Source: Roseicyclus marinus (lineage in GTDB: Bacteria; Pseudomonadota; Alphaproteobacteria; Rhodobacterales; Rhodobacteraceae). From it: a DNA stretch of 64,000 bases. Shown piece after piece: positions 1-64,000 of this stretch (its first letter is position 1; each line of letters opens with the position of its first letter). The translations under genes were made by a program, and so were the position numbers. The notes below the pieces were generated by a model. The model was not told the DNA's origin and made no database searches. It saw only the letters and a program-made list of their open reading frames with translations. Location: assembly GCF_036322625.1 (NCBI RefSeq), contig NZ_AP027266.1, positions 2,669,001 to 2,733,000 on the forward strand, given 5' to 3'.

Positions 1-926
1 CCCTGAGCCCCGAGGCGGCGCTGCATTACCACAACCCGGTAAGGTCGCGGTCGGAGATCGCGATGGGGGTGGCTGCCGGTGTCGCGTCCTGGAGCGTGGA
101 TCAGCCGGGGGAATGGCGCAAGCTGGACGGGGCGCTGCCGCCGGGGGCGGAGGTCGCGGTCAGGTTCAAGCTGGCGGTCAGCGGCGCGGCCTATGATTTC
201 GGCGAGAAATTCGGCGCGACGGAGGCGGAGGCCGTGGCGCTTTTGGCGCAGGTGGCGGGGGCTGGGTTCCGCCCTGCCCTGACCTTTCACCCCGGAACGC
301 AATGCGCGGACCCCGAGGCCTGGGCGGCCTATATCGAGGCGGCGGGCCGGATCGCGGGGGCGGCAGGCGTGCGGCTTGCGCGGTTGAACGTGGGCGGGGG
401 GTTTCCGTCGCACAGGATGCGGGGCGAGGTGCCGCCGCTCGACGCGATCTTCGCGCGGATCGGGGCGGCGGTGCGGGAGGTCTTTGGCGAGGAGGCGCCC
501 ACGCTTGTCTGCGAGCCGGGGCGCGCGCTGGTGGCCGAGGCGGTCAGCCTTGCGCTGCGGGTGAAATCGCTGCGCGGCATGGGCGAGGTCTATCTGAACG
601 ACGGCATCTACGGGGCGCTGGCGGAACAGCCGCTGATGGGCATGACCGACCGCATCCGGGTGATGGCCCCCGACGGGCGGGCAAGGGCGGGCGCAGCCCG
701 TGACAGGCTGGTCTGGGGGCCGACCTGTGACAGCCTGGACCGGTTGCCGGGCAAACTGCCCCTGCCCTGCGACATGGCGGAGGGCGATTACCTGCTGATC
801 GACGGGATGGGGGCCTATTCCACGGCGACGGTGACGCGGTTCAATGGCTACGGGGGCCTGCGGCTGGCGACGGTGCGGGCGCTGAACGAGCCAAGCGGCA
901 CTGGACACCACCGCCCATGCGCCTAG
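1..926 (+). CDS. Ornithine/diaminopimelate decarboxylase-like PLP enzyme, 5' truncated by window
   Basis: Fold-type III PLP amino-acid decarboxylase of the eukaryotic-type ornithine decarboxylase family, which makes putrescine from ornithine. The open frame enters the window already coding (in frame from base 3), and its first residues (HYHNPVRSRSEI) match the conserved ODC stretch around YANPCK. The PLP lysine must therefore lie upstream. Visible motifs are the phosphate-binding glycine stretch NVGGGFPS, CEPGRALV, the active-site cysteine motif WGPTCDSLDRL and the C-terminal DYLLIDGMGAYSTATVTRFNGY. The stop is at 924-926 and the next gene starts 36 nt on. Family assignment is secure; the exact amino-acid substrate is inferred. 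Confidence 0.85.
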   Translation, partial: LSPEAALHYHNPVRSRSEIAMGVAAGVASWSVDQPGEWRKLDGALPPGAEVAVRFKLAVSGAAYDFGEKFGATEAEAVALLAQVAGAGFRPALTFHPGTQCADPEAWAAYIEAAGRIAGAAGVRLARLNVGGGFPSHRMRGEVPPLDAIFARIGAAVREVFGEEAPTLVCEPGRALVAEAVSLALRVKSLRGMGEVYLNDGIYGALAEQPLMGMTDRIRVMAPDGRARAGAARDRLVWGPTCDSLDRLPGKLPLPCDMAEGDYLLIDGMGAYSTATVTRFNGYGGLRLATVRALNEPSGTGHHRPCA

Positions 927-961
927 TGTCCCGTCACGGGATACGAAAAGGGGCGCAAGCG

Positions 962-3259
962 ATGAGCAAGTTCGGAACCAGCCAGCCGGTGACCCGGTTG
1001 GAGGATACGCGGTTTCTGACCGGCAAGGGCCGCTATGTGGACGATATCGCGCCCGAGGGCGCGCTCCATGCCTTTGTCTTTCGCAGCACGGCGGCCCATG
1101 GCGTCATCACGGCGCTCGACGTGTCCGAGGCGCGGGAGGCACCGGGTGTCCATCTGGTCCTGACGGCGGAGGATCTGGCGCAAGCGGGTCTGAAGAACGC
1201 GATGAAATATGCACCCGTCAAGAACGGCGACGGATCGCGCCCGCCCCTGCCTGCGCGCCCCGTTCTGGCCGAGGGACGGGTGCGCTTCGTGGGCGAGCCC
1301 GTGGCCTTTGTCGTGGCCGACAGCCTTGCGCAGGCCAAGGATGCTGCCGAGCTGATCATTCTGGAGCTGGAGGACAGGCCCGCCAAGTTGGATATCGCGC
1401 CGGGGGGCGAGGTGCTGCACGAGGTGGCCCCCGACAACGTGGCCTATGATTTCGCCATGGGGGATGCGGCGGCGACCGAGGCCGCGCTGGCGGGGGCTGC
1501 CCATGTCGTGACCCATACGAGCCACGACAACCGGGTGATCGTGAACAGCATGGAGCCGCGCGGCTGCTACGCCGAGCCCGAGGGCGAGCGTATCCATCTG
1601 GCCGTCAACGGTCAGGGCGTCTGGGGCACCAAGGGCGAATTGGCCAAGTGGTTTGGCTGGTCCGAGGATCGGGTGCGCGTGACCAACCCCGATGTGGGCG
1701 GCGGGTTCGGGATGAAGGGGATGAATTACCCCGAGAACCTGCTCGCGGCACAGGCGGCGCGGATGCTGGGCCGCCCGGTGCGCTGGATGGGCGAGCGCAC
1801 GGAATCGATGCTGTCGGACAATGGCGGGCGTGACCTGATCGTGACGACCACGCTGGGCTTCGATGCCGATCTGAAATTGGTGGCCTTTCGCACCGACAGC
1901 CTGTCGAACATGGGGGCCTATCCGTCGAATTTCGGGATGAACATCCAGTCATCGCTCTATTCCAAGGTTCTGACCGGCACCTATGACGTGCAGACCTACC
2001 ATTTCCGCAATCGCGGCATCTATACGAGCACGACGCAGATCGACGCCTATCGCGGCGCGGGGCGGCCCGAAGCGATCTATGCGCTGGAACGCGCGATGGA
2101 TTTCGCGGCGCGCGAATTGGGGGTGGACCCGCTGGAGTTGCGGCGGCGGAATTTCATCGCAAGCGCGCAATTTCCCTATCGGAGCGCCACGGGCGAGCTT
2201 TACGACGTGGGCGATTTCCACCGGGTGCTGACGCGCGCGGAGGCAGAGGCCGATGTGGCGGGCTTTGCCAAGCGGCGGGCGGCATCGGAGGCGCAGGGCA
2301 AGCTGCGCGGTCTGGGCCTGTGCTATTACATCGAGAGCATTCTGGGCGATCCGTCGGAAACCGCGACGATCGAGATCACGGCGACCGGGGCCAAGGTCTA
2401 TGTCGGCACCCAGTCGAACGGACAGGGGCATGAGACGGTCTATGCGCAGTTGTTGCATGACCAGACGGGCCTGCCGCTGGACGCCATCGAGATCGTGCAG
2501 GGCGACAGCGACCTGATCGCCCATGGCGGCGGCACGGGCGGGTCGCGGTCGGTGACGGTGCAGGGCATGGCGATGCGCGCCACGGCCGAGACGCTGATCA
2601 CGGGGCTGAGTGCCTTTCTGGCCGAGGATATGGACCGGGCCGATATCGGCTTTGACGCGGAAGAAGGCGTGTTCCGCGCGCCGGGGTCGAACGTGGTGGT
2701 GACGCTGATCGAGGCGGCGGGACGCGCCCGCGCCGCCGGACGCCCCGATCTGGCCAAGGTGACCGAGACGCGCACCCTGCCGGGGCGGTCCTATCCCAAT
2801 GGCTGCCACATCACCGAGGTCGAGATCGACCGCGATACCGGGGCGGTCCGGGTGGACCGCTACACGGTGGTCGATGATTTCGGCAACCTGATGAACCCGA
2901 GGCTGGCCGAGGGGCAGGTTCATGGCGGCGTGGTGCAGGGGATCGGGCAGGCGCTGACCGAACATGTCGTCTTTGACGACACGGGGCAGCTGTTGACCGC
3001 GACCTTCATGGATTACGGGATGCCGCGCGCCGATGATGCGCCCTTTATCGCGTTCCACACCGAACCCGTCCCCTCGACCGCGAACCCGCTGGGCATGAAG
3101 GGCTGCGGCGAGGCGGGGACGGTGGGCGCGCTGGCCGCTGTCGCCAACGCGGTTCAGGATGCGCTCTGGCCGCTTGGCGTGCGGCAGGTCGACATGCCGT
3201 TCACGCCCGCGCGGGTCTGGGACATGCTGCAGAAGCCCGCGCGGATCGCCGCCGAATAG
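962..3259 (+). CDS. Xanthine dehydrogenase/CO dehydrogenase family molybdopterin-binding large subunit (form II CoxL-like)
   Basis: Molybdenum hydroxylase large subunit, 765 aa. The start at 962 (MSKFGTSQPV) follows an AAAAGGGG ribosome site; an upstream in-frame ATG at 917 lacks one. The N-terminal a/b-hammerhead region carries LTGKGRYVDDI, followed by VGGGFGMKG of the Mo-pterin binding part. The active-site loop reads AYRGAGR (residues 362-368), the form II signature, rather than the AYxCSFR of true CO dehydrogenases. The base-catalyst glutamate is E717 in KGCGEAG. The FAD (CoxM) and iron-sulfur (CoxS) partners that normally sit beside it are absent on either side, so they must be elsewhere. 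The substrate is unknown; CO is unlikely to be the main one. Confidence 0.9.
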   Translation: MSKFGTSQPVTRLEDTRFLTGKGRYVDDIAPEGALHAFVFRSTAAHGVITALDVSEAREAPGVHLVLTAEDLAQAGLKNAMKYAPVKNGDGSRPPLPARPVLAEGRVRFVGEPVAFVVADSLAQAKDAAELIILELEDRPAKLDIAPGGEVLHEVAPDNVAYDFAMGDAAATEAALAGAAHVVTHTSHDNRVIVNSMEPRGCYAEPEGERIHLAVNGQGVWGTKGELAKWFGWSEDRVRVTNPDVGGGFGMKGMNYPENLLAAQAARMLGRPVRWMGERTESMLSDNGGRDLIVTTTLGFDADLKLVAFRTDSLSNMGAYPSNFGMNIQSSLYSKVLTGTYDVQTYHFRNRGIYTSTTQIDAYRGAGRPEAIYALERAMDFAARELGVDPLELRRRNFIASAQFPYRSATGELYDVGDFHRVLTRAEAEADVAGFAKRRAASEAQGKLRGLGLCYYIESILGDPSETATIEITATGAKVYVGTQSNGQGHETVYAQLLHDQTGLPLDAIEIVQGDSDLIAHGGGTGGSRSVTVQGMAMRATAETLITGLSAFLAEDMDRADIGFDAEEGVFRAPGSNVVVTLIEAAGRARAAGRPDLAKVTETRTLPGRSYPNGCHITEVEIDRDTGAVRVDRYTVVDDFGNLMNPRLAEGQVHGGVVQGIGQALTEHVVFDDTGQLLTATFMDYGMPRADDAPFIAFHTEPVPSTANPLGMKGCGEAGTVGALAAVANAVQDALWPLGVRQVDMPFTPARVWDMLQKPARIAAE

Positions 3260-3265
3260 GGGCGT

Positions 3266-3970
3266 TCAGGTCCGCGCTTTTTCGAAGGCGGCCCAGGCCG
3301 CTTCGAAGGCCGCGAAATCGAACCCCGGCTGGCGCGCGGGATCGAGGATCAGGCGCTCTGTCTCCAGGAGCTTGCGGATCGCGCCGGCCAGCTGCGGCAC
3401 GACCTCGGGCGGGATGACGAGCGCGCCGTGGCGGTCGGCGTGGATCAGGTCCCCCTGGGCGATGGTCAGGCCGAAGATGGTGACGGGTTCCCCGAGGCTG
3501 CGGACATGGACGAAGCCGTGGCTGGGGCCGATGGAGCCTGCCACCACGGGAAAGCCGTCGGGCAGATCGCCCAGATCGCGCATGACGCCATTGGTCAGCG
3601 CGCCCGACATGCCGAAGCCCTTGTGGATCGTGGTGTTCACCTCGCCCCAATAGGCGCCGATGCACTGGGGGTAATCGAGATCCTCGACCACCGCGACGGA
3701 GGGTTTGGGGCCGTCATGCATCGCCTTGTAATAGGCCATGCGGCGGGCGCGGATGATCTCGGGCGGTTCGGTGGGGGGCGCAAGGGCCGCGATCTGGGCG
3801 GTGACGGCATGGCCCACGATGGCGCGGCCCGGTTCTGAACAGAGCATGGTGCCCCGGGTGAAGGCGGCAAAGCCGCGCTTGCCCTGCGCCACCTCGATGG
3901 CGTTGCAGACGGTCGGCGTGTCGACGCGCGACAGGAGGTCGAGAAGATCGGGGGTCATGGTCGGTGTCAT
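3266..3970 (-). CDS. RraA family protein (HMG aldolase/oxaloacetate decarboxylase-like)
   Basis: 234 aa protein of the RraA/4-hydroxy-4-methyl-2-oxoglutarate aldolase family, which cleaves or decarboxylates 2-oxo acids with a divalent metal. The diagnostic stretch GALTNGVMRDLGDLPDGFPVVAG carries the Arg-Asp pair used for substrate and metal. The start at 3970 overlaps the upstream hydrolase stop as ATGA; a second Met at 3958 is possible. It is the last gene of the large minus-strand operon, so it probably performs the final carbon-carbon cleavage or decarboxylation of the imported compound. It converges on the CoxL-type gene with 6 nt between stops. Confidence 0.85.
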   Translation of the reverse strand: MTPTMTPDLLDLLSRVDTPTVCNAIEVAQGKRGFAAFTRGTMLCSEPGRAIVGHAVTAQIAALAPPTEPPEIIRARRMAYYKAMHDGPKPSVAVVEDLDYPQCIGAYWGEVNTTIHKGFGMSGALTNGVMRDLGDLPDGFPVVAGSIGPSHGFVHVRSLGEPVTIFGLTIAQGDLIHADRHGALVIPPEVVPQLAGAIRKLLETERLILDPARQPGFDFAAFEAAWAAFEKART

Positions 3971-4653
3971 GGGGAAAGCCAGTCCTTGAGGGCGGTGCGA
4001 AGGCGGATGGGGGTTTCGAGCGGCGGCAGATGGCCCGCCCCCTGCACGATCACCAGCCGCGATTGCGGCATGAGCGCATGCATAAGGTCGTGGCGGTCGC
4101 GGGGACAGAGGCGGTCCTCGGACCCCATCAGGACAAGCGCGGGACCGGTGAAGCGGGCAAGTGTCGCGGTGCGGTCGGCACGGTCCCGCAGCGCGATGGA
4201 CTGGCGGCGGAACACCTCGGGGCCCAGCGCCTCGGCCATGGAAAGACACAGGTCGAGCGTGGCGGTATCGCCCGCATCGGCGAGGTAATTGGGTTTGAGT
4301 TCATCGCGCATCACGCCCCGGAGGTCGCCTGACAAAGCGCGCGCGATCTGGGGGGCGCGGCGGGCCGCGACCTCCGCGCGTTCGGCGAGCGGGTTGGTGT
4401 CGAGAAGCGCCAGCCGTTCGACCCTGTCGGGGGCTTGTTCCAGCATCTCCATCGCCACGATCCCGCCCATCGACAGGCCCGCCAGCGCGAAACGGGGCGG
4501 GGCCTCAGACAGGATCGCCGCGGCCATGGCGGCGATGCTCTCGCCCTCCACCGGCAGGGCGTGATGCACAGGCCGGGGGGCCAGCGCATCGGGCAGCTTT
4601 CCCCACATGCGCGCGTCGCACATCATGCCGGGGATCAGGACAAGGGGCGTCAT
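3967..4653 (-). CDS. Alpha/beta-fold hydrolase
   Basis: 228 aa hydrolase with a full catalytic triad: nucleophile S61 in the elbow GLSMGG, an acid in LVLMGSEDRLCP and a histidine in QGAGHLPPLE. It belongs to the esterase/enol-lactonase-like group. The chosen start MTPLVLIPGM overlaps the upstream methyltransferase stop (ATGA); the open frame extends further upstream only as antisense noise. No signal peptide, so cytoplasmic. Within the operon it may open a lactone or ester intermediate; this is inference from context. Confidence 0.85.
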   Translation of the reverse strand: MTPLVLIPGMMCDARMWGKLPDALAPRPVHHALPVEGESIAAMAAAILSEAPPRFALAGLSMGGIVAMEMLEQAPDRVERLALLDTNPLAERAEVAARRAPQIARALSGDLRGVMRDELKPNYLADAGDTATLDLCLSMAEALGPEVFRRQSIALRDRADRTATLARFTGPALVLMGSEDRLCPRDRHDLMHALMPQSRLVIVQGAGHLPPLETPIRLRTALKDWLSP

Positions 4654-5771
4654 GCCGCGCGCCTTGCCCCTTCGGACAGGGTGGCGAGCTTGGCCCATGC
4701 GATCTCGGGATCGACGGCACCGAAGCCCGCGAAGGTGCCGAAACCGCAATCGCTGCCCGCGATCACGCGGTCCTTGCCCACGATCGCCGTGAAGCGTTCC
4801 AGACGCTGGGCGACCAGATCGGGGTGTTCGATGAAATTCGTGGTCGTGTCGACGGCACCGGGCACCAACACCTTGTCCGAGGGGATATCCCCCGCCCGGT
4901 CGCGGAAAACGGTCCATTCATGGCCGTGGCGCGGATTGGCGGTTTCGAACAGGACGTAGCGCGCGGGCACCCGCATCAGGAGCGGGAACATCGTGGCCAT
5001 GTCGATGTCGCAGCAATGCGGCCCTTCGTAATTGCCCCAGCAGATATGGAGCCGCACCCGGTCGGTGGGCAGACCGTCCAGCGCGCGTTCGAGCGCTGCG
5101 ACATGGGTTTCGGCCACCGCGAGGAATTCGGCATCGCTGAGATCGGTGAAAAGCATGTGCCGCGACAGCGCGAGATCGGGGCAATCGAGTTGCAGGTCGA
5201 GACCCGCCTCGAGGATCGTCTTGTATTCATCGCGCATCGCATCGGCCAGCGCCTCGAGATAGGCGGCGCGGTCGGGGTAATGGGCGTTTTGCAAAAACAG
5301 CGAGATGACGCCGGGCGAGGCGGCGTTCATGAACCCGCGTTCCACCCCGTGGGCGGCCATCGCGGCCTTGAGATTGGTGATGTCCTTTTGCAGCTCCCCC
5401 TGCCCTTTCGAGGTCACGGGGCCGGTGCATTGCGGGCGCGCATAGGTCGGCGTGCCGCCCGATTTCGCCAGCCGGTCGAGAAAGGTCGGGAACATCTTGA
5501 GATCGGCGGGCGCATTGCGCGGGCTGTCGCCGGAAAAGCCGGTGTAGCGGTCTTTCACGTAGGTCGCGTAGCTGATCTTGGAGCATTCGCCATCCGAGAC
5601 GATGTCGATGCCTGCCTCTTTCTGGCGGCGGACATTTTCCATCACGGCCTCGGCCATGCAGGCGTCGAAGGCCTCCGCGTCGTAATCCTCGCCGCGTTCG
5701 CGGGCGAAGAGGAAATCCACGACCTTCTGGCTGCGCGGCAGGCTGCCGACATGGGTGGAAAGAAGGGTCAT
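4650..5771 (-). CDS. Cobalamin-independent methionine synthase II-like zinc methyltransferase
   Basis: 373 aa protein of the MetE C-terminal-domain/epoxyalkane:CoM transferase family, a TIM barrel with a zinc-thiolate site. It begins LLSTHVGSLPRS, the family N-terminal signature. Likely zinc ligands are in RLHICWGNYEGPH and in AGSDCGFGT near the C-terminus. It lacks the N-terminal folate-binding half of true MetE. The ATG at 5771 has GGAG six bases upstream; a GTG one codon earlier is possible. Its place in a catabolic operon suggests thiol-dependent removal of a methyl group or thiol addition to an intermediate, not methionine synthesis. That role is inferred. Confidence 0.85.
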   Translation of the reverse strand: MTLLSTHVGSLPRSQKVVDFLFARERGEDYDAEAFDACMAEAVMENVRRQKEAGIDIVSDGECSKISYATYVKDRYTGFSGDSPRNAPADLKMFPTFLDRLAKSGGTPTYARPQCTGPVTSKGQGELQKDITNLKAAMAAHGVERGFMNAASPGVISLFLQNAHYPDRAAYLEALADAMRDEYKTILEAGLDLQLDCPDLALSRHMLFTDLSDAEFLAVAETHVAALERALDGLPTDRVRLHICWGNYEGPHCCDIDMATMFPLLMRVPARYVLFETANPRHGHEWTVFRDRAGDIPSDKVLVPGAVDTTTNFIEHPDLVAQRLERFTAIVGKDRVIAGSDCGFGTFAGFGAVDPEIAWAKLATLSEGARRAA

Positions 5772-6736
5772 CACAATCTCCGTGTCAGGCCGGCGGGGTC
5801 ATCGGTGTTGCGCACCCGGTAGAGCGAGGCCTCGCCCGTCATCGAAGGCGTGAGGCTGCGCGCGATGCCGGGAGGCACGGCCATGGTGTCGCCGGGGTTG
5901 AGAACGGTCGCGCCGCCGTCCCATGACAGCCGCCAATGGCCGCGCATGGGCATCAGCACCTCGTGCCGTTCGGTGGTGTAGGGCGTGTCGGGGATCGAGC
6001 CGCGCGAGAGGAATTCGACCTCGAAGCCGGGGCGGTCGCGCAAGACGCCATCGGCGGCGATCACGCGGGCAGGCTGCCGGTCGGACAGCGCCATGAGGTC
6101 CCAGTAGCGGGCGACGAAGTCTGGCACGACATCGGCGGTGGTGGGTTCGGGGAAAGCGGCCAGTTCCGCATCGGTCAGAAGCGGCATGGGATCCACCCCA
6201 TCGGGGAGGTGCTGGCCCTGCTTGGTGTCGTAGAGCTTGCCGTTCCGGCCCAGAACGAGGCCATGATCGCGCGCATCCTCGATCACCTGCGGGGCCCAGA
6301 TCACGCCGCCGCCCGCGTCGTCACCGCCCAGAATGGCCATGATCATCCCGTAATCGGTGCCGATATTCTCGAAGCCGCGAAAGATGCCGGTGGGAATGTT
6401 GAAGATGTCGCCCTCTTCAAGCACCACCTCGCCCGCCGTGCCCCAGCGGCCCCAGAAAAAGCGCCAGCGCCCCTTGAGGACGAAAAACACCTCGGCGGTG
6501 CGGTGGCTGTGCAGGCTGTTGCGGCATTTGGGTGGCTGGCCCGCCGCGCCGATGTTGAAGCCGGGCGTGTCGCGGATATGGACATGCTGATCGGGGCTTT
6601 CGCTGACGCCGCCGCCGATGATGGTGAAATTCTCCTTCTGGTTCGAGCCGGGGGTATGGGCGTCGATGAAGGCGGTCTTGCAGGGCCTGAGATCGCCGTA
6701 GCGGACGATGCGGGCTTCCATCTCTTGCGGGGTCAT
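5771..6736 (-). CDS. Bicupin domain protein
   Basis: 321 aa protein with two cupin barrels. The first carries the metal-ligand pattern HSHRTAEVFFVLKGRWRFFWG followed by GDIFNIPTGIFRGFEN. The second (about residues 235-300) carries RHEVLMPMRGHWRLSWDGG and NPGDTMAVPPG and has lost most metal ligands. The layout resembles gentisate-dioxygenase-like bicupins and sugar-acid isomerase cupins, but I cannot assign a reaction. It overlaps the genes on both sides of it by a few bases, so it is translationally coupled inside the catabolic operon. Confidence 0.8.
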   Translation of the reverse strand: MTPQEMEARIVRYGDLRPCKTAFIDAHTPGSNQKENFTIIGGGVSESPDQHVHIRDTPGFNIGAAGQPPKCRNSLHSHRTAEVFFVLKGRWRFFWGRWGTAGEVVLEEGDIFNIPTGIFRGFENIGTDYGMIMAILGGDDAGGGVIWAPQVIEDARDHGLVLGRNGKLYDTKQGQHLPDGVDPMPLLTDAELAAFPEPTTADVVPDFVARYWDLMALSDRQPARVIAADGVLRDRPGFEVEFLSRGSIPDTPYTTERHEVLMPMRGHWRLSWDGGATVLNPGDTMAVPPGIARSLTPSMTGEASLYRVRNTDDPAGLTRRL

Positions 6737-7734
6737 TCCGTGTCACCTGTGTGCAGTAGGATTTGTTTCCAGATCGCGATCTCGTCCCAGAGCGCGCATT
6801 CGCGGCGCAGTCCCCCGGTCTCGCGCGGGCCATTGGGGCCGAAGGGGCCGAATTCGGCATGGGCCATGCCCATGACATGGACGGGCGCGCCGGTGGGCGG
6901 GCCGAAGGCGCCCCAGCCGTCGTGGGTGCCGTCGAGCGACCAGCGGATCGCGGCGCGCGGCGGCATCAGGCCGCCCTCCATCCCGATCACGTGGTGGATG
7001 GTGAAGCGCGCCGAGGGGAAGGATGCGCGCAAGCCCATCCAGCTGTCGGCGATGGCGCGTGCGCCTGTCAGGTGGCGGGCGCCTGCATGGTCTGCTTGTG
7101 CGGCGCGGTCGTGGCTGCCCGTCACATGGGCCAGATCGCCCGCCATGATCCGCGTGAGCGTTTCGGCATAGCGCGCGCCCCAGGGATTGTCGTTGCCGCG
7201 CCCGGTATAGGAGCCGGGGCAATCGGCAGCGGGGGTGAAGGGGCGGTTTGCCGTCTCCGGCCCGCCCTCGCGCGTGATGAGGGTGCGGGCGAAATCGCGG
7301 GGATCGCGCCCGAGCTGGCGGATCAGCCCGCCATTGTCGCGCACCAGCCATTCGTCGTCGATGACATCGGCCCGTGCCGCGCAATCGGCGATGACGCGCA
7401 CGGCGAAGCGCCGCCCCGTCGCGGCACCGAAATAACCGTCGGCGCTGTGAGTGCCGGTCGACAGGATACGGTGGGACGAGAGGTAATGCCCATCGGTTTC
7501 GGACCAGATCACATCCTCGCCCAGCAATTCGCGGTCGGGGAATTCGTGCAGGGTCGCCATGGTCGAGGCGATGACGCCCGCATTGCCGGTGGCCACCCCC
7601 ATGGGTGTGCGGACCGGGATGTCGGGGGCGTACCAATGGTTCAGGCCCGCGATGTCGCGGCCTTCCCAGATGTCGCGGGTGATCCCGAGGATATAATCGG
7701 GAAAATCGCTCCAGCGGTTCGAAAAGCCCTTCAT
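6733..7734 (-). CDS. SnoaL-like (NTF2-fold) polyketide cyclase family protein
   Basis: 333 aa protein composed of two NTF2/SnoaL-like modules, recognised by the repeated pattern of a conserved WYAPD/H segment, charged helices and a curved sheet (for example WEGRDIAGLNHWYAPDIPVRTPMG early and SDSWMGLRASFPSARFTIHHVIG late). Enzymes with this fold act as cyclases, isomerases, hydrolases or binding proteins. It overlaps LacI upstream and the bicupin downstream as ATGA. It is one of three SnoaL-like proteins tied to this locus (also 9517-10581 and 16499-17593), which suggests a bulky hydrophobic substrate or repeated isomerisation steps. Confidence 0.75.
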   Translation of the reverse strand: MKGFSNRWSDFPDYILGITRDIWEGRDIAGLNHWYAPDIPVRTPMGVATGNAGVIASTMATLHEFPDRELLGEDVIWSETDGHYLSSHRILSTGTHSADGYFGAATGRRFAVRVIADCAARADVIDDEWLVRDNGGLIRQLGRDPRDFARTLITREGGPETANRPFTPAADCPGSYTGRGNDNPWGARYAETLTRIMAGDLAHVTGSHDRAAQADHAGARHLTGARAIADSWMGLRASFPSARFTIHHVIGMEGGLMPPRAAIRWSLDGTHDGWGAFGPPTGAPVHVMGMAHAEFGPFGPNGPRETGGLRRECALWDEIAIWKQILLHTGDTE

Positions 7735-8756
7735 GGCTTGTATCCTTGTGGAATGCGGGCCGAGCGGCGCACCATCAGCGGGCCGTCGATGCGGGTTTTC
7801 TGGGGGCTGGCCGTGCCCTCGATCAGGCCAAGCAGCGCCTCCGCCGTGGCGCCCACCATGCGGTTGACGGGTTGGCGGATCGTGGTCAGGTCATAGGCGG
7901 GCCAGGCGGCCATGGGCACATCGTCATAGCCCACGATCGAGATGTCGCCCGGCACGTCGAGACCGAGGCCGAAGCGCAATTCATCCATCACGGCGAAAGC
8001 CATGTGATCGTTGCCGACGAAGATCGCATCGGGGCGGTTGGGGCCTTGGCACAATTCGCGGGCGACGGCGGCGGCGGTGTCGCGGGCATACATGCCGTCG
8101 ACCATCGCGATCGGGGCAAGACCTGCGGCCTCCATCGCCTGCCGGAACCCTTCGGCGCGGTCGCGGCCGGTCGAGGACCCCTGCCAGCCCATCACATGGG
8201 CGATGCGTGTGTGGCCGCCCGCGATCAGGAATTCGGTGGCGCGCCGCCCGCCCGCGACATTGTCCGACGTGATGTCGGTCAGCCGCGCATCATCCTGGCC
8301 CCGGTTGAAGTTCACCACCGGAATGCCCAGCGCCAGAAGCCGCGCGGTCAGGTCGTTGGACATGGAGACGGAGGCGGTGATGATCCCGTCGACGCGGTAA
8401 TCGATCAGTTCCTGCACCACCTCGGCCACCTTTTCGGTCGAGTTCTCGGCCATGAAGACGAGGATGTGGTAGCCGCGATCCTGCAGCGCGCGGCTGAGGC
8501 GTTCGAGCGCCACGGGGTAGAACTGGTTTTCGAGATAGGCCACGACCAGCCCGATGATCCGGGTGCGGCCCGTGATCATGGCGCGTGCAAGCGGATCGGG
8601 GCGATAGCCCAGCTGTTCGGCCGCCGCGCGCACCTTGGCCACGGTCGCCTTGCTGGCGGAGGCACCGGGGGTGAAGACCCGGCTCACCGCCGATTGGCTG
8701 ACACCCGCGAGCCGCGCGACATCATGGGCGGTGACCTTGGCGGGCGCGTCACTCAT
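7731..8756 (-). CDS. LacI family transcriptional regulator
   Basis: 341 aa repressor. The N-terminal helix-turn-helix (residues 9-30, VTAHDVARLAGVSQSAVSRVF) is followed by a periplasmic-binding-protein-like sensor domain with the usual TRIIGLVV, DGIITA, FVGNDHMAFAVMDEL and SIVGYDDVPMA motifs. The start at 8756 overlaps the SDR stop; the upstream extension is noise. It sits inside the operon it probably controls. A palindrome with a central CG, the class operator signature, lies at 16408-16423 in the promoter region of the operon. The effector is expected to be the imported substrate or an early product. Confidence 0.93.
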   Translation of the reverse strand: MSDAPAKVTAHDVARLAGVSQSAVSRVFTPGASASKATVAKVRAAAEQLGYRPDPLARAMITGRTRIIGLVVAYLENQFYPVALERLSRALQDRGYHILVFMAENSTEKVAEVVQELIDYRVDGIITASVSMSNDLTARLLALGIPVVNFNRGQDDARLTDITSDNVAGGRRATEFLIAGGHTRIAHVMGWQGSSTGRDRAEGFRQAMEAAGLAPIAMVDGMYARDTAAAVARELCQGPNRPDAIFVGNDHMAFAVMDELRFGLGLDVPGDISIVGYDDVPMAAWPAYDLTTIRQPVNRMVGATAEALLGLIEGTASPQKTRIDGPLMVRRSARIPQGYKP

Positions 8757-9520
8757 TCGGCGGTCCACCCGCCGTCGACCAGAAGATGGGTGCCGGTGAT
8801 GAGGGCTGCGGCAGGCGAGGCGAGAAAGACCACCGGCCCCATGATATCGGCGATCTCGCCCACGCGGCCGAGCTTGATCTTGGACAGGATCCACGCCTTT
8901 TTCGCGGGGTCCTTGAGCGTCTGTTCGCCAAGGGGCGTGCGGATGAAGGTGGGGCAGACCGTGTTCACGCGGATGCCATGCGGGGCCCATTCGAGCGCCA
9001 TCGCCTTGGTCATCCCCTCGATCGCGTGCTTGGAGGCGCAATAGACGCTGCGGTCGGGGCCGCCGACATGGCCCATCTGGCTGGAGATGGTGATCAGGCT
9101 GCCGGGTTTGCCCGCGTCGATCAGGCCGCGCGCCACGGCGCGGGTCAGGAAATGCGCGGCCCGCAGGTTCAGGCCCATGACGGCGTCGTAATCCTCGGGC
9201 GTGGTGTCGAGCGCGGGGGCGTGGCGGGCGAGCCCCGCCGAATTGACGAGGATGTCGAAGGGGCCGTGGGCCGCGACGGCATCGGCGGTGACGGCGATAT
9301 CGGTGATGTCGAGGGCGAGCGTCTGCGCCTGCCCGCCCGCAGCCCGGATCGCCTCGGCCACGGCGTCAAGCTCGGCCTGACGGCGGGCGACGAGCGTGAC
9401 ATGCGCCCCCGCCCCTGCCAGCGCGGCGGCAGCGCCAAGCCCGATGCCGGAGGAGGCACCGGTGACGAGCGCGCGCAGGCCATCGAGCCGGAAGGAGGGG
9501 GTTTGGGGCAGATCGATCAT
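8753..9520 (-). CDS. Short-chain dehydrogenase/reductase (SDR)
   Basis: 255 aa classical SDR. NAD(P) motif TGASSGIG (residues 20-27), the NSAG motif at 93-96, and the catalytic Ser146/147, Tyr160 and Lys164 of YCASK are all present. C-terminal GTHLLVDGGWTAE is typical. Residue pattern VARRQ after strand beta-2 suggests NADP preference, a weak inference. It overlaps neighbours by ATGA on both sides. It likely oxidises or reduces a hydroxyl group of the imported compound. Confidence 0.92.
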   Translation of the reverse strand: MIDLPQTPSFRLDGLRALVTGASSGIGLGAAAALAGAGAHVTLVARRQAELDAVAEAIRAAGGQAQTLALDITDIAVTADAVAAHGPFDILVNSAGLARHAPALDTTPEDYDAVMGLNLRAAHFLTRAVARGLIDAGKPGSLITISSQMGHVGGPDRSVYCASKHAIEGMTKAMALEWAPHGIRVNTVCPTFIRTPLGEQTLKDPAKKAWILSKIKLGRVGEIADIMGPVVFLASPAAALITGTHLLVDGGWTAE

Positions 9521-10581
9521 GCCGTCCCCCCCGCGCCTGCGACAGGCTCCATGCCGCCCGGCAGATCGATCGGCCCGAGATTGCGCGCCTTGTTGAACAT
9601 CGCCATCCGCGCCAGAACGTCGACGCCGATCTGCCGGTAGAGATCGAGCAGATCGACCAGAACCCAGTTCTCGCGGATCAGGCCGTTCTCGAGCCGCCAG
9701 AAATCGAGGCTGCGCAAGAAAACCTCGCGGCCTGCGGGGGCGATGCCCATCCAGCCGTCTTGCGAAATGGTCAGGCGCATGTTGGGCCAGCCGGTTTCGC
9801 AGACGTAATCGCCCTCTCCGATCCAGTGGGACATCAGGTCGCCCAAGGCGTCGAGCTTGCGGTCGGGCATGGCTTGGAGAAAGGGGATCTGGTGCCAGTT
9901 GCGGAAACCGGCGGTGCCGCGCGCGGTGCCGATCCCCGCAGGGCCATACCAGTTGAACCTTGGGTGCCAGTAGCGGTCGAGCTGCATGATTGCCGGGTCG
10001 GGATTGCCCGGGTGGCGGCACAGATCGGTGAGCATGGCGATGACGTGATCCATGGCCAGTGCCCCGTCGCCCGCGACCGACAGCCCATCCCCCGACATCG
10101 GCGCGGGCGTGGCCAGATAGGCCCCGAGCTGCGGGGGCATGGGCCAGACGCCTGCCAGCATCATCAGTTCGGGAATGTCCCAGATCGCCTGCATCTGGGT
10201 GATGCGCCCCTCCTCTACCCGGAAGAATTCGTGGTAGCGCATATGGGCCAGATGCCCGGTCGGGCGGATGCCGAGAAAGGGGGCGGTGAAGGTCCCCATG
10301 TAATTGCCCATGCAACCCACCCAATCCTGACCCTCGGGCGTGGTTCCCGCCATGACGATCATGTCTCGGCGTTCCAGATCGGGCATGGCGGCCAGAAGCG
10401 GCGCATAGCAGGTGTCGAAGAGCGCCTCCGGCCCGGTCAGATCGCCGAAGGGATGGCAGAGCCGCAGATCGGCATCCGGCGCCATGACATCCCCAAGCGC
10501 GCCCCGCAGGCCATCCGCCGTCGCGGTGGCGGCGGCGGCCCGCAAAGGCGCGATCAGCGATTTGAGCGCCTCGGGCGTCAT
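9517..10581 (-). CDS. SnoaL-like (NTF2-fold) ester cyclase family protein, tandem domains
   Basis: 354 aa protein with two NTF2-like domains; each ends in a similar segment ([19 protein letters not shown] and [21 protein letters not shown]). It is clearly homologous along its length to the divergent gene at 16499-17593, sharing DLERRDxIxxGG/AG, [17 protein letters not shown] and ENWVxxDxLDLxRQxGVDV. The start at 10581 overlaps the dehydrogenase stop. Function unknown; the paralogous pair straddling the operon suggests both act on related substrates. Confidence 0.78.
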
Positions 10582-11888
10582 TCGGCGGCGACCCCGTAGG
10601 GCACGTTCTTGCCGCCGTAGCGGCGCACCCGGATGTTGCATTGTTCGGCATGGCCCACGAAACCCTCGAGCATGCAGAGCCGCGAGCCGTATTCGCCGAT
10701 CATCGCCGCCGCAGCATCGGTCGTGACGCGCTGGTAGCTGTGGGTCTTGAGGAACTTGCCCACCCAGAGCCCGCCGGTATAGCGGCCCGCCTTTTTCGTG
10801 GGCAGGGTGTGGTTGGTGCCGATGACCTTGTCGCCATTGGCGACATTGGTGCGCGGCCCCAGGAACAGCGCGCCATAGCTGTGCATGTTCTCGAGATACC
10901 AATCATCGCGGTCGGTCATGACCTGCACATGTTCATAGGCCATGTCATTGGCGACCTTGAGCATCTCGTCATGGGTGTCGCACAGGATCACGTCGCCATA
11001 ATCGCGCCAGCTGACGGCGGCGGTGTCGCGGGTGGGCAGGATGGCGAGCAGGCGGTCGATCTCGACCAGGGTCGCCTCGGCCAGTTTGCGGGAATTGGTG
11101 ATCAGGCAGGCGGGCGAATTGTAGCCATGTTCGGCCTGCCCCAGGAGGTCGGTGGCGCAAAGCTCCGCATCGACGGTATCGTCGGCGATCACCATGGTTT
11201 CGGTCGGACCGGCGAACAGGTCGATGCCGACGCGGCCGTAAAGCTGGCGCTTGGCCTCGGCCACGAAAGCATTGCCGGGACCGACGAGCATGTGGACGGG
11301 TTCGATCGTTTCGGTGCCGATGGCCATGGCACCCACCGCCTGGATGCCGCCCAACATGTAGATTTCATGCGCGCCACCCATGTGCATCGCGGCCACGATG
11401 GCGGGATGGGGTTCGCCCTTGACCGGGGGGGCGCTGGCCACGATGCGCGGCACACCCGCGACCGAGGCCGTCAGAACCGACATATGGGCCGAGGCGACCA
11501 TCGGAAACTTGCCGCCCGGCACGTAGCAGCCGACCGATTGCACGGGGATGTTCTTGTGGCCAAGGATCACGCCCGGCAGCGTTTCGATCTCGATATCGGT
11601 CATGGAGGCGCGCTGCGCCTGCGCGAAACGGCGGATCTGGTCCTGCGCGAAGCGGATATCCTCCATGTCGCGGGTCGAGACGCGGTTCACCGCCGCCTCG
11701 ATCTCGGAGGCGGTCAGGCGGAAGCCCGGGCGGGTGACGCCATCGAATTTCTGGCTGAGATCCGATATCGCCGCATCGCCGCGCGCCTCGATATCCTTGA
11801 GGATGCTTTCGACGGTCGCGCGGACGGCGGCGTCATCCTCGGCGCGCTCGGCTTCGGGTTTGCCGGATTTAAGGTGGGTGATGGCCAT
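10578..11888 (-). CDS. Histidinol dehydrogenase-family protein (HpsN-like alcohol dehydrogenase)
   Basis: 436 aa NAD-dependent dehydrogenase of the HisD fold. HisD-type zinc ligands are retained (Q251, H254, D353, H413), as is the catalytic Glu319-His320 pair. The overall pattern (VGCYVPGG, VGPGNxFVAEAKRxLxGRVGID, GTNHTLPT) resembles the HpsN/sulfopropanediol dehydrogenase branch found in roseobacters more than biosynthetic HisD, and no his genes are near. Located directly after the ABC importer genes, it likely oxidises a primary alcohol of the imported substrate to an acid by two hydride transfers. Confidence 0.88.
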
Positions 11889-11914
11889 GTCTGTCTCTTC
11901 CTTGGCAGAACGGG

Positions 11915-12967
11915 TCAGGGGCGTTCGATCCGCTGGCCCGTGGCCGCGTCGAACAGGTGGCAGATATCGGCCGGAACATGGGCGGCAATAGGCTGACCGA
12001 TCTGGGCCATGAAATCCTTTGCGGCCTTGATCGCCACCAGCGCGCCGCCGGCCTGAACCGTGGCCATGGAGGCATCGCCCAAAAGCTCCATCGAATAGAC
12101 GGGGGCCGCGATTTCGCCGCTCTCAGCAATGCGCGCATCCTCGGCCCGGAAGCCCAGCGTGACGGGGCCATCGGCGATGCCGGTAAACCCCGGGATGCGG
12201 ACGCGATCCGCCTCGAACACGCCACCTGTCATCCGCCCCTCGATCAGGTTCATCGCCGGGCTGCCGATGAAGCCCGCGACAAAGGTATTGGCGGGCCGGT
12301 CGTAGATGTCGAGCGGCGTTCCGACCTGTTGGACCGCACCCTTGTTCATCACGACGACACGGTCGGCGAGCGTCATCGCCTCGATCTGGTCATGGGTGAC
12401 GTAGATCGTCGTGGTCTTGAGCTCGTGGTGCAGGTTCTTGATCTGCGCCCGGGTCGAGACGCGGAGTTTCGCGTCGAGGTTCGACAGGGGCTCGTCCATC
12501 AGGAACACCTTGGGCTTGCGGACGATGGCACGCGCCAGCGCCACGCGCTGCCGCTGCCCGCCCGACAGAGCCGCCGGTTTGCGTTGCAGGAAATCGTCCA
12601 GTTCCACCGTGGCCGATGCGCGCATGACCCGCTCGTGATGTTCGGATTGCGGGATGCCGCGCACCTTGAGCGGGAAGCGGATGTTCTCATAGACGGTCAT
12701 GGTCGGGTAAAGCCCGTAGGACTGGAACACCATGGCGATGTCGCGATCCTTGGGTTCCAGATCGTTGACGCGGGCGCCGCCGATCAGGATGTCGCCCTCG
12801 GTCGCATCCTCGAGCCCCGCGATCATGCGCATCGTCGTGGTCTTGCCGCAGCCCGAGGGCCCCAGCAGCACGAGGAATTCCCCGTCCGCGATATGCAGGT
12901 TCATCGTCTGCACGCCGACAAAGGTGCCCCAGCGTTTGGACAGGTTCTGCAACTGGATATCGGCCAT
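11915..12967 (-). CDS. ABC transporter ATP-binding protein (UgpC/MalK type)
   Basis: 350 aa ATPase of carbohydrate-type ABC importers. Walker [10 protein letters not shown] (36-44), Q-loop, signature [15 protein letters not shown], Walker [14 protein letters not shown] and switch His in VTHDQ are all intact. A C-terminal regulatory OB/TOBE extension follows (about 240-350). It energises the two permeases encoded just upstream. Spacing to the permease is 5 nt. Confidence 0.95.
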
Positions 12968-12972
12968 GTTGG

Positions 12973-13857
12973 TTATCCTTTCACGGCGCCGGCGGTCAGG
13001 CCGCTGACGATCTGGCGCTGGAAGAACATCACGAGGATGAAGAGGGGAGCAGTCACCGACACGACCGAGGCGACGGCGAACATCACGTTGCCACGCGTCT
13101 GGGTGGTGCCGAGGAAGCTTTCGATCTTGGGCACCATGGTCAGGTTCTCGCGCGAAAGCAGCATCGAGGTGACGGCAAAATCGTTATAGGCAAGAAGGAA
13201 GGAAAAGAGCCCCGTGGTGATGACGCCCGGCCACATCACCGGGATGATGACATGCCGGAACGCCTGGAAGCGCGAACAGCCATCGACCATGGCGCTTTCA
13301 TCGAGATCCTTGGGGATGTTGCGGAAGAAGCTCGTCAGCATCCAGAGCGTGAAGGGCTGGTTGATCGCGACAAGCACGATGATGGTGGTCGGCAGATGCC
13401 CCCAGAGGTTCCATTCGAAGAAGGGAAGCAGATAGCCCGACACAAGCGTGATCGGCGGCATGGCGCGGAAGACCAGTGCGAGGATCAGGAGCCAGAAGGC
13501 ATAGCGATAGGGCGAGCGCGACAGCGCATAGCCCCCGAGCGTGCCGAAGGTCAGGGAGATGACCACCACCGACACGGTGACGATCACGGTATTGAGGCCC
13601 GCGCGCCAGAATTCTTCCTGCACCCAGGCGCCGTAATAGCCGTCACCTGTGAAGGGCGCGCCGGTTTCTGCCACGGTCAGGGTGCCGAAGATCGCGTTCA
13701 TCCAGTCGGCGCGGGAAAAGAAATCGCCCTCGACCTTGAAGGAGCCCCAGAGCGTCCAGAGAAAGGGAAAGGCCGCAAGGACGAGCCAGAAGACGAGGAA
13801 GGCGCCAAGGGCTACGCGCAGGGTCGCGGGGCGGCGGTCGGCGATGCTGGTGGACAT
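12973..13857 (-). CDS. Carbohydrate ABC transporter permease (MalG type)
   Basis: 294 aa inner-membrane permease with about six hydrophobic segments and the cytoplasmic EAA loop ESAMVDGCSRFQAFRHVIIPVMWPG. The start at 13857 has GAGGGG upstream; the upstream extension in the frame is not needed. Pairs with the permease at 13871-14893. Confidence 0.93.
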   Translation of the reverse strand: MSTSIADRRPATLRVALGAFLVFWLVLAAFPFLWTLWGSFKVEGDFFSRADWMNAIFGTLTVAETGAPFTGDGYYGAWVQEEFWRAGLNTVIVTVSVVVISLTFGTLGGYALSRSPYRYAFWLLILALVFRAMPPITLVSGYLLPFFEWNLWGHLPTTIIVLVAINQPFTLWMLTSFFRNIPKDLDESAMVDGCSRFQAFRHVIIPVMWPGVITTGLFSFLLAYNDFAVTSMLLSRENLTMVPKIESFLGTTQTRGNVMFAVASVVSVTAPLFILVMFFQRQIVSGLTAGAVKG

Positions 13858-13870
13858 GGTGGTTCCCCTC

Positions 13871-14893
13871 TCAGGCCTTGCCGAAACTGCGCCAGGTGCG
13901 CACAAGAACCGGCGACAGCAAGATCACGATGCCGATGATCGTGAGCACCGATGTCGCCGCAGCCGACGACAGGAGCCGCGTTTCGCCGCCAAGGTCGGAA
14001 TAGATGAAATAGCTCAGCGATTGCGCATGGGCGCTGGCCTGAAAGCTGATGATCGGCTCGAAGACCCGGAAATTGTCCATGATCTTGATCAGCGCCATGA
14101 AGGTCGTGAGCGGCAGAAGATGGGGCAGCATCACGTAGCGGATGCGCTGCCAGCGCGTCGCCCCGTCGATCATGGCCGATTCCAGCGTGTCCTGCGGCAC
14201 GGTCTGAAGCCCCGCGTAATAGACGACGAAAGCGAAAGGGGCGGATGACCAGATGCCGTAGACGATCAGCATCACCCACATCATCGGGGTCGATGCCTTG
14301 ACCGACAGGTCGGGATCGCCGCTGAGATACTGGAAAAAGGCCCCCAGAACGCCCCGGCTGTCGATCATCCAGAACAGGATCAGCCCCCCCACCAGCGGCG
14401 TCACGATCATCGGCAGGAGCGAGAAAAAGATCGTCGGGCCGCGCAGGATGCGGGGCAGCGCATTGACCGACAGCGCGATGACAAAGCCCAGCATCAGCGA
14501 AAAGGGCGTCACGAGGAAGGTGTAGGTCAACGTGAAGGACAGCGCGCCGTAGAAGGGCAGGCCCAGAAGCCGCGAAAAGAACGTGCCCAGATCGGGCGCA
14601 TTGGCCCAGAGCGTGCCGATCTCGGACACGGCCAGATGCGCGCGGTTGAAATAGATGTCGAGCCCAACGAACCGGCCCATCGGCTGCGCCTCGCGCAGGG
14701 CGCGGGTCGCCTCCTGATCGACGGTCGTGGTGGTGGTGCAGCCGAAGGGGCCGCAGTTTTCCACCTCGATGATCACCTGCTCATGCGGCGCATAGACCGA
14801 CTGGATCAGCACCGAGACGATGGGAAAGGCGATGAACAGAAGCATCGCGGCCGCCGTCGGCAGGAAGAACCAGAAGAAGGTGCGGTGTTTCAT
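13871..14893 (-). CDS. Sugar ABC transporter permease (MalF type)
   Basis: 340 aa permease with an N-terminal membrane segment, a periplasmic loop of about 100 residues carrying NCGPFGC, and five further segments. The EAA loop is ESAMIDGATRWQRIRYVMLPHLLP. The two cysteines in the large loop are unusual but lie where MalF-type proteins have insertions. It is separated from the binding-protein gene by 162 nt that contain a strong hairpin. Confidence 0.93.
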   Translation of the reverse strand: MKHRTFFWFFLPTAAAMLLFIAFPIVSVLIQSVYAPHEQVIIEVENCGPFGCTTTTTVDQEATRALREAQPMGRFVGLDIYFNRAHLAVSEIGTLWANAPDLGTFFSRLLGLPFYGALSFTLTYTFLVTPFSLMLGFVIALSVNALPRILRGPTIFFSLLPMIVTPLVGGLILFWMIDSRGVLGAFFQYLSGDPDLSVKASTPMMWVMLIVYGIWSSAPFAFVVYYAGLQTVPQDTLESAMIDGATRWQRIRYVMLPHLLPLTTFMALIKIMDNFRVFEPIISFQASAHAQSLSYFIYSDLGGETRLLSSAAATSVLTIIGIVILLSPVLVRTWRSFGKA

Positions 14894-15010
14894 GTCGGCG
14901 TCCTGCTGTCGTCGGGGTGCGGCAGGCGGGTGGCCTGCGCCCGCGATGGGGTCAGCGGCGGTCCGGCCACCCCGAAAGGGGCCGCGCGAAAGTCGGGAAA
15001 GCAGGGGATT

Positions 15011-15044
15011 GGCATCGGCGGGGCGAGAGACCGCCGCCGATGCC
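15011..15044 (-). terminator. Hairpin between binding-protein and permease genes
   Basis: Perfect 11-bp stem (GGCATCGGCGG at 15011-15021 with its complement at 15034-15044) and a 12-nt loop, 11 nt downstream of the binding-protein stop. There is no T-run, so it is more likely an mRNA-stabilising or partial-attenuation structure that keeps binding-protein mRNA in excess, as known for other ABC operons. Confidence 0.6.
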
Positions 15045-15055
15045 CGGGCAAAGCC

Positions 15056-16312
15056 TCAGTTCAGGAAGCCACGTTCACGCGCGGCCGAGGTATAGGCGGC
15101 CTCGACGGCCTCCAGCACCTCGGTGGCGCTGGCGCGGCCCTGCAGGAAGGGCGCGATGTTGTCGCCCAGCGCCGTGTGCAAGAGCCCCATGTAGGGCAGC
15201 ATCGGATAGGGCTGCGCCTGTGCCGAGATCGTGGCCAGAACCCCCGAGGACACCGGCGTCGGCTCGTAGCCTTCGATCATCCAGACGGCCATGGCTTGGG
15301 TCTCGTCGTTCAGGAGACCGGGCTGGATCGCATGGGCGAGCGCGCGGAAGGTCGCCTCTGCATCGGCGTCGGAGGCGTTCTTGGCCACCGTCCAGCCATC
15401 CCACCAGAGCGTCGTGGCAGGCACGCCGCTGTCGCCCACCATGAGCGGGCCACCGACGCGGGTGTTGGTATGGACCTCGGGCGCGGAGCCTTCGGGTTCC
15501 ATCAGGACCTGCGTGCGCGAGCCCCACATGTTCATCAGCGCCACGTTGCCCGCCATCCATTCGGTCGAGGTGGCGTTGCTGTCATGGGTCAGGAAATCGG
15601 GGTTCATGTATGCGCTGAGCGCGGCCATCATCTCGAGCGCGGCGACACCGGCCTCGTTGTTGATGGTCACTTCGGCCGAGCCGGGGGCAAAGAACTGCCC
15701 GCCATGACCGAGATACATGTTCACGAATTCCTGCGCGAGGTTCCAGCCCGCCGCGTAGGCCCCGCCGACCGGGTATTGCATCACGCCCGCGGCGCGGATC
15801 TGTTCGGCGGCGGCGAGAACTTCCTCGTAGGTGGTGGGCACGGCAAGCCCCAGATCGTTCAGCACATCCTCGCGGTAGACGAGGTGCTGGGCATTGGCCA
15901 TGAAGGCGACCGCCATGATGTCACCGTCGATGGTGATCAGCTGATGGGGCTGGATGCCCTCGCCATGGGCCGCCACCAGATCGTTCAGCGGGCGGATCAC
16001 GTCGTCGTTGATCAGCGCCACGATGGACGAATTCGCGATGATCGCGCTGGTGTATTCGGGGGGCGTCGTGGACATGCCCGCCACGTTCAGCGTCTGGTGC
16101 TGCGAGGTGAGGTTTGCGTTCACCTCCACGCCGCCGGCGGCGCATTCGGCCGCACGGGCCGCGACCGCCTGGATCGCCGGGAATTCATTGCCGATGATGG
16201 AAACGCGGCCTTCAGTGATGCCGCAATCGGCGAGCGCCGCGCCCGCCGTCATGGCCAGCGCGCTGCCCCCCAGAAGGGCCGAAAGCGTCAGCCCGCGAAG
16301 CGTCTTGTTCAT
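15056..16312 (-). CDS. ABC transporter extracellular substrate-binding protein (family 1)
   Basis: 418 aa periplasmic binding protein with a Sec signal peptide (positive start, hydrophobic core, likely cleavage after ALA at about residue 28). The start at 16312 follows AGGGAG. Family-1 solute-binding features include PTTYEEVLAAAEQIRAAG and MNMWGSRTQVL. It is the first gene of the operon and reads away from the SnoaL-like gene at 16499, with a LacI-type operator between them. Ligand unknown; sugar, sugar acid or polyol-like compounds are usual for the family. Confidence 0.92.
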   Translation of the reverse strand: MNKTLRGLTLSALLGGSALAMTAGAALADCGITEGRVSIIGNEFPAIQAVAARAAECAAGGVEVNANLTSQHQTLNVAGMSTTPPEYTSAIIANSSIVALINDDVIRPLNDLVAAHGEGIQPHQLITIDGDIMAVAFMANAQHLVYREDVLNDLGLAVPTTYEEVLAAAEQIRAAGVMQYPVGGAYAAGWNLAQEFVNMYLGHGGQFFAPGSAEVTINNEAGVAALEMMAALSAYMNPDFLTHDSNATSTEWMAGNVALMNMWGSRTQVLMEPEGSAPEVHTNTRVGGPLMVGDSGVPATTLWWDGWTVAKNASDADAEATFRALAHAIQPGLLNDETQAMAVWMIEGYEPTPVSSGVLATISAQAQPYPMLPYMGLLHTALGDNIAPFLQGRASATEVLEAVEAAYTSAARERGFLN

Positions 16313-16407
16313 GTCTTTCTCCCTGTTCGAGGCGCCCGTTTCACCGGCGGCAGATCCGCACGGGAATCGCCAAAAGCGGCTGGCTCCCGGATGTAGGCTC
16401 AAGGTTT

Positions 16408-16423
16408 TTGCATGCGTATGCAA
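16408..16423. promoter_or_regulatory. Putative LacI-family operator
   Basis: TTGCATGCGTATGCAA: six-base arms TTGCAT/ATGCAA around a central CG, the hallmark of LacI-family operators. It lies 96 nt upstream of the binding-protein start and 76 nt upstream of the divergent SnoaL-like start, so one site could repress both directions. The only LacI regulator seen nearby is the operon's own (7731-8756). Confidence 0.65.
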
Positions 16424-16498
16424 GAAAAAAGTTGCGCGCCCCGCGGCGCTCGGCCAAGGCTGCGCGGACAGGACCCGACAGCCAAAGGAAAGACACCC

Positions 16499-17593
16499 GT
16501 GTTGTCAGATGGATTTGCCCCCGACGCCTCGCCCGACAGCGCGACCCGAACCGCCTTCAAGAGCCAGCTGGACGCGCTGGCCGAAGCCTCTCCGGCCAAG
16601 ATGGCCGAGGCTTTGGCCCGGATGGCGCGGCCCGATGCGCAGTGGCGGGTGGCCCATCCGATGAACGAGATGGCGGGCAATGCGGCGGCGCTGGCCGGTG
16701 TCTGGTGGCCGCTCAAGACCGCCCTGCCCGACCTGGAGCGCCGCGACCTGATCCTGGTCGGCGGCTGCTATCTCGGGCGGCGCTACTTTGCCGCGATGGG
16801 CCATTATTGCGGCACGATGCGGGGCGATTGGCTGGGCATCCCCGCCACCGGCAAGACCGTGACGCTGCGCTATGGCGAGGTCTGGCAGATCGACGAGGCG
16901 GGACAGGTGGTGCAGGCCAACCTGTTGTGGGATGTGCTCGACCTGATGCGGCAGGCGGGGCTGTGGCCCCTTGCCCCCTCGCTCGGGGTCGAGGAGCCGT
17001 GGCAGGGACCGATCACGGCCGATGGCGTCAGGCTGGACCCCTCGGACCCTGTGCTGGGACGTGACAGCCTCGAACAGACGCTGGCGATGCACAAGACGCT
17101 GGCCGAATTCGACGACCGGGGCCGGCTGTCGCGCGAGGCGCTGATCGCCATGCCCCAGCGCGAGCATTGGCACCCAAAGATGATGTGGTACGGGCCGGCA
17201 GGCATCGGCACGACGCGGGGGCTCGACGGGTTCGTCGATGGTCATCAAATGCCGTTCCGCGTGGCCTTTCACCGGCCGCAGGGCACGTTCGAAGAGGTGA
17301 CCGCCGAACGCGCCCGCCATGGCGCGGGCCATTACATCCGCATCGGCGACGGGCCCTATTCGGTCACGGGCGGCTGGCCCTCGGTCTATGCGATGCATAT
17401 GGGCGGGGGCTTTTGCGGGATGCCGCCCACGGGCAAGCCGGTCTTCATGCGGGTGATGGATTTCTACCTGCACCACGAAGGGCTGATCCGCGAGAACTGG
17501 GTGCCGCTCGACATGCTGGACCTGTTTCGCCAGATGGGTGTCGACGTGATGGCGCGCGCGCTCGGACCACATGGGGCCAAGCCCCCGCGCTGA
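16499..17593 (+). CDS. SnoaL-like (NTF2-fold) ester cyclase family protein, tandem domains
   Basis: 364 aa, two NTF2-like domains, paralogous to the protein at 9517-10581. I chose the GTG at 16499 because AAAGGAAA lies 8-10 nt upstream; the in-frame ATG at 16412 falls inside the putative operator and would add a low-complexity Arg-rich start. Conserved segments include [31 protein letters not shown] and RENWVPLDMLDLFRQMGVDV. It is divergent from the ABC/catabolic operon and probably part of the same regulon. Confidence 0.8.
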   Translation: MLSDGFAPDASPDSATRTAFKSQLDALAEASPAKMAEALARMARPDAQWRVAHPMNEMAGNAAALAGVWWPLKTALPDLERRDLILVGGCYLGRRYFAAMGHYCGTMRGDWLGIPATGKTVTLRYGEVWQIDEAGQVVQANLLWDVLDLMRQAGLWPLAPSLGVEEPWQGPITADGVRLDPSDPVLGRDSLEQTLAMHKTLAEFDDRGRLSREALIAMPQREHWHPKMMWYGPAGIGTTRGLDGFVDGHQMPFRVAFHRPQGTFEEVTAERARHGAGHYIRIGDGPYSVTGGWPSVYAMHMGGGFCGMPPTGKPVFMRVMDFYLHHEGLIRENWVPLDMLDLFRQMGVDVMARALGPHGAKPPR

Positions 17594-17629
17594 GGGCCGG
17601 GCCCCACAGCGCGGCGCGGCGGCAGAGGG

Positions 17630-18313
17630 TCAGACGACCGTCACCGAAAGCTCGCCCAAACCTTCGATCCGGGCCTCCATCCGGTCGCCGCGCTGGACCG
17701 GGCCGACGCCTGCGGGCGTGCCCGCCATGATCACGTCGCCCGCCGCCAGTTCGAAATACTGCGAGAGATAGGAAATCATCTCTGGAACCTTCCAGATCAT
17801 CTGGTTCAGGTCGCCAGATTGCCTGAGCTCGCCATTCACGTGCAGCGTGATCTCGCCCCGACCCAGATGCCCGGTCTGCGCGACCGGATGCAGGGGGCCG
17901 ACCGGGCCGGACCGTTCCACGGCCTTGCCGATCTCCCACGGGCGCCCGAGCTTTTTCGCCTCGCCTTGCAGGTCGCGCCGCGTCATGTCGAGACAGATGC
18001 CATAGCCCCAGACATGATCGAGCGCGGTCTCGATCGGGATGTCGGTGCCGCCCGATTTGAGCGCGACGAGCAGCTCGACCTCGTGATGCACGTCCTGCGA
18101 GCGCGCGGGATAGGGAAAAAGGCCCGACGGATCGAGATTGTCGGGGTTCTTCTGGAAGAAGAAGGGCGGTTCGCGGTCGGGGTCATGGCCCATCTCGACC
18201 GCATGGGCGGCAAAGTTGCGCCCGATGCAATAGACCCGCCGCACCGGGAAGGCACCGCCGCCTTGGGTCGGGATCATGGGCACCTGCGGGGCGGGGATGA
18301 CGGGATCGGACAT
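17630..18313 (-). CDS. Fumarylacetoacetate hydrolase family protein (fumarylpyruvate hydrolase-like)
   Basis: 227 aa FAH-superfamily hydrolase that cleaves C-C bonds of diketo acids with Mg. Motifs: CIGRNFAAHAVEMGH, FFFQKNPDNL, metal ligands in VHHEVELLVAL, and GTPAGVGPVQRGD near the end. The layout matches NagK-type fumarylpyruvate hydrolases of the gentisate pathway. The start at 18313 is the first Met before the conserved region. It is convergent with the SnoaL-like gene (36 nt apart); bicupin, SnoaL and FAH proteins together hint at aromatic or ring-cleavage chemistry. Confidence 0.88.
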   Translation of the reverse strand: MSDPVIPAPQVPMIPTQGGGAFPVRRVYCIGRNFAAHAVEMGHDPDREPPFFFQKNPDNLDPSGLFPYPARSQDVHHEVELLVALKSGGTDIPIETALDHVWGYGICLDMTRRDLQGEAKKLGRPWEIGKAVERSGPVGPLHPVAQTGHLGRGEITLHVNGELRQSGDLNQMIWKVPEMISYLSQYFELAAGDVIMAGTPAGVGPVQRGDRMEARIEGLGELSVTVV

Positions 18314-18460
18314 GGCCTGCTTCCTTGCTCCTTGACTTGCGCCGCCGGGCGTTCGCGCCGGGTCACCTGTGGCGGTCTTGCCCCCTGTCATTCGTCGATT
18401 GCGGGACGGATCGCAACAGCATGCACGCGCGCGGCGCGCCGGCAAAACTAAGGTTGGCCC

Positions 18461-18482
18461 CGCGATCTTACGATAGATCGCG
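18461..18482. repeat. Short inverted repeat
   Basis: Perfect 8-bp arms CGCGATCT/AGATCGCG around TACGAT, 49 nt upstream of the next gene. It could be an operator; no matching regulator is assigned. Confidence 0.4.
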
Positions 18483-18531
18483 CTCGTTCCGGTTTTTGGG
18501 CATGATTCGCCGGATAGCGGAGTGATCGCGC

Positions 18532-19158
18532 ATGGCGGTTTGGCAGGGTCTCAAGGGATGGGTGAGCGCGCTTTCGGGCGATCACGCCGGCAAGGCCGCC
18601 GAGACGGCCATGCCGCCCGAGACCCGTGACGCCCCGCCATCCGATCTGCGCGCGGCTGCGGCGCATCTTCTGGGGGCGGAGGTCTGCGCCCGCAAGATCC
18701 TCATGGTGGCCGATCCCTCCTGCCAGGTGCTCGAACATGCGGGCTGGCTCGACGAGCATACAGGCGGGGTCGAGATGTGCAGCGGCCTGGGCGATGCGGG
18801 GCAGCGCGCAGGGCATCTGGTCGAGGACAAGATCGTGCTGGTCGGGATCGACTATTTCACGGACCTCGACGCGGCGATCACCGCATTGGCGCAGTTCCGG
18901 CAAGATGCGCCCGACCTGCCCGTCGTGATGGGCTCGGTCACCTTTTCGCGGCTGGACCTGTCGTGCGAACGGGCGCTGATCGCCGATGCGAGCATCCGGC
19001 TGCCCGTGACGCGCCCGCAGCTTGCCATGGCGCTGGCTGCGGCGCTGAGCAACCACCGCCACATGCGCGTGCAGCTTTTGGACCGCGCGGATCAGGGCAG
19101 CAGGATTGCGGGCGGGCCACAAAACGACCCGCTCGCGCCGGTGCGGCTCTCGACCTGA
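18532..19158 (+). CDS. Hypothetical protein with receiver-like fold
   Basis: 208 aa. Residues about 55-170 show the alternating strand/helix pattern of a response-regulator receiver (KILMVADPSCQVLEHAGW, DKIVLVGIDYFTDLDAAI, DLPVVMGSVTF, IADASIRLPVTRPQLAMAL). The acidic pocket and a clear phospho-acceptor aspartate are missing, so it would be a pseudo-receiver. An N-terminal 50-residue Ala/Pro-rich stretch precedes it. It converges on the NarL-type regulator with 6 nt between them. Function unknown; a signalling role is inferred from fold impression and neighbours. Confidence 0.6.
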   Translation: MAVWQGLKGWVSALSGDHAGKAAETAMPPETRDAPPSDLRAAAAHLLGAEVCARKILMVADPSCQVLEHAGWLDEHTGGVEMCSGLGDAGQRAGHLVEDKIVLVGIDYFTDLDAAITALAQFRQDAPDLPVVMGSVTFSRLDLSCERALIADASIRLPVTRPQLAMALAAALSNHRHMRVQLLDRADQGSRIAGGPQNDPLAPVRLST

Positions 19159-19164
19159 CGGCCC

Positions 19165-19770
19165 TCAGATCAGCATGCGTTCGCGGGCGATGATGCAGGC
19201 ATGGGCGCGGTTGCGCGCGGCCAGCTTCATGCAGATGTTGCGCATGATCATCTTCACCTGCGTCTCGGTATTCGCGATCTCGCGGGCGATTTCCTTGTTG
19301 GTCTCGCCATCGGCGGCAAGGCGCAGCACATGGATCTCGCGATCAGACAGCGGCGGGCGCTTGTCGTCCACCTGAACCGCGGCCGACGGCTCGGCATGGG
19401 GGATGAAGGTCTGCCCGGTCGCGATCAGCCGCAGGGCGATCTCGAGCGACTTGAGCGGCAGGGTCTTGGGAATGAAGCCCTTCACCCCGAGCGTGATGGC
19501 ATCGTCGAGGAACTGGCGGTCGACCTGACCGGCAAAAAGCACAACCTTGCCGTCGCCGGCCTTGGCGATCACCTCGGTGATGCTGGCCAGGCCATGCATG
19601 CCGGGCATGCGCAGGTCGAGCATGATGACGTCGTATTGCGCAAGGCTCAGCTCGTCGAGCGTGCCTTGAAGCGTGAAGGTGATGGAGACTTCGAAAGCAG
19701 AGGTACGGGACAGGCTTTCGGAAATGGCTTGCGCAAGCAGCGCGTGATCATCAGCGATCAGGATTTTCAT
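19165..19770 (-). CDS. NarL/FixJ-type two-component response regulator
   Basis: 201 aa. Receiver domain with acidic pair D7/D8, phospho-acceptor D52 in MLDLRMPG and Lys102 in FIPKTLP. The LuxR-type helix-turn-helix follows (about 137-195, LSDREIHVLRLAADGETNKEIAREI). A short linker separates the two. It is probably driven by one or both of the hybrid kinases encoded on the other strand downstream (20490-25696). Confidence 0.93.
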   Translation of the reverse strand: MKILIADDHALLAQAISESLSRTSAFEVSITFTLQGTLDELSLAQYDVIMLDLRMPGMHGLASITEVIAKAGDGKVVLFAGQVDRQFLDDAITLGVKGFIPKTLPLKSLEIALRLIATGQTFIPHAEPSAAVQVDDKRPPLSDREIHVLRLAADGETNKEIAREIANTETQVKMIMRNICMKLAARNRAHACIIARERMLI

Positions 19771-20489
19771 GGAGTCGCTCCAACTTGGGTGCCCTCAAAA
19801 CACGCGAGCTGGCTAGTACGAACACAACGTAAGTTGAGTCTACGACAGGTGGTCGCAGAATTCGAGACAGTCCTACTAAAAAAACATTGGACCGACAAAA
19901 AGATCGCCTTTTTTGTCGAAAGCAAGCTTTTGCCCTGCGCGCGGCCCGGCCGAACGGGTCGGAATCCGATTTGCAACGCCAATACATGGGCTTGCATCGG
20001 GTCCTTCGGCCCATGCCGCACGGACCCCTAAGTTTCGTTTTCAGAGCCAAAATTGAAGACTGGACTATAGTTGCGCCTTGCAAGTATGGTGATGGCCAGC
20101 ACGCGGACGAACGCCGAAGGTCAGCCAAAGGTGCGGGCGTCGCCCCGAAGGACGGGCCGACTTCGACAGCATCCGGGCGGGAATACGGCACCACACCGCG
20201 CGCGCCGTACCGTGGCATGATCAGGGCTCAGCCGTTTCGCCAGATCCGCGCCCCTCGGGGCATGGTTCCGATCGGGTGATGTGATCGGGTGTTGTGATTA
20301 GGGGCAGTGTTGGCCCCAAGCTGCGCGCAGCCGGGGCAGGACCATGCCCGGGCCGTCGCTGTACCGTATCCCTTGGTCCGGGCCGTATGCCCAATCGGGA
20401 CGACATGGCGGGTTTTTCCCGCCCGCCCATGTGCTTTCGTGCAGGTTTCTTTGCCCATCGGTTCGGGTTCGTTCAGGGATCACCGGCTC
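19771..20489. other. Long intergenic region with hairpins, no supported gene
   Basis: No convincing reading frame. The part up to about 20060 is richer in A/T than its surroundings, as expected of promoter DNA between the divergent regulator and kinase genes. It holds a 9-bp AT-rich hairpin (CGACAAAAA at 19893 with its complement ending 19918), a 7-bp hairpin (CATGGGC 19985-19991 with 20009-20015) and a 13-bp tandem repeat GATCGGGTGATGT/GATCGGGTGTTGT at 20270-20295. A small RNA cannot be excluded. Confidence 0.4.
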
Positions 20490-22997
20490 GTGGCCGCACC
20501 GACAGAAGCGCCGACCCAAAAGATTTCCCCTCCGTGGCAACTGGCCATGGCGACCATTGCCGTCCTGATCGCGGCCGTGATCTCGATCCTTGCGGCGGGA
20601 CGGCTCGAACAGCGGCGCGACATTGCCTATCTCGACGCGCTGCTGCACGCCGAGGCGGGGCTCGTCGACAGGCAGTTGAGCGCCTATGGCGCCGCACTTC
20701 TGACGATCGCGCGGTCCGATGGGCTGGCCCGCGGCACAGATATCGCGGAGATCCGCCGCGAGGCGGAACGGGTGGGCGACCTGTTCGGGGGCTGGTTCGT
20801 CCTGTCCTTGTCCGGGCCATCGCTCGAGATCGTCATGCAGACCCGGACGGACGGGCCACTTCCCGACGCCATTCCCCGCAGCGATGCGCGGCAGATCGTG
20901 GCGGCGGAACGCGAGGCTGCCTTGACTAGGCGTCCGGCGGTGTCGGATGCCTTCATGGGGCAGGTTGCGGGCGAATACGTCTTCACGCTGGCGGCGGCCG
21001 TCCCTGCGGCAAGCCCCTACATGCGGGGGCGATATCTCTACATGTCCTTCGACACGGGGCACCTGTCGCGTCTTCTGGCCGAAGAGGGTCTACCACAGGG
21101 CCATGTCTCGGCCATCGTGGATGGATCGCAGCGCATCATCGCGCATTCGGACAACATCGAGCGCTACAGAATGGCCCCCTTGCCCACCGGGTTCCTGGAT
21201 GCGGCACAAGGGGACGGCGCGACCGTTCTGATCGGTGCCGAACTCGACCCCGGGGAGGGTCGCCGGATCGTCGCCATGCAGCGGCTCACCTTGGCCCCCA
21301 ACTGGACCCTGCTGGTATCGGCCCCCTATCGCCCCGTTTTCCTGCTGGGATTGAGCAGCATCTGGCCGGTTCTGTCGGTGCTTGCGACGATCCTGCTCCT
21401 GGTCGGTGCCGACACGATCCGCGCGCGTTACGTGATGCAGCGCGTGGCGCGCAAGGCCGCCGAGGCACAGGCCGACGAGACATCCCGGCTGGTCGAGGCG
21501 TTGCGCGTGGCCCAGACCCGGCAGAAAAAGCTGATCGGGGTCATCGGTCATGAATTGCGCACGCCGCTTGTCGCGCAACTGGCGCTGCTCGACATGCTGA
21601 CCACCGGCGATCCCATCTCGGACGGGGGCGAGCTGATCGACCGGGCCCGGCGCGATGCCCATGACATGCTCGCCCTGCTCGAAGACCTGCTCGATATCGC
21701 GCGGATCGGTACGGGCGAGGTGCGCCTGAACTGGAGCCCGCTCAATCCCGCGCGCCTCGTGCATGACGCCGCCGAAATCCTGCGCCCCATCGCCGCGCGC
21801 AATGGCAACAGGATCAACGTGGCGGTGGGGGGCGAGATCGGGATGGTTCTTGGCGATGCGGCAGCGCTGCGCCGGATCTTGCTGAATTTCGGAACCAATG
21901 CCGCCAAATTCACCCAGGACGGAAAGATCACGCTGGCGCTGGTGTCCCGGCCGCTGCCGGGGAACCGGGTCGAACTGACGCTGTCGGTCACCGATACGGG
22001 CATCGGCATATCCGCCGAGGATCAAGAAAGCCTGTTCGAGGAATTCGCACGGCTCGACAGCGCGCGCACGCTCGATCCCGGTGGCACCGGTCTTGGGCTA
22101 GCCATCTGCCGGGGGCTTGCCGAGGCGATGGGCGGCGGGGTCGAGGTGGACAGCGCGCCGGGCGTCGGGTCCACCTTTCGCGCCAAGGTCATCTTGCCCC
22201 GGACGACGGGGGCAGCCCTTGGGCAACCGGTCACGACAGCCACGGATCTGGGCGGGCTGCGCATCCTGCTGGCCGAGGACCAGGAGATCATCCGCCGCGT
22301 GACCGCCCGGGACCTCGAGATGCGCGGCGCGCAGATCGTGGCGGTGGCGGACGGACGGGAAGCCGTGGCCGAAGCCGAGCACGCGCGGTTCGACCTGATC
22401 CTGATGGACCTGCGCATGCCGGGGCTCGACGGGGCAAGCGCGGCACGCATGATCCGCGACGGGGATGGCCCGAATGCCAGGACCCCGATCCTCGGCGTGA
22501 CGGCCGAGCAAAATCCCGAAAGCTCCGCACTGGTGGTGGCGGGGGTGCTGACCGCCTGCCTGACGAAACCGGTCGATGCCGCCGCCCTGCCCGGCTACCT
22601 CGGACCGGGGCAGGCGACGGGGGCGGCACCGATGGATCATCGCCCCTCGGGTGAGGCGCTCATCGATGTCGAAGCCGTGGACTGGCTTGCCGAGAACCCG
22701 GATTTCGCGATCGAACTGTTCGGCAACCTGAACGCCGAGACCGAAACGGTGCTGTCCAACGTGTCGAGCGCCCGGACCACGGATGAATTCGCCGCCATGT
22801 CCGAAGAGGTGCATCGCCTGTCCGGTCTGGCGAAAGTCTGTGGTGCGACCGCATTGGGCGAAGTGCTCGACCAGATCGACCGCGCGGCACGGGCAGGCGA
22901 CAGGGCCGCCGTCGCAGAGGGAACCGCGCTGGCGCGCAGCCTTGCGTCGCGGACCCGCGCGGCGCTGGCGGCACGGGTCGATCCCGGCGCCTGCTGA
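20490..22997 (+). CDS. Hybrid sensor histidine kinase with receiver and HPt domains
   Basis: 835 aa from a GTG at 20490, which has AGGGA upstream; the frame stays open to 20307. Order: membrane segment (about 15-35), periplasmic double-Cache-like sensor (about 36-285), second membrane segment, HisKA with H354 in GHELRTP, HATPase with N box NFGTNAAKFTQ, DTGIGIS and GTGLGLAI, receiver with D640 in LMDLRMPGLDG, and C-terminal HPt with H775 in VHRLSGLAKVCGA. The complete internal phosphorelay could hand phosphate to the response regulator at 19165-19770. The periplasmic ligand is unknown. Confidence 0.88.
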   Translation: MAAPTEAPTQKISPPWQLAMATIAVLIAAVISILAAGRLEQRRDIAYLDALLHAEAGLVDRQLSAYGAALLTIARSDGLARGTDIAEIRREAERVGDLFGGWFVLSLSGPSLEIVMQTRTDGPLPDAIPRSDARQIVAAEREAALTRRPAVSDAFMGQVAGEYVFTLAAAVPAASPYMRGRYLYMSFDTGHLSRLLAEEGLPQGHVSAIVDGSQRIIAHSDNIERYRMAPLPTGFLDAAQGDGATVLIGAELDPGEGRRIVAMQRLTLAPNWTLLVSAPYRPVFLLGLSSIWPVLSVLATILLLVGADTIRARYVMQRVARKAAEAQADETSRLVEALRVAQTRQKKLIGVIGHELRTPLVAQLALLDMLTTGDPISDGGELIDRARRDAHDMLALLEDLLDIARIGTGEVRLNWSPLNPARLVHDAAEILRPIAARNGNRINVAVGGEIGMVLGDAAALRRILLNFGTNAAKFTQDGKITLALVSRPLPGNRVELTLSVTDTGIGISAEDQESLFEEFARLDSARTLDPGGTGLGLAICRGLAEAMGGGVEVDSAPGVGSTFRAKVILPRTTGAALGQPVTTATDLGGLRILLAEDQEIIRRVTARDLEMRGAQIVAVADGREAVAEAEHARFDLILMDLRMPGLDGASAARMIRDGDGPNARTPILGVTAEQNPESSALVVAGVLTACLTKPVDAAALPGYLGPGQATGAAPMDHRPSGEALIDVEAVDWLAENPDFAIELFGNLNAETETVLSNVSSARTTDEFAAMSEEVHRLSGLAKVCGATALGEVLDQIDRAARAGDRAAVAEGTALARSLASRTRAALAARVDPGAC

Positions 22998-23112
22998 CAC
23001 GCTCCCGCATCGCCCGCGGGACATTTGATCGTGGGATCGGAACATCCAAGGTCGGGGAAGCCGGCGGCGGGCTGGCGCGGACAGCGCGCCTACGCGCGGA
23101 TCGTGGCAAACC

Positions 23113-23149
23113 AAAACTTAAGATTTAATGTTATCCTTAAGTTTTTTTT
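23113..23149 (+). terminator. Putative intrinsic terminator
   Basis: 10-bp stem AAAACTTAAG/CTTAAGTTTT with a 13-nt loop, followed on the + strand by a run of T to 23149. The stem is AT-rich, so it may instead be a regulator palindrome; it lies in an AT-rich patch 116 nt after the first kinase and before the second. Confidence 0.5.
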
Positions 23150-23258
23150 ACATCCATGGCGCGTTCTTTATATCTATAATTAACTCTTTTGGCGCGGCGC
23201 GACCCGTTCGCTCCGCCACGTCATGCGCGCGGGAACCAAGTTCCGGAGGGGTCCGCAG

Positions 23259-23291
23259 ATGCAGCATTCTGGGCGGAGATGCGTTCCGTGA
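23259..23291 (+). CDS. Possible 10-codon leader peptide
   Basis: ATG at 23259 sits 7 nt after a strong GGAGGGG ribosome site and opens a 10-codon frame (MQHSGRRCVP) whose TGA overlaps a GTG (GTGA, 23288-23291) in the frame of the following kinase. This is either a coupling leader or chance. It is too short to judge by composition. Confidence 0.3.
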   Translation: MQHSGRRCVP

Positions 23292-25696
23292 CCGCAGAAA
23301 CCCTCGATACGCAGCACGGCCGGGAGAGCGGGGTCGCCGATCTGTTTCAAGATCTTCCCGTGGCCGCCGCCCTGCACGACCTGCGCGATCCCGCCGGGGC
23401 GCTGGAGGTGAATGCACGCTTCACCGCGACATTCGGCTATCGCGCCAGTGAGCTGGGAAACCTGACTGGCTGGGCAAAGACCGCCTATCCCGACGAGGCC
23501 GAGCGCAAGGGCGCGCTCGACCGGATCCTTGCAAGCGTCGAGGCGCACCGGCGCACGGGTCGGGTGCCCCCCCCGTCAGAGCATCGCGTCACCGACAAAT
23601 GGGGGCGCAGCCGCACGATCCTGTTGGGCGCAGCCGCCCATGGGCCATTCGCGCTCTTCACCTTTCAGGACATAACCGAACCGCGCAGGGCCGCCGAGGC
23701 GCGCAAGATCGCCGAGAGCAGCGCAGGTCATGCCACCCTGACCGGCAAGACCATATTGGGCGGGGCCTTTGCCATGCTGCAAGCCCCCGGTCAGGATATC
23801 GCGCGGTTCACCTATGTGAACGGCTCCTTCCTCGATCTGCTCGGCGTGGCGCGCAAGGGTGTTCTCGCCGAACCCTTGTCGGCCATGGCCAACTTCCCGG
23901 CGGAAGATCACGCCAGGTGGATGGCGCGAATCCGTGACGCGTTGCGCCGCAAGACGCCATTCGCCATGGAAACGCGGCTCGTCGCCCCGGGCGCGCCGCG
24001 CTGGGTCCGGGCCGAGGCGGTGCCGCGGGATCTGCCGGACGGATGGGTGATCTGGGAGGGCGTCGTGGTCGATGTCACGCGCCTCAAGACAGCGGAACAA
24101 TGGCTCGAACGCGTTCTGGATGCGGCGGGCGGCTATGTCTGGAGCTACGACATCCCGGCGGGCCTTGCCGTGTTCAACGAAAGATGGGCGCGGGAAATGG
24201 GGCTCGAGCCGGTGCAAAGGTCGGACCAGTGGTGGCAGGCCACGCATCCCGAGGACCGGCCCATGCTTCAGGATGTCGTGGGGCGGCTGGTGGCGGGCGA
24301 TCTGGCATCCTGCACGGTGACCTACCGCCGCCTGAACGCGCAGGGCGACTGGGTCTGGATCAAGATCTTCGTCGGCGTCAGCGCGCGCGATGCGGGAGGC
24401 AAGCCGCGCAGCCTCGCGGGGGTCAGTTTCGACGTGACCGAAGAGCAGGAGCGCTGGCTGACCACGCAAGACACGCTGACCGAGCTGCGCGAAAGCCTGG
24501 CCCGCGAACACCAACGCGCGGCGGTCGCCGAAGTGACCGGCGGGCTGGCCCACGAGATCAACAACCTCTTGGGCCTGGTGACATGGAACATCGAGCGTTT
24601 GACGGGCATGGATGCGGCAGACGGGGCGGTTGCCGATGGCCTTGTTCAGCTCCGTCGCGCCGTGGACATGACGCGGGACCTGATCGAGGCGCATCGTGAC
24701 ATGCCCCGCACCGACACATCCGACGAGGAACAGGATCTGGGCGCGCTGGTCGCCAAGGCCGTCGCGCTGATCGGCAAGCGGCGCACGAAATGCCACGATC
24801 TGCGGATCAAGATGCCGGACAATCCCGTGAAGGTCAGGGGCAACCCGACCCAGATCTTGCAGGTGGTCATGCAGCTTGCGCTGAATGCGCGCGATGCGGG
24901 CGTGCCGGAACGGCCCGCGAAGGTCGAGATTTCGGTCCTTGCGGCGGGAACGCCCCTGCCCGCGCGGCATCCCGATGCGGGCGCATTGGTCAGACCGGGC
25001 GTCGAGATGGCGCTGCTGCGGATCAGCGATACGGGGGTCGGCATCTCCCAAGATGTCCGCGCGCGGATGTTCCAGAACACCTTTGCAGCCGACGGCGCAC
25101 GGGGCCTGAGCATGGGCATGGGCCTGCCGATCGTTGCGCGCATCCTGCGCTTCAACAGGGCGTCCCTTTGGATCGATACCGAGGAGGGTGCGGGGACGAC
25201 CATGACCGTCGCATGGCCCGTCAACGCCCCCAAGGCAGACCCCGCCACGGCCAATCGCCCGCAGGCCGGTGCGGCACAGGAGGATGTCATCGAACCCAAC
25301 CTGCTGGCCGGTGTCCGGGCGCTGGTGGTCGACGACATGCCCGATGTGGCGATGGCCCTGGCCGCGATGCTGGAGACGGCGGGGGCGGAAGCCTATTGCG
25401 AAACCGATGCGGTGCTGGCGCAAGAAGCCTTGTCCGAACGGGAGGCGGGGTGGTCCGTTCTTGTCACCGATCTTCAGATGCCGGGGGTGGATGGCCTGAC
25501 GCTTGCGCGGCATGTCGCGGACCTGGACCCCGCGCCCCCTGTCGTTCTGGTCAGCGCGCGGACAGACAGGCTTGTCGCGGGGGAAGACATGCCGTTCGCC
25601 CGCGTCTTGTCAAAGCCGGTGTCGGGATCGCAGCTGGTCAGGGCCGTGCGGCAGGCCATCGACGCCCCCAAGCAACCGGCCCTTTCCGAGGAGTGA
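23279..25696 (+). CDS. PAS-domain hybrid sensor histidine kinase
   Basis: 805 aa from the ATG at 23279; the frame is open back to a TTG at 23189, and the true start (23189, 23279 or GTG 23288) is uncertain. No membrane segment is evident, so cytoplasmic. Three PAS-like domains (about residues 20-140, 165-275, 280-400; the third contains HPEDRPMLQDVVGRL and ends DVTEEQE) precede a HisKA with H425 in GGLAHEINNLLG, an HATPase with DTGVGIS and MGMGLPI, and a receiver with D731 in VTDLQMPGVDG. Partner is likely the NarL-type regulator nearby. Confidence 0.88.
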   Translation: MRSVTAETLDTQHGRESGVADLFQDLPVAAALHDLRDPAGALEVNARFTATFGYRASELGNLTGWAKTAYPDEAERKGALDRILASVEAHRRTGRVPPPSEHRVTDKWGRSRTILLGAAAHGPFALFTFQDITEPRRAAEARKIAESSAGHATLTGKTILGGAFAMLQAPGQDIARFTYVNGSFLDLLGVARKGVLAEPLSAMANFPAEDHARWMARIRDALRRKTPFAMETRLVAPGAPRWVRAEAVPRDLPDGWVIWEGVVVDVTRLKTAEQWLERVLDAAGGYVWSYDIPAGLAVFNERWAREMGLEPVQRSDQWWQATHPEDRPMLQDVVGRLVAGDLASCTVTYRRLNAQGDWVWIKIFVGVSARDAGGKPRSLAGVSFDVTEEQERWLTTQDTLTELRESLAREHQRAAVAEVTGGLAHEINNLLGLVTWNIERLTGMDAADGAVADGLVQLRRAVDMTRDLIEAHRDMPRTDTSDEEQDLGALVAKAVALIGKRRTKCHDLRIKMPDNPVKVRGNPTQILQVVMQLALNARDAGVPERPAKVEISVLAAGTPLPARHPDAGALVRPGVEMALLRISDTGVGISQDVRARMFQNTFAADGARGLSMGMGLPIVARILRFNRASLWIDTEEGAGTTMTVAWPVNAPKADPATANRPQAGAAQEDVIEPNLLAGVRALVVDDMPDVAMALAAMLETAGAEAYCETDAVLAQEALSEREAGWSVLVTDLQMPGVDGLTLARHVADLDPAPPVVLVSARTDRLVAGEDMPFARVLSKPVSGSQLVRAVRQAIDAPKQPALSEE

Positions 25697-25838
25697 TGGG
25701 CCTGCGCCATCATCGACCGGACGGCGGGGGCATTTTCCGGTCGCGCGTTGCGATAGGGCAGTGCACGCCTTGGGTCGGACGCTGTCCTGCGGAGGCACGG
25801 GACAGGTGAAGGCGATCGGGTCCGCATCCGCCCCGATT

Positions 25839-26759
25839 TCAGGGTCGCCGCCCTTCCCAATCGGGGGCGCGGAACGCGTCGACCAACATGTCGACGAGGC
25901 TGCGGATCCGGGGAACGATGTCGCGCTCGGGCAGAAACACGGCCTGGATCGCCGTGTCGTCGGAGGGCACGTGGTCGGGCAACAGTTCGACCAAGCGCCC
26001 TTCGCGGATCGCGGGCCGCGCGAGATGTTCGGCAACCCGCATCACGCCGACACCCGCAAGGCACATCTGGAACAGCGACATCCCCTGATTGCCCCGGAAC
26101 CGGCTGCGGGCATGAAAGGACAGCTGCGTCCCGTCCTTGACGAAATTCCAGCGGTTGAGATGTTCGCGCGTGGCATCCCAGGCGATCATGGGCATCTGCC
26201 CAAGCGCGTCCAGCGTCATGGGCACCCCGTAACGATGCACGAGGGACGGTGCCGCGACGACCAAGCGGCTCAACCTGCACAGGCGGCGGTGACGCAGGGT
26301 TGAATCGGTCAATGGACCCATCCGGATCGCCACGTCGATCCCGTCGGCGATCAGGTCCTCGTGATCGTCGGTCAGCCGCAGATCGAGCGACAGGCCCGGA
26401 TGGCGGGCGAGGAAGTCCGGGATCAAGGGCGTGACACGGTCAAGCCCGAAGGCGATGGGCGCGGACACGCGGAGCCGCCCGTCGAGCCAGGCCGCCTCCT
26501 GTTGCCAGGTCGCCTCGGCACGTTCCACCGTGTCGAGCGCATGTCGCGCCGCCTCGAGGAAGCGCTCGCCCGCAGGTGTCAGGCGCTGTCCACGCGTGGT
26601 GCGGTGCAAAAGCTTGGTCGCGAGCCGCGCTTCGAGCCGCTGGATCGTCTGGCTGACGAAGGGCTGGCTTGCCCCCAGCAGACGCGCAGCAGTGCTGAAG
26701 CCGCCGCTTTCCACCACCGCGCGGAACACCCGCATCTCGACAAGTCGATCGTCCCGCAT
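25839..26759 (-). CDS. LysR family transcriptional regulator
   Basis: 306 aa. Winged helix-turn-helix at residues about 5-62 (FRAVVESGGFSTAARLLGASQPFVSQTIQRLEARL) and a LysR effector domain after it (LRVSAPIAFGLDRV, ADGIDVAIRMG). It belongs to the large DsdA/PecT-like subgroup with the GDIAIR motif variant. Divergent from the class II aldolase gene with a 17-bp palindrome in between, the classical LysR layout for control of the neighbour. Confidence 0.92.
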   Translation of the reverse strand: MRDDRLVEMRVFRAVVESGGFSTAARLLGASQPFVSQTIQRLEARLATKLLHRTTRGQRLTPAGERFLEAARHALDTVERAEATWQQEAAWLDGRLRVSAPIAFGLDRVTPLIPDFLARHPGLSLDLRLTDDHEDLIADGIDVAIRMGPLTDSTLRHRRLCRLSRLVVAAPSLVHRYGVPMTLDALGQMPMIAWDATREHLNRWNFVKDGTQLSFHARSRFRGNQGMSLFQMCLAGVGVMRVAEHLARPAIREGRLVELLPDHVPSDDTAIQAVFLPERDIVPRIRSLVDMLVDAFRAPDWEGRRP

Positions 26760-26771
26760 TTATCCCCCATC

Positions 26772-26788
26772 GCAATAACAGTTATTGC
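26772..26788. promoter_or_regulatory. Putative LysR-type operator
   Basis: GCAATAAC-A-GTTATTGC, a perfect odd-centred palindrome 13 nt upstream of the LysR start, fitting the T-N11-A rule. It is well placed for autoregulation and for control of the divergent aldolase gene. Confidence 0.6.
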
Positions 26789-26913
26789 CATATCAGAATT
26801 GCCGGTTCGGCGGCATGTTTCAATACTGCGCGCAGGGCGGTCGGGCCGCGCGGCAGGGAGGAGGCCGCAGCGCCCCCGCCCGCGTCACCGCATCCTGGGG
26901 GAGGAACAGACCC

Positions 26914-27726
26914 ATGCTCGATCTCGGCAATCGCGTTTCCATCTACCAGCCCGAACAAGACGGGCTGATCTTTCCGGAACTGCCGGAATTCGCCACCGTC
27001 GAGGAGGAACGGCGCCACCGCAAGGAGCGACTGGTGGCCGCCTGCCGGGCCTTTGCGCTGCAGGGGTTCGACTACGGATTTGCGGGCCATCTGACGGTGC
27101 GCGACCCCGAACGGCCCGAGCTGTACTGGACCAACCCGATGTGCGTGCATTTCGACAAGGTGAAGATGTCGAACCTGATCCTCGTGGATCATGCAGGCCA
27201 TGTGGTCGAGGGCACCCACGCGGTCAATCGCGCCGGGTTCATCCTGCATGCCAACGTGCACGAGGAACATCCCGACATCATCGCCATGTGCCATGCTCAC
27301 ACGGTCCATGGAACTGCCTGGTGCGCGACGGGACGGCCCATCGACCCGATCACGCAAGATGCCTGCGCCTTTTTCGAGGATCACGTGGTGATCGGTGAAC
27401 AGGGCGGCGCGGTGGCGGTGGAAAACCATGCGGGATCGGACGTGGCCAAGGCGTTCAAGGGCGTGAAGGCCGCGCTGCATCAGAACCACGGCCTGTTGAC
27501 CGCCAGCCGGCATTCCATCGAAAGTGCCGCCTTCTGGTTCATCGCGCTGGAACGGTGCTGCCAGCAGCAGCTGGCCATCGCCGCGTCGGGGATAGAGCCC
27601 ATCCGCATTCCGGCCGACCGCGCCCGCTATTCGCGCGAGCATGTGGGCAGCGAGTATATCGGCTGGCTGCATTTCCAGACGATCTGGAACCAATTGGTGG
27701 TCGATCAACCCGACATGTTCGACTGA
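26914..27726 (+). CDS. Class II aldolase/adducin family protein
   Basis: 270 aa. The start at 26914 follows GGGGAGGAA. Zinc-binding histidines of the fold are in MCHAHTVHG and HQNHGLLT; the acidic catalytic residue is expected near FFEDHV. Family members cleave or epimerise sugar phosphates or decarboxylate, so the substrate is open. Controlled probably by the divergent LysR. A strong terminator follows. Confidence 0.88.
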   Translation: MLDLGNRVSIYQPEQDGLIFPELPEFATVEEERRHRKERLVAACRAFALQGFDYGFAGHLTVRDPERPELYWTNPMCVHFDKVKMSNLILVDHAGHVVEGTHAVNRAGFILHANVHEEHPDIIAMCHAHTVHGTAWCATGRPIDPITQDACAFFEDHVVIGEQGGAVAVENHAGSDVAKAFKGVKAALHQNHGLLTASRHSIESAAFWFIALERCCQQQLAIAASGIEPIRIPADRARYSREHVGSEYIGWLHFQTIWNQLVVDQPDMFD

Positions 27727-27738
27727 ACCTTTGCGGTT

Positions 27739-27788
27739 GCAGCGACGAATGTTCTGGACAGGACGCGTCGCTGCACGGAACCTTTTTT
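27739..27788 (+). terminator. Rho-independent terminator
   Basis: 9-bp stem GCAGCGACG (27739-27747) with CGTCGCTGC (27766-27774), then TTTTTT at 27783-27788, 12 nt after the aldolase stop. Confidence 0.7.
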
Positions 27789-27856
27789 CATCACCTTGCG
27801 GCATCCGCCCGGCCAGGCGGGTGCCCTTCAACTTTCAAGAAAGGGGGAAGGAAGCC

Positions 27857-28150
27857 ATGTGTGAAGTCTTTGCCGGACAAGACCCCGAGCGGTACGCCCT
27901 GACCACGCGGCGGCTCAGGATCAACGGCCAGAGCACGAGCATCCGGCTGGAAAACGCGTTCTGGGATCTTCTGGACGAGATATCGGCCCGTGACGGGCTG
28001 AGCACGCCCGCCTTCATCTCGCAACTGCATTCCGAGGTGCTGATCTTGCGGGGCGAACCGCCGAATTTCACCTCCCTCTTGCGCACCGCCTGCCTTGTGT
28101 TCATGGCCTCGGGCACGCGCGAGCAAGCGGCCCGGATGGCCGCCGAATAG
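27857..28150 (+). CDS. Ribbon-helix-helix domain protein
   Basis: 97 aa. The start at 27857 has a long AGGGGGAAGGA ribosome site. Residues about 18-60 (RRLRINGQSTSIRLENAFWDLLDEISARDGLSTPAFISQLHSEV) match the RHH_4 fold, a small DNA-binding domain common in Rhodobacteraceae. The rest is a helical tail. Targets unknown; a perfect palindrome just downstream is one candidate. Confidence 0.8.
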   Translation: MCEVFAGQDPERYALTTRRLRINGQSTSIRLENAFWDLLDEISARDGLSTPAFISQLHSEVLILRGEPPNFTSLLRTACLVFMASGTREQAARMAAE

Positions 28151-28172
28151 CGCGATACGCCGCATTCCGACC

Positions 28173-28194
28173 GGGTAGTATCCCGATACTACCC
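28173..28194. promoter_or_regulatory. Perfect 22-bp palindrome upstream of VOC/Tat/GMC operon
   Basis: Arms GGGTAGTATC and GATACTACCC separated by only CC. The two-base centre makes a hairpin terminator unlikely and a dimeric-regulator operator likely. It lies 22 nt after the RHH gene and 61 nt before the VOC gene start, where a promoter is expected. Confidence 0.65.
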
Positions 28195-28255
28195 GCCCGC
28201 CACGACCCCCGGTCTATCCTTCTCCAACCCGCGACAACGGACAGGAGACAGGGTA

Positions 28256-28651
28256 TTGGCCAAGGCAATCCACAGCATGATCCGCGTGCTGGACGAGGCG
28301 AGATCGATCGCCTTCTACCGCGAGGCTTTCGGGCTGAGCGTGGCGGATCGGCTCGACTTTCCCGATTTCACACTGGTGTACCTGTCGAACGCAGAGAGCG
28401 CGTTCGAGCTGGAACTGACCGTCAACAAGGGGCGGACGGAGCCCTATGAGCTTGGCGACGGCTATGGCCATTTCGCGGTCTCCGTCACCGATGCCGCCGC
28501 CGAACATGCCCGTTTCGAAGCCGCAGGCCTTGCGCCGCGCAAGCTGGTCGATTTCGCCCCGGCGGGCGAGGTGATCGCGCGCTTCTTCTTCGTCGCGGAC
28601 CCGGACGGCTACCAGATCGAAGTTCTGCAAAGAGGTGGCCGGTTCCAGTGA
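28256..28651 (+). CDS. VOC family protein, glyoxalase I-like
   Basis: 131 aa. TTG start supported by AGGAGACAGGG upstream. It keeps all four metal ligands of lactoylglutathione lyase: H6, E53 (or E51), H72 and E122, and the motifs FYREAFGLSV and FFVADPDGYQIEVL. It probably isomerises the hemithioacetal of methylglyoxal or of another aldehyde. First gene of an operon with the Tat protein and GMC dehydrogenase, which could generate such an aldehyde. Confidence 0.88.
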   Translation: MAKAIHSMIRVLDEARSIAFYREAFGLSVADRLDFPDFTLVYLSNAESAFELELTVNKGRTEPYELGDGYGHFAVSVTDAAAEHARFEAAGLAPRKLVDFAPAGEVIARFFFVADPDGYQIEVLQRGGRFQ

Positions 28652-28704
28652 CCGGCCCGGCGCGGTGCGGGGAGGCACCGCCACATTTCAAGGGAGGAAG
28701 AGAC

Positions 28705-29226
28705 ATGAGCAAGCATGAGACCCCACGCGGTCTGACACGTCGCCAGCTTCTGGCACGTGCCAGCGCCGCGGGTGCCTTTGTGGTGGGGGCAGGCTTCATC
28801 GCCGCGCCCAATGCCGCCTGGGCGATCGAGACGACCCACCTGGACCCCGAAACCTTTGCCACGCTGGTGCAGATGGCGCGCGACATCTACCCGCACGACC
28901 ACGTCGCCGACGAATATTACGTGGTCGCCGTGCGCGGCTATGACAGCGCGGAGCAGGCCGCGGCGATCACCGCCGGCATCGCGGCGCTGGATGCGGCCGC
29001 CCGTGGGCGCGGTTTTCCCAGCTATCTCGGCACCGGATGGGAACGCGACCGCGTCGATATCCTGCGCGCCATGGAGGACAGCCCCTTCTTCCAGCAGATC
29101 CGCGGCGGATTGGTGACCGGCCTCTACAACCAGAAAGAGGTCTGGCCGCTCTTCGGCTACGAGGGCGAAAGCTACAGCCAGGGTGGATATCTCTACCGTG
29201 GCTTCGACGACATCACCTGGCTGTGA
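28705..29226 (+). CDS. Tat-exported small subunit of GMC dehydrogenase (gluconate 2-dehydrogenase subunit 3-like)
   Basis: 173 aa. Twin-arginine signal TRRQLLARAS at residues 11-20 with cleavage probably after AWA40. The mature part (LDPETFATLVQMARDIYPHDHV, and DSPFFQQIRGGLVTGLYNQKEVWPLFGYEGESYSQGGYL) is typical of the gamma subunit that escorts the FAD-binding GMC partner through the Tat pathway. Start follows GGGAGGAAG. It is followed directly by its partner gene; a cytochrome c subunit is not present here. Confidence 0.85.
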   Translation: MSKHETPRGLTRRQLLARASAAGAFVVGAGFIAAPNAAWAIETTHLDPETFATLVQMARDIYPHDHVADEYYVVAVRGYDSAEQAAAITAGIAALDAAARGRGFPSYLGTGWERDRVDILRAMEDSPFFQQIRGGLVTGLYNQKEVWPLFGYEGESYSQGGYLYRGFDDITWL

Positions 29227-29246
29227 TCTGAAAGGGAGGACACACC

Positions 29247-30818
29247 ATGGCAGCTCCATTCGACCTCAACGACGACGGCGTGGTCGTCATCATCGGCACG
29301 GGCGCAGGCGGCGGCGTGCTGGCCAACGAACTGGCCCAGCGTGGCGTCAGCGTCGTGGCGCTGGAAGCCGGCGGGCGCTACCTGCCCGAGGATTACATCA
29401 ACGACGAATGGGAAAGTTTCGGGCAGCTCGCCTGGACCGACCCGCGCACCACATCCGGCGACTGGCGGGTCGCGCGGGATTTCTCGGGTCTTCCGGCCTG
29501 GATCGTGAAGGCCGTGGGCGGCACCACGACCCATTGGGCCGGTGCCTCGATCCGCTTCCAGGCGCATGAATGGAAGGCCGCGACGACCTATGGCCGCGTT
29601 CAGGGGGCGAACCTGCTCGACTGGCCGATCGACGAAGCCGAGATGGCGCCGTGGTACGAGCTTGCCGAAACCAAGCTGGGCGTGACCCGCACCGGCGGCC
29701 GCGCGGGCCTGCCCGGCAACAACAACTACAAGGTCTTCGAAGCGGGCGCCCGCGCGCTGGGGTACGAAGAGGTGCATACCGGGCGCATGGCGATCAACTC
29801 GGCCGACAATGACGGGCGTCCGGCCTGCCAGCAGACGGGCTTTTGCTTCCAGGGCTGCAAATGGGGCGCCAAATGGTCGGCGGCCTATACCGACATCCCG
29901 AGGGGCGAGGCGACCGGCAACCTCGAGGTGCGCGAGAACGCCCATGTCGCGCGCATCCTGCACGATGACCGCGGTCTGGTGACGGGGGTCGAATATTTCG
30001 ACCGGGACGGCAATCTGCAGTTCCAGCGGGCGCGCATCGTGGCCGTTGCGGGCAATTCCTTCGAAAGCCCGCGGCTCCTGCTCAATTCGGCCTCGTCGAT
30101 GTTCCCCGACGGGCTCGCCAATTCCTCGGGCCAGGTGGGGCGCAACTACATGCGCCATGTCACGGGCTCGGTCTATGGCGTGTTCGACCAACCGGTGAAG
30201 ATGTGGCGCGGCACGACCATGGCGGGCATCATCCAGGACGAGGCGCGCCACGATCCGTCGCGCGGCTTCGTCGCGGGCTACGAGTTGGAAACGCTGTCGC
30301 TCGGCCTGCCCTTCATGGCGGCCTTCCTCGATCCCGGCGGCTGGGGGCGCGAGTTCACCTCGGCGCTCGACAGCTACGAGAACATGGCGGGCATGTGGAT
30401 CGTGGGCGAGGACATGCCGCAGGAAACCAACCGCGTCACGTTGAACCACGATGTCGTGGACCGGTTCGGCCTGCCGGTGGCGAACGTGCATTTCGACGAT
30501 CACCCCAATGATGTCGCGATGCGCAACCACGCCTATGCCCGGGGCCAGGCGATCTACGAGGCGGTGGGCGCGACCCGCACCTTCCCGACGCCGCCCTACC
30601 CGTCGACGCACAACCTCGGCACCAACCGGATGTCCGAGAATGCGCGTGACGGCGTGGTCAACCGCTGGGGACAGACGCATGACATCGCGAACCTGTTCAT
30701 CTCGGACGGCTCGCAATTCACGACCGGCGCGGCGGAAAATCCGACGCTGACCATCGTGGCGCTGGCGATCCGTCAGGCAGACCATATCGCGCGGCAGATG
30801 TCGGCGGGAACTCTCTGA
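29247..30818 (+). CDS. GMC family oxidoreductase (FAD-dependent dehydrogenase large subunit)
   Basis: 523 aa. FAD-binding motif VVIIGTGAGGGVLANELAQRG near residue 15-35; GMC C-terminal active-site His in STHNLGTNRM and Asn in AAENPTLTIVALAIRQAD. Closest in layout to gluconate 2-dehydrogenase/sorbitol dehydrogenase large subunits, which oxidise sugars or polyols in the periplasm. It has no signal of its own and relies on the Tat-bearing small subunit encoded 20 nt upstream. The electron acceptor cytochrome must be supplied elsewhere. Confidence 0.92.
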   Translation: MAAPFDLNDDGVVVIIGTGAGGGVLANELAQRGVSVVALEAGGRYLPEDYINDEWESFGQLAWTDPRTTSGDWRVARDFSGLPAWIVKAVGGTTTHWAGASIRFQAHEWKAATTYGRVQGANLLDWPIDEAEMAPWYELAETKLGVTRTGGRAGLPGNNNYKVFEAGARALGYEEVHTGRMAINSADNDGRPACQQTGFCFQGCKWGAKWSAAYTDIPRGEATGNLEVRENAHVARILHDDRGLVTGVEYFDRDGNLQFQRARIVAVAGNSFESPRLLLNSASSMFPDGLANSSGQVGRNYMRHVTGSVYGVFDQPVKMWRGTTMAGIIQDEARHDPSRGFVAGYELETLSLGLPFMAAFLDPGGWGREFTSALDSYENMAGMWIVGEDMPQETNRVTLNHDVVDRFGLPVANVHFDDHPNDVAMRNHAYARGQAIYEAVGATRTFPTPPYPSTHNLGTNRMSENARDGVVNRWGQTHDIANLFISDGSQFTTGAAENPTLTIVALAIRQADHIARQMSAGTL

Positions 30819-30830
30819 TCCCGGCCGAAG

Positions 30831-30898
30831 CTCGGGCATCCGCTGGTGCCCGAGGCCAAGACCAACTGGCAAAGCCGCGTCCCCCGGGGCGCGGCTTT
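30831..30898 (+). terminator. Two consecutive hairpins after GMC gene
   Basis: First hairpin CTCGGGCA (30831-30838) with TGCCCGAG (30847-30854); second AAAGCCGCG (30871-30879) with CGCGGCTTT (30890-30898). The second ends in TTTCCTGTT, a weak terminator. The remaining sequence to 31076 shows no gene. Confidence 0.55.
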
Positions 30899-31076
30899 CC
30901 TGTTCACATAGGCCGAGCCGACCGCGCCGGCGACCCCGACGACGGCCGCGCTGGCCGCGATGGGGATTGATCGCTCCGGGGCAAGCCGCCCTCGCATCCC
31001 CGCGAGGCCGGGGTCTTGTGACCCACGACCGACCGTCCGCCATTCCGTGCCAAGCGGCAGCGGCCAAGGGCCGCGC

Positions 31077-31802
31077 CTAATGGGCGTAATCGGGGCTTTC
31101 GGCGTCCAGAACCATGCGCATGCCGCGCATGAAATCGGCCTCGGCCTGTGGATCGCCCTCTTGCTGGCGGGCGGTCAGTTCGGCCACCTCGGGCGAGAGT
31201 TCGCGCAAGGGACGACCCGTCGCCAGAGCGAGGACATAGGTGCGCGCCGCCCGCTCGAAATAATACATCCGCATGAAGGTTTCGGCGACGGTCTCCCCGA
31301 TCACCAGCACCCCGTGATTGCCCATCACCATGGTGCGGATCGAGGGGTCCTGGAACATGCGCGCGCAGCGCGTCCCCTCCTCCTCCATCGCGAGGCCGCC
31401 ATAGTCTTCGTCGATCACGATGCGGTTGAAAAACATCGCCGTGCTTTGGTCGATGGGCGGCAAGCGGCTGTCGGCAAGGCTGGCCAGCACGGTGGCATAG
31501 GTGGAATGCACATGCATGGCACAGCGCGCATGCGGCACATGGCGGTGCAGGCTGGCATGCAAGCCCCATGCGGTGGGATCGGGCGCATCCTCCCCCCTGG
31601 CGCTATCGGGGTCGTTGGCGTCGATCACCCAAAGATCCGAGGCGCGGATACGGCTGAAATGCCGCCGGGGATTGATCAGGAATTGCGTCCCGTCCTCATT
31701 GACCGCCATGGAAAAGTGGTTGGCGACCCCCTCGTGCATGCCTTCCCGCGCGGTCAGCCGAAAGGCTGCTGCCAGATCGGCGCGGGTCTGGGCGTAATTC
31801 AT
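31077..31802 (-). CDS. Class II aldolase/adducin family protein
   Basis: 241 aa; start at 31802 after AGAGGAG. Zinc histidines in CAMHVHSTYA and the late MGNHGVLVIG; an adducin-type N-terminus (MNYAQTRADLAAAFRLTAREGMHEGVANHFSM). Only distantly similar to the protein at 26914-27726. No operon partner: upstream lies a 440-nt gap and the next gene downstream is on the other strand. Confidence 0.88.
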   Translation of the reverse strand: MNYAQTRADLAAAFRLTAREGMHEGVANHFSMAVNEDGTQFLINPRRHFSRIRASDLWVIDANDPDSARGEDAPDPTAWGLHASLHRHVPHARCAMHVHSTYATVLASLADSRLPPIDQSTAMFFNRIVIDEDYGGLAMEEEGTRCARMFQDPSIRTMVMGNHGVLVIGETVAETFMRMYYFERAARTYVLALATGRPLRELSPEVAELTARQQEGDPQAEADFMRGMRMVLDAESPDYAH

Positions 31803-32204
31803 CGGCGGCTCCTCTCCAATCCGCGCCGAGGCTAGCGGGCTGGTGCCGGTCCGTCCAGTTGCTTGCAGATGGCACATGAAGCGGTCTGGGGGGCTGGCAG
31901 ACGGGTTCGATCCGGTCTTGGCACTTTCGGCGTGCAGCCGCCTCTGCCGCGCCACAAGAAAGGTGTGCGGGACAAAGCCACAGCGCCCCGTCCGGGACAG
32001 GGGGACCCTGCCCGAAGCTTGGCGCGAAACGACGCTTGCCCGAAGGCCTGCCGCGCCCCCCGAGGGGCCAGCGCCCAGGCTCGATGCGAAATCCGCAAAA
32101 GAACAAAGGATGAGGGTTGGTGGCGGAGGGAACGGGACTGGCGTCGAACCTTCTCTGGGGAGTTGGCATGGTTCAAGCACAAACGAAGAGCACTTTTCGC
32201 TGAC
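31803..32204. other. Intergenic region at the left edge of the metal island
   Basis: No supported gene on either strand. It marks the passage from chromosomal metabolic genes to the metal/mobile block. A stretch near 32120-32160 vaguely recalls the 3' end of a tRNA but does not fold as one. Confidence 0.4.
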
Positions 32205-32237
32205 CGCACCCGGTCGCCAAGATGGTGACCGGGTGCG
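32205..32237 (-). terminator. Terminator-like hairpin
   Basis: 11-bp perfect stem CGCACCCGGTC (32205-32215) with 32227-32237, 7 nt beyond the stop of the anchor protein gene. No clear T-run. Confidence 0.6.
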
Positions 32238-32244
32238 ACTAGGT

Positions 32245-33093
32245 TCAGGGCGCGCGCATCTCGGCGTATTGGCCAGCTGTCCGCAAGGTCAGCGTGACCG
32301 GCGCATCGGTCCTGTTGCGCCAGAACCAGCCATGGTTGCCGGTGAAGGCTGCCACCAGTTCGCCTGCCTGTTCAGGAACGGCGCGGCCTTGTTCGTAGCT
32401 GATGCTCTGTCCGCCGCCGTCGGCATGGGTGTCGTAGTTGACGACACCGCCGTTCGCGGTCCAGGCGAAACGGGCGACTTGGCCTCCCTCCATCACAAGC
32501 TTCACCTCGACCCCCTCGCCGGGGGCAAGAGTGTAGCTGACTTCGTCGCGCCACTCCGGGGCCGCAGGGGCGGCTTCGGTAGCCTCAGCTACCGCCGCTT
32601 CGACGGGGTCGGGGTCGGGAATCACGGCGACGGGGACTTCGGCGACCGGCGCGGGCTGCGGTGCCAGTTCGGGCGCAGGAGCCGGTTCTTCTGTGCCGAC
32701 GGGGGCACCGATCACTGTGGCAAGGGCGGCAAGCTGGGCATCGATCCTGTCAAAGCGTTGCAAGACCTCCTCCGGCACCAAGGCGGCAGTCGGGATTGCG
32801 GGGGCCACGGCCGAAGCTACGGCCGCTTGTGCATCGGCCTCTGCCTCGGCGGAGAGTTGCTGCTTGATTTCGCCCATCTCGGTCAGGCCAGTCAGCCCGC
32901 CGACGCCGGTCGGGTCGATGCCGTATTCGGCAGGAAGCCAGAAGAGGACGAGGATTGCCCCGGCCGCCCCGGCTGCAAACAGGGTGGACCGGATCAGCCC
33001 GCCGGGGGTGGCGGGCACCGACTGGACGTTTGTTGCCAGCGTCCGTGGTTCCGCCCGCAGGGGGGCTTTCGGTGTATCAAAACGGTTGGTCAT
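32245..33093 (-). CDS. Transmembrane anchor protein
   Basis: 282 aa with one membrane segment (about 33-55), a Pro/Ala/Glu-rich linker (about 125-175) and a C-terminal beta domain (YTLAPGEGVEVKLVMEGG...ARFAWTANGGVVNYDTHADG...FTGNHGWFWRNRT). Family members occur beside HupE/UreJ genes in metal islands; the function is not established. Strong AAGGAGGG site before the start. Likely co-transcribed with hupE-like gene 15 nt upstream. Confidence 0.75.
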   Translation of the reverse strand: MTNRFDTPKAPLRAEPRTLATNVQSVPATPGGLIRSTLFAAGAAGAILVLFWLPAEYGIDPTGVGGLTGLTEMGEIKQQLSAEAEADAQAAVASAVAPAIPTAALVPEEVLQRFDRIDAQLAALATVIGAPVGTEEPAPAPELAPQPAPVAEVPVAVIPDPDPVEAAVAEATEAAPAAPEWRDEVSYTLAPGEGVEVKLVMEGGQVARFAWTANGGVVNYDTHADGGGQSISYEQGRAVPEQAGELVAAFTGNHGWFWRNRTDAPVTLTLRTAGQYAEMRAP

Positions 33094-33108
33094 GGGTCAG
33101 CCCTCCTT

Positions 33109-33834
33109 TCAGGCGACAAAATAACCGGTGATCTGCAAGCCCATCAGGGCAAAGCCAGCCACCATCATCAGGACATTCGCGGCATAAGCCTGCCGGGCAA
33201 AGGCAGGTCGCGCCCGCCAGTGCGTCATCGCGGTCAGGATCAGGGCGAGTGCCATCAACTGGCCAAGTTCGACACCGACGTTGAACGCAATGAGGTTGCC
33301 GAGAAGGCCATCAGGCGAGATGTCATAGTCTTGAATCTTGGTGGCCAGACCAAAGCCATGCAGCAGTCCGAAGATCAGCGTCGCAGCCTTGGTATCCGGC
33401 TGCACCCCGAACCACAGCCGGAACGCGCCGAGGTTGTCGAGCGCCTTGTAAACCACCGAAAACGCGATGATCGCATCGATGATGTAGGCGTTGATCGAGA
33501 TGGACCACCAGACACCCGCGATCATCGTGACCGAGTGGCCGATGGCAAAGATGCTGACGTAGGTGGCGATGTCCTTCGACCGGTAAAGGAAGAACACCAC
33601 CCCCGCGAGGAACAGGAGGTGATCGTAACCCGTCACCATATGCTTGGCGCCGAGGTAGATGAAGGCGATGGGGCGAAAGCCCGTCACCTCTTGCACATAG
33701 CCTGCGTCGCCTTCGGTGACATTATGGGCAAGGGCCGCGCCTGCCAGAAGCAGGGAGGCAAGAAGTGTGCAGAGCGCAGCAAAGGCTGGCCATGGTACAG
33801 GGGGACGCAGAAGCGCCCGGGAATTGGGTGTCAT
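33109..33834 (-). CDS. HupE/UreJ family membrane protein
   Basis: 241 aa with a signal-like first segment (to about residue 36), then about six membrane spans. The family motif HxxxGxDHxLF appears as AKHMVTGYDHLLFLAG, with further histidines in GLLHGFGLA. HupE/UreJ proteins move nickel or cobalt; related island proteins may serve other metals. Co-oriented with the anchor and the His-rich protein. Confidence 0.85.
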   Translation of the reverse strand: MTPNSRALLRPPVPWPAFAALCTLLASLLLAGAALAHNVTEGDAGYVQEVTGFRPIAFIYLGAKHMVTGYDHLLFLAGVVFFLYRSKDIATYVSIFAIGHSVTMIAGVWWSISINAYIIDAIIAFSVVYKALDNLGAFRLWFGVQPDTKAATLIFGLLHGFGLATKIQDYDISPDGLLGNLIAFNVGVELGQLMALALILTAMTHWRARPAFARQAYAANVLMMVAGFALMGLQITGYFVA

Positions 33835-33889
33835 ATCGTTGATCCTGACTGATGAAACGGTCTGACCGCCTGCTGACGCAGGCGGCGGC

Positions 33890-34240
33890 TCAGATGATCA
33901 TCAGGCGCGGTGGCCGTCGCGGGCCCTCGCGGATCGTGCTAGCGGCGACCATGCCGTCCGGTCGAAGAATGCGCGTTGGTGGCGCATGGAACGTGGCCCC
34001 ATGAGGGGCAAGAACGACCGCGCTGACATGATCATGGTCACCGGAATCATGGTGGCCGCTTGGCATGTCATGGGAATGGCCGTGCTCGGAATGATAAGTG
34101 CGGTGGTCAGCCTCGGCCGCCATCGCGCCGGGGCCATGCTTGACGGCCTCGATGGCAGGCGCGGCGGCCAGCGATAGCGCCATCACAATAGACGCACACA
34201 GCGACCAAAACCTGCCCCACCCTGCAAAGCGCCTTTTCAT
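33890..34240 (-). CDS. Small histidine-rich exported protein
   Basis: 116 aa with a signal peptide (about 1-30, cut near AAA-PAIEA) and a His/Asp cluster at about residues 45-72 (HRTYHSEHGHSHDMPSGHHD), which should bind divalent metals. No known domain. It is divergent from the CsoR-family repressor, with that family's operator in the 73-nt gap, so it is probably metal-induced; a periplasmic metal buffer is a reasonable guess. Confidence 0.65.
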   Translation of the reverse strand: MKRRFAGWGRFWSLCASIVMALSLAAAPAIEAVKHGPGAMAAEADHRTYHSEHGHSHDMPSGHHDSGDHDHVSAVVLAPHGATFHAPPTRILRPDGMVAASTIREGPRRPPRLMII

Positions 34241-34285
34241 GGCCTTATCCTTCAGGGATGCACTCCCCTGTTCCTTGCTTGCCTC

Positions 34286-34302
34286 ATCCCCCTAGGGGGG
34301 AT
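34286..34302. promoter_or_regulatory. CsoR/RcnR-family operator
   Basis: ATCCCCCTAGGGGGGAT: C-tract/G-tract palindrome around TA, the class-typical operator. It lies 11 nt before the repressor start and 45 nt before the divergent His-rich gene. Confidence 0.75.
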
Positions 34303-34313
34303 AGGCTCGATAT

Positions 34314-34571
34314 ATGTCAGAACCTCATGTCCACGCAAGTCACACCGCCATCGCCACCCGGCTGAAGCGCGCCGAGGGGCATCTGCGCCGCGTCATCGGC
34401 ATGATCGAGGAGGGGCGGCCTTGCGTCGATCTGGCCACCCAGCTGCACGCCGTTGAACGCGCGGTGGCCGAGGCGAAGCGGGCATTGATCCACGACCACA
34501 TTGACCACTGCGTCACGGCCGGGGGCGATCACGATCTGGCCGAGATCAAAGCCCTGACCAAGCTGCTGTAA
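34314..34571 (+). CDS. CsoR/RcnR-family metal-sensing repressor
   Basis: 85 aa all-helical DUF156 repressor. The metal triad is C37-H62-C66, with the spacing of the copper-type CsoR ligands; N-terminal His5, His7 and His10 resemble the nickel/cobalt branch. Thus the cognate metal is uncertain: the triad says Cu(I), while the partner exporter looks nickel-type. One nt separates it from the MFS exporter, so they form an autoregulated pair under the operator at 34286-34302. Confidence 0.9.
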   Translation: MSEPHVHASHTAIATRLKRAEGHLRRVIGMIEEGRPCVDLATQLHAVERAVAEAKRALIHDHIDHCVTAGGDHDLAEIKALTKLL

Positions 34572-34572
34572 G

Positions 34573-35886
34573 ATGCTGAACACGCTGCGCAACCGCACTT
34601 TCCGACACCTGTTCGCAGCACAGCTTGTCGCGCTGGTCGGCACGGGGCTTACCACTGTGGCGCTTGGCCTTCTGGCCTGGCAACTCGCTGGGGCGGATGC
34701 CGGGCTGGTGCTCGGCACGGCGCTGGCGATCAAGATGATTGCCTATGTCACTCTGGCCCCGGTCACCGCCGCATTGGCCGAACGGCTGCCGCGCCGGGCG
34801 TTTCTGTTGGCGCTGGACCTGATCCGCGCAGGCGTCGTGCTGTTCCTGCCGTTTGTCACCGAGGTCTGGCAGGTCTACGTCCTGATATTTGTGCTGCAAG
34901 CGGCTTCGGCCGGGTTCACCCCGGCGTTTCAGGCCACCATCCCCGACGTGCTGCCGGGCGAGCGCGACTATACCAACGCGCTGTCTCTGATGCGACTGAC
35001 CGAGGATCTGGAGCAGTTGCTTTCGCCAATTCTGGCCGCTGCCCTGCTGACGGTGGTCAGCTTTCCGGTGCTGTTCGGGGGCACGGTCGCGGGATTTGTG
35101 CTGTCTGCACTGCTGGTGGTTACGGTTGCCCTGCCGATGCGCGCACCGGCAGAGGAAGAGCAGTTCTGGGCCAGCACGACCAAGGGCATCCGCATTTATC
35201 TGGCCACGCCGCGCCTGCGGGGGCTGATGGTCATGGAACTGGCGGTCGCGGCGGCAGGCGCAATGATCTACGTGAACACGGTTGTTCTGGTGCAGGCACG
35301 GTTTGGTCTGGGCGGATCGCAGGTGGCGCTGGCCTTTGCGGCCTTTGGCGCGGGGTCGATGTTGGCGGCAGTCCTGCTGCCGCGCCTGCTGGACCATCTG
35401 GCGGACCGCCCGGTGATGCTGGGTGGGGCCGGGCTGATGGTGGCCGGGGTGGCGATGACACCGCTGATGCCGGGGCTGGTCGCCCTGATGGCCTTGTGGG
35501 CGGTGATCGGTTTTGGCTTTTCGCTGACGCAAACCCCCATCGGGCGCATCCTGAACCGCTCTGCCCGCCCCGAAGACAGACCCGCCGTCTTTGCAGCACA
35601 GTTCGCGCTGTCGCACGCCTGCTGGCTGATCACCTATCCGTTGGCAGGCTGGCTTGGGTCGGCGTTCGGTTTGGCGCAGGCCGCACTCGGGCTTGCGGCT
35701 GTCGGCATCGTTGCCATGCTCGCCGTTTTGCGGCTTTGGCCCGCCCATGACCCGGTGGAATTGGAGCACGACCACGCAGACCTTGCCCCCGATCACCCGC
35801 ACCTGCGCGAGGGTCATGACGGAACACACCGACATCCCGTCATGATAGATGCGCTGCACCCGCGCTGGCCGCGCCGGACCGCCTGA
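34573..35886 (+). CDS. MFS transporter, NreB-like metal exporter
   Basis: 437 aa, twelve predicted membrane segments of the major facilitator type, starting MLNTLRNRTFRHLFAAQLVALVG. The cytoplasmic C-terminal tail (about 394-430) is rich in His and Asp (ELEHDHADLAPDHPHLREGHDGTHRH), as in nickel exporter NreB. It is controlled by the adjacent CsoR-family repressor. Metal specificity (Ni, Co or Cu) is inferred only. Confidence 0.82.
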   Translation: MLNTLRNRTFRHLFAAQLVALVGTGLTTVALGLLAWQLAGADAGLVLGTALAIKMIAYVTLAPVTAALAERLPRRAFLLALDLIRAGVVLFLPFVTEVWQVYVLIFVLQAASAGFTPAFQATIPDVLPGERDYTNALSLMRLTEDLEQLLSPILAAALLTVVSFPVLFGGTVAGFVLSALLVVTVALPMRAPAEEEQFWASTTKGIRIYLATPRLRGLMVMELAVAAAGAMIYVNTVVLVQARFGLGGSQVALAFAAFGAGSMLAAVLLPRLLDHLADRPVMLGGAGLMVAGVAMTPLMPGLVALMALWAVIGFGFSLTQTPIGRILNRSARPEDRPAVFAAQFALSHACWLITYPLAGWLGSAFGLAQAALGLAAVGIVAMLAVLRLWPAHDPVELEHDHADLAPDHPHLREGHDGTHRHPVMIDALHPRWPRRTA

Positions 35887-35906
35887 CTGGACCCGCACCC
35901 AAGACT

Positions 35907-36242
35907 TCAGGCGGTGCGCGGTGCAAACAGGATGATCGCCGCCCCGATCAGACAGACCGTGGCCCCGGTGACATCCCAGCCATCCGGGCGCTGGCCCTCG
36001 ATTGCCCAAAGCCATACCAGGGACGCGGCGATATAGGCGCCGCCATAGGCCGCGAAGGCCCTTCCGGCAGCATCGGTCGGGGCGAGTGTGAGCAGCAAGG
36101 CAAAGGCACCAAGGGAGACGAGACCGGGAACAAGCCACAACGCCGAGGCCCCAAGCCGCATCCAGGCCCAGACGGCAAAGCACCCGGCGATCTCGGCCAG
36201 TGCGGCAAGGGCATACAGCGCCACGGTCGAGGCGGAACTCAT
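35907..36242 (-). CDS. ynfA: YnfA family (UPF0060) membrane protein
   Basis: 111 aa, four membrane segments, with the family hallmarks [47 protein letters not shown]-like small membrane protein, often found in metal-resistance islands; the transported substrate is unclear. The start overlaps the MerR stop (ATGA), so it is the second gene of the merR transcript. Confidence 0.9.
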
Positions 36243-36679
36243 CCGGTGACCTCGCTCAGGTGTCCGGCATGGTCCGCGTGGCACTTTGCATGATCACCCA
36301 AAACCTCGATCACACGGCAATCGGCAATCACGCCCCCCGCGCATTGGACCAGCATCCGCTCCAATTCGGCCTTGAGCGCCACGAGCCGCGCGATGCGCGC
36401 CTCGACCGCTGCAAGCTGCGCCGAGGCGATGGCATCGGCGGCCGCACAAGACTGGTCTGGCCGGTCCGACAGGCTAAGGAGGTCGCGGATGGCATCAAGC
36501 GGGAACCCAAGTTCGCGGGCATGGCGGATGAAGGTCAGCCGCTCTTGCGCCTTTTGGCCGTAAAGCCGTTGATTGCCTGCACTGCGTTCGGCCTCGGGCA
36601 GAAGGCCAATCTCTTCATAGTAGCGGATGGTCGGCACTTTGACCCCGGCGGCATCGCTCAGTTTTCCGATGGTGAGCAT
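36239..36679 (-). CDS. MerR family metal-responsive regulator (ZntR/CadR type)
   Basis: 146 aa. Winged helix at 1-70 ([27 protein letters not shown]), coiled dimer helix, and metal-loop cysteines C78, C113, C121 and C133 with a His-rich tail. C78 and the C113 loop sit where ZntR/CadR bind Zn or Cd. Divergent from the P-type ATPase gene with an overlong-spacer promoter between them, the usual MerR mechanism. Confidence 0.9.
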
Positions 36680-36688
36680 GGTTTATCC

Positions 36689-36719
36689 TTGCACCTCTAG
36701 TTACTAGAGAGATTACAGA
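36689..36719 (+). promoter_or_regulatory. MerR-type promoter and operator
   Basis: -35 TTGCAC (36689-36694), 19-bp spacer, -10 TACAGA (36714-36719). The dyad CTCTAGT-T-ACTAGAG (36695-36709) fills the spacer. Overlong spacing plus dyad is the MerR activation signature; it drives the ATPase gene. Confidence 0.75.
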
Positions 36720-36771
36720 GGAACCTGAACAGTTGCAACCGGTGCCAAGACTCCGGTGGGAAAGGTCTGAA

Positions 36772-39084
36772 ATGGCACAGAAATCAGAGGCCGAATCGCA
36801 GGAGTGGGTCGTCACCGGGATGGACTGCGCATCCTGCGCCGTCAAGATCAGGACGGCAGTAGAGCGGCTTCCGGGGGTCAGCGACGTCAACGTGGCGGTC
36901 ATGGCGGAAAAGCTGACTCTGAAGCTGGAGCCGGGCACCACGCCGCGCGACAAGATCGAGGCGGCGGTGACGAAGCTGGGCTTTGGCATCGGGGCCACCA
37001 AGGCCAAAAAAGCCAAGGCCTTCGTGATGCCCGGTACGCTGGACGCCGGGAAAGACGATGGCCACGTTGGATCTGATCACGCGGATCATGCCGGACATGA
37101 CCACGACACTTCGTCCAACACGATGGCCAAGGCCGCCGCAGCGTCCTTCGAAGATGAGGATGGACATGGCGCGCCCGGCCACGTCCACAACGACCCCGCC
37201 GACCGGGGCAAGCGCTGGTTTGAAACCGGCAAAGGCCGCCTGGTCATCGGTACCGGCCTTTTGCTGGCCACCGCCTGGGCGGTCAAGTTGCTTGCGTCCG
37301 AAGACATCGCCAACTGGGCCTTCATCGCCGCCTGCCTGATCGGTGTGGCACCGGTGGCGCGGCGGGCGTTTTCGGCGCTGCAAGCCGGAATGCCTTTCAC
37401 CATTGAAATGCTGATGACCATCGCCGCCGTCGGTGCCCTGTTCATTGGGGCAGCGGAAGAGGCGGCGCTCGTCGTGTTCCTGTTCGCCGTGGGCGAGGTG
37501 CTGGAAGGCGTGGCCGCAAACAAGGCGCGCGACGGAATCCGGGCGCTGGCAAACCTGATCCCCAAGACTGCGCTGGTTGAGGAGAACGGCGCAACACGCG
37601 AGGTGGCCGCCGACACGCTGCGCATCGGCCAGATGGTGCTGGTGCGCCCCGGCGACCGGGTTCCGGCCGATGGCGAGATCGTCGAGGGCACGTCGGGCGT
37701 CGATGACAGCCCGGTGACTGGCGAAAGCATGCCCGTGACCAAGGGGCCGGGCGATGCAGTGTTTGCAGGCTCGATCAACACCGAGGCCGCCTTGCGCGTG
37801 CAGGTCACCAAGGCCGCCGAGGACAACACGATCGCGCGGATCATCAAGCTGGTGGAAGAGGCCGAAACCTCTCGCGCGCCGACCGAACGTTTTATCGACA
37901 AATTCAGCCGCATCTACATGCCCGCCATCGTCGGCGTTTCGCTGCTCGTCGTGCTGGTGCCGCCGCTGGCCTTTGATCAGGCCTGGGATACCTGGATCTA
38001 TCGCGGTCTGGCCCTGCTGCTGATCGGCTGCCCTTGCGCGCTGGTCATCTCGGTTCCCGCCTCCATCGCCTCGTCGCTGTCGGCAGGGGCGCGGCGCGGG
38101 CTGTTGATGAAGGGGGGTGCCGTGATCGAGGCGACTGCGAAGGTGACGAAAGTGGCCTTCGACAAGACCGGCACGCTGACCCATGGCCGCCCCGTGGTCA
38201 CCGACGTCATCGCCTTCGACGGTGTGACCGAGGCTGAACTGCTGGCGGTCGCTGCCGGGGTCGAGAACGGCTCAAGCCACCCGTTGGCCATAGCCATCCT
38301 GAACCGCGCCAAGGAAGCGGGCATCGCCGCCCTGCCGTCGCGCGAAGCGAAGGCGATCATCGGCAAGGGCGTAGAGGCCATTGTCGGCGATGCGAAAGCC
38401 TGGGTCGCCTCGCCCCGCCATGCCGCCGACGCGGGGGCGCTGGACGGGCTTGGCCTGCGGCGGACAACGCAGTTGGAAGAAGAGGGCAAGACGGCAGTGG
38501 TGATCTACCGCGAGCGTCGTGGCCTTGGGATCATCGCCATGCGCGACGAGCCGCGCACCGATGCGGTCAAAGCGGTGCAGCAGTTGAAGGCGCTTGGCGT
38601 CGGGTCGGTGATCCTGACCGGTGACAACGAACGCACGGCGGCGGCCATCGCGGGCGGCATGGGCATGGAGTTCCGCGCCGACATGATGCCCGAGGACAAG
38701 CTGAACTTCATCAAGACGATGGCCGAGGGCGGCGGCGTGATGATGATCGGTGACGGCATCAATGATGCGCCCGCTCTGAAACAGGCAAGCGTCGGCGTGG
38801 CGATGGGGTCGGGCACCGATGTGGCGCTGGAAACGGCCGATGCCGCGATCTTGCGCGACAAGGTGACGGACGTGCCCGGGCTGATCCGGCTGAGCCGCGC
38901 CACCATGGCCAACATCCGCCAGAACGTGACCATCGCCCTAGGGCTGAAGGCCGTGTTCCTGGTGACGACGGTGTTTGGTATGACCGGCCTCTGGATCGCC
39001 ATTCTGGCCGATACCGGTGCGACGGTGCTGGTCACGCTGAACGCGCTGCGTCTGCTGCGGTTCAACCCGGACCGCGAGGCATAG
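36772..39084 (+). CDS. zntA: Heavy-metal P-type ATPase (Zn/Cd/Pb exporter)
   Basis: 770 aa PIB-type ATPase. N-terminal HMA domain with GMDCASC (C19, C22), a His/Asp-rich linker (about 100-145), eight membrane segments, metal site CPC at 420-422, phosphorylated D464 in DKTGTLTHG, SSHPLA and GDGINDAPAL. CPC with the ZntR-like regulator fits Zn/Cd/Pb export. Start at 36772 after AAAGG. First gene of an operon reaching at least to lspA and probably dsbA. Confidence 0.93.
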   Translation: MAQKSEAESQEWVVTGMDCASCAVKIRTAVERLPGVSDVNVAVMAEKLTLKLEPGTTPRDKIEAAVTKLGFGIGATKAKKAKAFVMPGTLDAGKDDGHVGSDHADHAGHDHDTSSNTMAKAAAASFEDEDGHGAPGHVHNDPADRGKRWFETGKGRLVIGTGLLLATAWAVKLLASEDIANWAFIAACLIGVAPVARRAFSALQAGMPFTIEMLMTIAAVGALFIGAAEEAALVVFLFAVGEVLEGVAANKARDGIRALANLIPKTALVEENGATREVAADTLRIGQMVLVRPGDRVPADGEIVEGTSGVDDSPVTGESMPVTKGPGDAVFAGSINTEAALRVQVTKAAEDNTIARIIKLVEEAETSRAPTERFIDKFSRIYMPAIVGVSLLVVLVPPLAFDQAWDTWIYRGLALLLIGCPCALVISVPASIASSLSAGARRGLLMKGGAVIEATAKVTKVAFDKTGTLTHGRPVVTDVIAFDGVTEAELLAVAAGVENGSSHPLAIAILNRAKEAGIAALPSREAKAIIGKGVEAIVGDAKAWVASPRHAADAGALDGLGLRRTTQLEEEGKTAVVIYRERRGLGIIAMRDEPRTDAVKAVQQLKALGVGSVILTGDNERTAAAIAGGMGMEFRADMMPEDKLNFIKTMAEGGGVMMIGDGINDAPALKQASVGVAMGSGTDVALETADAAILRDKVTDVPGLIRLSRATMANIRQNVTIALGLKAVFLVTTVFGMTGLWIAILADTGATVLVTLNALRLLRFNPDREA

Positions 39085-39088
39085 GGCG

Positions 39089-39712
39089 ATGATCTCGGGT
39101 TTCGGCTGGGCCGCACTGGCCGTTCTGTTTGGCTATCTGGCGTTGTTCTTTTGGGGTAGCGCCCTTGTGGCCCAAGCCGCAGGTCGGCCCGTTTGGTTGT
39201 TTGCGCGGGCCAAAGGGCGTGACCGGCTTGCCGCCACCGGCTTTCGCGCGGCCTTTGCACTCGCCTTCTTCGGGCCGCTTCTCTGGCTGGCCGTGCCAAA
39301 GCTGCACAAGGTCGATCCGCTCTGGACGGAAGGAAATGCCATAGTACTGGGCCTGATCGGCATCTTCATCGCGGGCCTCGGTGCGATGGTCGCCTTTGCC
39401 GCGCAGATGTCGATGGGCTCCTCGTGGCGCGTCGGTGTGGTGGGCGGTGAGACCGGCGATCTCGTCTCGGGCGGGCTTTACCGCTTCAGCCGCAACCCGA
39501 CCTTTGTTGGTCAGGCGGCGCTGCTGGCAGGTGTAGCGCTGGCGGTTCCCGCTGTTCCGACGGTCCTGGCCCCGATCCTGTTTCTTTGGTCCGCCATCAC
39601 GCAAGTCCGCTCGGAAGAGGCTGCCCTGCGCGCGTCAATTGGGCCGGATTACGACCGCTACACCGCATCGGTCCCGCGCTGGATCGGCATCAATCGCAAG
39701 GCTGCGCGATGA
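39089..39712 (+). CDS. Isoprenylcysteine methyltransferase-like (CzcN-like) membrane protein
   Basis: 207 aa, several membrane segments, ICMT/PEMT C-terminal core: GLYRFSRNPTFVGQAALLAGVAL and SEEAALRASIGPDYDRYTASVPRWI. Such proteins recur behind metal ATPases and in czc clusters as CzcN; their substrate is unknown. Overlaps lspA by 4 nt. Confidence 0.85.
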   Translation: MISGFGWAALAVLFGYLALFFWGSALVAQAAGRPVWLFARAKGRDRLAATGFRAAFALAFFGPLLWLAVPKLHKVDPLWTEGNAIVLGLIGIFIAGLGAMVAFAAQMSMGSSWRVGVVGGETGDLVSGGLYRFSRNPTFVGQAALLAGVALAVPAVPTVLAPILFLWSAITQVRSEEAALRASIGPDYDRYTASVPRWIGINRKAAR

Positions 39713-40194
39713 CTCGCACTATGCTCATTTCCCTGATCGCCGCCACAGTGTTGGCGGACCAATTGACCAAGGCCGCGGCGCTGTCGCTGCTGTCGCTGGG
39801 GACTGCGGTCCCAGTCCTTCCGAGCTTCAACTTCTCCCTCGGGTTCAACGAGGGCGCGAGCTTTGGCATGATGGGCGGGATCATGGCGGGCAAGCCGCTT
39901 CTGATGGCGGCGCTGACGGGCGCGCTGACCCTTGCCTTCGCTGTCATGGCGTTTCGGGCGCAGCACGCGCTGGAACGGGCAGGTTTTGCGTTGGTCGTGG
40001 GCGGGGCGCTTGGCAACATCATCGACAGGGTGCGGCAGGGTGCCGTGACCGATTTCCTTGATTTTTACTGGCGCGATTGGCACTGGCCTACGTTCAACAT
40101 CGCCGATATTGCGATCACTCTGGGCGCGGTACTGATCCTTGCTGCCTCTCTCCCCCTTCGTCGCCGCAAGGAGCCGCTTCTTGACCAAAACTGA
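39709..40194 (+). CDS. lspA: Lipoprotein signal peptidase (signal peptidase II)
   Basis: 161 aa, four membrane segments, catalytic aspartates D106 (LGNIIDRVRQGAVTDFLDF) and D133 (FNIADIAI). Cuts prolipoprotein signals in the inner membrane. Resistance islands often carry this extra copy beside zntA. ATGA-coupled to the methyltransferase gene. Confidence 0.93.
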   Translation: MTRTMLISLIAATVLADQLTKAAALSLLSLGTAVPVLPSFNFSLGFNEGASFGMMGGIMAGKPLLMAALTGALTLAFAVMAFRAQHALERAGFALVVGGALGNIIDRVRQGAVTDFLDFYWRDWHWPTFNIADIAITLGAVLILAASLPLRRRKEPLLDQN

Positions 40195-40618
40195 CCCGCA
40201 AACCCTGTCGCGCGACGACCTTGCCCTGACGGCCGCCTTCCTGATTGCGCTGGCGGCCACGCTTGGTGCGCTCTTCATCGGTGAGGTGCTGGGGCAGATG
40301 CCCTGCACGCTCTGCTGGTATCAGCGCATCGCCATGTTCCCCTTGGTGCCTATCCTTGGCCTGTCACTCTGGCGCGGCGATGGCATGGCGCGCGCCTACG
40401 CCTTGCCGCTGGTCCTGTCCGGGCTGGCGCTGGCGGCCTGGCATTCCGGCCTTTACGCAGGATTCTTGCCTGCGCCGATCGTGCCCTGCACCGAGAATGG
40501 CCCCTCCTGTACCGGCGAGGCGCAGATGATTCTTGGCCTGCCGATCCCCTATCTTTCCGTGGTCGCCTTCGCGGCGATCCTTACCTGTCTCCTCTTGCCG
40601 AAAGGACAACGCCCATGA
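40181..40618 (+). CDS. dsbB: Disulfide bond formation protein B
   Basis: 145 aa from a TTG at 40181 with AAGGAG upstream, inside the lspA 3' end. Four membrane segments; first cysteine pair C42/C45 in PCTLCWYQR, second pair in VPCTENGPSC. Reoxidises a DsbA-like partner, encoded next with a 4-nt overlap. Confidence 0.9.
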   Translation: MTKTDPQTLSRDDLALTAAFLIALAATLGALFIGEVLGQMPCTLCWYQRIAMFPLVPILGLSLWRGDGMARAYALPLVLSGLALAAWHSGLYAGFLPAPIVPCTENGPSCTGEAQMILGLPIPYLSVVAFAAILTCLLLPKGQRP

Positions 40619-41274
40619 ACCGCCGCACTCTTCTGATCGGGGCCTCTGCACTCGGGCTTGCCGCCTTCGCAGGCGGCGCCATCGTCCTGAACCGTCGCCG
40701 CGCGGCCGAGGCAGAGGCGGTGGCCGCCGCCACGCCAACTGAGGATCAGGCGCTTTTGGTCCGGGAGTACTCCCCGAGCTTTGGCCCCGCCGACGCGCCG
40801 GTCACGCTGGTCGAGTTCTTCGATCCCTCCTGCGAGGCCTGCCGTGCCTACCACCCGGTGGTGCAGGAAATCCGGCGGCAGTTTCCGACGCAGGTCCGCG
40901 TCGTGCTCCGCTACACCGTCTTCCATGAAGGCTCGGACGAGGCTGTGCGCATCCTCGAGGCTGCGCGGATGCAGGACAAGTTCGAGCCGGTGCTGGACGC
41001 GCTTCTGGAACAACAGCCCGGCTGGGCCGTTCATGGCTCGCCCGAGATGGATGTCGCCTGGGAAATCGCTGGGTCCGCAGGTCTTGATCTGGAGAAGGCG
41101 GAGACGGACCAGTTCTTCCCAGGGATCACTGGTATCCTGAATCAGGATGCGGCCGACGTGGAAGCCCTGGGCATCCGGCAGACACCGACCTTCTTCCTGA
41201 ACGGCAAACGGTTGGAGAACTTCAGCGCCGACAGCCTGATCGCCGATGTTCGGTTCGCGGTCGAGAATAGCTGA
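40615..41274 (+). CDS. DsbA family thiol:disulfide oxidoreductase
   Basis: 219 aa. N-terminal anchor or signal (5-26), then thioredoxin-like domain with C73-EA-C76 active site in FFDPSCEACRAYHP and the cis-Pro loop RQTPTFFLNG. Periplasmic thioredoxin_4/DsbA type. Partner of DsbB just upstream; together they may keep exported metal-handling thiol proteins oxidised. Confidence 0.9.
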   Translation: MNRRTLLIGASALGLAAFAGGAIVLNRRRAAEAEAVAAATPTEDQALLVREYSPSFGPADAPVTLVEFFDPSCEACRAYHPVVQEIRRQFPTQVRVVLRYTVFHEGSDEAVRILEAARMQDKFEPVLDALLEQQPGWAVHGSPEMDVAWEIAGSAGLDLEKAETDQFFPGITGILNQDAADVEALGIRQTPTFFLNGKRLENFSADSLIADVRFAVENS

Positions 41275-41280
41275 CGGCGC

Positions 41281-41733
41281 TCAGGACCGGTTGGCGAAGG
41301 CCGAAAACAGGGCCAGTGTCCGTTCGCTGACATGGTGCTCGATGCCTTCGGCATCGCGTTCCGCTGTCTCGGGGTCAAGGCCGAGGCTGATGAGAAAGCG
41401 CAGGACAATCTCGTGCCGCCGCCGGCACTCTTTGGCCAGCGCGCGGCCCGCCTCTGTTAGAAAGACCGACCGATACTTCGCGCGGGTGATCAGCCCCTCG
41501 CGCGCGAGACGGTCGAGGGTCTTGCTCACGGTCGGCACCTTCACGCCAAGCCGTGCGGCGATGTCCACCGGGCGCGCCTCGCCCTGATCGTGGATCAGTT
41601 CGGCGATCAGTTCGACATAGTCCTCGGCCAGTTCGTTACGCCGTGCCTCGCGCACACCCTGAAACGCCCCGGCGCGCAGGTCCGCAGGCCGGTCATCCGA
41701 GGGGGCTTGGGGTGCAGGATCGAACTCTGTCAT
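41281..41733 (-). CDS. mntR: Manganese-responsive DtxR-family regulator MntR
   Basis: 150 aa. Winged helix (about 35-85, EDYVELIAELIHDQGEARPVDIAARLGVKVPTVSKTLDRLAREGLI) and helical metal/dimer domain with ECRRRHEIVLRFLISLGLDPETAERDAEGIEHHVS. No SH3 domain, as in MntR. Divergent from mntH with its likely operator between. The frame is open further upstream without reason. Confidence 0.9.
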   Translation of the reverse strand: MTEFDPAPQAPSDDRPADLRAGAFQGVREARRNELAEDYVELIAELIHDQGEARPVDIAARLGVKVPTVSKTLDRLAREGLITRAKYRSVFLTEAGRALAKECRRRHEIVLRFLISLGLDPETAERDAEGIEHHVSERTLALFSAFANRS

Positions 41734-41757
41734 CCATTCAGTGTCGCACAGGGTGGA

Positions 41758-41800
41758 TTGACAAGTAAAGGTGTGGGGCAGAATGTTAGCAGTGTCTAAC
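41758..41800 (+). promoter_or_regulatory. mntH promoter with MntR-type palindrome
   Basis: Consensus -35 TTGACA at 41758-41763, 17-bp spacer, poor -10 GAATGT, and an overlapping inverted repeat GTTAG-N6-CTAAC at 41785-41800. A repressor bound there would block initiation, as expected for Mn-loaded MntR. Confidence 0.55.
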
Positions 41801-41851
41801 TTTATGCGCCGCGTCTTGTTTGGCGTGGTCAAGCCCGGAGTGCCAAGAGTC

Positions 41852-43177
41852 ATGACGACCAATGCCTGGCGGCAAGAAAGCGAAACGCCGTCGCTTTCCG
41901 AAGTTTTCCGCACCATCGCGGTTGGGAACGGTGGCACCAGCCGGTTCCGCCGGTTCCTCGCCTTCATTGGTCCCGGCTATCTGGTGGCAGTGGGCTATAT
42001 GGATCCCGGCAACTGGGCGACCTCGCTCGCGGGTGGTGCGGCCTTCGGCTACACGCTCCTCTTCGTCGCCTTGCTGTCGAACATCATGGCGATCCTGCTG
42101 CAGTCGCTGTGCGCCCGGCTGGCGGTCGCCTCGGGCCGTGATCTGGCGCAAGCCTGCCGCGATGCGTTCCCGAAATGGATGTCGATCCCACTCTGGATTT
42201 TTGCCGAACTGGCGATCATCGCCACCGATCTGGCCGAGGTGATTGGCACCGCCATCGGCCTGAACCTCTTGTTCGGCATTCCGCTCGAGATCGGCATCTT
42301 CATCACCGCCGCCGACGTGTTCCTGATATTGTGGCTGCAGAACAAGGGGTTCCGCTGGATCGAGGCGCTGATCATCTCGCTGATGGCGCTGATCGCCGCC
42401 TGCTTTGTCGTGCTGATCGCGCAGGCCGATCCGGTCTGGGGCGAGGTCATCGCAGGCTTTGCCCCAAGCCGCGAGATCTTCAACAACCCGACGATGCTCT
42501 ACCTCGCACTTGGCATCATCGGGGCGACAGTCATGCCGCATAACCTCTACCTGCATTCGGGCATCGTTCAGACCCGCGCCTTCGGGCTTGATCTTCCGTC
42601 CAAACGCGAGGCGCTGCGGCTGGCGACATGGGACAGCACCATCGCCCTGATGTTCGCGCTGACGATCAATGCCTCGATCCTGATCCTTGCCGCCGCAGCC
42701 TTCTACACCGTGGGGCAAAACGATGTGGCCGAGATCGATAAGGCGCATCTGTTGCTTGAGCCTTTGCTCGGCTCGTCGCTCGCGCCGGTCCTGTTCGGCG
42801 TGGCGCTTTTGTGCGCGGGGCTGAACTCCACTGTAACCGCCACCATGGCCGGGCAGATCGTGATGGAAGGTTTCATCAACCTGCGCATCGCGCCTTGGGC
42901 GCGGCGGCTGATCACCCGGGGCCTTGCCATCATCCCGGCGATCTTCGTGATCCTGCTCTACGGCAGCGGTGGTGTGGGGGAGCTTTTGATCCTGAGCCAG
43001 GTTGTGCTGTCGTTCCAGCTTCCCTTCGCCATCGTGCCTTTGGTGATGTTCACCGCCAGCCGCGCCAAGATGGGCGAACTGGTCGCCCCCCGCTGGTTGA
43101 CCGGCCTCTGTTGGCTGATTGCGGCCCTGATCATCGTGCTGAACGTGAACCTGCTGTCGACCGTTCTTCTGGGCTGA
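41852..43177 (+). CDS. mntH: Nramp family divalent metal (Mn) transporter
   Basis: 441 aa, eleven membrane segments. TM1 metal motif D51PGN54 ([11 protein letters not shown]) and TM6 MPHN in [14 protein letters not shown]. Proton-coupled Mn(II)/Fe(II) uptake. Start at 41852 (MTTNAW) chosen; ATG at 41804 is possible but sits just beyond the operator. Regulated by the adjacent MntR. Confidence 0.92.
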
Positions 43178-43213
43178 CACTTCACTCTTCGGTGAAGGTG
43201 TGATTTCCGGCTT

Positions 43214-43227
43214 GTAGCTCAAGCTAC
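43214..43227. promoter_or_regulatory. Palindrome upstream of copper gene cluster
   Basis: GTAGCT-CA-AGCTAC in the 90-nt gap after mntH, 40 nt before the SCO gene. Its position suggests an operator. A further hairpin (CTTCAC/GTGAAG) lies just after the mntH stop. Confidence 0.4.
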
Positions 43228-43267
43228 TTGAGGGGTTATTCACAAAGAATTACGGAGTGGGTGGCGG

Positions 43268-43858
43268 ATGCGTTTGACAAGACTGCAGAAAATACTCTGG
43301 GCGGCGGCTGGGGCTGCCATGCTTGCCTATGGGGTGCTGATGGTTTTGCCAAGCCGTGTGCCGGTGGAGACGGAGGCCGCCTTTCGACCGTCCTTTGCAC
43401 TCCCGGATGCAGCGGGGCTGCAGCGAACGTCCCAGGACTTTGCGGGCAAACATCTGCTTGTCTTCTTCGGTTTCACGAACTGCCCGGATGTCTGCCCGAC
43501 GACCCTCGCAGAGGTCGCGCAGGTCATGGACGAACTTGGGGACGATGCCGACCTCGTGCAGCCCCTGTTCATCTCCATCGACCCCGAGCGGGATCGCAGG
43601 CTGGGGCTGGCCGAGTTCACGGCGGCGTTCCACCCGTCGATCATCGGGCTTGCCGGAGACGAGGCGCAGACCCGCGCGGCGGCGGACAGTTTCCGCATCT
43701 ACTTTGCGCGCGAAGACGACGCTGCGGCCCCTGACGGCTACACCATGTCGCACAGCCCGGCGCTCTACCTCATCGGAACCGAGGGTGACTGGCTGCGTCA
43801 GTTCACCTATGGCACGCCCGCCGCAGACATCCTTGCCGACCTTCAATCGAGATTGTGA
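43268..43858 (+). CDS. SCO family copper chaperone
   Basis: 196 aa, N-terminal membrane anchor, thioredoxin-like fold with copper ligands C72 and C76 (TNCPDVCPT) and H162 (MSHSPALYL). Delivers copper to cytochrome oxidase CuA or works as a periplasmic thiol reductase. First of four copper-handling genes. Confidence 0.92.
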   Translation: MRLTRLQKILWAAAGAAMLAYGVLMVLPSRVPVETEAAFRPSFALPDAAGLQRTSQDFAGKHLLVFFGFTNCPDVCPTTLAEVAQVMDELGDDADLVQPLFISIDPERDRRLGLAEFTAAFHPSIIGLAGDEAQTRAAADSFRIYFAREDDAAAPDGYTMSHSPALYLIGTEGDWLRQFTYGTPAADILADLQSRL

Positions 43859-43863
43859 ATCCC

Positions 43864-44337
43864 ATGAAAGCCCTGATCCTGTTCGCTGTCCTCGCCCTCC
43901 CTGCAGCGCCCGTGCTGGCCTGCGAGACATTCACCCTTGGCGACCTGACCATCGAGCATGCCTGGTCCCGCGCCACCATCGGTGCCGACCGGCCGGGGGT
44001 GTTCTATGTCGAGATCACCAACAACGGCAGCGCGGATGATGCGCTTGTCGGCATCACAACCTCTGCGGCCGGAATGCCGATGCTGCATGAAACCGTAGTG
44101 ACTGATGGCATCGCCTCCATGCCGCACGCAATGTCGATCCCCGTTCCGGCAGGTCAGGACGTGCAACTGGCCCCCGGCGGCTATCACGGGATGCTGATGG
44201 GCCTGACCACGGCGCTGAAGGACGGCGACAGTTTTCCCTTGACGCTGACCTTCCAGAACGCGGGCGACATTACCGTTCCCGTCGAGGTATTGTCGATGCG
44301 CGCGGAGGGGCCGGATTGCGCACACGCCGGGCAGTGA
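43864..44337 (+). CDS. Periplasmic copper chaperone PCu(A)C
   Basis: 157 aa with signal peptide (cut near residue 19). It shows exactly the family motif H-x10-M-x21-H-x-M: H75, M86, H108, M110, which binds Cu(I). I prefer ATG 43864 to the GTG at 43855, which overlaps the SCO stop. Cooperates with SCO proteins in CuA assembly. Its 3' end overlaps the next SCO gene by 22 nt. Confidence 0.92.
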   Translation: MKALILFAVLALPAAPVLACETFTLGDLTIEHAWSRATIGADRPGVFYVEITNNGSADDALVGITTSAAGMPMLHETVVTDGIASMPHAMSIPVPAGQDVQLAPGGYHGMLMGLTTALKDGDSFPLTLTFQNAGDITVPVEVLSMRAEGPDCAHAGQ

Positions 44338-44915
44338 TCCTTGGCCTTGGCGGGGTCGTCGGGTCCGTGGCCTTCATGCTGGGTCTTGGCGCATTGCGGA
44401 CGCGGGACGTTGCGCCGACCGATCCGCTGTTGCCCTTGCCCGTGACGGCGATGGACTGGACTCTGACCAACCATCGCGGCGCGACCGTCACGCCCGCAGA
44501 CTGGATCGGGCGGCCAGTGATGGCGTTTTTCGGCTTCACTTTCTGTCCCGACGTCTGCCCGACCACCCTGATCGACATCTCGGACTGGCTAGAGGCGCTT
44601 GGCCCTGACGCAGACCGGCTGAATGTGGTGCTGATCTCGGTCGATCCCGAACGCGACACGCCCGCCGTTCTTGCAGACTACCTCTCCAACTTCGATCCGC
44701 GCATAGTCGGTCTGACCGGATCACTGTCCGAAGTTCAGAAAGCCGCCGCGGGTTTTCGGGCCATGTTCGAAAAGCTGCCGCGGGACGGCGACTACACGAT
44801 GAACCACACGGCGGGGGTGTTTCTGCATCATGCTGACGGCCGCTTTGCCTCGATCATCGATTTCCACGAAGACCGCCGTTTCGCGATAGCGAAAATCCGC
44901 CGTATCCTGACCTGA
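44316..44915 (+). CDS. SCO family copper chaperone (second copy)
   Basis: 199 aa from TTG 44316, preceded by GGAGGGG. Signal/anchor at 6-26; ligands C77, C81 (FTFCPDVCPT) and H164 (TMNHTAG). Divergent from the first SCO, so not a recent duplication. Second SCO of the same operon. Confidence 0.92.
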   Translation: MRTRRAVILGLGGVVGSVAFMLGLGALRTRDVAPTDPLLPLPVTAMDWTLTNHRGATVTPADWIGRPVMAFFGFTFCPDVCPTTLIDISDWLEALGPDADRLNVVLISVDPERDTPAVLADYLSNFDPRIVGLTGSLSEVQKAAAGFRAMFEKLPRDGDYTMNHTAGVFLHHADGRFASIIDFHEDRRFAIAKIRRILT

Positions 44916-44933
44916 CCTGCAAGGAGCTCCCGA

Positions 44934-45404
44934 ATGCCGATTCTGAATCGCCGAACATTGCTTATGTCCACTGCGACGCTTGCGCTCACCGCGTCCTTGC
45001 CGTTGCGAGCCGAAACGTTGCCGCCGATCCACGTTGCCAAAGGCACCGGTTGCGAATGCTGCACGGCATGGGTGGACCACTTGCGCGCCGAAGGGTTCTC
45101 GGTGACAGAGGAAGAACTCTACGGGATGCTGCTGATCAACTACAAACTCGACAACGGCATTCCGCAACGCATGATCTCGTGCCACACCGGCAAGATCGAG
45201 GGTTACATGATCGAGGGTCATGTCCCAGCCGCCGATATCCGCCGACTGCTGCAAGACCGCCCCGATGCCATCGGCCTGGCTGTTCCGGGAATGCCCTATG
45301 GCTCGCCTGGCATGGGGGACGAAACCGCGCGCGAGGCTTATGACGTTTTCCTCATCGCGCGCGACGGGACCACTAGCGTGTTCACGTCCTACCCGGCGGC
45401 TTGA
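44934..45404 (+). CDS. DUF411 metal-binding protein
   Basis: 156 aa, signal peptide at 5-26, then DUF411 core with the Cys cluster GCECC (C40, C42, C43), GMLLINYKLDNGIPQRMISCHT and the family-typical GHVPAADIRRLLQDRPDAIGLAVPGMPYGSPGM. Periplasmic protein of copper-handling loci. Last gene of the metal island; phage DNA starts within 50 nt. Confidence 0.9.
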   Translation: MPILNRRTLLMSTATLALTASLPLRAETLPPIHVAKGTGCECCTAWVDHLRAEGFSVTEEELYGMLLINYKLDNGIPQRMISCHTGKIEGYMIEGHVPAADIRRLLQDRPDAIGLAVPGMPYGSPGMGDETAREAYDVFLIARDGTTSVFTSYPAA

Positions 45405-45452
45405 GTTTCGAACAGTTGCGCTCCTTTGCGTGGTTGATGCACGTTGTTTCCT

Positions 45453-46350
45453 TCAGAAGTCCGTCTCCACGTAGACCCCCGAGCAGTCGTAAGCGACTGC
45501 CGCAGCAGTTGCGCCGTTGTTCATGAACAGCCGCGGCGACAGGAACTGGGTGTTGGCAGGCAGGTCGGTCGTGATCTCCTGCTCGAACACTGCGCCGGAA
45601 ACCTCGTCGACCACCCGCACCCAGGCCGAGCTGCCATTGGGCGGTGCTGCGATGAACAGGGACAAAACGCCGCCGGTGGCGATGGCGAAACTCGCCCCCA
45701 TGTCCGTCAACGTCGGCGCGCCGGTGCCGTCGTTTGCCACCAGTTGCCAGCGGGTGTGGGTGCCGCGCTGGAAGCCGATGCCGATGCAGTTGATGGCGGT
45801 GGCCAGCGTCAGCGTTGTGACCAGCGCAGCCGTCGATCCGTAAAGCCCGAAGAACCCCATGCCAGTCGCCTGTAGGGTTGTCAGCGAAATCCGCGTGACG
45901 AAGGTCCAGCCACCAAGCCCCGTCGCATTGCCGCGCCAGCAGGCCCAACCGGCAGAACGCTGCTCGGCCGCCGAATCCACCACCGCCGCCGAGGTCAGCC
46001 GCCAGCGGCGCATGCTGGCGGCAAGGTTCGTTGCGGCCAGCGTGGGGGTGGACACGGTGCCGACCGAGGTAATGGGCAAGCCTTCGCTGGTGATCGTGGT
46101 GGTGACCGAGGGCGACCAGTTGGCGATCCGGTTGACCCCGAAATTTGGCTGGAGCGGGAAGTCCCGACCAGACGGGCGCATCACGTCGATCCACGGGGCC
46201 CCCGCCCGGTTGCGGGCATAGACGGCAGCCTTGCCAGTGGGCGGCGCGCTGGGGGCCGCGCTGAGCCCGGGCAGTATTGTCGGCTGCGGCAGTTCTACCT
46301 GGCCGCTGGTGCGGTCGATCCTGATTGCATCGAAGAAGGCCGAGCCGTCC
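45453..46350 (-). pseudogene. Phage tail protein, N-terminally truncated
   Basis: About 300 codons of a Rhodobacteraceae prophage tail/structural protein (DUF2793-like C-terminal portion: DGSAFFDAIRIDRTSGQVELPQP, APPTGKAAVYARNRAGAPWIDVMRPSGRDFPLQPNFGVNRIANW). The conserved upstream part is missing; the sequence switches to LssY-type coding near 46350. It shares orientation with the tail module at 49335-57299, from which 3 kb of foreign DNA separate it. Confidence 0.65.
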
Positions 46351-47637
46351 GGACCCTTCCGGTACGCAGAAGGTCGGCTGTAAGAAGGTCTCGCTCGGCA
46401 TCGACGTCCGGGGCGATGCGGTGCGTCAGGCCCCACTTGATACCCGCGTCGAAACTTGCGGTACCGACATAGACCTGCAGCCCACCTGCGACCTAGGTCG
46501 GCACTCGCCAGAAGCGGGCGTGATGGCGCTGGCGAAGACCTTCGGCCGGAACAGATCGTTCAAATCCAAAATCCTGTGGCCAGCCATTCCAAAAGATCGG
46601 TGTGATCGGAGCCGTGTCATAGGACCGGTCCAGCCATGCCGCTACCGCAGCCCGAGAAATCGTCCGAAGCGTGGGCCGGTCCGCCACTTGCCACCCAGCT
46701 GCGGTCACGATGTCCAGAAGGGCCGCGTCATCTGACGCGAAGAGAATGATGCTGACAGGTTCCTGGGGGGTGCCGATGATGCTTTCGGTGCGGGCCGGAA
46801 GCACGCCGTCCTGCAGGGCCTGTTCGACGGATGAGTTAAGCTGGACCTCCGCCCTGGGCGCCACCAGCCGCAGGGTCTCGGGGTAGTCCACCACGACCAG
46901 CCATACGGCTGCTGCAGAGACCGCCACTATACATGCGCTAATCCAACGCAACCGAGTTCTTTTGGGGGACGTTTCGATTTTATGGCGGCTGGCGCGACCC
47001 CAATGTTCGGCGGCGAACATGCCTGTAATCGCCCAGAGCACACCGACGACATAACCGTTCAGGACGTCGCTCAGGAAGTGTTCGTCGAGATATAGGCGGC
47101 TCAGTCCCACCAGGAACACGAGACTGGCGCAAACCAGCACCCAGAGAATGTCGCGCCCGATACGTTCGCGGACAAGAACGTAAGTCACGAAGATGCAGAA
47201 TGCCGCAATGGCCGCACTGTGTCCGCTGGGGAAAGAATAGCTGCTCTCCGAATAGACCGCGAAGTTCGATCTGGCGCGGGCAAACACCAGCTTGAGCACC
47301 GTGACGGTGATCTGGTTTCCCGCGAGCACAAGCCAGAGGGCGGGAATATACGCCCGTCGATCCCAGACCCACATCATCGCGGTCGCGGCGAGCGCCATGA
47401 CCACGATAGCGCGCCATTGGCCCACTCCAGTCACGATGCTGAAGAACCGGATCAACGTGTCATCACGGAACCCGTAGAGCATATTGGCCAGACGGGTATC
47501 CGCCTCGACGATCGGTCCGCGGCCGACGAGCTCCAATGCCAGTTCGGCATAGAGGCCAAGAAAATAAAGGAATGTGAGCGCGAGCAACGTCGCTGGCAGC
47601 CCCCAGAAAGTTTGGAGCGACACTCGGGCGGCTGGAG
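46351..47637 (-). pseudogene. Broken PAP2 phosphatase/LssY C-terminal domain protein
   Basis: PAP2 membrane phosphatase domain with PSGHS and SRLYLDEHFLSD intact (the KxxxxxxRP motif reads KLVFARARS), followed by a LssY C-terminal domain (AGWQVADRPTLRTISR, PIFWNGWPQDFGFE, then VYVGTASFDAGIKWGLTHRIAPDVDAERD). A TAG near 46492 interrupts the LssY part in frame, where Glu would be expected. The 5' end is cut by the IS3 element at 47637 and the 3' end by the phage junction. Not expected to make a full protein. Confidence 0.75.
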
Positions 47638-47700
47638 TGCCCCCACTGAAGTGGTCCACCAAGTGGGATAGTCTTATCCCGATTTCAGGAGGACCAAGAG

Positions 47701-47979
47701 ATGGCTGGAAAGCGAGACAAACCGGAAGAGATCGTGCTGAAGCTGCGGCAGGTTGAAGTTCTGCAAGGACAGGGCAACTCGATCGCTGATGCTGTTCGGC
47801 AGATCGGCGTAACGCAGCAGACCTATTATCGATGGCGCAAAGAATATGGTGGCATGAGCCGTGATCAGTTGAAGCGGCTGAAGGAGTTGGAGATCGAGAA
47901 TACACGGCTCAGGCGTGCCGTGTCGGACTTGACGCTGGACAAGATGATCCTGACCGAGGCCGCCCGGGGAAACTTCTGA
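47701..47979 (+). CDS. IS3 family transposase OrfA
   Basis: 92 aa helix-turn-helix plus leucine-zipper protein (IVLKLRQVEVLQGQGNSIADAVRQIGVTQQTYYRWRKEYGG, ELEIENTRLRRAVSDLTLDKMIL). Typical of the IS407/IS51-like branch. AGGAGG site 11 nt upstream. OrfB continues in the -1 frame from its end, so a fused OrfAB by frameshifting is expected. Confidence 0.92.
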   Translation: MAGKRDKPEEIVLKLRQVEVLQGQGNSIADAVRQIGVTQQTYYRWRKEYGGMSRDQLKRLKELEIENTRLRRAVSDLTLDKMILTEAARGNF

Positions 47980-48011
47980 GCCCTTCCCGCCGTCGTCAGT
48001 GCATAGATCAT

Positions 48012-48827
48012 GTGCGGCAGGCCCTTGGCGTGTCTGAGCGCCGGGCTTGCCGCACCCTCGGGCAGCATCGTTCCACGCAGCGCAAGGTTCCCTGTGGCCT
48101 GCCGGACGAAGAGCAACTGACCGATGACATCATTGAGCTGGCGCGAGAGTTCGGGCGCTATGGATATCGCATGATCACCGGGATGCTGAACAACAGCGGC
48201 TGGCATGTGAACCATAAGAGGGTCGAACGGATCTGGCGGCAGGAGGGGCTGAAAGTCCCGCAAAAACAACCCAAGAAGGGACGGCTCTGGCTGAATGATG
48301 GGTCGTGCGTCCGGCTCCGGCCAGAACGCCCAAACCACGTTTGGTCCTATGACTTCGTCCAGGATCGAACCCACGACGGGCGGACCTTCCGCACCCTCAA
48401 TATCATCGATGAGTTCACGAAGGAGGCCCTTGTCATCCGCGTCAAACGCAAGCTCAATTCAACCGACGTGCTCGACGCTCTGACTGACTTGTTCATCTTG
48501 CGCGGCCCACCCGCGTTTATAAGGTCCGACAATGGCGCGGAATTTATCGCCAAGAAGGTGCGCACCTGGATTGGCGCGGTAGGCGCCAAGACGGCCTTCA
48601 TCGCACCAGGATCTCCATGGGAGAACGGCTATTGCGAAAGCTTCAATGCCCGCTTCCGGGACGAGCTTTTGAACGGCGAGGTCTTCTATACGCTGCGAGA
48701 GGCCCAGATCCTGATCGAGAGATGGCGGCGCCACTACAACACAGTCAGACCGCACAGCGCTCTGGGATACCGGCCACCAGCACCCGAAAGCATCGTCCCA
48801 ATAGACCAGAGGCCGACCATGCACTAA
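48012..48827 (+). CDS. IS3 family transposase OrfB (DDE integrase)
   Basis: 271 aa from ATG/GTG-proximal start at 48012; the -1 frame is open back to about 47970 (KLLSPSRRRQCIDHV), consistent with expression as OrfAB fusion. rve-type catalytic residues: D in WSYDFVQDRT, D in RSDNGAEF and E in ARFRDELL. HTH_21 region precedes it. Intact, so the element may still be mobile. Confidence 0.92.
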   Translation: MRQALGVSERRACRTLGQHRSTQRKVPCGLPDEEQLTDDIIELAREFGRYGYRMITGMLNNSGWHVNHKRVERIWRQEGLKVPQKQPKKGRLWLNDGSCVRLRPERPNHVWSYDFVQDRTHDGRTFRTLNIIDEFTKEALVIRVKRKLNSTDVLDALTDLFILRGPPAFIRSDNGAEFIAKKVRTWIGAVGAKTAFIAPGSPWENGYCESFNARFRDELLNGEVFYTLREAQILIERWRRHYNTVRPHSALGYRPPAPESIVPIDQRPTMH

Positions 48828-48856
48828 CATTCACACCGGACCACTCGATGGGGGCA

Positions 48857-49306
48857 GACCAAGTCCTATTGGATGTGATCACCCAGGCAAAAAATGAACT
48901 TTTCTTGGTAAGTTTTGTTGCAGGAGATTGGCAGCGGATCATTGAGGAACTCAAAAAAGCTCACCAACGCGGCATAACTATTCAGGTCTTGTTAGAGGCT
49001 TCCAAAGCAGATGGCGGCACATTGGACCATGACCAATCCAGAGAACTTCTCAGGGCCGTTCCAAATGCGAAAATTTATCGCTGGTTGGAAAAAAGCACTG
49101 AGCACCATGGCGGGAAGGTCCATGCGAAGATCGCATTAGCTGATGATAAAATGGCATTTATCAGTAGCGCGAACTTCACAGGTCATGCAATGGAAAAAAA
49201 CTTAGAGGCTGGCCTGCTAGTTTCGGGTGGACACGTGCCGATTGACCTTAAGAAGCACTTAAAGGGACTTATTGAACTGAATGTAATTTCTGCGGTTGGC
49301 TCGTAG
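48857..49306 (+). pseudogene. Phospholipase D-like protein, 5' end removed (DrmC-like)
   Basis: About 150 residues of a PLD-family protein starting exactly at the IS end. The single HKD motif is intact (VHAKIALAD, then FISSANFTGHAMEKN). The tail NLEAGLLVSGG..PIDLKKHLKGLIELNVI recalls DrmC of DISARM and similar single-HKD defence proteins; this is from memory of family patterns. Base composition is visibly AT-richer than all neighbours, a sign of foreign origin. Without its start it is likely a remnant. Confidence 0.7.
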
Positions 49307-49334
49307 AAGCGTAAAAAACCGCAAGCGGATGATG

Positions 49335-50591
49335 TCACAGCCTTTCCCTTGGAGAAGCCGCGTGTGGAAGAGGCCCTGAGTGGCAACTCACCACCACCAT
49401 CCCCGTCAAATGCCAGACTGCCGCCATCATGATCCCCATATTGAAGGCAAACTCGTTGGCGCAGCTCTGCTTGAAGAACTCCCCCTCGAGGAACATGCAG
49501 GACCCTTTGCAGAGCTGAACGACGGGGCATGACATGCATTCATCTCGGAAGGCAAAATGCGTTGCGGTGTCGAGCGCGATGGCGTCGAAGTCGGCGACGT
49601 GGCCGATCTTGTGCGCCCCCTTGGCCCCGGTATTCTGGCAGGTCATGACGTTCCCGCGCAGATCAACAGCGATGGCGTCCGGGCTGTCCATTCCGCATTT
49701 CTGGCCCAGGGCCTCGATCGGCCGCCGACGCTGGATCGAGGAATAGAACTCGTTGATGCGCTCCCCAAGGCCGAAGGCATTCGGGTCCTCCGCCAGCGCC
49801 TCGAAGATGGACCGCGTCAGGCTATTCAGTTCCGCGGGTTCGAACCGCCCTGTCCCGATTGCGGTCGCTGCGTCATAGACATTCACCACGCCCTCGAGCC
49901 CGACGAAGATGTCCGGCCCGACCTTTTCGGCGAACCAGGCCTTGAGCGCCCGAAGGTCGTGATGCTGGCGCGTCAGAACCGCGTTAAAACCGGTCTTTTC
50001 GGGGCGATCGGCCAGCAGGGTTTGGATCCAGTGGCTCTTGGCAGGATCGTCGAACGGATCCGGCCCGCGCAGATGCTGACCGGGCCCGTCATGTGAGATC
50101 GTGATTTCAATGTCGTGTTCGGCGATGAAATCCAACTTTTCGCAGGAGAGGAGCGAACCGTTCGTGACGATCGAGAAGCGCGCTGCCGGGAAGCGCTCTG
50201 CCAGCGCCGGGATCAGGCGCTTGATCTTGGCCCAGTAAAGGAAGGGTTCACCGCCCCAGAGCTCGATCTTTTCCGGGGCGTCGGTGATCCAACTGTCGAG
50301 CTGGGTCAGGAAGTGCTCGACATCGGCCAGCTTCGAGACCGTGGCATCGGCGATCTGGAAGGCCTGACTGCAGTAGCTGCAGGAATAGTTGCAGGAGAGC
50401 CCAAGCTGGATTTTCAAAACGCGGGGTGCGCGAGATTTTCCGAGGGGCTTGTCTTTGGCCACGCGCGGCACTGGCGCGAAGATTCCCGGTTCTACCGGCA
50501 GCGGCAGCCCCTCGCATTCGGAGGTGTGCGGGTTGTAGCGCACGTGATGGCGGCAGCCGTCACGCGCTTCCAGCGTCAGATCGAACCACAT
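49335..50591 (-). CDS. Radical SAM/SPASM domain peptide-modifying enzyme
   Basis: 418 aa. Radical SAM cluster C67-x3-C71-x2-C74 ([11 protein letters not shown]), glycine-rich WGGEPFLYW and [15 protein letters not shown] region with many cysteines follows ([25 protein letters not shown], then [17 protein letters not shown] and a final SC before ANEFAFNMG), expected to hold auxiliary FeS clusters. SPASM enzymes mostly modify peptides. It overlaps the 2OG oxygenase by ATGA and is last in the phage tail operon, 3 nt spacing from the Cys-rich peptide via that oxygenase. The final 20 residues look non-conserved and may come from the junction with foreign DNA. Confidence 0.9.
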
Positions 50592-51223
50592 CAGTCGAAC
50601 AGCCTTTCTTCGATTGCGGTGGGCAGGGTGACGCGGAAGTTCGCGACGACCTGCACATGGGGCGTGCTCCCCTCGTAGGGGTGCTGGTTGTGAGGAATAT
50701 GAGAGGGGAAGAAGACCGAGAGTCCCGGCCGCGGGTTGACTGAATAGCCGTGACGGCTCTCATGGGGCAGTCGCCCCTCATCGAAGTACCGCGACGGATC
50801 CTCGATCACGAAGCGCGGGGTGCCAACACTGTTCACCGGCTGGCCCGCCCCACTGCCGGTCAGGAAGTGGACGCAGGTCAGCTCGCCCTCGCGGCTGTCC
50901 TTGTGGGTTGAGATGAAGCCACCAGGCTCAATGACGAGGGCACGGTTTTCGCAATGATCGGAGTCGAGATATCGAGCCCAGGGGCCGAGGACGGCACGCG
51001 CGCAGGCAAAGAGATGGGCCTTCAGCGCCTGACCAGCTTCGCTCCGCTCGAGAATGCCACGCACCCGGCGTTTGGCAGCGCTGAGCGGACTAGCGCCGCC
51101 ATCTCCGCCAACCGCTGCCATGGCCTCATCCGCGAGCTGGCGATTGACCTCCCAGTCCACCGGAGCCTCAAAAAAACTTACATGGGTGGGCCAGAGCGCA
51201 AGGTTTGTCTGCTGCACTTCCAT
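50591..51223 (-). CDS. 2OG-Fe(II) oxygenase family protein (cassette copy 1)
   Basis: 210 aa. Fe-binding H107-K-D109 in FISTHKDSREGELTCVHFLTG, a distal His at H175 or H178 in FFPSHIPHNQHPYEG and Arg197 for 2-oxoglutarate. Starts 2 nt after the peptide gene stop and overlaps the radical SAM gene. It is of the prolyl-hydroxylase-like fold. Placement suggests hydroxylation of the Cys-rich peptide or of tail proteins; this is inferred. Confidence 0.82.
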   Translation of the reverse strand: MEVQQTNLALWPTHVSFFEAPVDWEVNRQLADEAMAAVGGDGGASPLSAAKRRVRGILERSEAGQALKAHLFACARAVLGPWARYLDSDHCENRALVIEPGGFISTHKDSREGELTCVHFLTGSGAGQPVNSVGTPRFVIEDPSRYFDEGRLPHESRHGYSVNPRPGLSVFFPSHIPHNQHPYEGSTPHVQVVANFRVTLPTAIEERLFD

Positions 51224-51225
51224 CG

Positions 51226-51519
51226 TCAGCACCGGCAGGCGCAGTTGCAATTGAAGTAAGCACGGTTTGCCGTAACGGAAACTGCCCCTGTGGTTCCACC
51301 TCCCGAGAGGCTGGCGACATAACAATTGGCTGTGCAATTGCAGTTGCCGCCTCCGCTGCCGCTGACGGCTGTAAAAGGCGATCCCGTTGAGGGAGTGCCG
51401 TTAGCGACAGTGACGGCGGTGATGTCACCGGTGCCAATCGCTGGCTTGTTGGCGATACGAGACCAATCCACAAAGCCGCTGTCGTCGATCACGATCGTTG
51501 TTCCGACCTTATAGGCCAT
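51226..51519 (-). CDS. Small Cys-rich tail-associated peptide, candidate modification substrate
   Basis: 97 aa; start at 51519 has AAGGAGG. Residues 1-30 (MAYKVGTTIVIDDSGFVDWS, then RIANKP) resemble the start of phage tail-fibre proteins. Residues 31-58 are Gly/Ser/Thr-rich, and the C-terminal 40 residues carry seven cysteines at 60, 62, 66, 91, 93, 95 and 97, mostly as C-x-C, and end in Cys. No cysteines occur before residue 60. This leader/core asymmetry and the radical SAM/SPASM neighbour fit a RiPP precursor; a metal-binding or cross-linked tail-tip peptide is the alternative. The start lies within the 3' end of the second oxygenase gene. Confidence 0.8.
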   Translation of the reverse strand: MAYKVGTTIVIDDSGFVDWSRIANKPAIGTGDITAVTVANGTPSTGSPFTAVSGSGGGNCNCTANCYVASLSGGGTTGAVSVTANRAYFNCNCACRC

Positions 51520-52249
51520 GGCTGCCTCCTTGCGCCTGATGGGCCAGGATCTCGGAGAGACCGGCCTTGCAGTGGGAATTGGGGAGATCGAGGGAGCACA
51601 GGACCGGAATACACATCCGTTCCTCGCCATCGAAATAGGTGCTGTCATGCGGCACATGCCCCTCGAAGACGAGCATGGAGCCCGTCCGAGGCTCGACCGC
51701 ATACCAGCCGCCGACATAGGCCTCCGGGTTGTTGCAGGGCCACAGCCGCTTGCCGACATTGGCCGGATCGTAAAACCGCACCGCCCCGCGATGGAGCGAA
51801 GTCTCGGGGCAATCGGCGTTCAACACCACCCGCGGGTAATAGGTGCAGACGATGTCGGTCTGGATATGGGTATGCGCGTTGATCCCGACGTTTTCCCGCG
51901 CGGCACGGCGCTGCCAGAAGGTGTCTGACATCATGGCGATCTCGCCGGTGTGGTCGTAGCCATAGGCCAGTTGCAGGTATTCCCGCACGGCTGCCGCCAC
52001 CATCTGCGCCAGCACCGCAATGGCCGGGTCCCGCCGGTCAATCAGGAAGTTGTGCCGCAGATGCCCAAGATGGTTGGTCTGATCGCCGACATTGCGGCCG
52101 TCGCCCGCCTCCCGGATGCGATTATCTTCGGCATCCTCGGCCGCCAGCGCGTGGAGGCGGTCATTGAAGCCATCGGGCATCTGCCAATGTTTGTGCAGGA
52201 CAAAGCTTGGATAGATCAGCTGGAATTCACTCGTGGTCTGAATTTCCAT
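51509..52249 (-). CDS. 2OG-Fe(II) oxygenase family protein (cassette copy 2)
   Basis: 246 aa, 2OG-FeII_Oxy_5-like. Candidate iron ligands in GINAHTHIQTDIVCTYYPR (H126/H128, D132) and FEGHVPHDSTYFDGEERMCIP (H198 or H201, R211). Such proteins are known near tail genes of phages. It overlaps the upstream phage structural gene (ATGA) and its end covers the start of the Cys-rich peptide by 11 nt, so all are translated from one mRNA. Only distantly similar to copy 1. Confidence 0.8.
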   Translation of the reverse strand: MEIQTTSEFQLIYPSFVLHKHWQMPDGFNDRLHALAAEDAEDNRIREAGDGRNVGDQTNHLGHLRHNFLIDRRDPAIAVLAQMVAAAVREYLQLAYGYDHTGEIAMMSDTFWQRRAARENVGINAHTHIQTDIVCTYYPRVVLNADCPETSLHRGAVRFYDPANVGKRLWPCNNPEAYVGGWYAVEPRTGSMLVFEGHVPHDSTYFDGEERMCIPVLCSLDLPNSHCKAGLSEILAHQAQGGSHGL

Positions 52250-53151
52250 CAGGTGACCTCCAGCACGATTTTGCCGATCGCGGTGTAATGCTCGGTGTTG
52301 AGCTTCACGGCGATGCGGTCGCCCACGGAAAGCCCCAGCGCCTCGATGGCAAAGCAGCCCGTGCCATCAGCGGCAGTGATCAGACGGCGTTTCGGCAGAT
52401 AGCCCGCGTCGCTTTCCAGTTTCAGCGCGATGGCATGGGCAAAGGCTGAACCATCCGCGTTCCACCTGAGCGCGATAGGCACATCCACTCGCTCACCGGC
52501 TGGCACGGTGGCAGCCTCTAGGCCCTGGGCGTGGAAGTAGAACTGCTTGTACCAGAGCCCGTCCTTTGGGATGGTCGCATCGTCGACCGTGCCTGCTTGC
52601 ACTGTGCCGTTCAGCAAGATCGGCGGGATCTGACACAGGACCTCGATCCGGGCCTGATCGAAGGGCACCACCACAGGCAGAAAGACCACCAGCGCGTTCG
52701 AGATGCCTTCGAGTGCCCGGTACCGGAACGAGGTGTCAATTTTTTCGCGGGCGGATCGGGCAAAGCGGTTCCGCCAGGAGAGCGGCCTTCCGTCAGCGCC
52801 GACAGCCATGTCGATCAGCGCGTGATCGACGATTTCATCATGACCCCGCATGCCGGTTGCAAAGAGACCAGATCGGCCCTTGTAGATAGCCCCCATCGGC
52901 GCGTCAGGGAGGTCCGGGACAAAACATTCGTTGTGGGCCAGATCCACAAAGCCCGCTTGATTGCCAAAGGCAGGCCGCGCCTCGAGATGCGGCAGAAGAT
53001 CGGCCCAGAGCATGACCCCGCCCATGCCAGTTGCCGTACCAGGGTTTGCGAACTCGAAGACAGCAATCGAGACATAGTCTGGTTTGACATCGACCGCGTA
53101 ATGGCGCGGCACTCCACAATTGGTGATGGCATAAAGTCCGGTCGCGATCAT
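52249..53151 (-). CDS. Phage tail-region structural protein, unknown function
   Basis: 300 aa, no signal or membrane segment. N-terminal VSIAVFEFANPGTATGMGGVMLW and a beta-rich C-terminal part (VPAGERVDVPIALRWNADGSAFAHAIALKLESD, KLNTEHYTAIGKIVLEV). Overlaps both neighbours by ATGA. I recognise it only as a typical hypothetical of this prophage type. Confidence 0.6.
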   Translation of the reverse strand: MIATGLYAITNCGVPRHYAVDVKPDYVSIAVFEFANPGTATGMGGVMLWADLLPHLEARPAFGNQAGFVDLAHNECFVPDLPDAPMGAIYKGRSGLFATGMRGHDEIVDHALIDMAVGADGRPLSWRNRFARSAREKIDTSFRYRALEGISNALVVFLPVVVPFDQARIEVLCQIPPILLNGTVQAGTVDDATIPKDGLWYKQFYFHAQGLEAATVPAGERVDVPIALRWNADGSAFAHAIALKLESDAGYLPKRRLITAADGTGCFAIEALGLSVGDRIAVKLNTEHYTAIGKIVLEVT

Positions 53152-53741
53152 GGGACGCCCCCTTTCAGCTGATCGACCTCTTGGGCAAGGTCCTTGATGG
53201 CCTCGATGAGGAGGCCCACGAGATTGCCGTAAGCGAGGCGCAGCATGCCTTCGGCCTCAACCACGGCTTCTGGCGCGACGGCCTGCACTTGCTGCGCGAT
53301 GAGGCCCATCTGCCGCGCATCACTGCCCGCCATGGTGAAGGTGACGCCGGTCAGCGCTTGCACTTTGGTCAGCGCATCCGCGATGGGCGCGATGTCGGAT
53401 TTCAGCCGCGCGTCCGAGGATGAGACGAAGTTCGGCGCGGTCACCGTGCCGGTGAAGGTCGCCCCTGACAGAAGCGCGAAGGCGCTTGCATGCGCTCCAT
53501 CAAGCAGATCGGCATCAAGGCCGGACCCCGCGCCATCCTGCGCAGTCACCTTGGCGAAGATCTGGGCGTCGGTGAGCGCGGCCGACGTGACATCGACGAT
53601 GCTTTCGACTCCGCCCGTAGCCTTCTTGAGGTAGAGCTTGCCGTCGGTGACATTGACGGCGAGTTCCCCGGCAGCCAGCTGCGCCGTGGTGGGCACGCGG
53701 CCTGCTACTGTCGTGCGCTTGACGAGAAGCGTGTTCGGCAT
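53148..53741 (-). CDS. Tail fibre protein with C-terminal S74 intramolecular chaperone
   Basis: 197 aa. N-terminus MPNTLLVKRTTVAGRVPTTAQLAAGELAVN is the virion-attachment type shared with the next fibre gene. The C-terminal part (SSDARLKSDIAPIADALTKVQALTGVTFTM, then RQMGLIAQQVQAVAPEAV) is the endosialidase-chaperone/peptidase S74 domain that trimerises fibres and then cuts itself off at the Ser of the SSDARLK motif. Adjacent to fibre gene by 2 nt. Confidence 0.88.
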   Translation of the reverse strand: MPNTLLVKRTTVAGRVPTTAQLAAGELAVNVTDGKLYLKKATGGVESIVDVTSAALTDAQIFAKVTAQDGAGSGLDADLLDGAHASAFALLSGATFTGTVTAPNFVSSSDARLKSDIAPIADALTKVQALTGVTFTMAGSDARQMGLIAQQVQAVAPEAVVEAEGMLRLAYGNLVGLLIEAIKDLAQEVDQLKGGVP

Positions 53742-53743
53742 GG

Positions 53744-54988
53744 TCAGAACGTGCCCCCGTCGAGCGCGATCCCGTCGATCGACCCGCCGGTGATCGCGAC
53801 GCTGTTCGCGGCTTGCGTAGCGAGTGAGCCAAGCCCAAGGTTGGTGCGCGCCGTGGCCTTGTTCGGCAGATCCGAGAGGTTCGAAGCGGCGGAGAGCTTG
53901 CCCGCCAGCGCGTTTGTGACCGTGGTGGCGAAGTTCGGATCGTCCCCGAGGGCCGCCGCCAACTCATTCAGCGTGTCCATCGCGCCGGGTGCGGCATCGA
54001 TCAACGCGCCAATGGCGGCGGCCACGAAGGCGGTCGTCGCGATCTGGGTCGTGTTGGTGCCTGCAAGGGCCGTGGGCGCCGTCGGTGTTCCGGTCAGGGC
54101 GGGCGAGGCCAGTGCCGCCTTGGCATCGATCGCGGTCTGCAGGCCGGTGACCTGCGAGATCGCATGGCTGTGGGTCGAGGGCGGAAAGCTGGTGGGCTTG
54201 CCGGTAATCCCTGCCCAGGGTGCTGCATCCGCCACCTCTGCCGCATCGACCTTGCCGTCCGCATCTGTGTCATAGGTTGCGGCCAACATGTCACCGGGGC
54301 CGAAGTCGACAATGGCCTGCTGAACGAAGGCGGTCGTCGCCACCTGCGTGGTGTTCGTCCCCGACAGCGCGGTCGGCGCGGTTGGCGTGCCGTTAAGCGC
54401 AGGCGAGGCCAGCGGTGCCTTTACATCAAGCGCGGCCTGCAGCCCGTCCACGTTTGCAATGACATGGGCATGGCTGTCATCGGCCACAGCGGCGGTGATC
54501 GTGACATTCGCGGAGCCGTCAAAGCTGACGGATCCGGAGAGATCGCCCGCTAGCGCGATGGTTCGGGCAGTTGCAAGCTTGCTTGCCGAGACCGCGTTCG
54601 CCGTCGCGCCGAGCTTGGCATCAAGCGCGCCTTGCAGGCCGGTGACGTCAGCAATGGCGTGGCTGTGGCTGAGTGCCGCTTTCGCGGCAAGGCCGGCATC
54701 CAGTTGCGACTTGCGTACGAGATCGGTCGCGGCACTGGCGTCCTGGGCGGATTTGGGGACGAGAGAGAAGGTCTTGGACCCGCCCACGGTCTGCGTTCCC
54801 ACCAGTGCGAGAAAGCCGCCGCTGCCAGCCACCGGAACAATTGAAGTCGCATTACCCGCCCCGTCATCGCCCTTGCCGACATAGAGCGTGTCATCGACCT
54901 CATTATGGGCAATCTCGCCAGATTTGAGCGCAGCAGGCGCGCCTGCCACGCCCGAGACGCGGCGTTTGAGTTGGATCGTATTGGCCAT
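53744..54988 (-). CDS. Phage tail fibre protein with internal repeats
   Basis: 414 aa. Attachment segment MANTIQLKRRVSG...GEIAHNEVDDTLYVGKG, then fibre repeats: HSHAIADVTGLQGALDAK-type units at residues 108, 173 and 273, and a 36-residue unit (ASPALNGTPTAPTALSGTNT...) at 191-226 and again at 291-326. PWAGITGKPTSFPPSTHSH is a tail-collar fibre hallmark and recalls the WSRIANKP segment of the Cys-rich peptide. Receptor-binding role inferred. Confidence 0.85.
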   Translation of the reverse strand: MANTIQLKRRVSGVAGAPAALKSGEIAHNEVDDTLYVGKGDDGAGNATSIVPVAGSGGFLALVGTQTVGGSKTFSLVPKSAQDASAATDLVRKSQLDAGLAAKAALSHSHAIADVTGLQGALDAKLGATANAVSASKLATARTIALAGDLSGSVSFDGSANVTITAAVADDSHAHVIANVDGLQAALDVKAPLASPALNGTPTAPTALSGTNTTQVATTAFVQQAIVDFGPGDMLAATYDTDADGKVDAAEVADAAPWAGITGKPTSFPPSTHSHAISQVTGLQTAIDAKAALASPALTGTPTAPTALAGTNTTQIATTAFVAAAIGALIDAAPGAMDTLNELAAALGDDPNFATTVTNALAGKLSAASNLSDLPNKATARTNLGLGSLATQAANSVAITGGSIDGIALDGGTF

Positions 54989-55215
54989 CAGAAGAAACCT
55001 CCGTTGATGGGAGCGTCGGTCGGAAGAATGGTGATGCCGGGCGCGCCCTGATCACCCTTGTCGCCTTGCGGGCCGGTTGATCCCTGCGGTCCCGGCTGGC
55101 CGAGAATTCGGATCCCGATAGGCCCTGTGGCAAGGCGCAGCGCGATCGGTGCTTCCGAGGTCACAGAGATGCGGATCGGCCCCGTGAACGATCGCAGGTC
55201 CAGCGCTGTCGCCAT
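54988..55215 (-). CDS. Short protein with collagen-like repeats
   Basis: 75 aa. Residues about 33-60 carry Gly-X-Y triplets (GQPGPQGSTGPQGDKGDQGA), the collagen-like motif found in phage fibres; a beta-rich segment comes first. ATGA overlap with the fibre gene. Probably a trimeric connector of the tail fibre. Confidence 0.75.
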   Translation of the reverse strand: MATALDLRSFTGPIRISVTSEAPIALRLATGPIGIRILGQPGPQGSTGPQGDKGDQGAPGITILPTDAPINGGFF

Positions 55216-55218
55216 GGC

Positions 55219-55581
55219 TCAGAGCCCCCCGGAAACAGCGAACCTTGTCACCGGCAGGGCCACCGGAATTTCCAGCACGAAGCCGAGGTGCCGGTCTGGT
55301 TCGAGATCGGTGCGGACCAAATCGAGGACGACGCCACCGGGCGCGAGGCTGGCGGTCACCGCCGGCGCCAGAACAATTTCCAGCGTGCGCACGTCCACGC
55401 GCAGCACGCTGCCCGCCGCAGTGGAGAGTTCTGCCACCACGGTCGCGGCGGTGATCGCGCTGCGCACTTGGCCCACAAAGCTGGCCTCCTCGGGGAAGAG
55501 ATCAGCCTCGGCCTGCAACTGCAGCCGATATTCGTAGCCGATCAGGATGACCGGACCTTCTTGGACTTGGACACTGCTCAT
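55219..55581 (-). CDS. Phage tail-region hypothetical protein
   Basis: 120 aa, beta-rich (YEYRLQLQAEADLFPEEASFVGQVRSAITAATVV, VLDLVRTDLEPDRHLGFVLEIPVALP), no known domain. Start MSSVQVQEG at 55581 overlaps the Rz1-like stop. Structural role likely from context only. Confidence 0.6.
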   Translation of the reverse strand: MSSVQVQEGPVILIGYEYRLQLQAEADLFPEEASFVGQVRSAITAATVVAELSTAAGSVLRVDVRTLEIVLAPAVTASLAPGGVVLDLVRTDLEPDRHLGFVLEIPVALPVTRFAVSGGL

Positions 55582-55778
55582 GGTTGCCACCCGCAAAGCT
55601 GCGCGCCGGTCTCATTGTGGGCCAGTATCTGCCGTGCCGTGCCCTCGCTTAACTGGTCAGCCCGCGACGGCCGGATCGGCTCTGCCCAGTCGCAGCCGGA
55701 GATCACGCCGGGATCAGTCGCGCATCCAGCGGTCAAGACGGCGATTACGCTCAGCCGCAGGCAAAGCTTCAATCTCAT
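55578..55778 (-). CDS. Rz1-like outer-membrane spanin lipoprotein
   Basis: 66 aa starting MRLKLCLRLSVIAVLTAGCA: signal with lipobox LTAGC. It begins inside the Rz-like gene in another frame, the embedded arrangement characteristic of Rz/Rz1. It would fuse outer and inner membranes with its partner during lysis. Confidence 0.7.
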   Translation of the reverse strand: MRLKLCLRLSVIAVLTAGCATDPGVISGCDWAEPIRPSRADQLSEGTARQILAHNETGAQLCGWQP

Positions 55779-55971
55779 GGTGAACCTCTCGGGATATGCG
55801 CAGCCCGCGGATGCGGGCCTCGGCTGCACGAATGGCAAACTCTGCCTCGGCTGCATGGCGCCCCTTGCGTTTGGCAATGCGCAGGGCAGAGCCCAGGATC
55901 AGAATGAGGGCGGCCCACAGCGCAACGCGCTGGCCAAAGGCCGAGGCGAGCCGTCTGACGATGGCGATCAT
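55714..55971 (-). CDS. Rz-like inner-membrane spanin
   Basis: 85 aa: N-terminal membrane anchor (about 12-30, VALWAALILILGSAL) and a charged alpha-helical coiled-coil periplasmic part (AEAEFAIRAAEARIRGLRISREVHHEIEALPAAERNRRLDRWM). Overlaps endolysin upstream (ATGA) and Rz1-like gene downstream out of frame. Confidence 0.7.
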   Translation of the reverse strand: MIAIVRRLASAFGQRVALWAALILILGSALRIAKRKGRHAAEAEFAIRAAEARIRGLRISREVHHEIEALPAAERNRRLDRWMRD

Positions 55972-56900
55972 GGCGTCCGCCCCGTCCGGTGGTCCTCGAT
56001 CCGGGCTGCGCGGGCTTTCCAGGCCAGCACGATGACCGCAAGGAAGATTGCTGCCCCAAGGAGTGGCATGACGACCGGGGCATGGCTTCCCAATCCCAAA
56101 AGATCCAAGAGGCGCGTTGCCAGATCACGTCCTTCCTCGGCCTGTCCAACGAGCGGTGCGACATCGCTGATAGCGATGCCAGCATAACCTGCGGCCCCAA
56201 GCGCTATCTGGGCGTTTGACGCCGCCAAGATACGCGAGCCCTCAGGACTGCCCGTCGCGCGGTCGATCGCCACCGACCTCGGGCGCGCCGTGGTCAGGGC
56301 GTCGGTCAGCGCCACATCGATGATCGGCACGAGGGCAAGGTCGTTGTCATGCCGGAAGGCCAGAATGGCAGCGCGGGTGCGCGGCCCGATCTTTCCATCG
56401 ATTTGACCCACCTCGTGATAGCCGAGGTCCTTCAGACGTCTTTGCACCGCCTCGACGGACAGCATCACGCTCGGCGCGACATTGCCTGCACGGCGCACCC
56501 CGAGAAGCTTTGCGACCGGATAGCGCTTCACATTGACGGCGTCGTCTTGGTTGCCGCCGAGGCCCCAGACCCATTGACCCTCAATTCGGTCGATGAAGAA
56601 CACATGGCCCTGCCAGCTCGAAGTCCCGCGCGGGATGATCCCGATATCGCCAGGCTGCGCCTCCGCGATCTCCACCGGCACGCCCCAATCGAGATAGGAG
56701 CGTGCAGTCAATTGCCGGGTCGAGCGGATCCCCGCCCGCTCGAGGCAATGCCCGACAAAGGCCGCGCACCAGGCCACGCTATCATGCTCGACCCAGTCAT
56801 GCCCCACCGAGGCATACATCTCCATGATGACCGGATTGTTCTCGGGGCCCGGGCCCTCGGTCGTGCCGATATACCCTCGGGCAATCTCACAGGGCGTCAT
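55968..56900 (-). CDS. Phage endolysin: TIGR02594-type peptidase with peptidoglycan-binding domain
   Basis: 310 aa, start at 56900 after GGGGAGAG. N-terminal NlpC/P60-like part (residues about 1-130) with Cys in WCAAFVGHCLERAG, SYLDWG, QPGDIGIIPRG and His in WQGHVFFIDR. Then PG-binding repeat (SVEAVQRRLKDLGYHEVGQIDGKIGPRTRAAILAF) and a C-terminal membrane segment (VVMPLLGAAIFLAVIVLAW). The membrane tail suggests a tethered lysin or secretion-held form. Confidence 0.82.
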   Translation of the reverse strand: MTPCEIARGYIGTTEGPGPENNPVIMEMYASVGHDWVEHDSVAWCAAFVGHCLERAGIRSTRQLTARSYLDWGVPVEIAEAQPGDIGIIPRGTSSWQGHVFFIDRIEGQWVWGLGGNQDDAVNVKRYPVAKLLGVRRAGNVAPSVMLSVEAVQRRLKDLGYHEVGQIDGKIGPRTRAAILAFRHDNDLALVPIIDVALTDALTTARPRSVAIDRATGSPEGSRILAASNAQIALGAAGYAGIAISDVAPLVGQAEEGRDLATRLLDLLGLGSHAPVVMPLLGAAIFLAVIVLAWKARAARIEDHRTGRTP

Positions 56901-56926
56901 GCTGCTCTCCCCTGCAAAAGCAAAAC

Positions 56927-56946
56927 GCCGCCCCAAAAGGGACGGC
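56927..56946 (-). terminator. Terminator-like hairpin between holin and endolysin genes
   Basis: GCCGCCCC-AAAA-GGGACGGC, 7 of 8 pairs; on the minus strand it is followed by GTTTTGCTTTTG. May attenuate the lysis transcript. Confidence 0.5.
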
Positions 56947-56987
56947 GCCAGGTGGTGGTGGTGAAGAAGTCCGCGTCGATCAGCGGC

Positions 56988-57299
56988 TTATTTCCTGCGG
57001 CAAAGCCAGGCCGTCAGAACGGCCTCGGCGCCCCGCGGTCCGAGATAGGCCAGTGTTGCCACAAATCCTGTGCTCACGGGTTGGGTGAGGCCCATGTAAC
57101 TCGCCGCAGCATCACCAATGAGCGCCATGCCGACGGCGACGGGGATTTCCCACAAAAGCTCCTTGCCGAAGAAGCGCCGCCGCCCGAGCTTCACCTCGCC
57201 TGAATGATACATCAGCCGCCCCGTGAAGGCCCCGATCAGCGTGGTGACAGCCCCTCCGAAGATGCTGTGCAAGGTTTCCAGAAAGCCCGGCTCGGTCAT
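56988..57299 (-). CDS. Putative holin
   Basis: 103 aa with two or three hydrophobic segments (GGAVTTLIGAFTGRLMY, EIPVAVGMALIGDAAASYMG, GFVATLAYLG) and charged ends (KLGRRRFFGKELL; LCRRK). Size, topology and position before the endolysin fit a phage holin. Start at 57299 after GAGGAGG; a GTG two codons earlier is less well placed. Confidence 0.7.
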   Translation of the reverse strand: MTEPGFLETLHSIFGGAVTTLIGAFTGRLMYHSGEVKLGRRRFFGKELLWEIPVAVGMALIGDAAASYMGLTQPVSTGFVATLAYLGPRGAEAVLTAWLCRRK

Positions 57300-57391
57300 G
57301 GGCACCTCCTCGTGAGTGCGCGCAGCCTCTTGCGACTGCGTGACTTTGGTCTATATATCGACCTGTTTTCAGACCTGATCAGGTGAATGCC

Positions 57392-57637
57392 ATGCAGCGC
57401 ATCGAAGCCCAGGCCGCCGTCAGCGTGTCGGACTTAAAAAAGAACCCTTCCCAGGTGATCGCGCAGGCAGGCGGCGAGGCCGTTGCGGTGCTCAACCACA
57501 ACCGCGTCATGGCCTATATGGTCCCCGCCGCGCGCTACGAGGCGATCATGGACCATCTCGACGATCTGGATCTGGCCGAGATCATCCGGCGTCGCGCGGA
57601 TGAAGACCCGGTTCGGGTCGGACTCGATGAGCTATGA
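57392..57637 (+). CDS. Phd/YefM-RelB type antitoxin
   Basis: 81 aa. VSVSDLKKNPSQVIAQAGGEAVAVLNHNRVMAYMVPAARYEAIMD is the Phd/YefM (StbD/RelB) DNA-binding fold; acidic C-terminus for toxin binding. ATG at 57392 follows AGGTGA. Its toxin gene overlaps it by 11 nt but is truncated. Confidence 0.88.
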   Translation: MQRIEAQAAVSVSDLKKNPSQVIAQAGGEAVAVLNHNRVMAYMVPAARYEAIMDHLDDLDLAEIIRRRADEDPVRVGLDEL

Positions 57638-57808
57638 GCTGCAGTTCCTGCCTTCTGCCCTGAAGGAATGGCACAAGCTTGGGGCCACGCTTCAGATCCA
57701 GTTCAAAAAGAAGCTGCGCGAGCGGCTGGCGCGCCCCCATGTTCCCGCCGACGCCCTGCACGGCATGCCTGCCCACTACAAGATCAAGCTGCGAAGCGCC
57801 GGCTATCG
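57627..57808 (+). pseudogene. RelE/StbE-type toxin, 3' truncated
   Basis: First 61 codons of a RelE toxin (SYELQFLPSALKEWHKLGATLQIQFKKKLRERLARP, MPAHYKIKLRSAGYR) and then an abrupt switch at the IS21-type end (57809). The C-terminal strand with catalytic Arg/Tyr residues is lost, so the toxin should be inactive. Confidence 0.8.
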
Positions 57809-58085
57809 TGTCAACGGCGGAGTAAAAATGGGCCAGGGGGCGGCGCAAAATTGGGCCACTTTTGGTTTGCGCGGGACGCGTGTGATGGGCGGCGGCCAGT
57901 CAGCCGCGCTCACCGTGGAGCTGGCGGGTGACTGGCCGCCCTGGACCGCCAGGTCCAAGTTTGGGCTTTGGATCAGGTGTGGTCGCCGGTCTTGCGCGCG
58001 CGGCTTTGCGCGAGGCGATAGCTTTCGCCGTTCATCGCGACGATGTTGACGTGGTGGGTCAGCCGGTTCGAAGAGCGCGCCGGTC
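57809..58085 (-). mobile_element. IS21-family remnant with IstB C-terminal fragment
   Basis: Starts TGTCAACGGCGGAGTAAAAA with repeated GGGCCA blocks typical of IS21 ends. On the minus strand codons ending 57973-57975 encode NRLTHHVNIVAMNGESYRLA..SRARKTGDHT, the C-terminus of the IstB helper ATPase. The rest of istB and istA is gone; DNA returns to chromosomal genes at about 58085. Confidence 0.75.
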
Positions 58086-58686
58086 AGGCCGGTTCGGCCT
58101 GGACGGTCAGAAAGACAAATTCGGGGCTTAGAACCTCGGTGAAGCCATGGTTCAGCTCAGCATCCACCGTCAGGCTGTCACCGGCGCGCATGGTCATGGT
58201 CTGCTGGCCGTAGCGATAGACCGCCTCGCCCGCGATGACCTGCACGAACACGACGCCATGGCCGACATAGCTGGGCGGCGGCCCGGCGCTGCGCAAAAGC
58301 GTCACCAGACGGGCCTGAAACCGCAGATCCTTGCGGGCGTGGATCGCAAGGTTGATGTAGTCGTGGCGGTGATCCTCGGTGATCCGCGTCGATTTCAGCC
58401 CTTCGCCATGGCGCACAAATGTGAAATCGGTGTGATCGGTCGAGGCTTGCCGGAACAGCGAGACGATGGGCACCTCCAGCGCCTCGCCCAGGGCAGCCAG
58501 TGTCCCGATCGAAGGCGAGACAAGACCGTTCTCGATCCGGCTGATCATCGCTGCAGAGACACCGGAGAGATCGGCCAGCGAGCGCGCGGAATGCCCTCGC
58601 TGAAGCCGAAGTTCCTTGAGGGCCGTGCCTATGGCCTTGTCGATGCGCTTGCCGGGGGGCGTGGGATCGGTCACCGTCGCGGTCAC
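58084..58686 (-). CDS. XRE family regulator with cupin domain
   Basis: 200 aa. HTH at about 18-72 (LKELRLQRGHSARSLADLSGVSAAMISRIENG) and C-terminal cupin (about 125-195, SYVGHGVVFVQVIAGEAVYRYGQQTMTMRAGDSLTVDAELNHGF). Such regulators sense a small metabolite. Overlaps the AhpD-like gene by ATGA and lies divergent to sarcosine oxidase genes, which it may control. Confidence 0.9.
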   Translation of the reverse strand: MTATVTDPTPPGKRIDKAIGTALKELRLQRGHSARSLADLSGVSAAMISRIENGLVSPSIGTLAALGEALEVPIVSLFRQASTDHTDFTFVRHGEGLKSTRITEDHRHDYINLAIHARKDLRFQARLVTLLRSAGPPPSYVGHGVVFVQVIAGEAVYRYGQQTMTMRAGDSLTVDAELNHGFTEVLSPEFVFLTVQAEPA

Positions 58687-59261
58687 TCCGTCTTGTAGTA
58701 GCCAACCACGTCGCCCTCGGTCGTGACCCCGAGACCGTTCAGCAACCTGTTGACATAATTGAAATATCCAACAATCTGGTTGATCTCGAGTATTTCGCCG
58801 TCAGTCCAGCCCGCGCTGCGCAACGCCTCTACATCTTCGCGCGTGATCTGGCCCGGCGTCACGGTCAGGCGTTCGGCATAGACCATCGCGGCCAGTTGCG
58901 CGCCGTCAAAGGCATCTTGCGGGCGGCGGGCCAGTATGGCGGCCTCGATCACATCGGCACGGGCGTCGTCGCCGATCAGGTGGCGCGCGTTCGACCAGTG
59001 GTTCGCGTAGGAATAGGGGCAGTCGTTCAGCGTGGACACGTAGGAACTGATGACCTCCTGAAACCACATCGGCACGGTGTTGGACGGGTCGTGCAGGCAG
59101 GCGCGATAGAGCACGACATGGCCGTTCATCGTGCTGGGCCGCAGCGAATGCACCCGCATGACGTTGTCGACCGTACCATGCGGCGTGCGCGCGAAATCGA
59201 GCGCAGCCTTCAGCGTCTCGTCGGCCTCTTCATCCGACAGCATCTTGATCCATGCAGACAT
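58683..59261 (-). CDS. Carboxymuconolactone decarboxylase/AhpD-like family protein
   Basis: 192 aa, start at 59261 after GGGAGGGAG. AhpD-like helical fold: VSTLNDCPYSYANHWSNARHL and VEALRSAGWTDGEILEINQIVGYFNYVNRLLNGLGV. The usual CxxC reads C-P-Y-S, so the second redox cysteine is missing and peroxidase activity is doubtful. Co-transcribed with the XRE regulator. A role with the H2O2-forming sarcosine oxidase is an attractive but unproven idea. Confidence 0.85.
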   Translation of the reverse strand: MSAWIKMLSDEEADETLKAALDFARTPHGTVDNVMRVHSLRPSTMNGHVVLYRACLHDPSNTVPMWFQEVISSYVSTLNDCPYSYANHWSNARHLIGDDARADVIEAAILARRPQDAFDGAQLAAMVYAERLTVTPGQITREDVEALRSAGWTDGEILEINQIVGYFNYVNRLLNGLGVTTEGDVVGYYKTE

Positions 59262-59353
59262 GATCGCTCCCTCCCGCATGCCGTTGTCCAAGCCATGTGC
59301 GACGCTTGCGCCCTGCCGCGCCGCACAGATTTTCATTGACGATGAATTGCACC

Positions 59354-59381
59354 TTGCGCAACCTTATTCAACAGTGCGCAA
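59354..59381. promoter_or_regulatory. Paired TTGCGCAA sites
   Basis: TTGCGCAA at 59354-59361 and GTGCGCAA at 59374-59381, centres 20 bp apart, so on the same helix face. They lie about 93 nt upstream of the AhpD-like gene within the divergent promoter region; candidate sites for the XRE-cupin regulator. Confidence 0.5.
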
Positions 59382-59453
59382 CGCGATCGGGGGCGACGTC
59401 ATGTCATTCAGGATAGGTCCGTCACGGCCACCCGAAGGCTTCGGTCAGTGCGC

Positions 59454-59642
59454 ATGACACAGGCCGCGCCGATCGGCTTGGAGCTGAATGTCGGCGGCCA
59501 GATGGCCGGGAGCATGAGCGTCGAAGTCGAATTCCTGACAACAGCCTCGGACGGGATCGTCACGGCGCTGCCGACAGGCACTGTCAACGTCACCATCTCG
59601 GACATGTCCTGCCCTATGCGGCAGCCCGACCCGAAAGCATAA
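59454..59642 (+). CDS. Possible small hypothetical protein
   Basis: 62 codons with strong G/C preference at third positions, ending 8 nt before soxB. No recognisable domain and no clear ribosome site. It may be a relict or noise. Confidence 0.3.
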   Translation: MTQAAPIGLELNVGGQMAGSMSVEVEFLTTASDGIVTALPTGTVNVTISDMSCPMRQPDPKA

Positions 59643-59650
59643 CGCCAGCC

Positions 59651-60901
59651 ATGCAACGCTATTCCCTTCTGTCCCTGCTGCGTCACGGTCTGAACCGGCA
59701 CACGACCTGGGCACCCGCATGGCGTAGCCTGCCCCTGCGCGAGCGCTATGAGGTCATCGTGATCGGCGCGGGCGGGCATGGTCTGGCCACGGCCTATTAC
59801 CTCGCCAAGGAGCATGGCATCACCGATATCGCGGTGCTGGAAAGCGGCTGGCTTGGCGGCGGCAATATCGCGCGAAACACGGTGACGATCCGCTCGAACT
59901 ACATGCGCGACGCCTCGATCCCGTTCTACGTCAAATCGGTCACACTCTACGAGCAGATGACCCGCGAGCTGAATTTCAACACGATGCATTCGCGCCGCGG
60001 CATGATCGATGTGATCCAGACCTGGGGCATGATGCGCGATCGGCGCAGGCGCCAGCATATCATGGACCTGCACGGATCGACCTATGAACAGATCACGACG
60101 GCAGAGTTGCGTCGGCGCATTCCAGCGCTGACCGGCGGCGGGGCCGAGGCGCGGCTGCCGATCCTTGGCGGCTTTGTCCACCCCGAGGCGGCAGTGAACC
60201 GCCATGACGCGGTGGCCTGGGCCTATGCCCGCGCGATCAACGCGATGGGCGGCGAAATCCACCAGCAGACGCCAGTCACCCAGCTGATGCGCGGCCCGGA
60301 CGGGCGGATCGCGGGCGTGGTGACACCGCGCGGCGTGATCCGCGCGCCAAAGGTGGCGGTGGCCGTGTCGGGCCATACCACGACGCTGACGGAAACCGTG
60401 GGGCTGAAACTGCCGCTGCGCACCATGAACCTGACCGCCTTCGTGTCCGAACCAGTGCAGCCGCTGATCGACGTGATCGTGAATTGCCCCGATGCGGGCT
60501 TTTACCTGAGCCAGTCGGACAAGGGCGAGCTGGTGATCGGGGGCGCCCCCGATCCCGGTCAGAGTTTCCGGCGCGACATCAAGCAGACCGTGTTCGAGGA
60601 CACGGTCTCTGCGATGCTGTCGCTTTTTCCGGCCTTCAAGGGGCTCAAGATGTTGCGGCAATGGGGCGGGCATCTGGACATCGCGCATGACGCCTCGCCG
60701 ATCCAGGATGAAACCGATGTACCGGGGCTGTTTGTCACCGCGGGCTGGTGGGGCGGCTACAAGGCGATCCCGGCGGGTGGGCTGACGCTGGCGCATCTGG
60801 TGGCGACAGGTCGGCCTCACCCGCTGATGGCACCATTCTCGATCAAGCGGTTCCGGCATCTGGATTACGTCATGGAATCCGGCACCACCACCGCCCGTTA
60901 G
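59651..60901 (+). CDS. soxB: Sarcosine oxidase subunit beta
   Basis: 416 aa. FAD-binding VIVIGAGGHGLATAYYLA (35-52), H185 in VNRHDAVAWAYARA, the expected covalent FMN attachment position, and SoxB-typical YYLAKEHGITDIAVLE, WWGGYKAIPAGGLTLAHLVA. Oxidative demethylation of sarcosine to glycine, with tetrahydrofolate as methyl acceptor, H2O2 formed. First gene of soxBDA. Confidence 0.95.
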   Translation: MQRYSLLSLLRHGLNRHTTWAPAWRSLPLRERYEVIVIGAGGHGLATAYYLAKEHGITDIAVLESGWLGGGNIARNTVTIRSNYMRDASIPFYVKSVTLYEQMTRELNFNTMHSRRGMIDVIQTWGMMRDRRRRQHIMDLHGSTYEQITTAELRRRIPALTGGGAEARLPILGGFVHPEAAVNRHDAVAWAYARAINAMGGEIHQQTPVTQLMRGPDGRIAGVVTPRGVIRAPKVAVAVSGHTTTLTETVGLKLPLRTMNLTAFVSEPVQPLIDVIVNCPDAGFYLSQSDKGELVIGGAPDPGQSFRRDIKQTVFEDTVSAMLSLFPAFKGLKMLRQWGGHLDIAHDASPIQDETDVPGLFVTAGWWGGYKAIPAGGLTLAHLVATGRPHPLMAPFSIKRFRHLDYVMESGTTTAR

Positions 60902-60916
60902 ACAGGACGCGCCGCC

Positions 60917-61174
60917 ATGATGCTGATCCCCTGCCCGTTTTGCGGCCCCCGCACCGAAAGCGAATTCACCTATGGCGGCCCTGTCCGCCCGCCCCGCCCC
61001 GATCCCGCCAGAACCACGGATGCGGAATGGGTGGCCTGGTTGACCGAGGTGCCCAACCCGCTGGGCCCGGTGGAGGAACGCTGGTGCCATCTGCGAGGCT
61101 GCGGCAGCTGGCTGACGCTGTGGCGTGACACCCGCACCCATGCCATCGTGGGAGGGCCGCAAGATGCAGGGTAA
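60917..61174 (+). CDS. soxD: Sarcosine oxidase subunit delta
   Basis: 85 aa zinc-binding subunit: C6-PF-C9, H78-less variant aside, and WCHLRGCGSWLTLWRDTRTHAI. Length and WLTLWRDTRTH are typical. It overlaps soxA by 11 nt. Confidence 0.93.
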   Translation: MMLIPCPFCGPRTESEFTYGGPVRPPRPDPARTTDAEWVAWLTEVPNPLGPVEERWCHLRGCGSWLTLWRDTRTHAIVGGPQDAG

Positions 61175-64000
61175 CCGGCTGTCCAGAGGCGGACGGATCG
61201 ATCGGACCCGCCCGCTGCGTTTCACCTTCAACGGACGCGCCTTTACCGGGTTTGCCGGCGACACGCTGGCCTCGGCGCTTCTGGCCAACGGTGTTCGGTT
61301 GACTGCGCGCAGCTTCAAGTACCACCGCCCACGCGGGATCGTGGGCGCGGGCGTGGAGGAGCCGTCGACGCTGGTCGAACTGCTGGGCGAAGACGCCTCG
61401 GGCAATCGGCCCGCCACGACCGTAGAGCTGCGCGAGGGGCTGGCGGCACGCTCGGTCAATTGCTGGCCCTCGCCCGGCGTCGATCTGGGGGCGGTGGCGC
61501 AGCTGGCAGCGCGGTTCATCCCGGCTGGGTTCTATTACAAGACCTTCAAATGGCCGAACTGGCACCTCTACGAACCCTCGATCCGCAAGGCGGCCGGGCT
61601 TGCGGCGGCACCCAAATCGCCGCCGGCGGGCGGACGCTACGAGACCCGGTTCGCCCATGCCGATCTGCTGATCGCAGGTGCGGGGCCGGCCGGTCTGATG
61701 GCGGCCCTTGTTGCGGGGCGGGCCGGTCTGCGGGTGATGATCGCCGACGAGGGCGTGGAACCCGGCGGCGCGCTGTTGTCGCGGCGGCTGTCGATCGGGG
61801 GCAGACCCGCATTGGACTGGGTCGCGGCGACGGTTGCCGAGCTGGAGGCGATGGGCAATGTCACGCTCCTGCGCCGTGCAACCGTCTGGGCCTATCGCGA
61901 GCATGATTACCTGATGGTGACCGAGCGTGCGCCCGATCGCACGGGGCTGCTGGAACGCACATGGCGGGTGCGGGCGGGCCATGTCATCACCGCCACGGGC
62001 GCCATCGAACGCGGGCTCGTCTTCGGCAACAACGACCGGCCGGGGGTGATGCTGGCCTCGGCCGTGCAGAGCTATGTCAATCGTTATGGCGTGGCGCCGG
62101 GCAGACGGGCCGTGATCTTTGCCAACAACACTTCCGCCTATACCGTCGCCGCCGATCTGGCCGCTGCCGGGATCGAGGTGGCGGCGATCATCGACAGCCG
62201 CAGCGATGTGCCCGCCGAGGCGCGGGCGGCGGTGCCGGGCCTGCCGATCCGGGTCGGGTATGTCGTGACCACCGCCCATGGCGGCCGCAGCCTGCGCGCG
62301 GTGACGGTGGCCCCGCGCGCAGGCGGCGAAGCCGAGCGGCTGGACTGCGACCTGCTGGCGGTTTCGGGCGGGTGGAACCCGGCGGTGCATCTGTTCTCGC
62401 AATCGCGCGGAACGCTGCGGTACGACGACAGGCTGGCCAGCTTCCTGCCCGGCGATGCGGCGCAGTCGACCTGCGCGGCGGGCGCTGCGGCAGGCGCGAT
62501 GGAGCTTGAGGCGGCACTCGCCTCGGGCGCGGCGGCAGGCGCCAGCGTCGCTGGCGTGACACCGCCCGACACGCCCGCGGCCCCGGATCTTGCCTATGCC
62601 GTTACGCCGCTCTGGCGCGTCGAGAGCGCAAGGGGCAAATGCTTTCTCGACCTGCAGAACGACGTGACCGTCGAGGATGTGCATCTGGCGCTGCGCGAAG
62701 GCTACGCCACGGTCGAGCATGTCAAGCGCTACACCACGGGCGGCATGGGGCTGGACCAGGGCAAGACCGGCAATATCAACATCACCGGCACCGTGGCGCT
62801 GGCGCAGGGCGTACCAATGCAGGCGGTCGGCACCACGACCTTTCGCGCGCCCTACACGCCGGTCTCGTTCGGCGCTGTCGGGGGCTTGCGCGACGGTCCA
62901 CTTGCCCTGCCCTATCGCCACACGCCTCTTACGGCGTGGAACATCGCGCAGGGCGCGGTCATGTACGAGGCCGGTGCCCGTTGGCGCAGGCCAGGCTATT
63001 TCCCCCGCCCCGGAGAGGCGATGCAGGATGCCATTGACCGCGAAGCCCGCGCGGTGCGCGAGGGCGTCGGCGTCTATGACGGCTCGCCGCTGGGCACGTT
63101 CGAGATCAAGGGGCGCGACGCGGCCCGGTTTCTCGATCACATCTACACCACGGTGATGTCGACGCTCGCGCAGGGCACTGGGCGCTATGGTCTGATGCTG
63201 AGCGATGACGGGCTGATCTTTGATGACGGGGTCTGTTTCCGCCTCGATGCGCAGCGCTGGATCGTCTCGAGCTCGACCGGCAACGCCGATGCGGTCCATC
63301 GCCATATGGAGATGTTGCTACAAACCGACTTGCGGGACTGGTCGGTCTTTGTCACGCCGGTCACGGCACAATGGGCCAATGCCACGCTCTGCGGCCCGAA
63401 GGCACGCGAGGTTCTGGCCGACCTTGGCACCGATGTCGACCTTTCGCCCGAAGCCTTCCCCTTCATGAGCCTGCGCGACGGCAGGGTCGCCGGGCTCCCC
63501 GCCCGCATCGTGCGGGTCAGTTTCACCGGCGAACTCTCCTTCGAGATCAATGTCGCGCCGCGGCACCTGCCCGCGCTCTGGGACCGGATCATGGCAGCCG
63601 GTGCGCCCCATGGCATCCTGCCCGTCGGATCCGAGGCCAACCATGTGCTGCGGGTCGAAAAGGGCTTTCTGTCGCTGGGGCACGAGGTCGATGGCACCGT
63701 CGATCCTTATGACCTTGGCATGGGCTGGGCCATGTCGCGCAAGAAGCCCGATTACATCGGCAAGCGCGCGGTCGAGATCCGGCGCGCCGCTGGCAAGATG
63801 CGGCACGAACTGGTCGGCATCATCCCCGAGCCCGATGTCCAGATCCCCGAGGGGGCACCTCTGACACCGGGCGGGCACCGACAAGCGAGCGAAGGCTTCG
63901 TCACCGCTTGCGTCAAGAGCGTGGCACAGGATCGCTGGGTCGGCCTTGCGCTGCTGGACAATGGCCATGCCCGCCACGGCGAGATGGCGCATGTGCGCCT
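61164..64000 (+). CDS. soxA: Sarcosine oxidase subunit alpha, runs off window
   Basis: At least 945 codons from ATG 61164, no stop before the window end. N-terminal 2Fe2S-like ferredoxin fold (PLRFTFNGRAFTGFAGDTLASALLANG), NAD-binding LLIAGAGPAGLMAALVAGRAG, central oxidoreductase part (ATGAIERGLVFGNNDRPGVMLASAVQSYVNRYGV), and C-terminal GcvT-like folate domain (GVGVYDGSPLGTFEIKGRDAARFLDHIYT, LPVGSEANHVLRVEKGFLSLGHEVDGTVDPYDLGMGWAMSRKKPDYIGKRA). About 30-60 residues should be missing. soxG is expected next. Confidence 0.95.
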   Translation, partial: MQGNRLSRGGRIDRTRPLRFTFNGRAFTGFAGDTLASALLANGVRLTARSFKYHRPRGIVGAGVEEPSTLVELLGEDASGNRPATTVELREGLAARSVNCWPSPGVDLGAVAQLAARFIPAGFYYKTFKWPNWHLYEPSIRKAAGLAAAPKSPPAGGRYETRFAHADLLIAGAGPAGLMAALVAGRAGLRVMIADEGVEPGGALLSRRLSIGGRPALDWVAATVAELEAMGNVTLLRRATVWAYREHDYLMVTERAPDRTGLLERTWRVRAGHVITATGAIERGLVFGNNDRPGVMLASAVQSYVNRYGVAPGRRAVIFANNTSAYTVAADLAAAGIEVAAIIDSRSDVPAEARAAVPGLPIRVGYVVTTAHGGRSLRAVTVAPRAGGEAERLDCDLLAVSGGWNPAVHLFSQSRGTLRYDDRLASFLPGDAAQSTCAAGAAAGAMELEAALASGAAAGASVAGVTPPDTPAAPDLAYAVTPLWRVESARGKCFLDLQNDVTVEDVHLALREGYATVEHVKRYTTGGMGLDQGKTGNINITGTVALAQGVPMQAVGTTTFRAPYTPVSFGAVGGLRDGPLALPYRHTPLTAWNIAQGAVMYEAGARWRRPGYFPRPGEAMQDAIDREARAVREGVGVYDGSPLGTFEIKGRDAARFLDHIYTTVMSTLAQGTGRYGLMLSDDGLIFDDGVCFRLDAQRWIVSSSTGNADAVHRHMEMLLQTDLRDWSVFVTPVTAQWANATLCGPKAREVLADLGTDVDLSPEAFPFMSLRDGRVAGLPARIVRVSFTGELSFEINVAPRHLPALWDRIMAAGAPHGILPVGSEANHVLRVEKGFLSLGHEVDGTVDPYDLGMGWAMSRKKPDYIGKRAVEIRRAAGKMRHELVGIIPEPDVQIPEGAPLTPGGHRQASEGFVTACVKSVAQDRWVGLALLDNGHARHGEMAHVR

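Follow-up and report, generated by a model that had tools for sequence, protein, structure and literature searches.

At the 3′ end of a phage lysis and tail-fibre block in Roseicyclus marinus, a radical SAM (rSAM)/SPASM enzyme and two putative 2OG-Fe(II) oxygenases are encoded beside a 97-residue cysteine-rich protein, which raises the question of what such modification enzymes do in a tail operon. A sequence-only reading of the 64,000-nucleotide stretch analysed here (the window) had placed these four genes at 49335–52249, and all were found there on the minus strand. It took them for something like a RiPP pathway, possibly for maturing either a tail-tip peptide or a released weapon. Tail-tip maturation is the best reading: we put at roughly 60% the probability that the cassette serves to complete a phage's tail-fibre tip, with the rSAM enzyme cross-linking a run of alternating cysteines and the protein T300, the oxygenases and Hint domains acting in support. 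A literature search found no description of such a system.

The genes run in the order tail fibre, S74 tail protein, T300, OxyB, 97-residue protein, OxyA and rSAM/SPASM enzyme (Table 1). T300 and OxyB have one base in common (TGATG), as do OxyA and the rSAM gene; the gene for the 97-residue protein shares 11 bases with OxyB, with a two-base gap between its stop and the start of OxyA. An ATGA overlap, previously said to join the cassette to the tail genes, does occur at the S74/T300 junction, but not between T300 and OxyB. The whole block spans 49335–57305, with the cassette as its 3′ end, and the genes identified at 49–57 kb of the window are lysis and tail-fibre genes only. Comparison with related loci revealed matches to the rSAM enzyme, S74 protein, tail fibre and endolysin in 14 of 14 and to the holin in 12 of 14. 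The claim that the modification enzymes belong to a tail operon is supported. The tailocin weapon was dropped as a candidate, nothing pointing to it having been seen among these lysis and tail-fibre genes.

Table 1. Features of the lysis and tail-fibre block, in window positions.
Feature	Positions	Strand	Remarks
Radical SAM/SPASM enzyme (418 aa)	49335..50591	-	member of phrog_1802; probably matures the Cys run
OxyA, 2OG-Fe(II) oxygenase (210 aa)	50591..51223	-	sub-threshold PF13759; putative HxD...H ligands conserved in 35 homologues
97-aa tail-operon protein (7 Cys)	51226..51519	-	alternating x-Cys run at the C-terminus; N-terminal domain conserved, middle part variable
(xC)n motif NCNCACRC	51229..51252	-	C-terminus of the 97-aa protein
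OxyB, 2OG-Fe(II) oxygenase (246 aa)	51509..52249	-	TIGR02466-like, below cut-off; sub-threshold PF13759
T300 (300 aa), beta-rich, family unknown	52249..53151	-	found repeatedly with the (xC)n protein and rSAM enzyme
Tail protein with Peptidase_S74 intramolecular chaperone	53148..53741	-	
Tail fibre with phage tail repeats (PTR)	53744..54988	-	
Collagen-like ORF (below cut-off) and lysis genes (PG-binding endolysin, Phage_holin_3_3)	54988..57305	-	matched in relatives

The association of enzyme and cysteine run was followed from both sides. Starting from the enzyme, 80 of 154 relatives were kept, and the last five genes (T300 to rSAM) are arranged alike at 35 of the 107 enzyme-fetched loci. Among the 78 enzyme-fetched loci with at least 3 kb of upstream DNA, 58 encode, no more than 3.5 kb away and on the enzyme's own strand, a protein with a C-terminal [NDA]C≥3 run, as against none of 78 on the opposite strand and 2 of 296 random anchors. 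These full-set counts include related loci many times over; once similar enzymes had been removed, the strict run was present in 17 of 30 loci. Looser C-terminal runs of xC≥3 were found in 62/78 (same strand), 11/78 (opposite strand) and 38/293 (random), and of xC≥4 in 62/78, 3/78 and 15/287, respectively. Any xC≥3 run in any frame within 4 kb occurs at 74 of 78 rSAM loci and 140 of 293 random anchors, a control that is too loose, and the C-terminal definition was used instead. A further loose count, in which motif-fetched loci are mixed in (155/168 loci; 124/128 with 3 kb upstream), was relied on for the composition of x only.

Counting against the cross-linking reading, twenty of the 78 loci have no C-terminal [NDA]C run. 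Four of them (L059, L060, L095 and L099) have a run followed by a Hint domain, L057 has a cysteine-rich but non-alternating stretch ahead of a Hint-like region, seven have an internal cysteine-rich domain and four have runs with other x residues; no such run or domain was found in L009, L014, L019 and L083. On the supporting side, two phage rSAM loci whose enzymes are less related (CPt10 and EarlPhillipIV) gave no xC≥3 run in the roughly 10 kb examined; the rSAM enzymes of Campylobacter and Erwinia phages have only the core in common, at about 29–33% identity.

The reverse scan, for DNA encoding (NC[ND]C)2, returned at least 120 stretches, of which 117 of those listed were new. Among the matches listed, 82 of 117 motif loci have an rSAM profile match (E≤1e-5) within 6 kb, 58 of them with at least 400 bits, compared with one of 119 loci (L332) in a control with Tyr in place of Cys. 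When the run lies within 15 residues of the stop and at least 2.5 kb of downstream DNA is available, an rSAM match is present in 60 of 64 loci among the matches listed, versus 1 of 15 for the Tyr control. Of the 60 matches listed, 45 score at least 400 bits, 11 score 100–400 and four score below 100, and some of the weak ones probably are other rSAM families or are cut by a contig end. The strict loci without an rSAM match, among the matches listed, are L148 and L169, where reading by eye found no phage-looking genes, L205, whose motif context is that of L169, and L218, with only 2.7 kb of downstream DNA. These counts are a sample, since only the matches listed were taken, and they overlap in part with the enzyme-first counts, because 10 of 80 stretches listed are, or share contigs with, enzyme-fetched loci. 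Association in both directions upholds the earlier proposal that the enzymes travel with a cysteine-rich protein; conservation beside the peptide in related loci, on which the sequence-only reading had staked itself, is clearly kept, and on this point the reading was not refuted.

What had been called a cysteine-rich peptide does contain seven cysteines, but some 33 residues at its N-terminus form a conserved domain that L059 and L066 also encode, in small ORFs and without cysteines, so that the C-terminal alternating run is the telling part. Over the run loci x is mostly Asn and the acceptor residue is not fixed, unlike the Asp/Glu of PapB, a point against the cross-linking. Some run-bearing proteins have tail-fibre architectures: that of L094 combines a T7-type tail-fibre N-terminus with collagen and PTR repeats, and in L060 collagen-like repeats immediately precede the run. 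No NCBIfam model matched the cysteine-rich proteins of about 300 residues in L096 and L103. Hint domains are typically self-cleaving, and PF05203 scored above cut-off directly after the run in both proteins tested, from L060 and Achromobacter phage 2-1; further Hint-looking regions follow the run in other phages, as judged by eye. This arrangement resembles Hedgehog/intein-type Hint proteins, but the window protein has no Hint domain and its run is already C-terminal.

Metal-capped tail spikes are known, and the run could itself bind a metal or an Fe-S cluster at the tip of a trimeric spike, with the rSAM enzyme modifying something else or aiding assembly. A C-x-C strand in a trimer would be expected to place rows of thiolates on one face, and the collagen-like repeats of L060 fit such a tip. 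A metal site alone, however, leaves the near-constant rSAM match (60/64, matches listed) unexplained, and we regard this explanation as unlikely.

The window enzyme matches PF04055 above cut-off (E 2e-8), the NCBIfam SPASM domain model TIGR04085 passes its cut-off, and the phrog_1802 profile, which spans rSAM core and SPASM, matches the window enzyme with E 1.2e-52 and 54 of 54 aligned members at E≤1e-10. The entry, a ‘radical SAM domain-containing protein’ in the category ‘other’, gives no substrate or function. Conserved cysteines of the window enzyme are C67, C71, C74, C299, C318, C352, C355, C361, C365 and C377; the CX3CX2C motif with the three SAM cysteines is present in 53–54 of 54 aligned enzymes, and the seven SPASM cysteines in all 54, in a layout like that of the thioether synthase CteB. 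Foldseek with the rSAM model gave CteB (5why) as the best match, with a moderate TM of 0.54, and PapB (NF047865) is the best NCBIfam model, at 65.7 of 340 bits and thus far below cut-off. An rSAM enzyme with a seven-cysteine SPASM domain adjoining a cysteine-rich substrate is the arrangement of the ranthipeptide/SCIFF maturases PapB and CteB. One SPASM cluster of CteB is described in a review as having an open site that is bound by a substrate cysteine (PMC8172795), and PapB is reported to take Cys-Xn-Asp with n=0–6 (PMC9413430).

The set differs from these maturases and does not look like a classical RiPP pathway. Here the putative substrate comes from a phage tail operon and carries its cysteines in alternation; the window rSAM model contains no RRE-type leader-binding domain (strands at residues 3–8, 14–20 and 25–27, no helix before residue 75; 66–112 residues precede CX3CX2C in 53 aligned enzymes, one member having no exact motif), which also counts against the cross-linking reading; and neither an exporter nor a leader protease stood out when the ORFs were read by eye.

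By fold, anSME is equally similar to the window enzyme (TM 0.55–0.57, slightly above CteB). It too is a SPASM enzyme that acts on a cysteine, anSMEcpe ranks with the closest relatives by fold and by sequence, and the homologue in Achromobacter phage JWF is annotated as an anaerobic sulfatase maturase. The cysteines might then be oxidised to formylglycine, an aldehyde, and the tip, made reactive in this way, would form bonds with host-surface amines. This appears doubtful, because the auxiliary set of eight cysteines is incomplete here, the extra anSME-type SPASM cysteine (+6 after the first SPASM cysteine) being absent from all 54 aligned enzymes, and the anSME model reaches 34.3 of 349 bits, far below cut-off; nor would single-site oxidation be expected to call for a long alternating run. 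Epimerisation of every second residue, for which PoyD-type epimerases are the model, could turn the run into a beta-helix of alternating D and L residues and possibly a pore. The period-2 pattern and a distant fold match to the epimerase EpeE (8ai4) speak for it, but we consider this very improbable: EpeE stands at rank 50 among the matches listed, and a seven-cysteine SPASM domain with CteB as best match fits cross-linking better. An ordinary bacteriocin-like cassette stranded by chance in a prophage, suggested by the RiPP-cluster look of rSAM enzyme, small cysteine-rich ORF and oxygenases, was dropped as highly unlikely given the T7-type tail fibre that bears the run in L094, the tail and endolysin matches beside the rSAM enzyme in all 14 relatives compared and, in the ORFs read by eye, the absence of any obvious exporter or leader protease.

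For the cross-linked tip, a mechanism is proposed where the rSAM enzyme acts on the C-terminal x-Cys run of the adjoining small tail protein and probably cross-links its alternating cysteines, most likely through thioether links to neighbouring residues, either the x residues or an adjacent strand. Disulphides do not form readily in the reducing cytoplasm; a covalent link of this kind would fix the tip there and could equip a trimeric fibre with a rigid C-terminal point for contacting a receptor or entering the envelope. T300 may bind or present the tip, the two oxygenases may hydroxylate residues of the run protein or of T300, and where a Hint domain follows, its self-cleavage would leave the run as the C-terminus. 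More tentatively, diverse tailed phages might use an rSAM enzyme to turn a fibre-end run into a poly-thioether needle tip, possibly linked between chains to lock the trimer, exposed by Hint where needed and modified further by hydroxylases or by a second rSAM enzyme, that contacts the receptor or pierces the envelope; this would be a widespread, undescribed virion maturation.

The oxygenases, which the sequence-only reading counted in the set, are optional; the core is the phrog_1802 enzyme and a tail protein that ends in an alternating x-Cys run. OxyA and OxyB both match phrog_81, their Pfam matches are sub-threshold, and their putative ligands are at least 97% conserved (HxD and the distal His in 35 OxyA sequences; for OxyB the histidines H126, H128 and H201 in 45 sequences). 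Phage 2OG-Fe(II) oxygenases are placed beside tail fibres in cyanophages; here, the phrog_81 proteins are joined by an rSAM enzyme and a Cys-run protein. T300 gave no match in Pfam, NCBIfam or PHROG and no sequence match in the PDB, and its fold search returned weak Ig/macroglobulin-like matches (model-normalised TM 0.16–0.27 among the matches listed).

The pairing of run and rSAM enzyme in many distantly related phages suggests an undescribed chemical finishing of the tail tip. If true, phages would have a new form of maturation, in which rSAM chemistry acts on a structural protein of the virion, the uncharacterised family phrog_1802 would gain a purpose, and peptide-crosslinking enzymes would gain a substrate class with a cysteine at every second residue; the origin of the rigid, reduction-proof tip of some tail fibres would also become directly testable.

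Prophages of the Rhodobacteraceae, on which the sequence-only reading had focused, are too narrow a frame: the system was found in many viral contigs, in two cultured Achromobacter phages and in contigs of Rhodoplanes and Bradyrhizobium. A strict search (E≤1e-70) of 398 genomes of the phylum matched the window's own genome alone. Within the family, 394 genomes were searched for the 97-residue protein and six matched, its own included, with two weak matches that are probably another protein; tblastn with it found nothing in phage records. The pattern NC[ND]CNCRC had no match in 390 genomes, which is little informative since the window itself has NCNCACRC. Near-full-query tblastn matches to different members of the rSAM family were found in three of 50,697 phage records, which represent the two cultured phages, Achromobacter JWF and 2-1, and this scarcity among cultured-phage records may explain why the system was missed.

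The sequence-only reading had placed a set of two 2OG-Fe(II) oxygenases, a Cys-rich protein and a radical SAM/SPASM enzyme (rSAM) at the end of a tail operon, and all of these genes were located as claimed, on the minus strand. Although drawn from one genome, that observation is true and important; the same pairing of rSAM with an alternating-Cys protein was found in many phages, and this general system of an rSAM and a protein ending in alternating cysteines exceeds a one-genome cassette. As far as searched, the system is undescribed: judged by titles and abstract beginnings, in a library with few subscription papers and preprints, no publication describes a phage tail protein as the substrate of an rSAM, which does not prove absence. 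What is new is the system, the enzyme superfamily being already known. On the upstream side of the PTR-repeat tail fibre, a collagen-like ORF and genes for a PG-binding endolysin and a holin extend the block to position 57305. The rSAM, S74 protein, tail fibre and endolysin were matched in 14 of 14 related loci selected for comparison, two of which (L044 and L160) share one contig, and the holin in 12 of 14.

Genes of the operon in order, and neighbouring features of the window
Feature	Position	Strand	Remarks
PTR-repeat tail fibre	53744-54988	minus	operon order 1
S74-chaperone tail protein	53148-53741	minus	operon order 2
T300 (300-aa protein)	52249-53151	minus	operon order 3
OxyB (2OG-Fe(II) oxygenase)	51509-52249	minus	operon order 4
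97-aa Cys-rich protein	51226-51519	minus	operon order 5
OxyA (2OG-Fe(II) oxygenase)	50591-51223	minus	operon order 6
rSAM/SPASM enzyme	49335-50591	minus	operon order 7, 3'-most
PLD-like (PLDc_2) piece	48617-49306	plus	frame begins inside the IS3-type transposase gene, as if cut by insertion
IS3-type transposase	47701-48827	plus	immediately 3' of the cassette
PAP2 phosphatase	46493-47905	minus	LssY C-terminal domain
327-aa ORF	45453-46436	minus	adjoins the PAP2 phosphatase; no Pfam match; resembles a phage tail protein by eye
Phd/YefM antitoxin and ParE-like toxin	57383-58049	plus	toxin below cut-off; beside the phage block, on its holin side

Comparison of 36 distinct sequences of the window-type Cys protein revealed a constant N-terminus (MAYKVGxTIVI..G...W.RI...P) and a middle that differs in sequence as well as in length; at the C-terminus the cysteines alternate, mostly as NCNCxCRC. 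Distant relatives carry a different protein, yet an alternating x-Cys run usually adjoins the rSAM. Over 131 distinct run contexts, x is Asn in 61%, Ala in 13%, Asp in 8% and Arg in 5%, the Asn and Asp shares being inflated because the pool includes loci retrieved with an Asn/Asp pattern as well as a small number of chance frames. In a Rhodoplanes contig (L018, 7200-7981, plus strand) three unlike small Cys-rich proteins, two with an alternating run, stand in tandem ahead of one rSAM, and in L066 (6461-6815, plus strand) two ORFs of 57-58 aa consist of the MAFKIGST N-terminal domain alone, without cysteines, immediately before a Cys-run paralogue. A phage contig (L132, 170-6700, minus strand) holds three alternating-Cys ORFs and rSAM genes, and a separate ORF that looks Hint-like by eye, for which NCBIfam gives no support.

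The association of enzyme and run was observed in both directions. Starting from the enzyme, 78 rSAM-fetched loci combined a strong match with 3 kb or more of upstream sequence, and 58 of them contained a C-terminal run, defined as at least three [NDA]C units no farther than 20 aa from a stop codon, on the same strand and within 3.5 kb. The same definition gave 0/78 on the opposite strand of those loci and 2/296 at random anchors in loci fetched by a control pattern with Tyr in place of Cys codons; once similar enzymes were removed, the run was present in 17/30 rSAM-fetched loci. The 20 loci without a qualifying run include runs followed by a Hint domain (L059, L060, L095, L099), a Cys-rich, non-alternating stretch ahead of a Hint-like region (L057), internal Cys-rich domains (L096-L098, L103, L105, L106, L108) and runs with other x residues (L053, L061, L066, L067); no run of any kind was found in L009, L014, L019 and L083. 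The protein near the rSAM in L096 (9333-10238, plus strand) is about 300 aa long and has an internal Cys-rich block, and comparable proteins occur in L097, L098, L100-L106, L108 and L140, the C-terminal region after the block being similar among them; two of these Cys-rich proteins were tested against NCBIfam and gave no match.

The reverse scan, blind to the enzyme, searched viral contigs for DNA coding N-C-[N/D]-C-N-C-[N/D]-C and yielded at least 120 stretches, 117 of those listed being new. An rSAM profile match (E ≤ 1e-5) lay within 6 kb of 82 of the 117 listed stretches (58 with 400 bits or more), compared with 1/119 for the Tyr-codon pattern, whose sole matching locus (L332) has its rSAM, at 480 bits, on the opposite strand. 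With at least 2.5 kb downstream the figures were 68/82 listed versus 1/83, and with the run additionally within 15 aa of a stop 60/64 listed versus 1/15. In these 60 listed cases the best match always shared the strand of the run, and scores were no lower than 400 bits in 45, between 100 and 400 in 11 and below 100 in 4; the weaker matches probably include enzymes cut by contig ends and other rSAM families, as in L134. The two directions are incompletely independent, because among 80 listed stretches 10 coincide with rSAM-fetched loci or lie on the same contigs. The approximately 10-kb stretches around the less related rSAMs of phages CPt10 and EarlPhillipIV, which served as a small negative control (n=2), contained no xC run of three or more.

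All 54 aligned rSAM members match phrog_1802; CX3CX2C is conserved in 53-54 of them and seven SPASM cysteines in 54/54; the cofactor residues are present. The additional Cys at +6 of anSME, in contrast, occurs in 0/54, and alignment showed it to be likewise absent from CteB. Of 25 NCBIfam models listed for the window rSAM, the SPASM domain alone reaches its cut-off; PapB scores best, below cut-off. The window rSAM gives a good structure model (mean pLDDT 95), for which the thioether synthase CteB ranks first among PDB matches (E 2e-13, TM 0.54), followed by anSME, ChlB and TigE. No RRE is visible in the model, which opens with strands and lacks any helix ahead of residue 75. In a review, one SPASM cluster of CteB is described with an open site that is filled by a substrate Cys (PMC8172795). 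PapB is reported to join Cys and Asp separated by 0-6 residues, incompletely at 0 and 6, and also to make nested and in-line links (PMC9413430), which renders dense Cys runs plausible as substrates.

Some run proteins have a tail-fibre architecture. In L094 the protein that ends in the run is a tail fibre of T7 type, containing collagen and PTR repeats; in L060, where collagen repeats precede the run, and in Achromobacter phage 2-1, a Hint domain (PF05203) follows it immediately. The fibre of Achromobacter phage JWF, to which Xylophilus phage Lumi is related (PMC9959647), is annotated as a Hint-family protein, and its run sits ahead of the same motif. Putative Hint self-cleavage would expose the run, which suggests that a free C-terminal run may matter. 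A mechanism is proposed where the rSAM acts on the x-Cys run, the bond formed would be a thioether, and the product may be the tip of a trimeric fibre. Use of a radical enzyme instead of disulphides would be sensible, because the covalent link would be made in the reducing cytoplasm. T300, which is beta-rich with weak matches to Ig-like folds, could present or cap this tip, and OxyA and OxyB may hydroxylate the same proteins.

Accessory genes beside run and rSAM differ among loci. The order T300-oxygenase-Cys protein-oxygenase-rSAM is kept in 35 of 107 rSAM-fetched loci (27 on genome contigs, the others being 80 of the 154 relatives on viral contigs): 27 are plain and 8 show an additional peptide-profile match ahead of the first oxygenase, an artefact that lies out of frame and is due to the open start. 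The oxygenase profile labels are exchanged in L052 and L053; in L048 and L054 the first four genes are present, and the contig ends within the rSAM. The remaining loci are partial, or more distant with different partners. Among loci with 3 kb upstream, and with similar enzymes removed, T300 was present in 17/30 rSAM-fetched and 27/32 motif-fetched loci, oxygenases in 13/30 and 17/32, and a second rSAM in 4/30 and 3/32, respectively. Several ORFs after the run carry an rSAM motif in L134, and L022 contains an Asp/Asn-hydroxylase-like gene (PF05118, slightly under cut-off) and a weakly matched desaturase-like gene.
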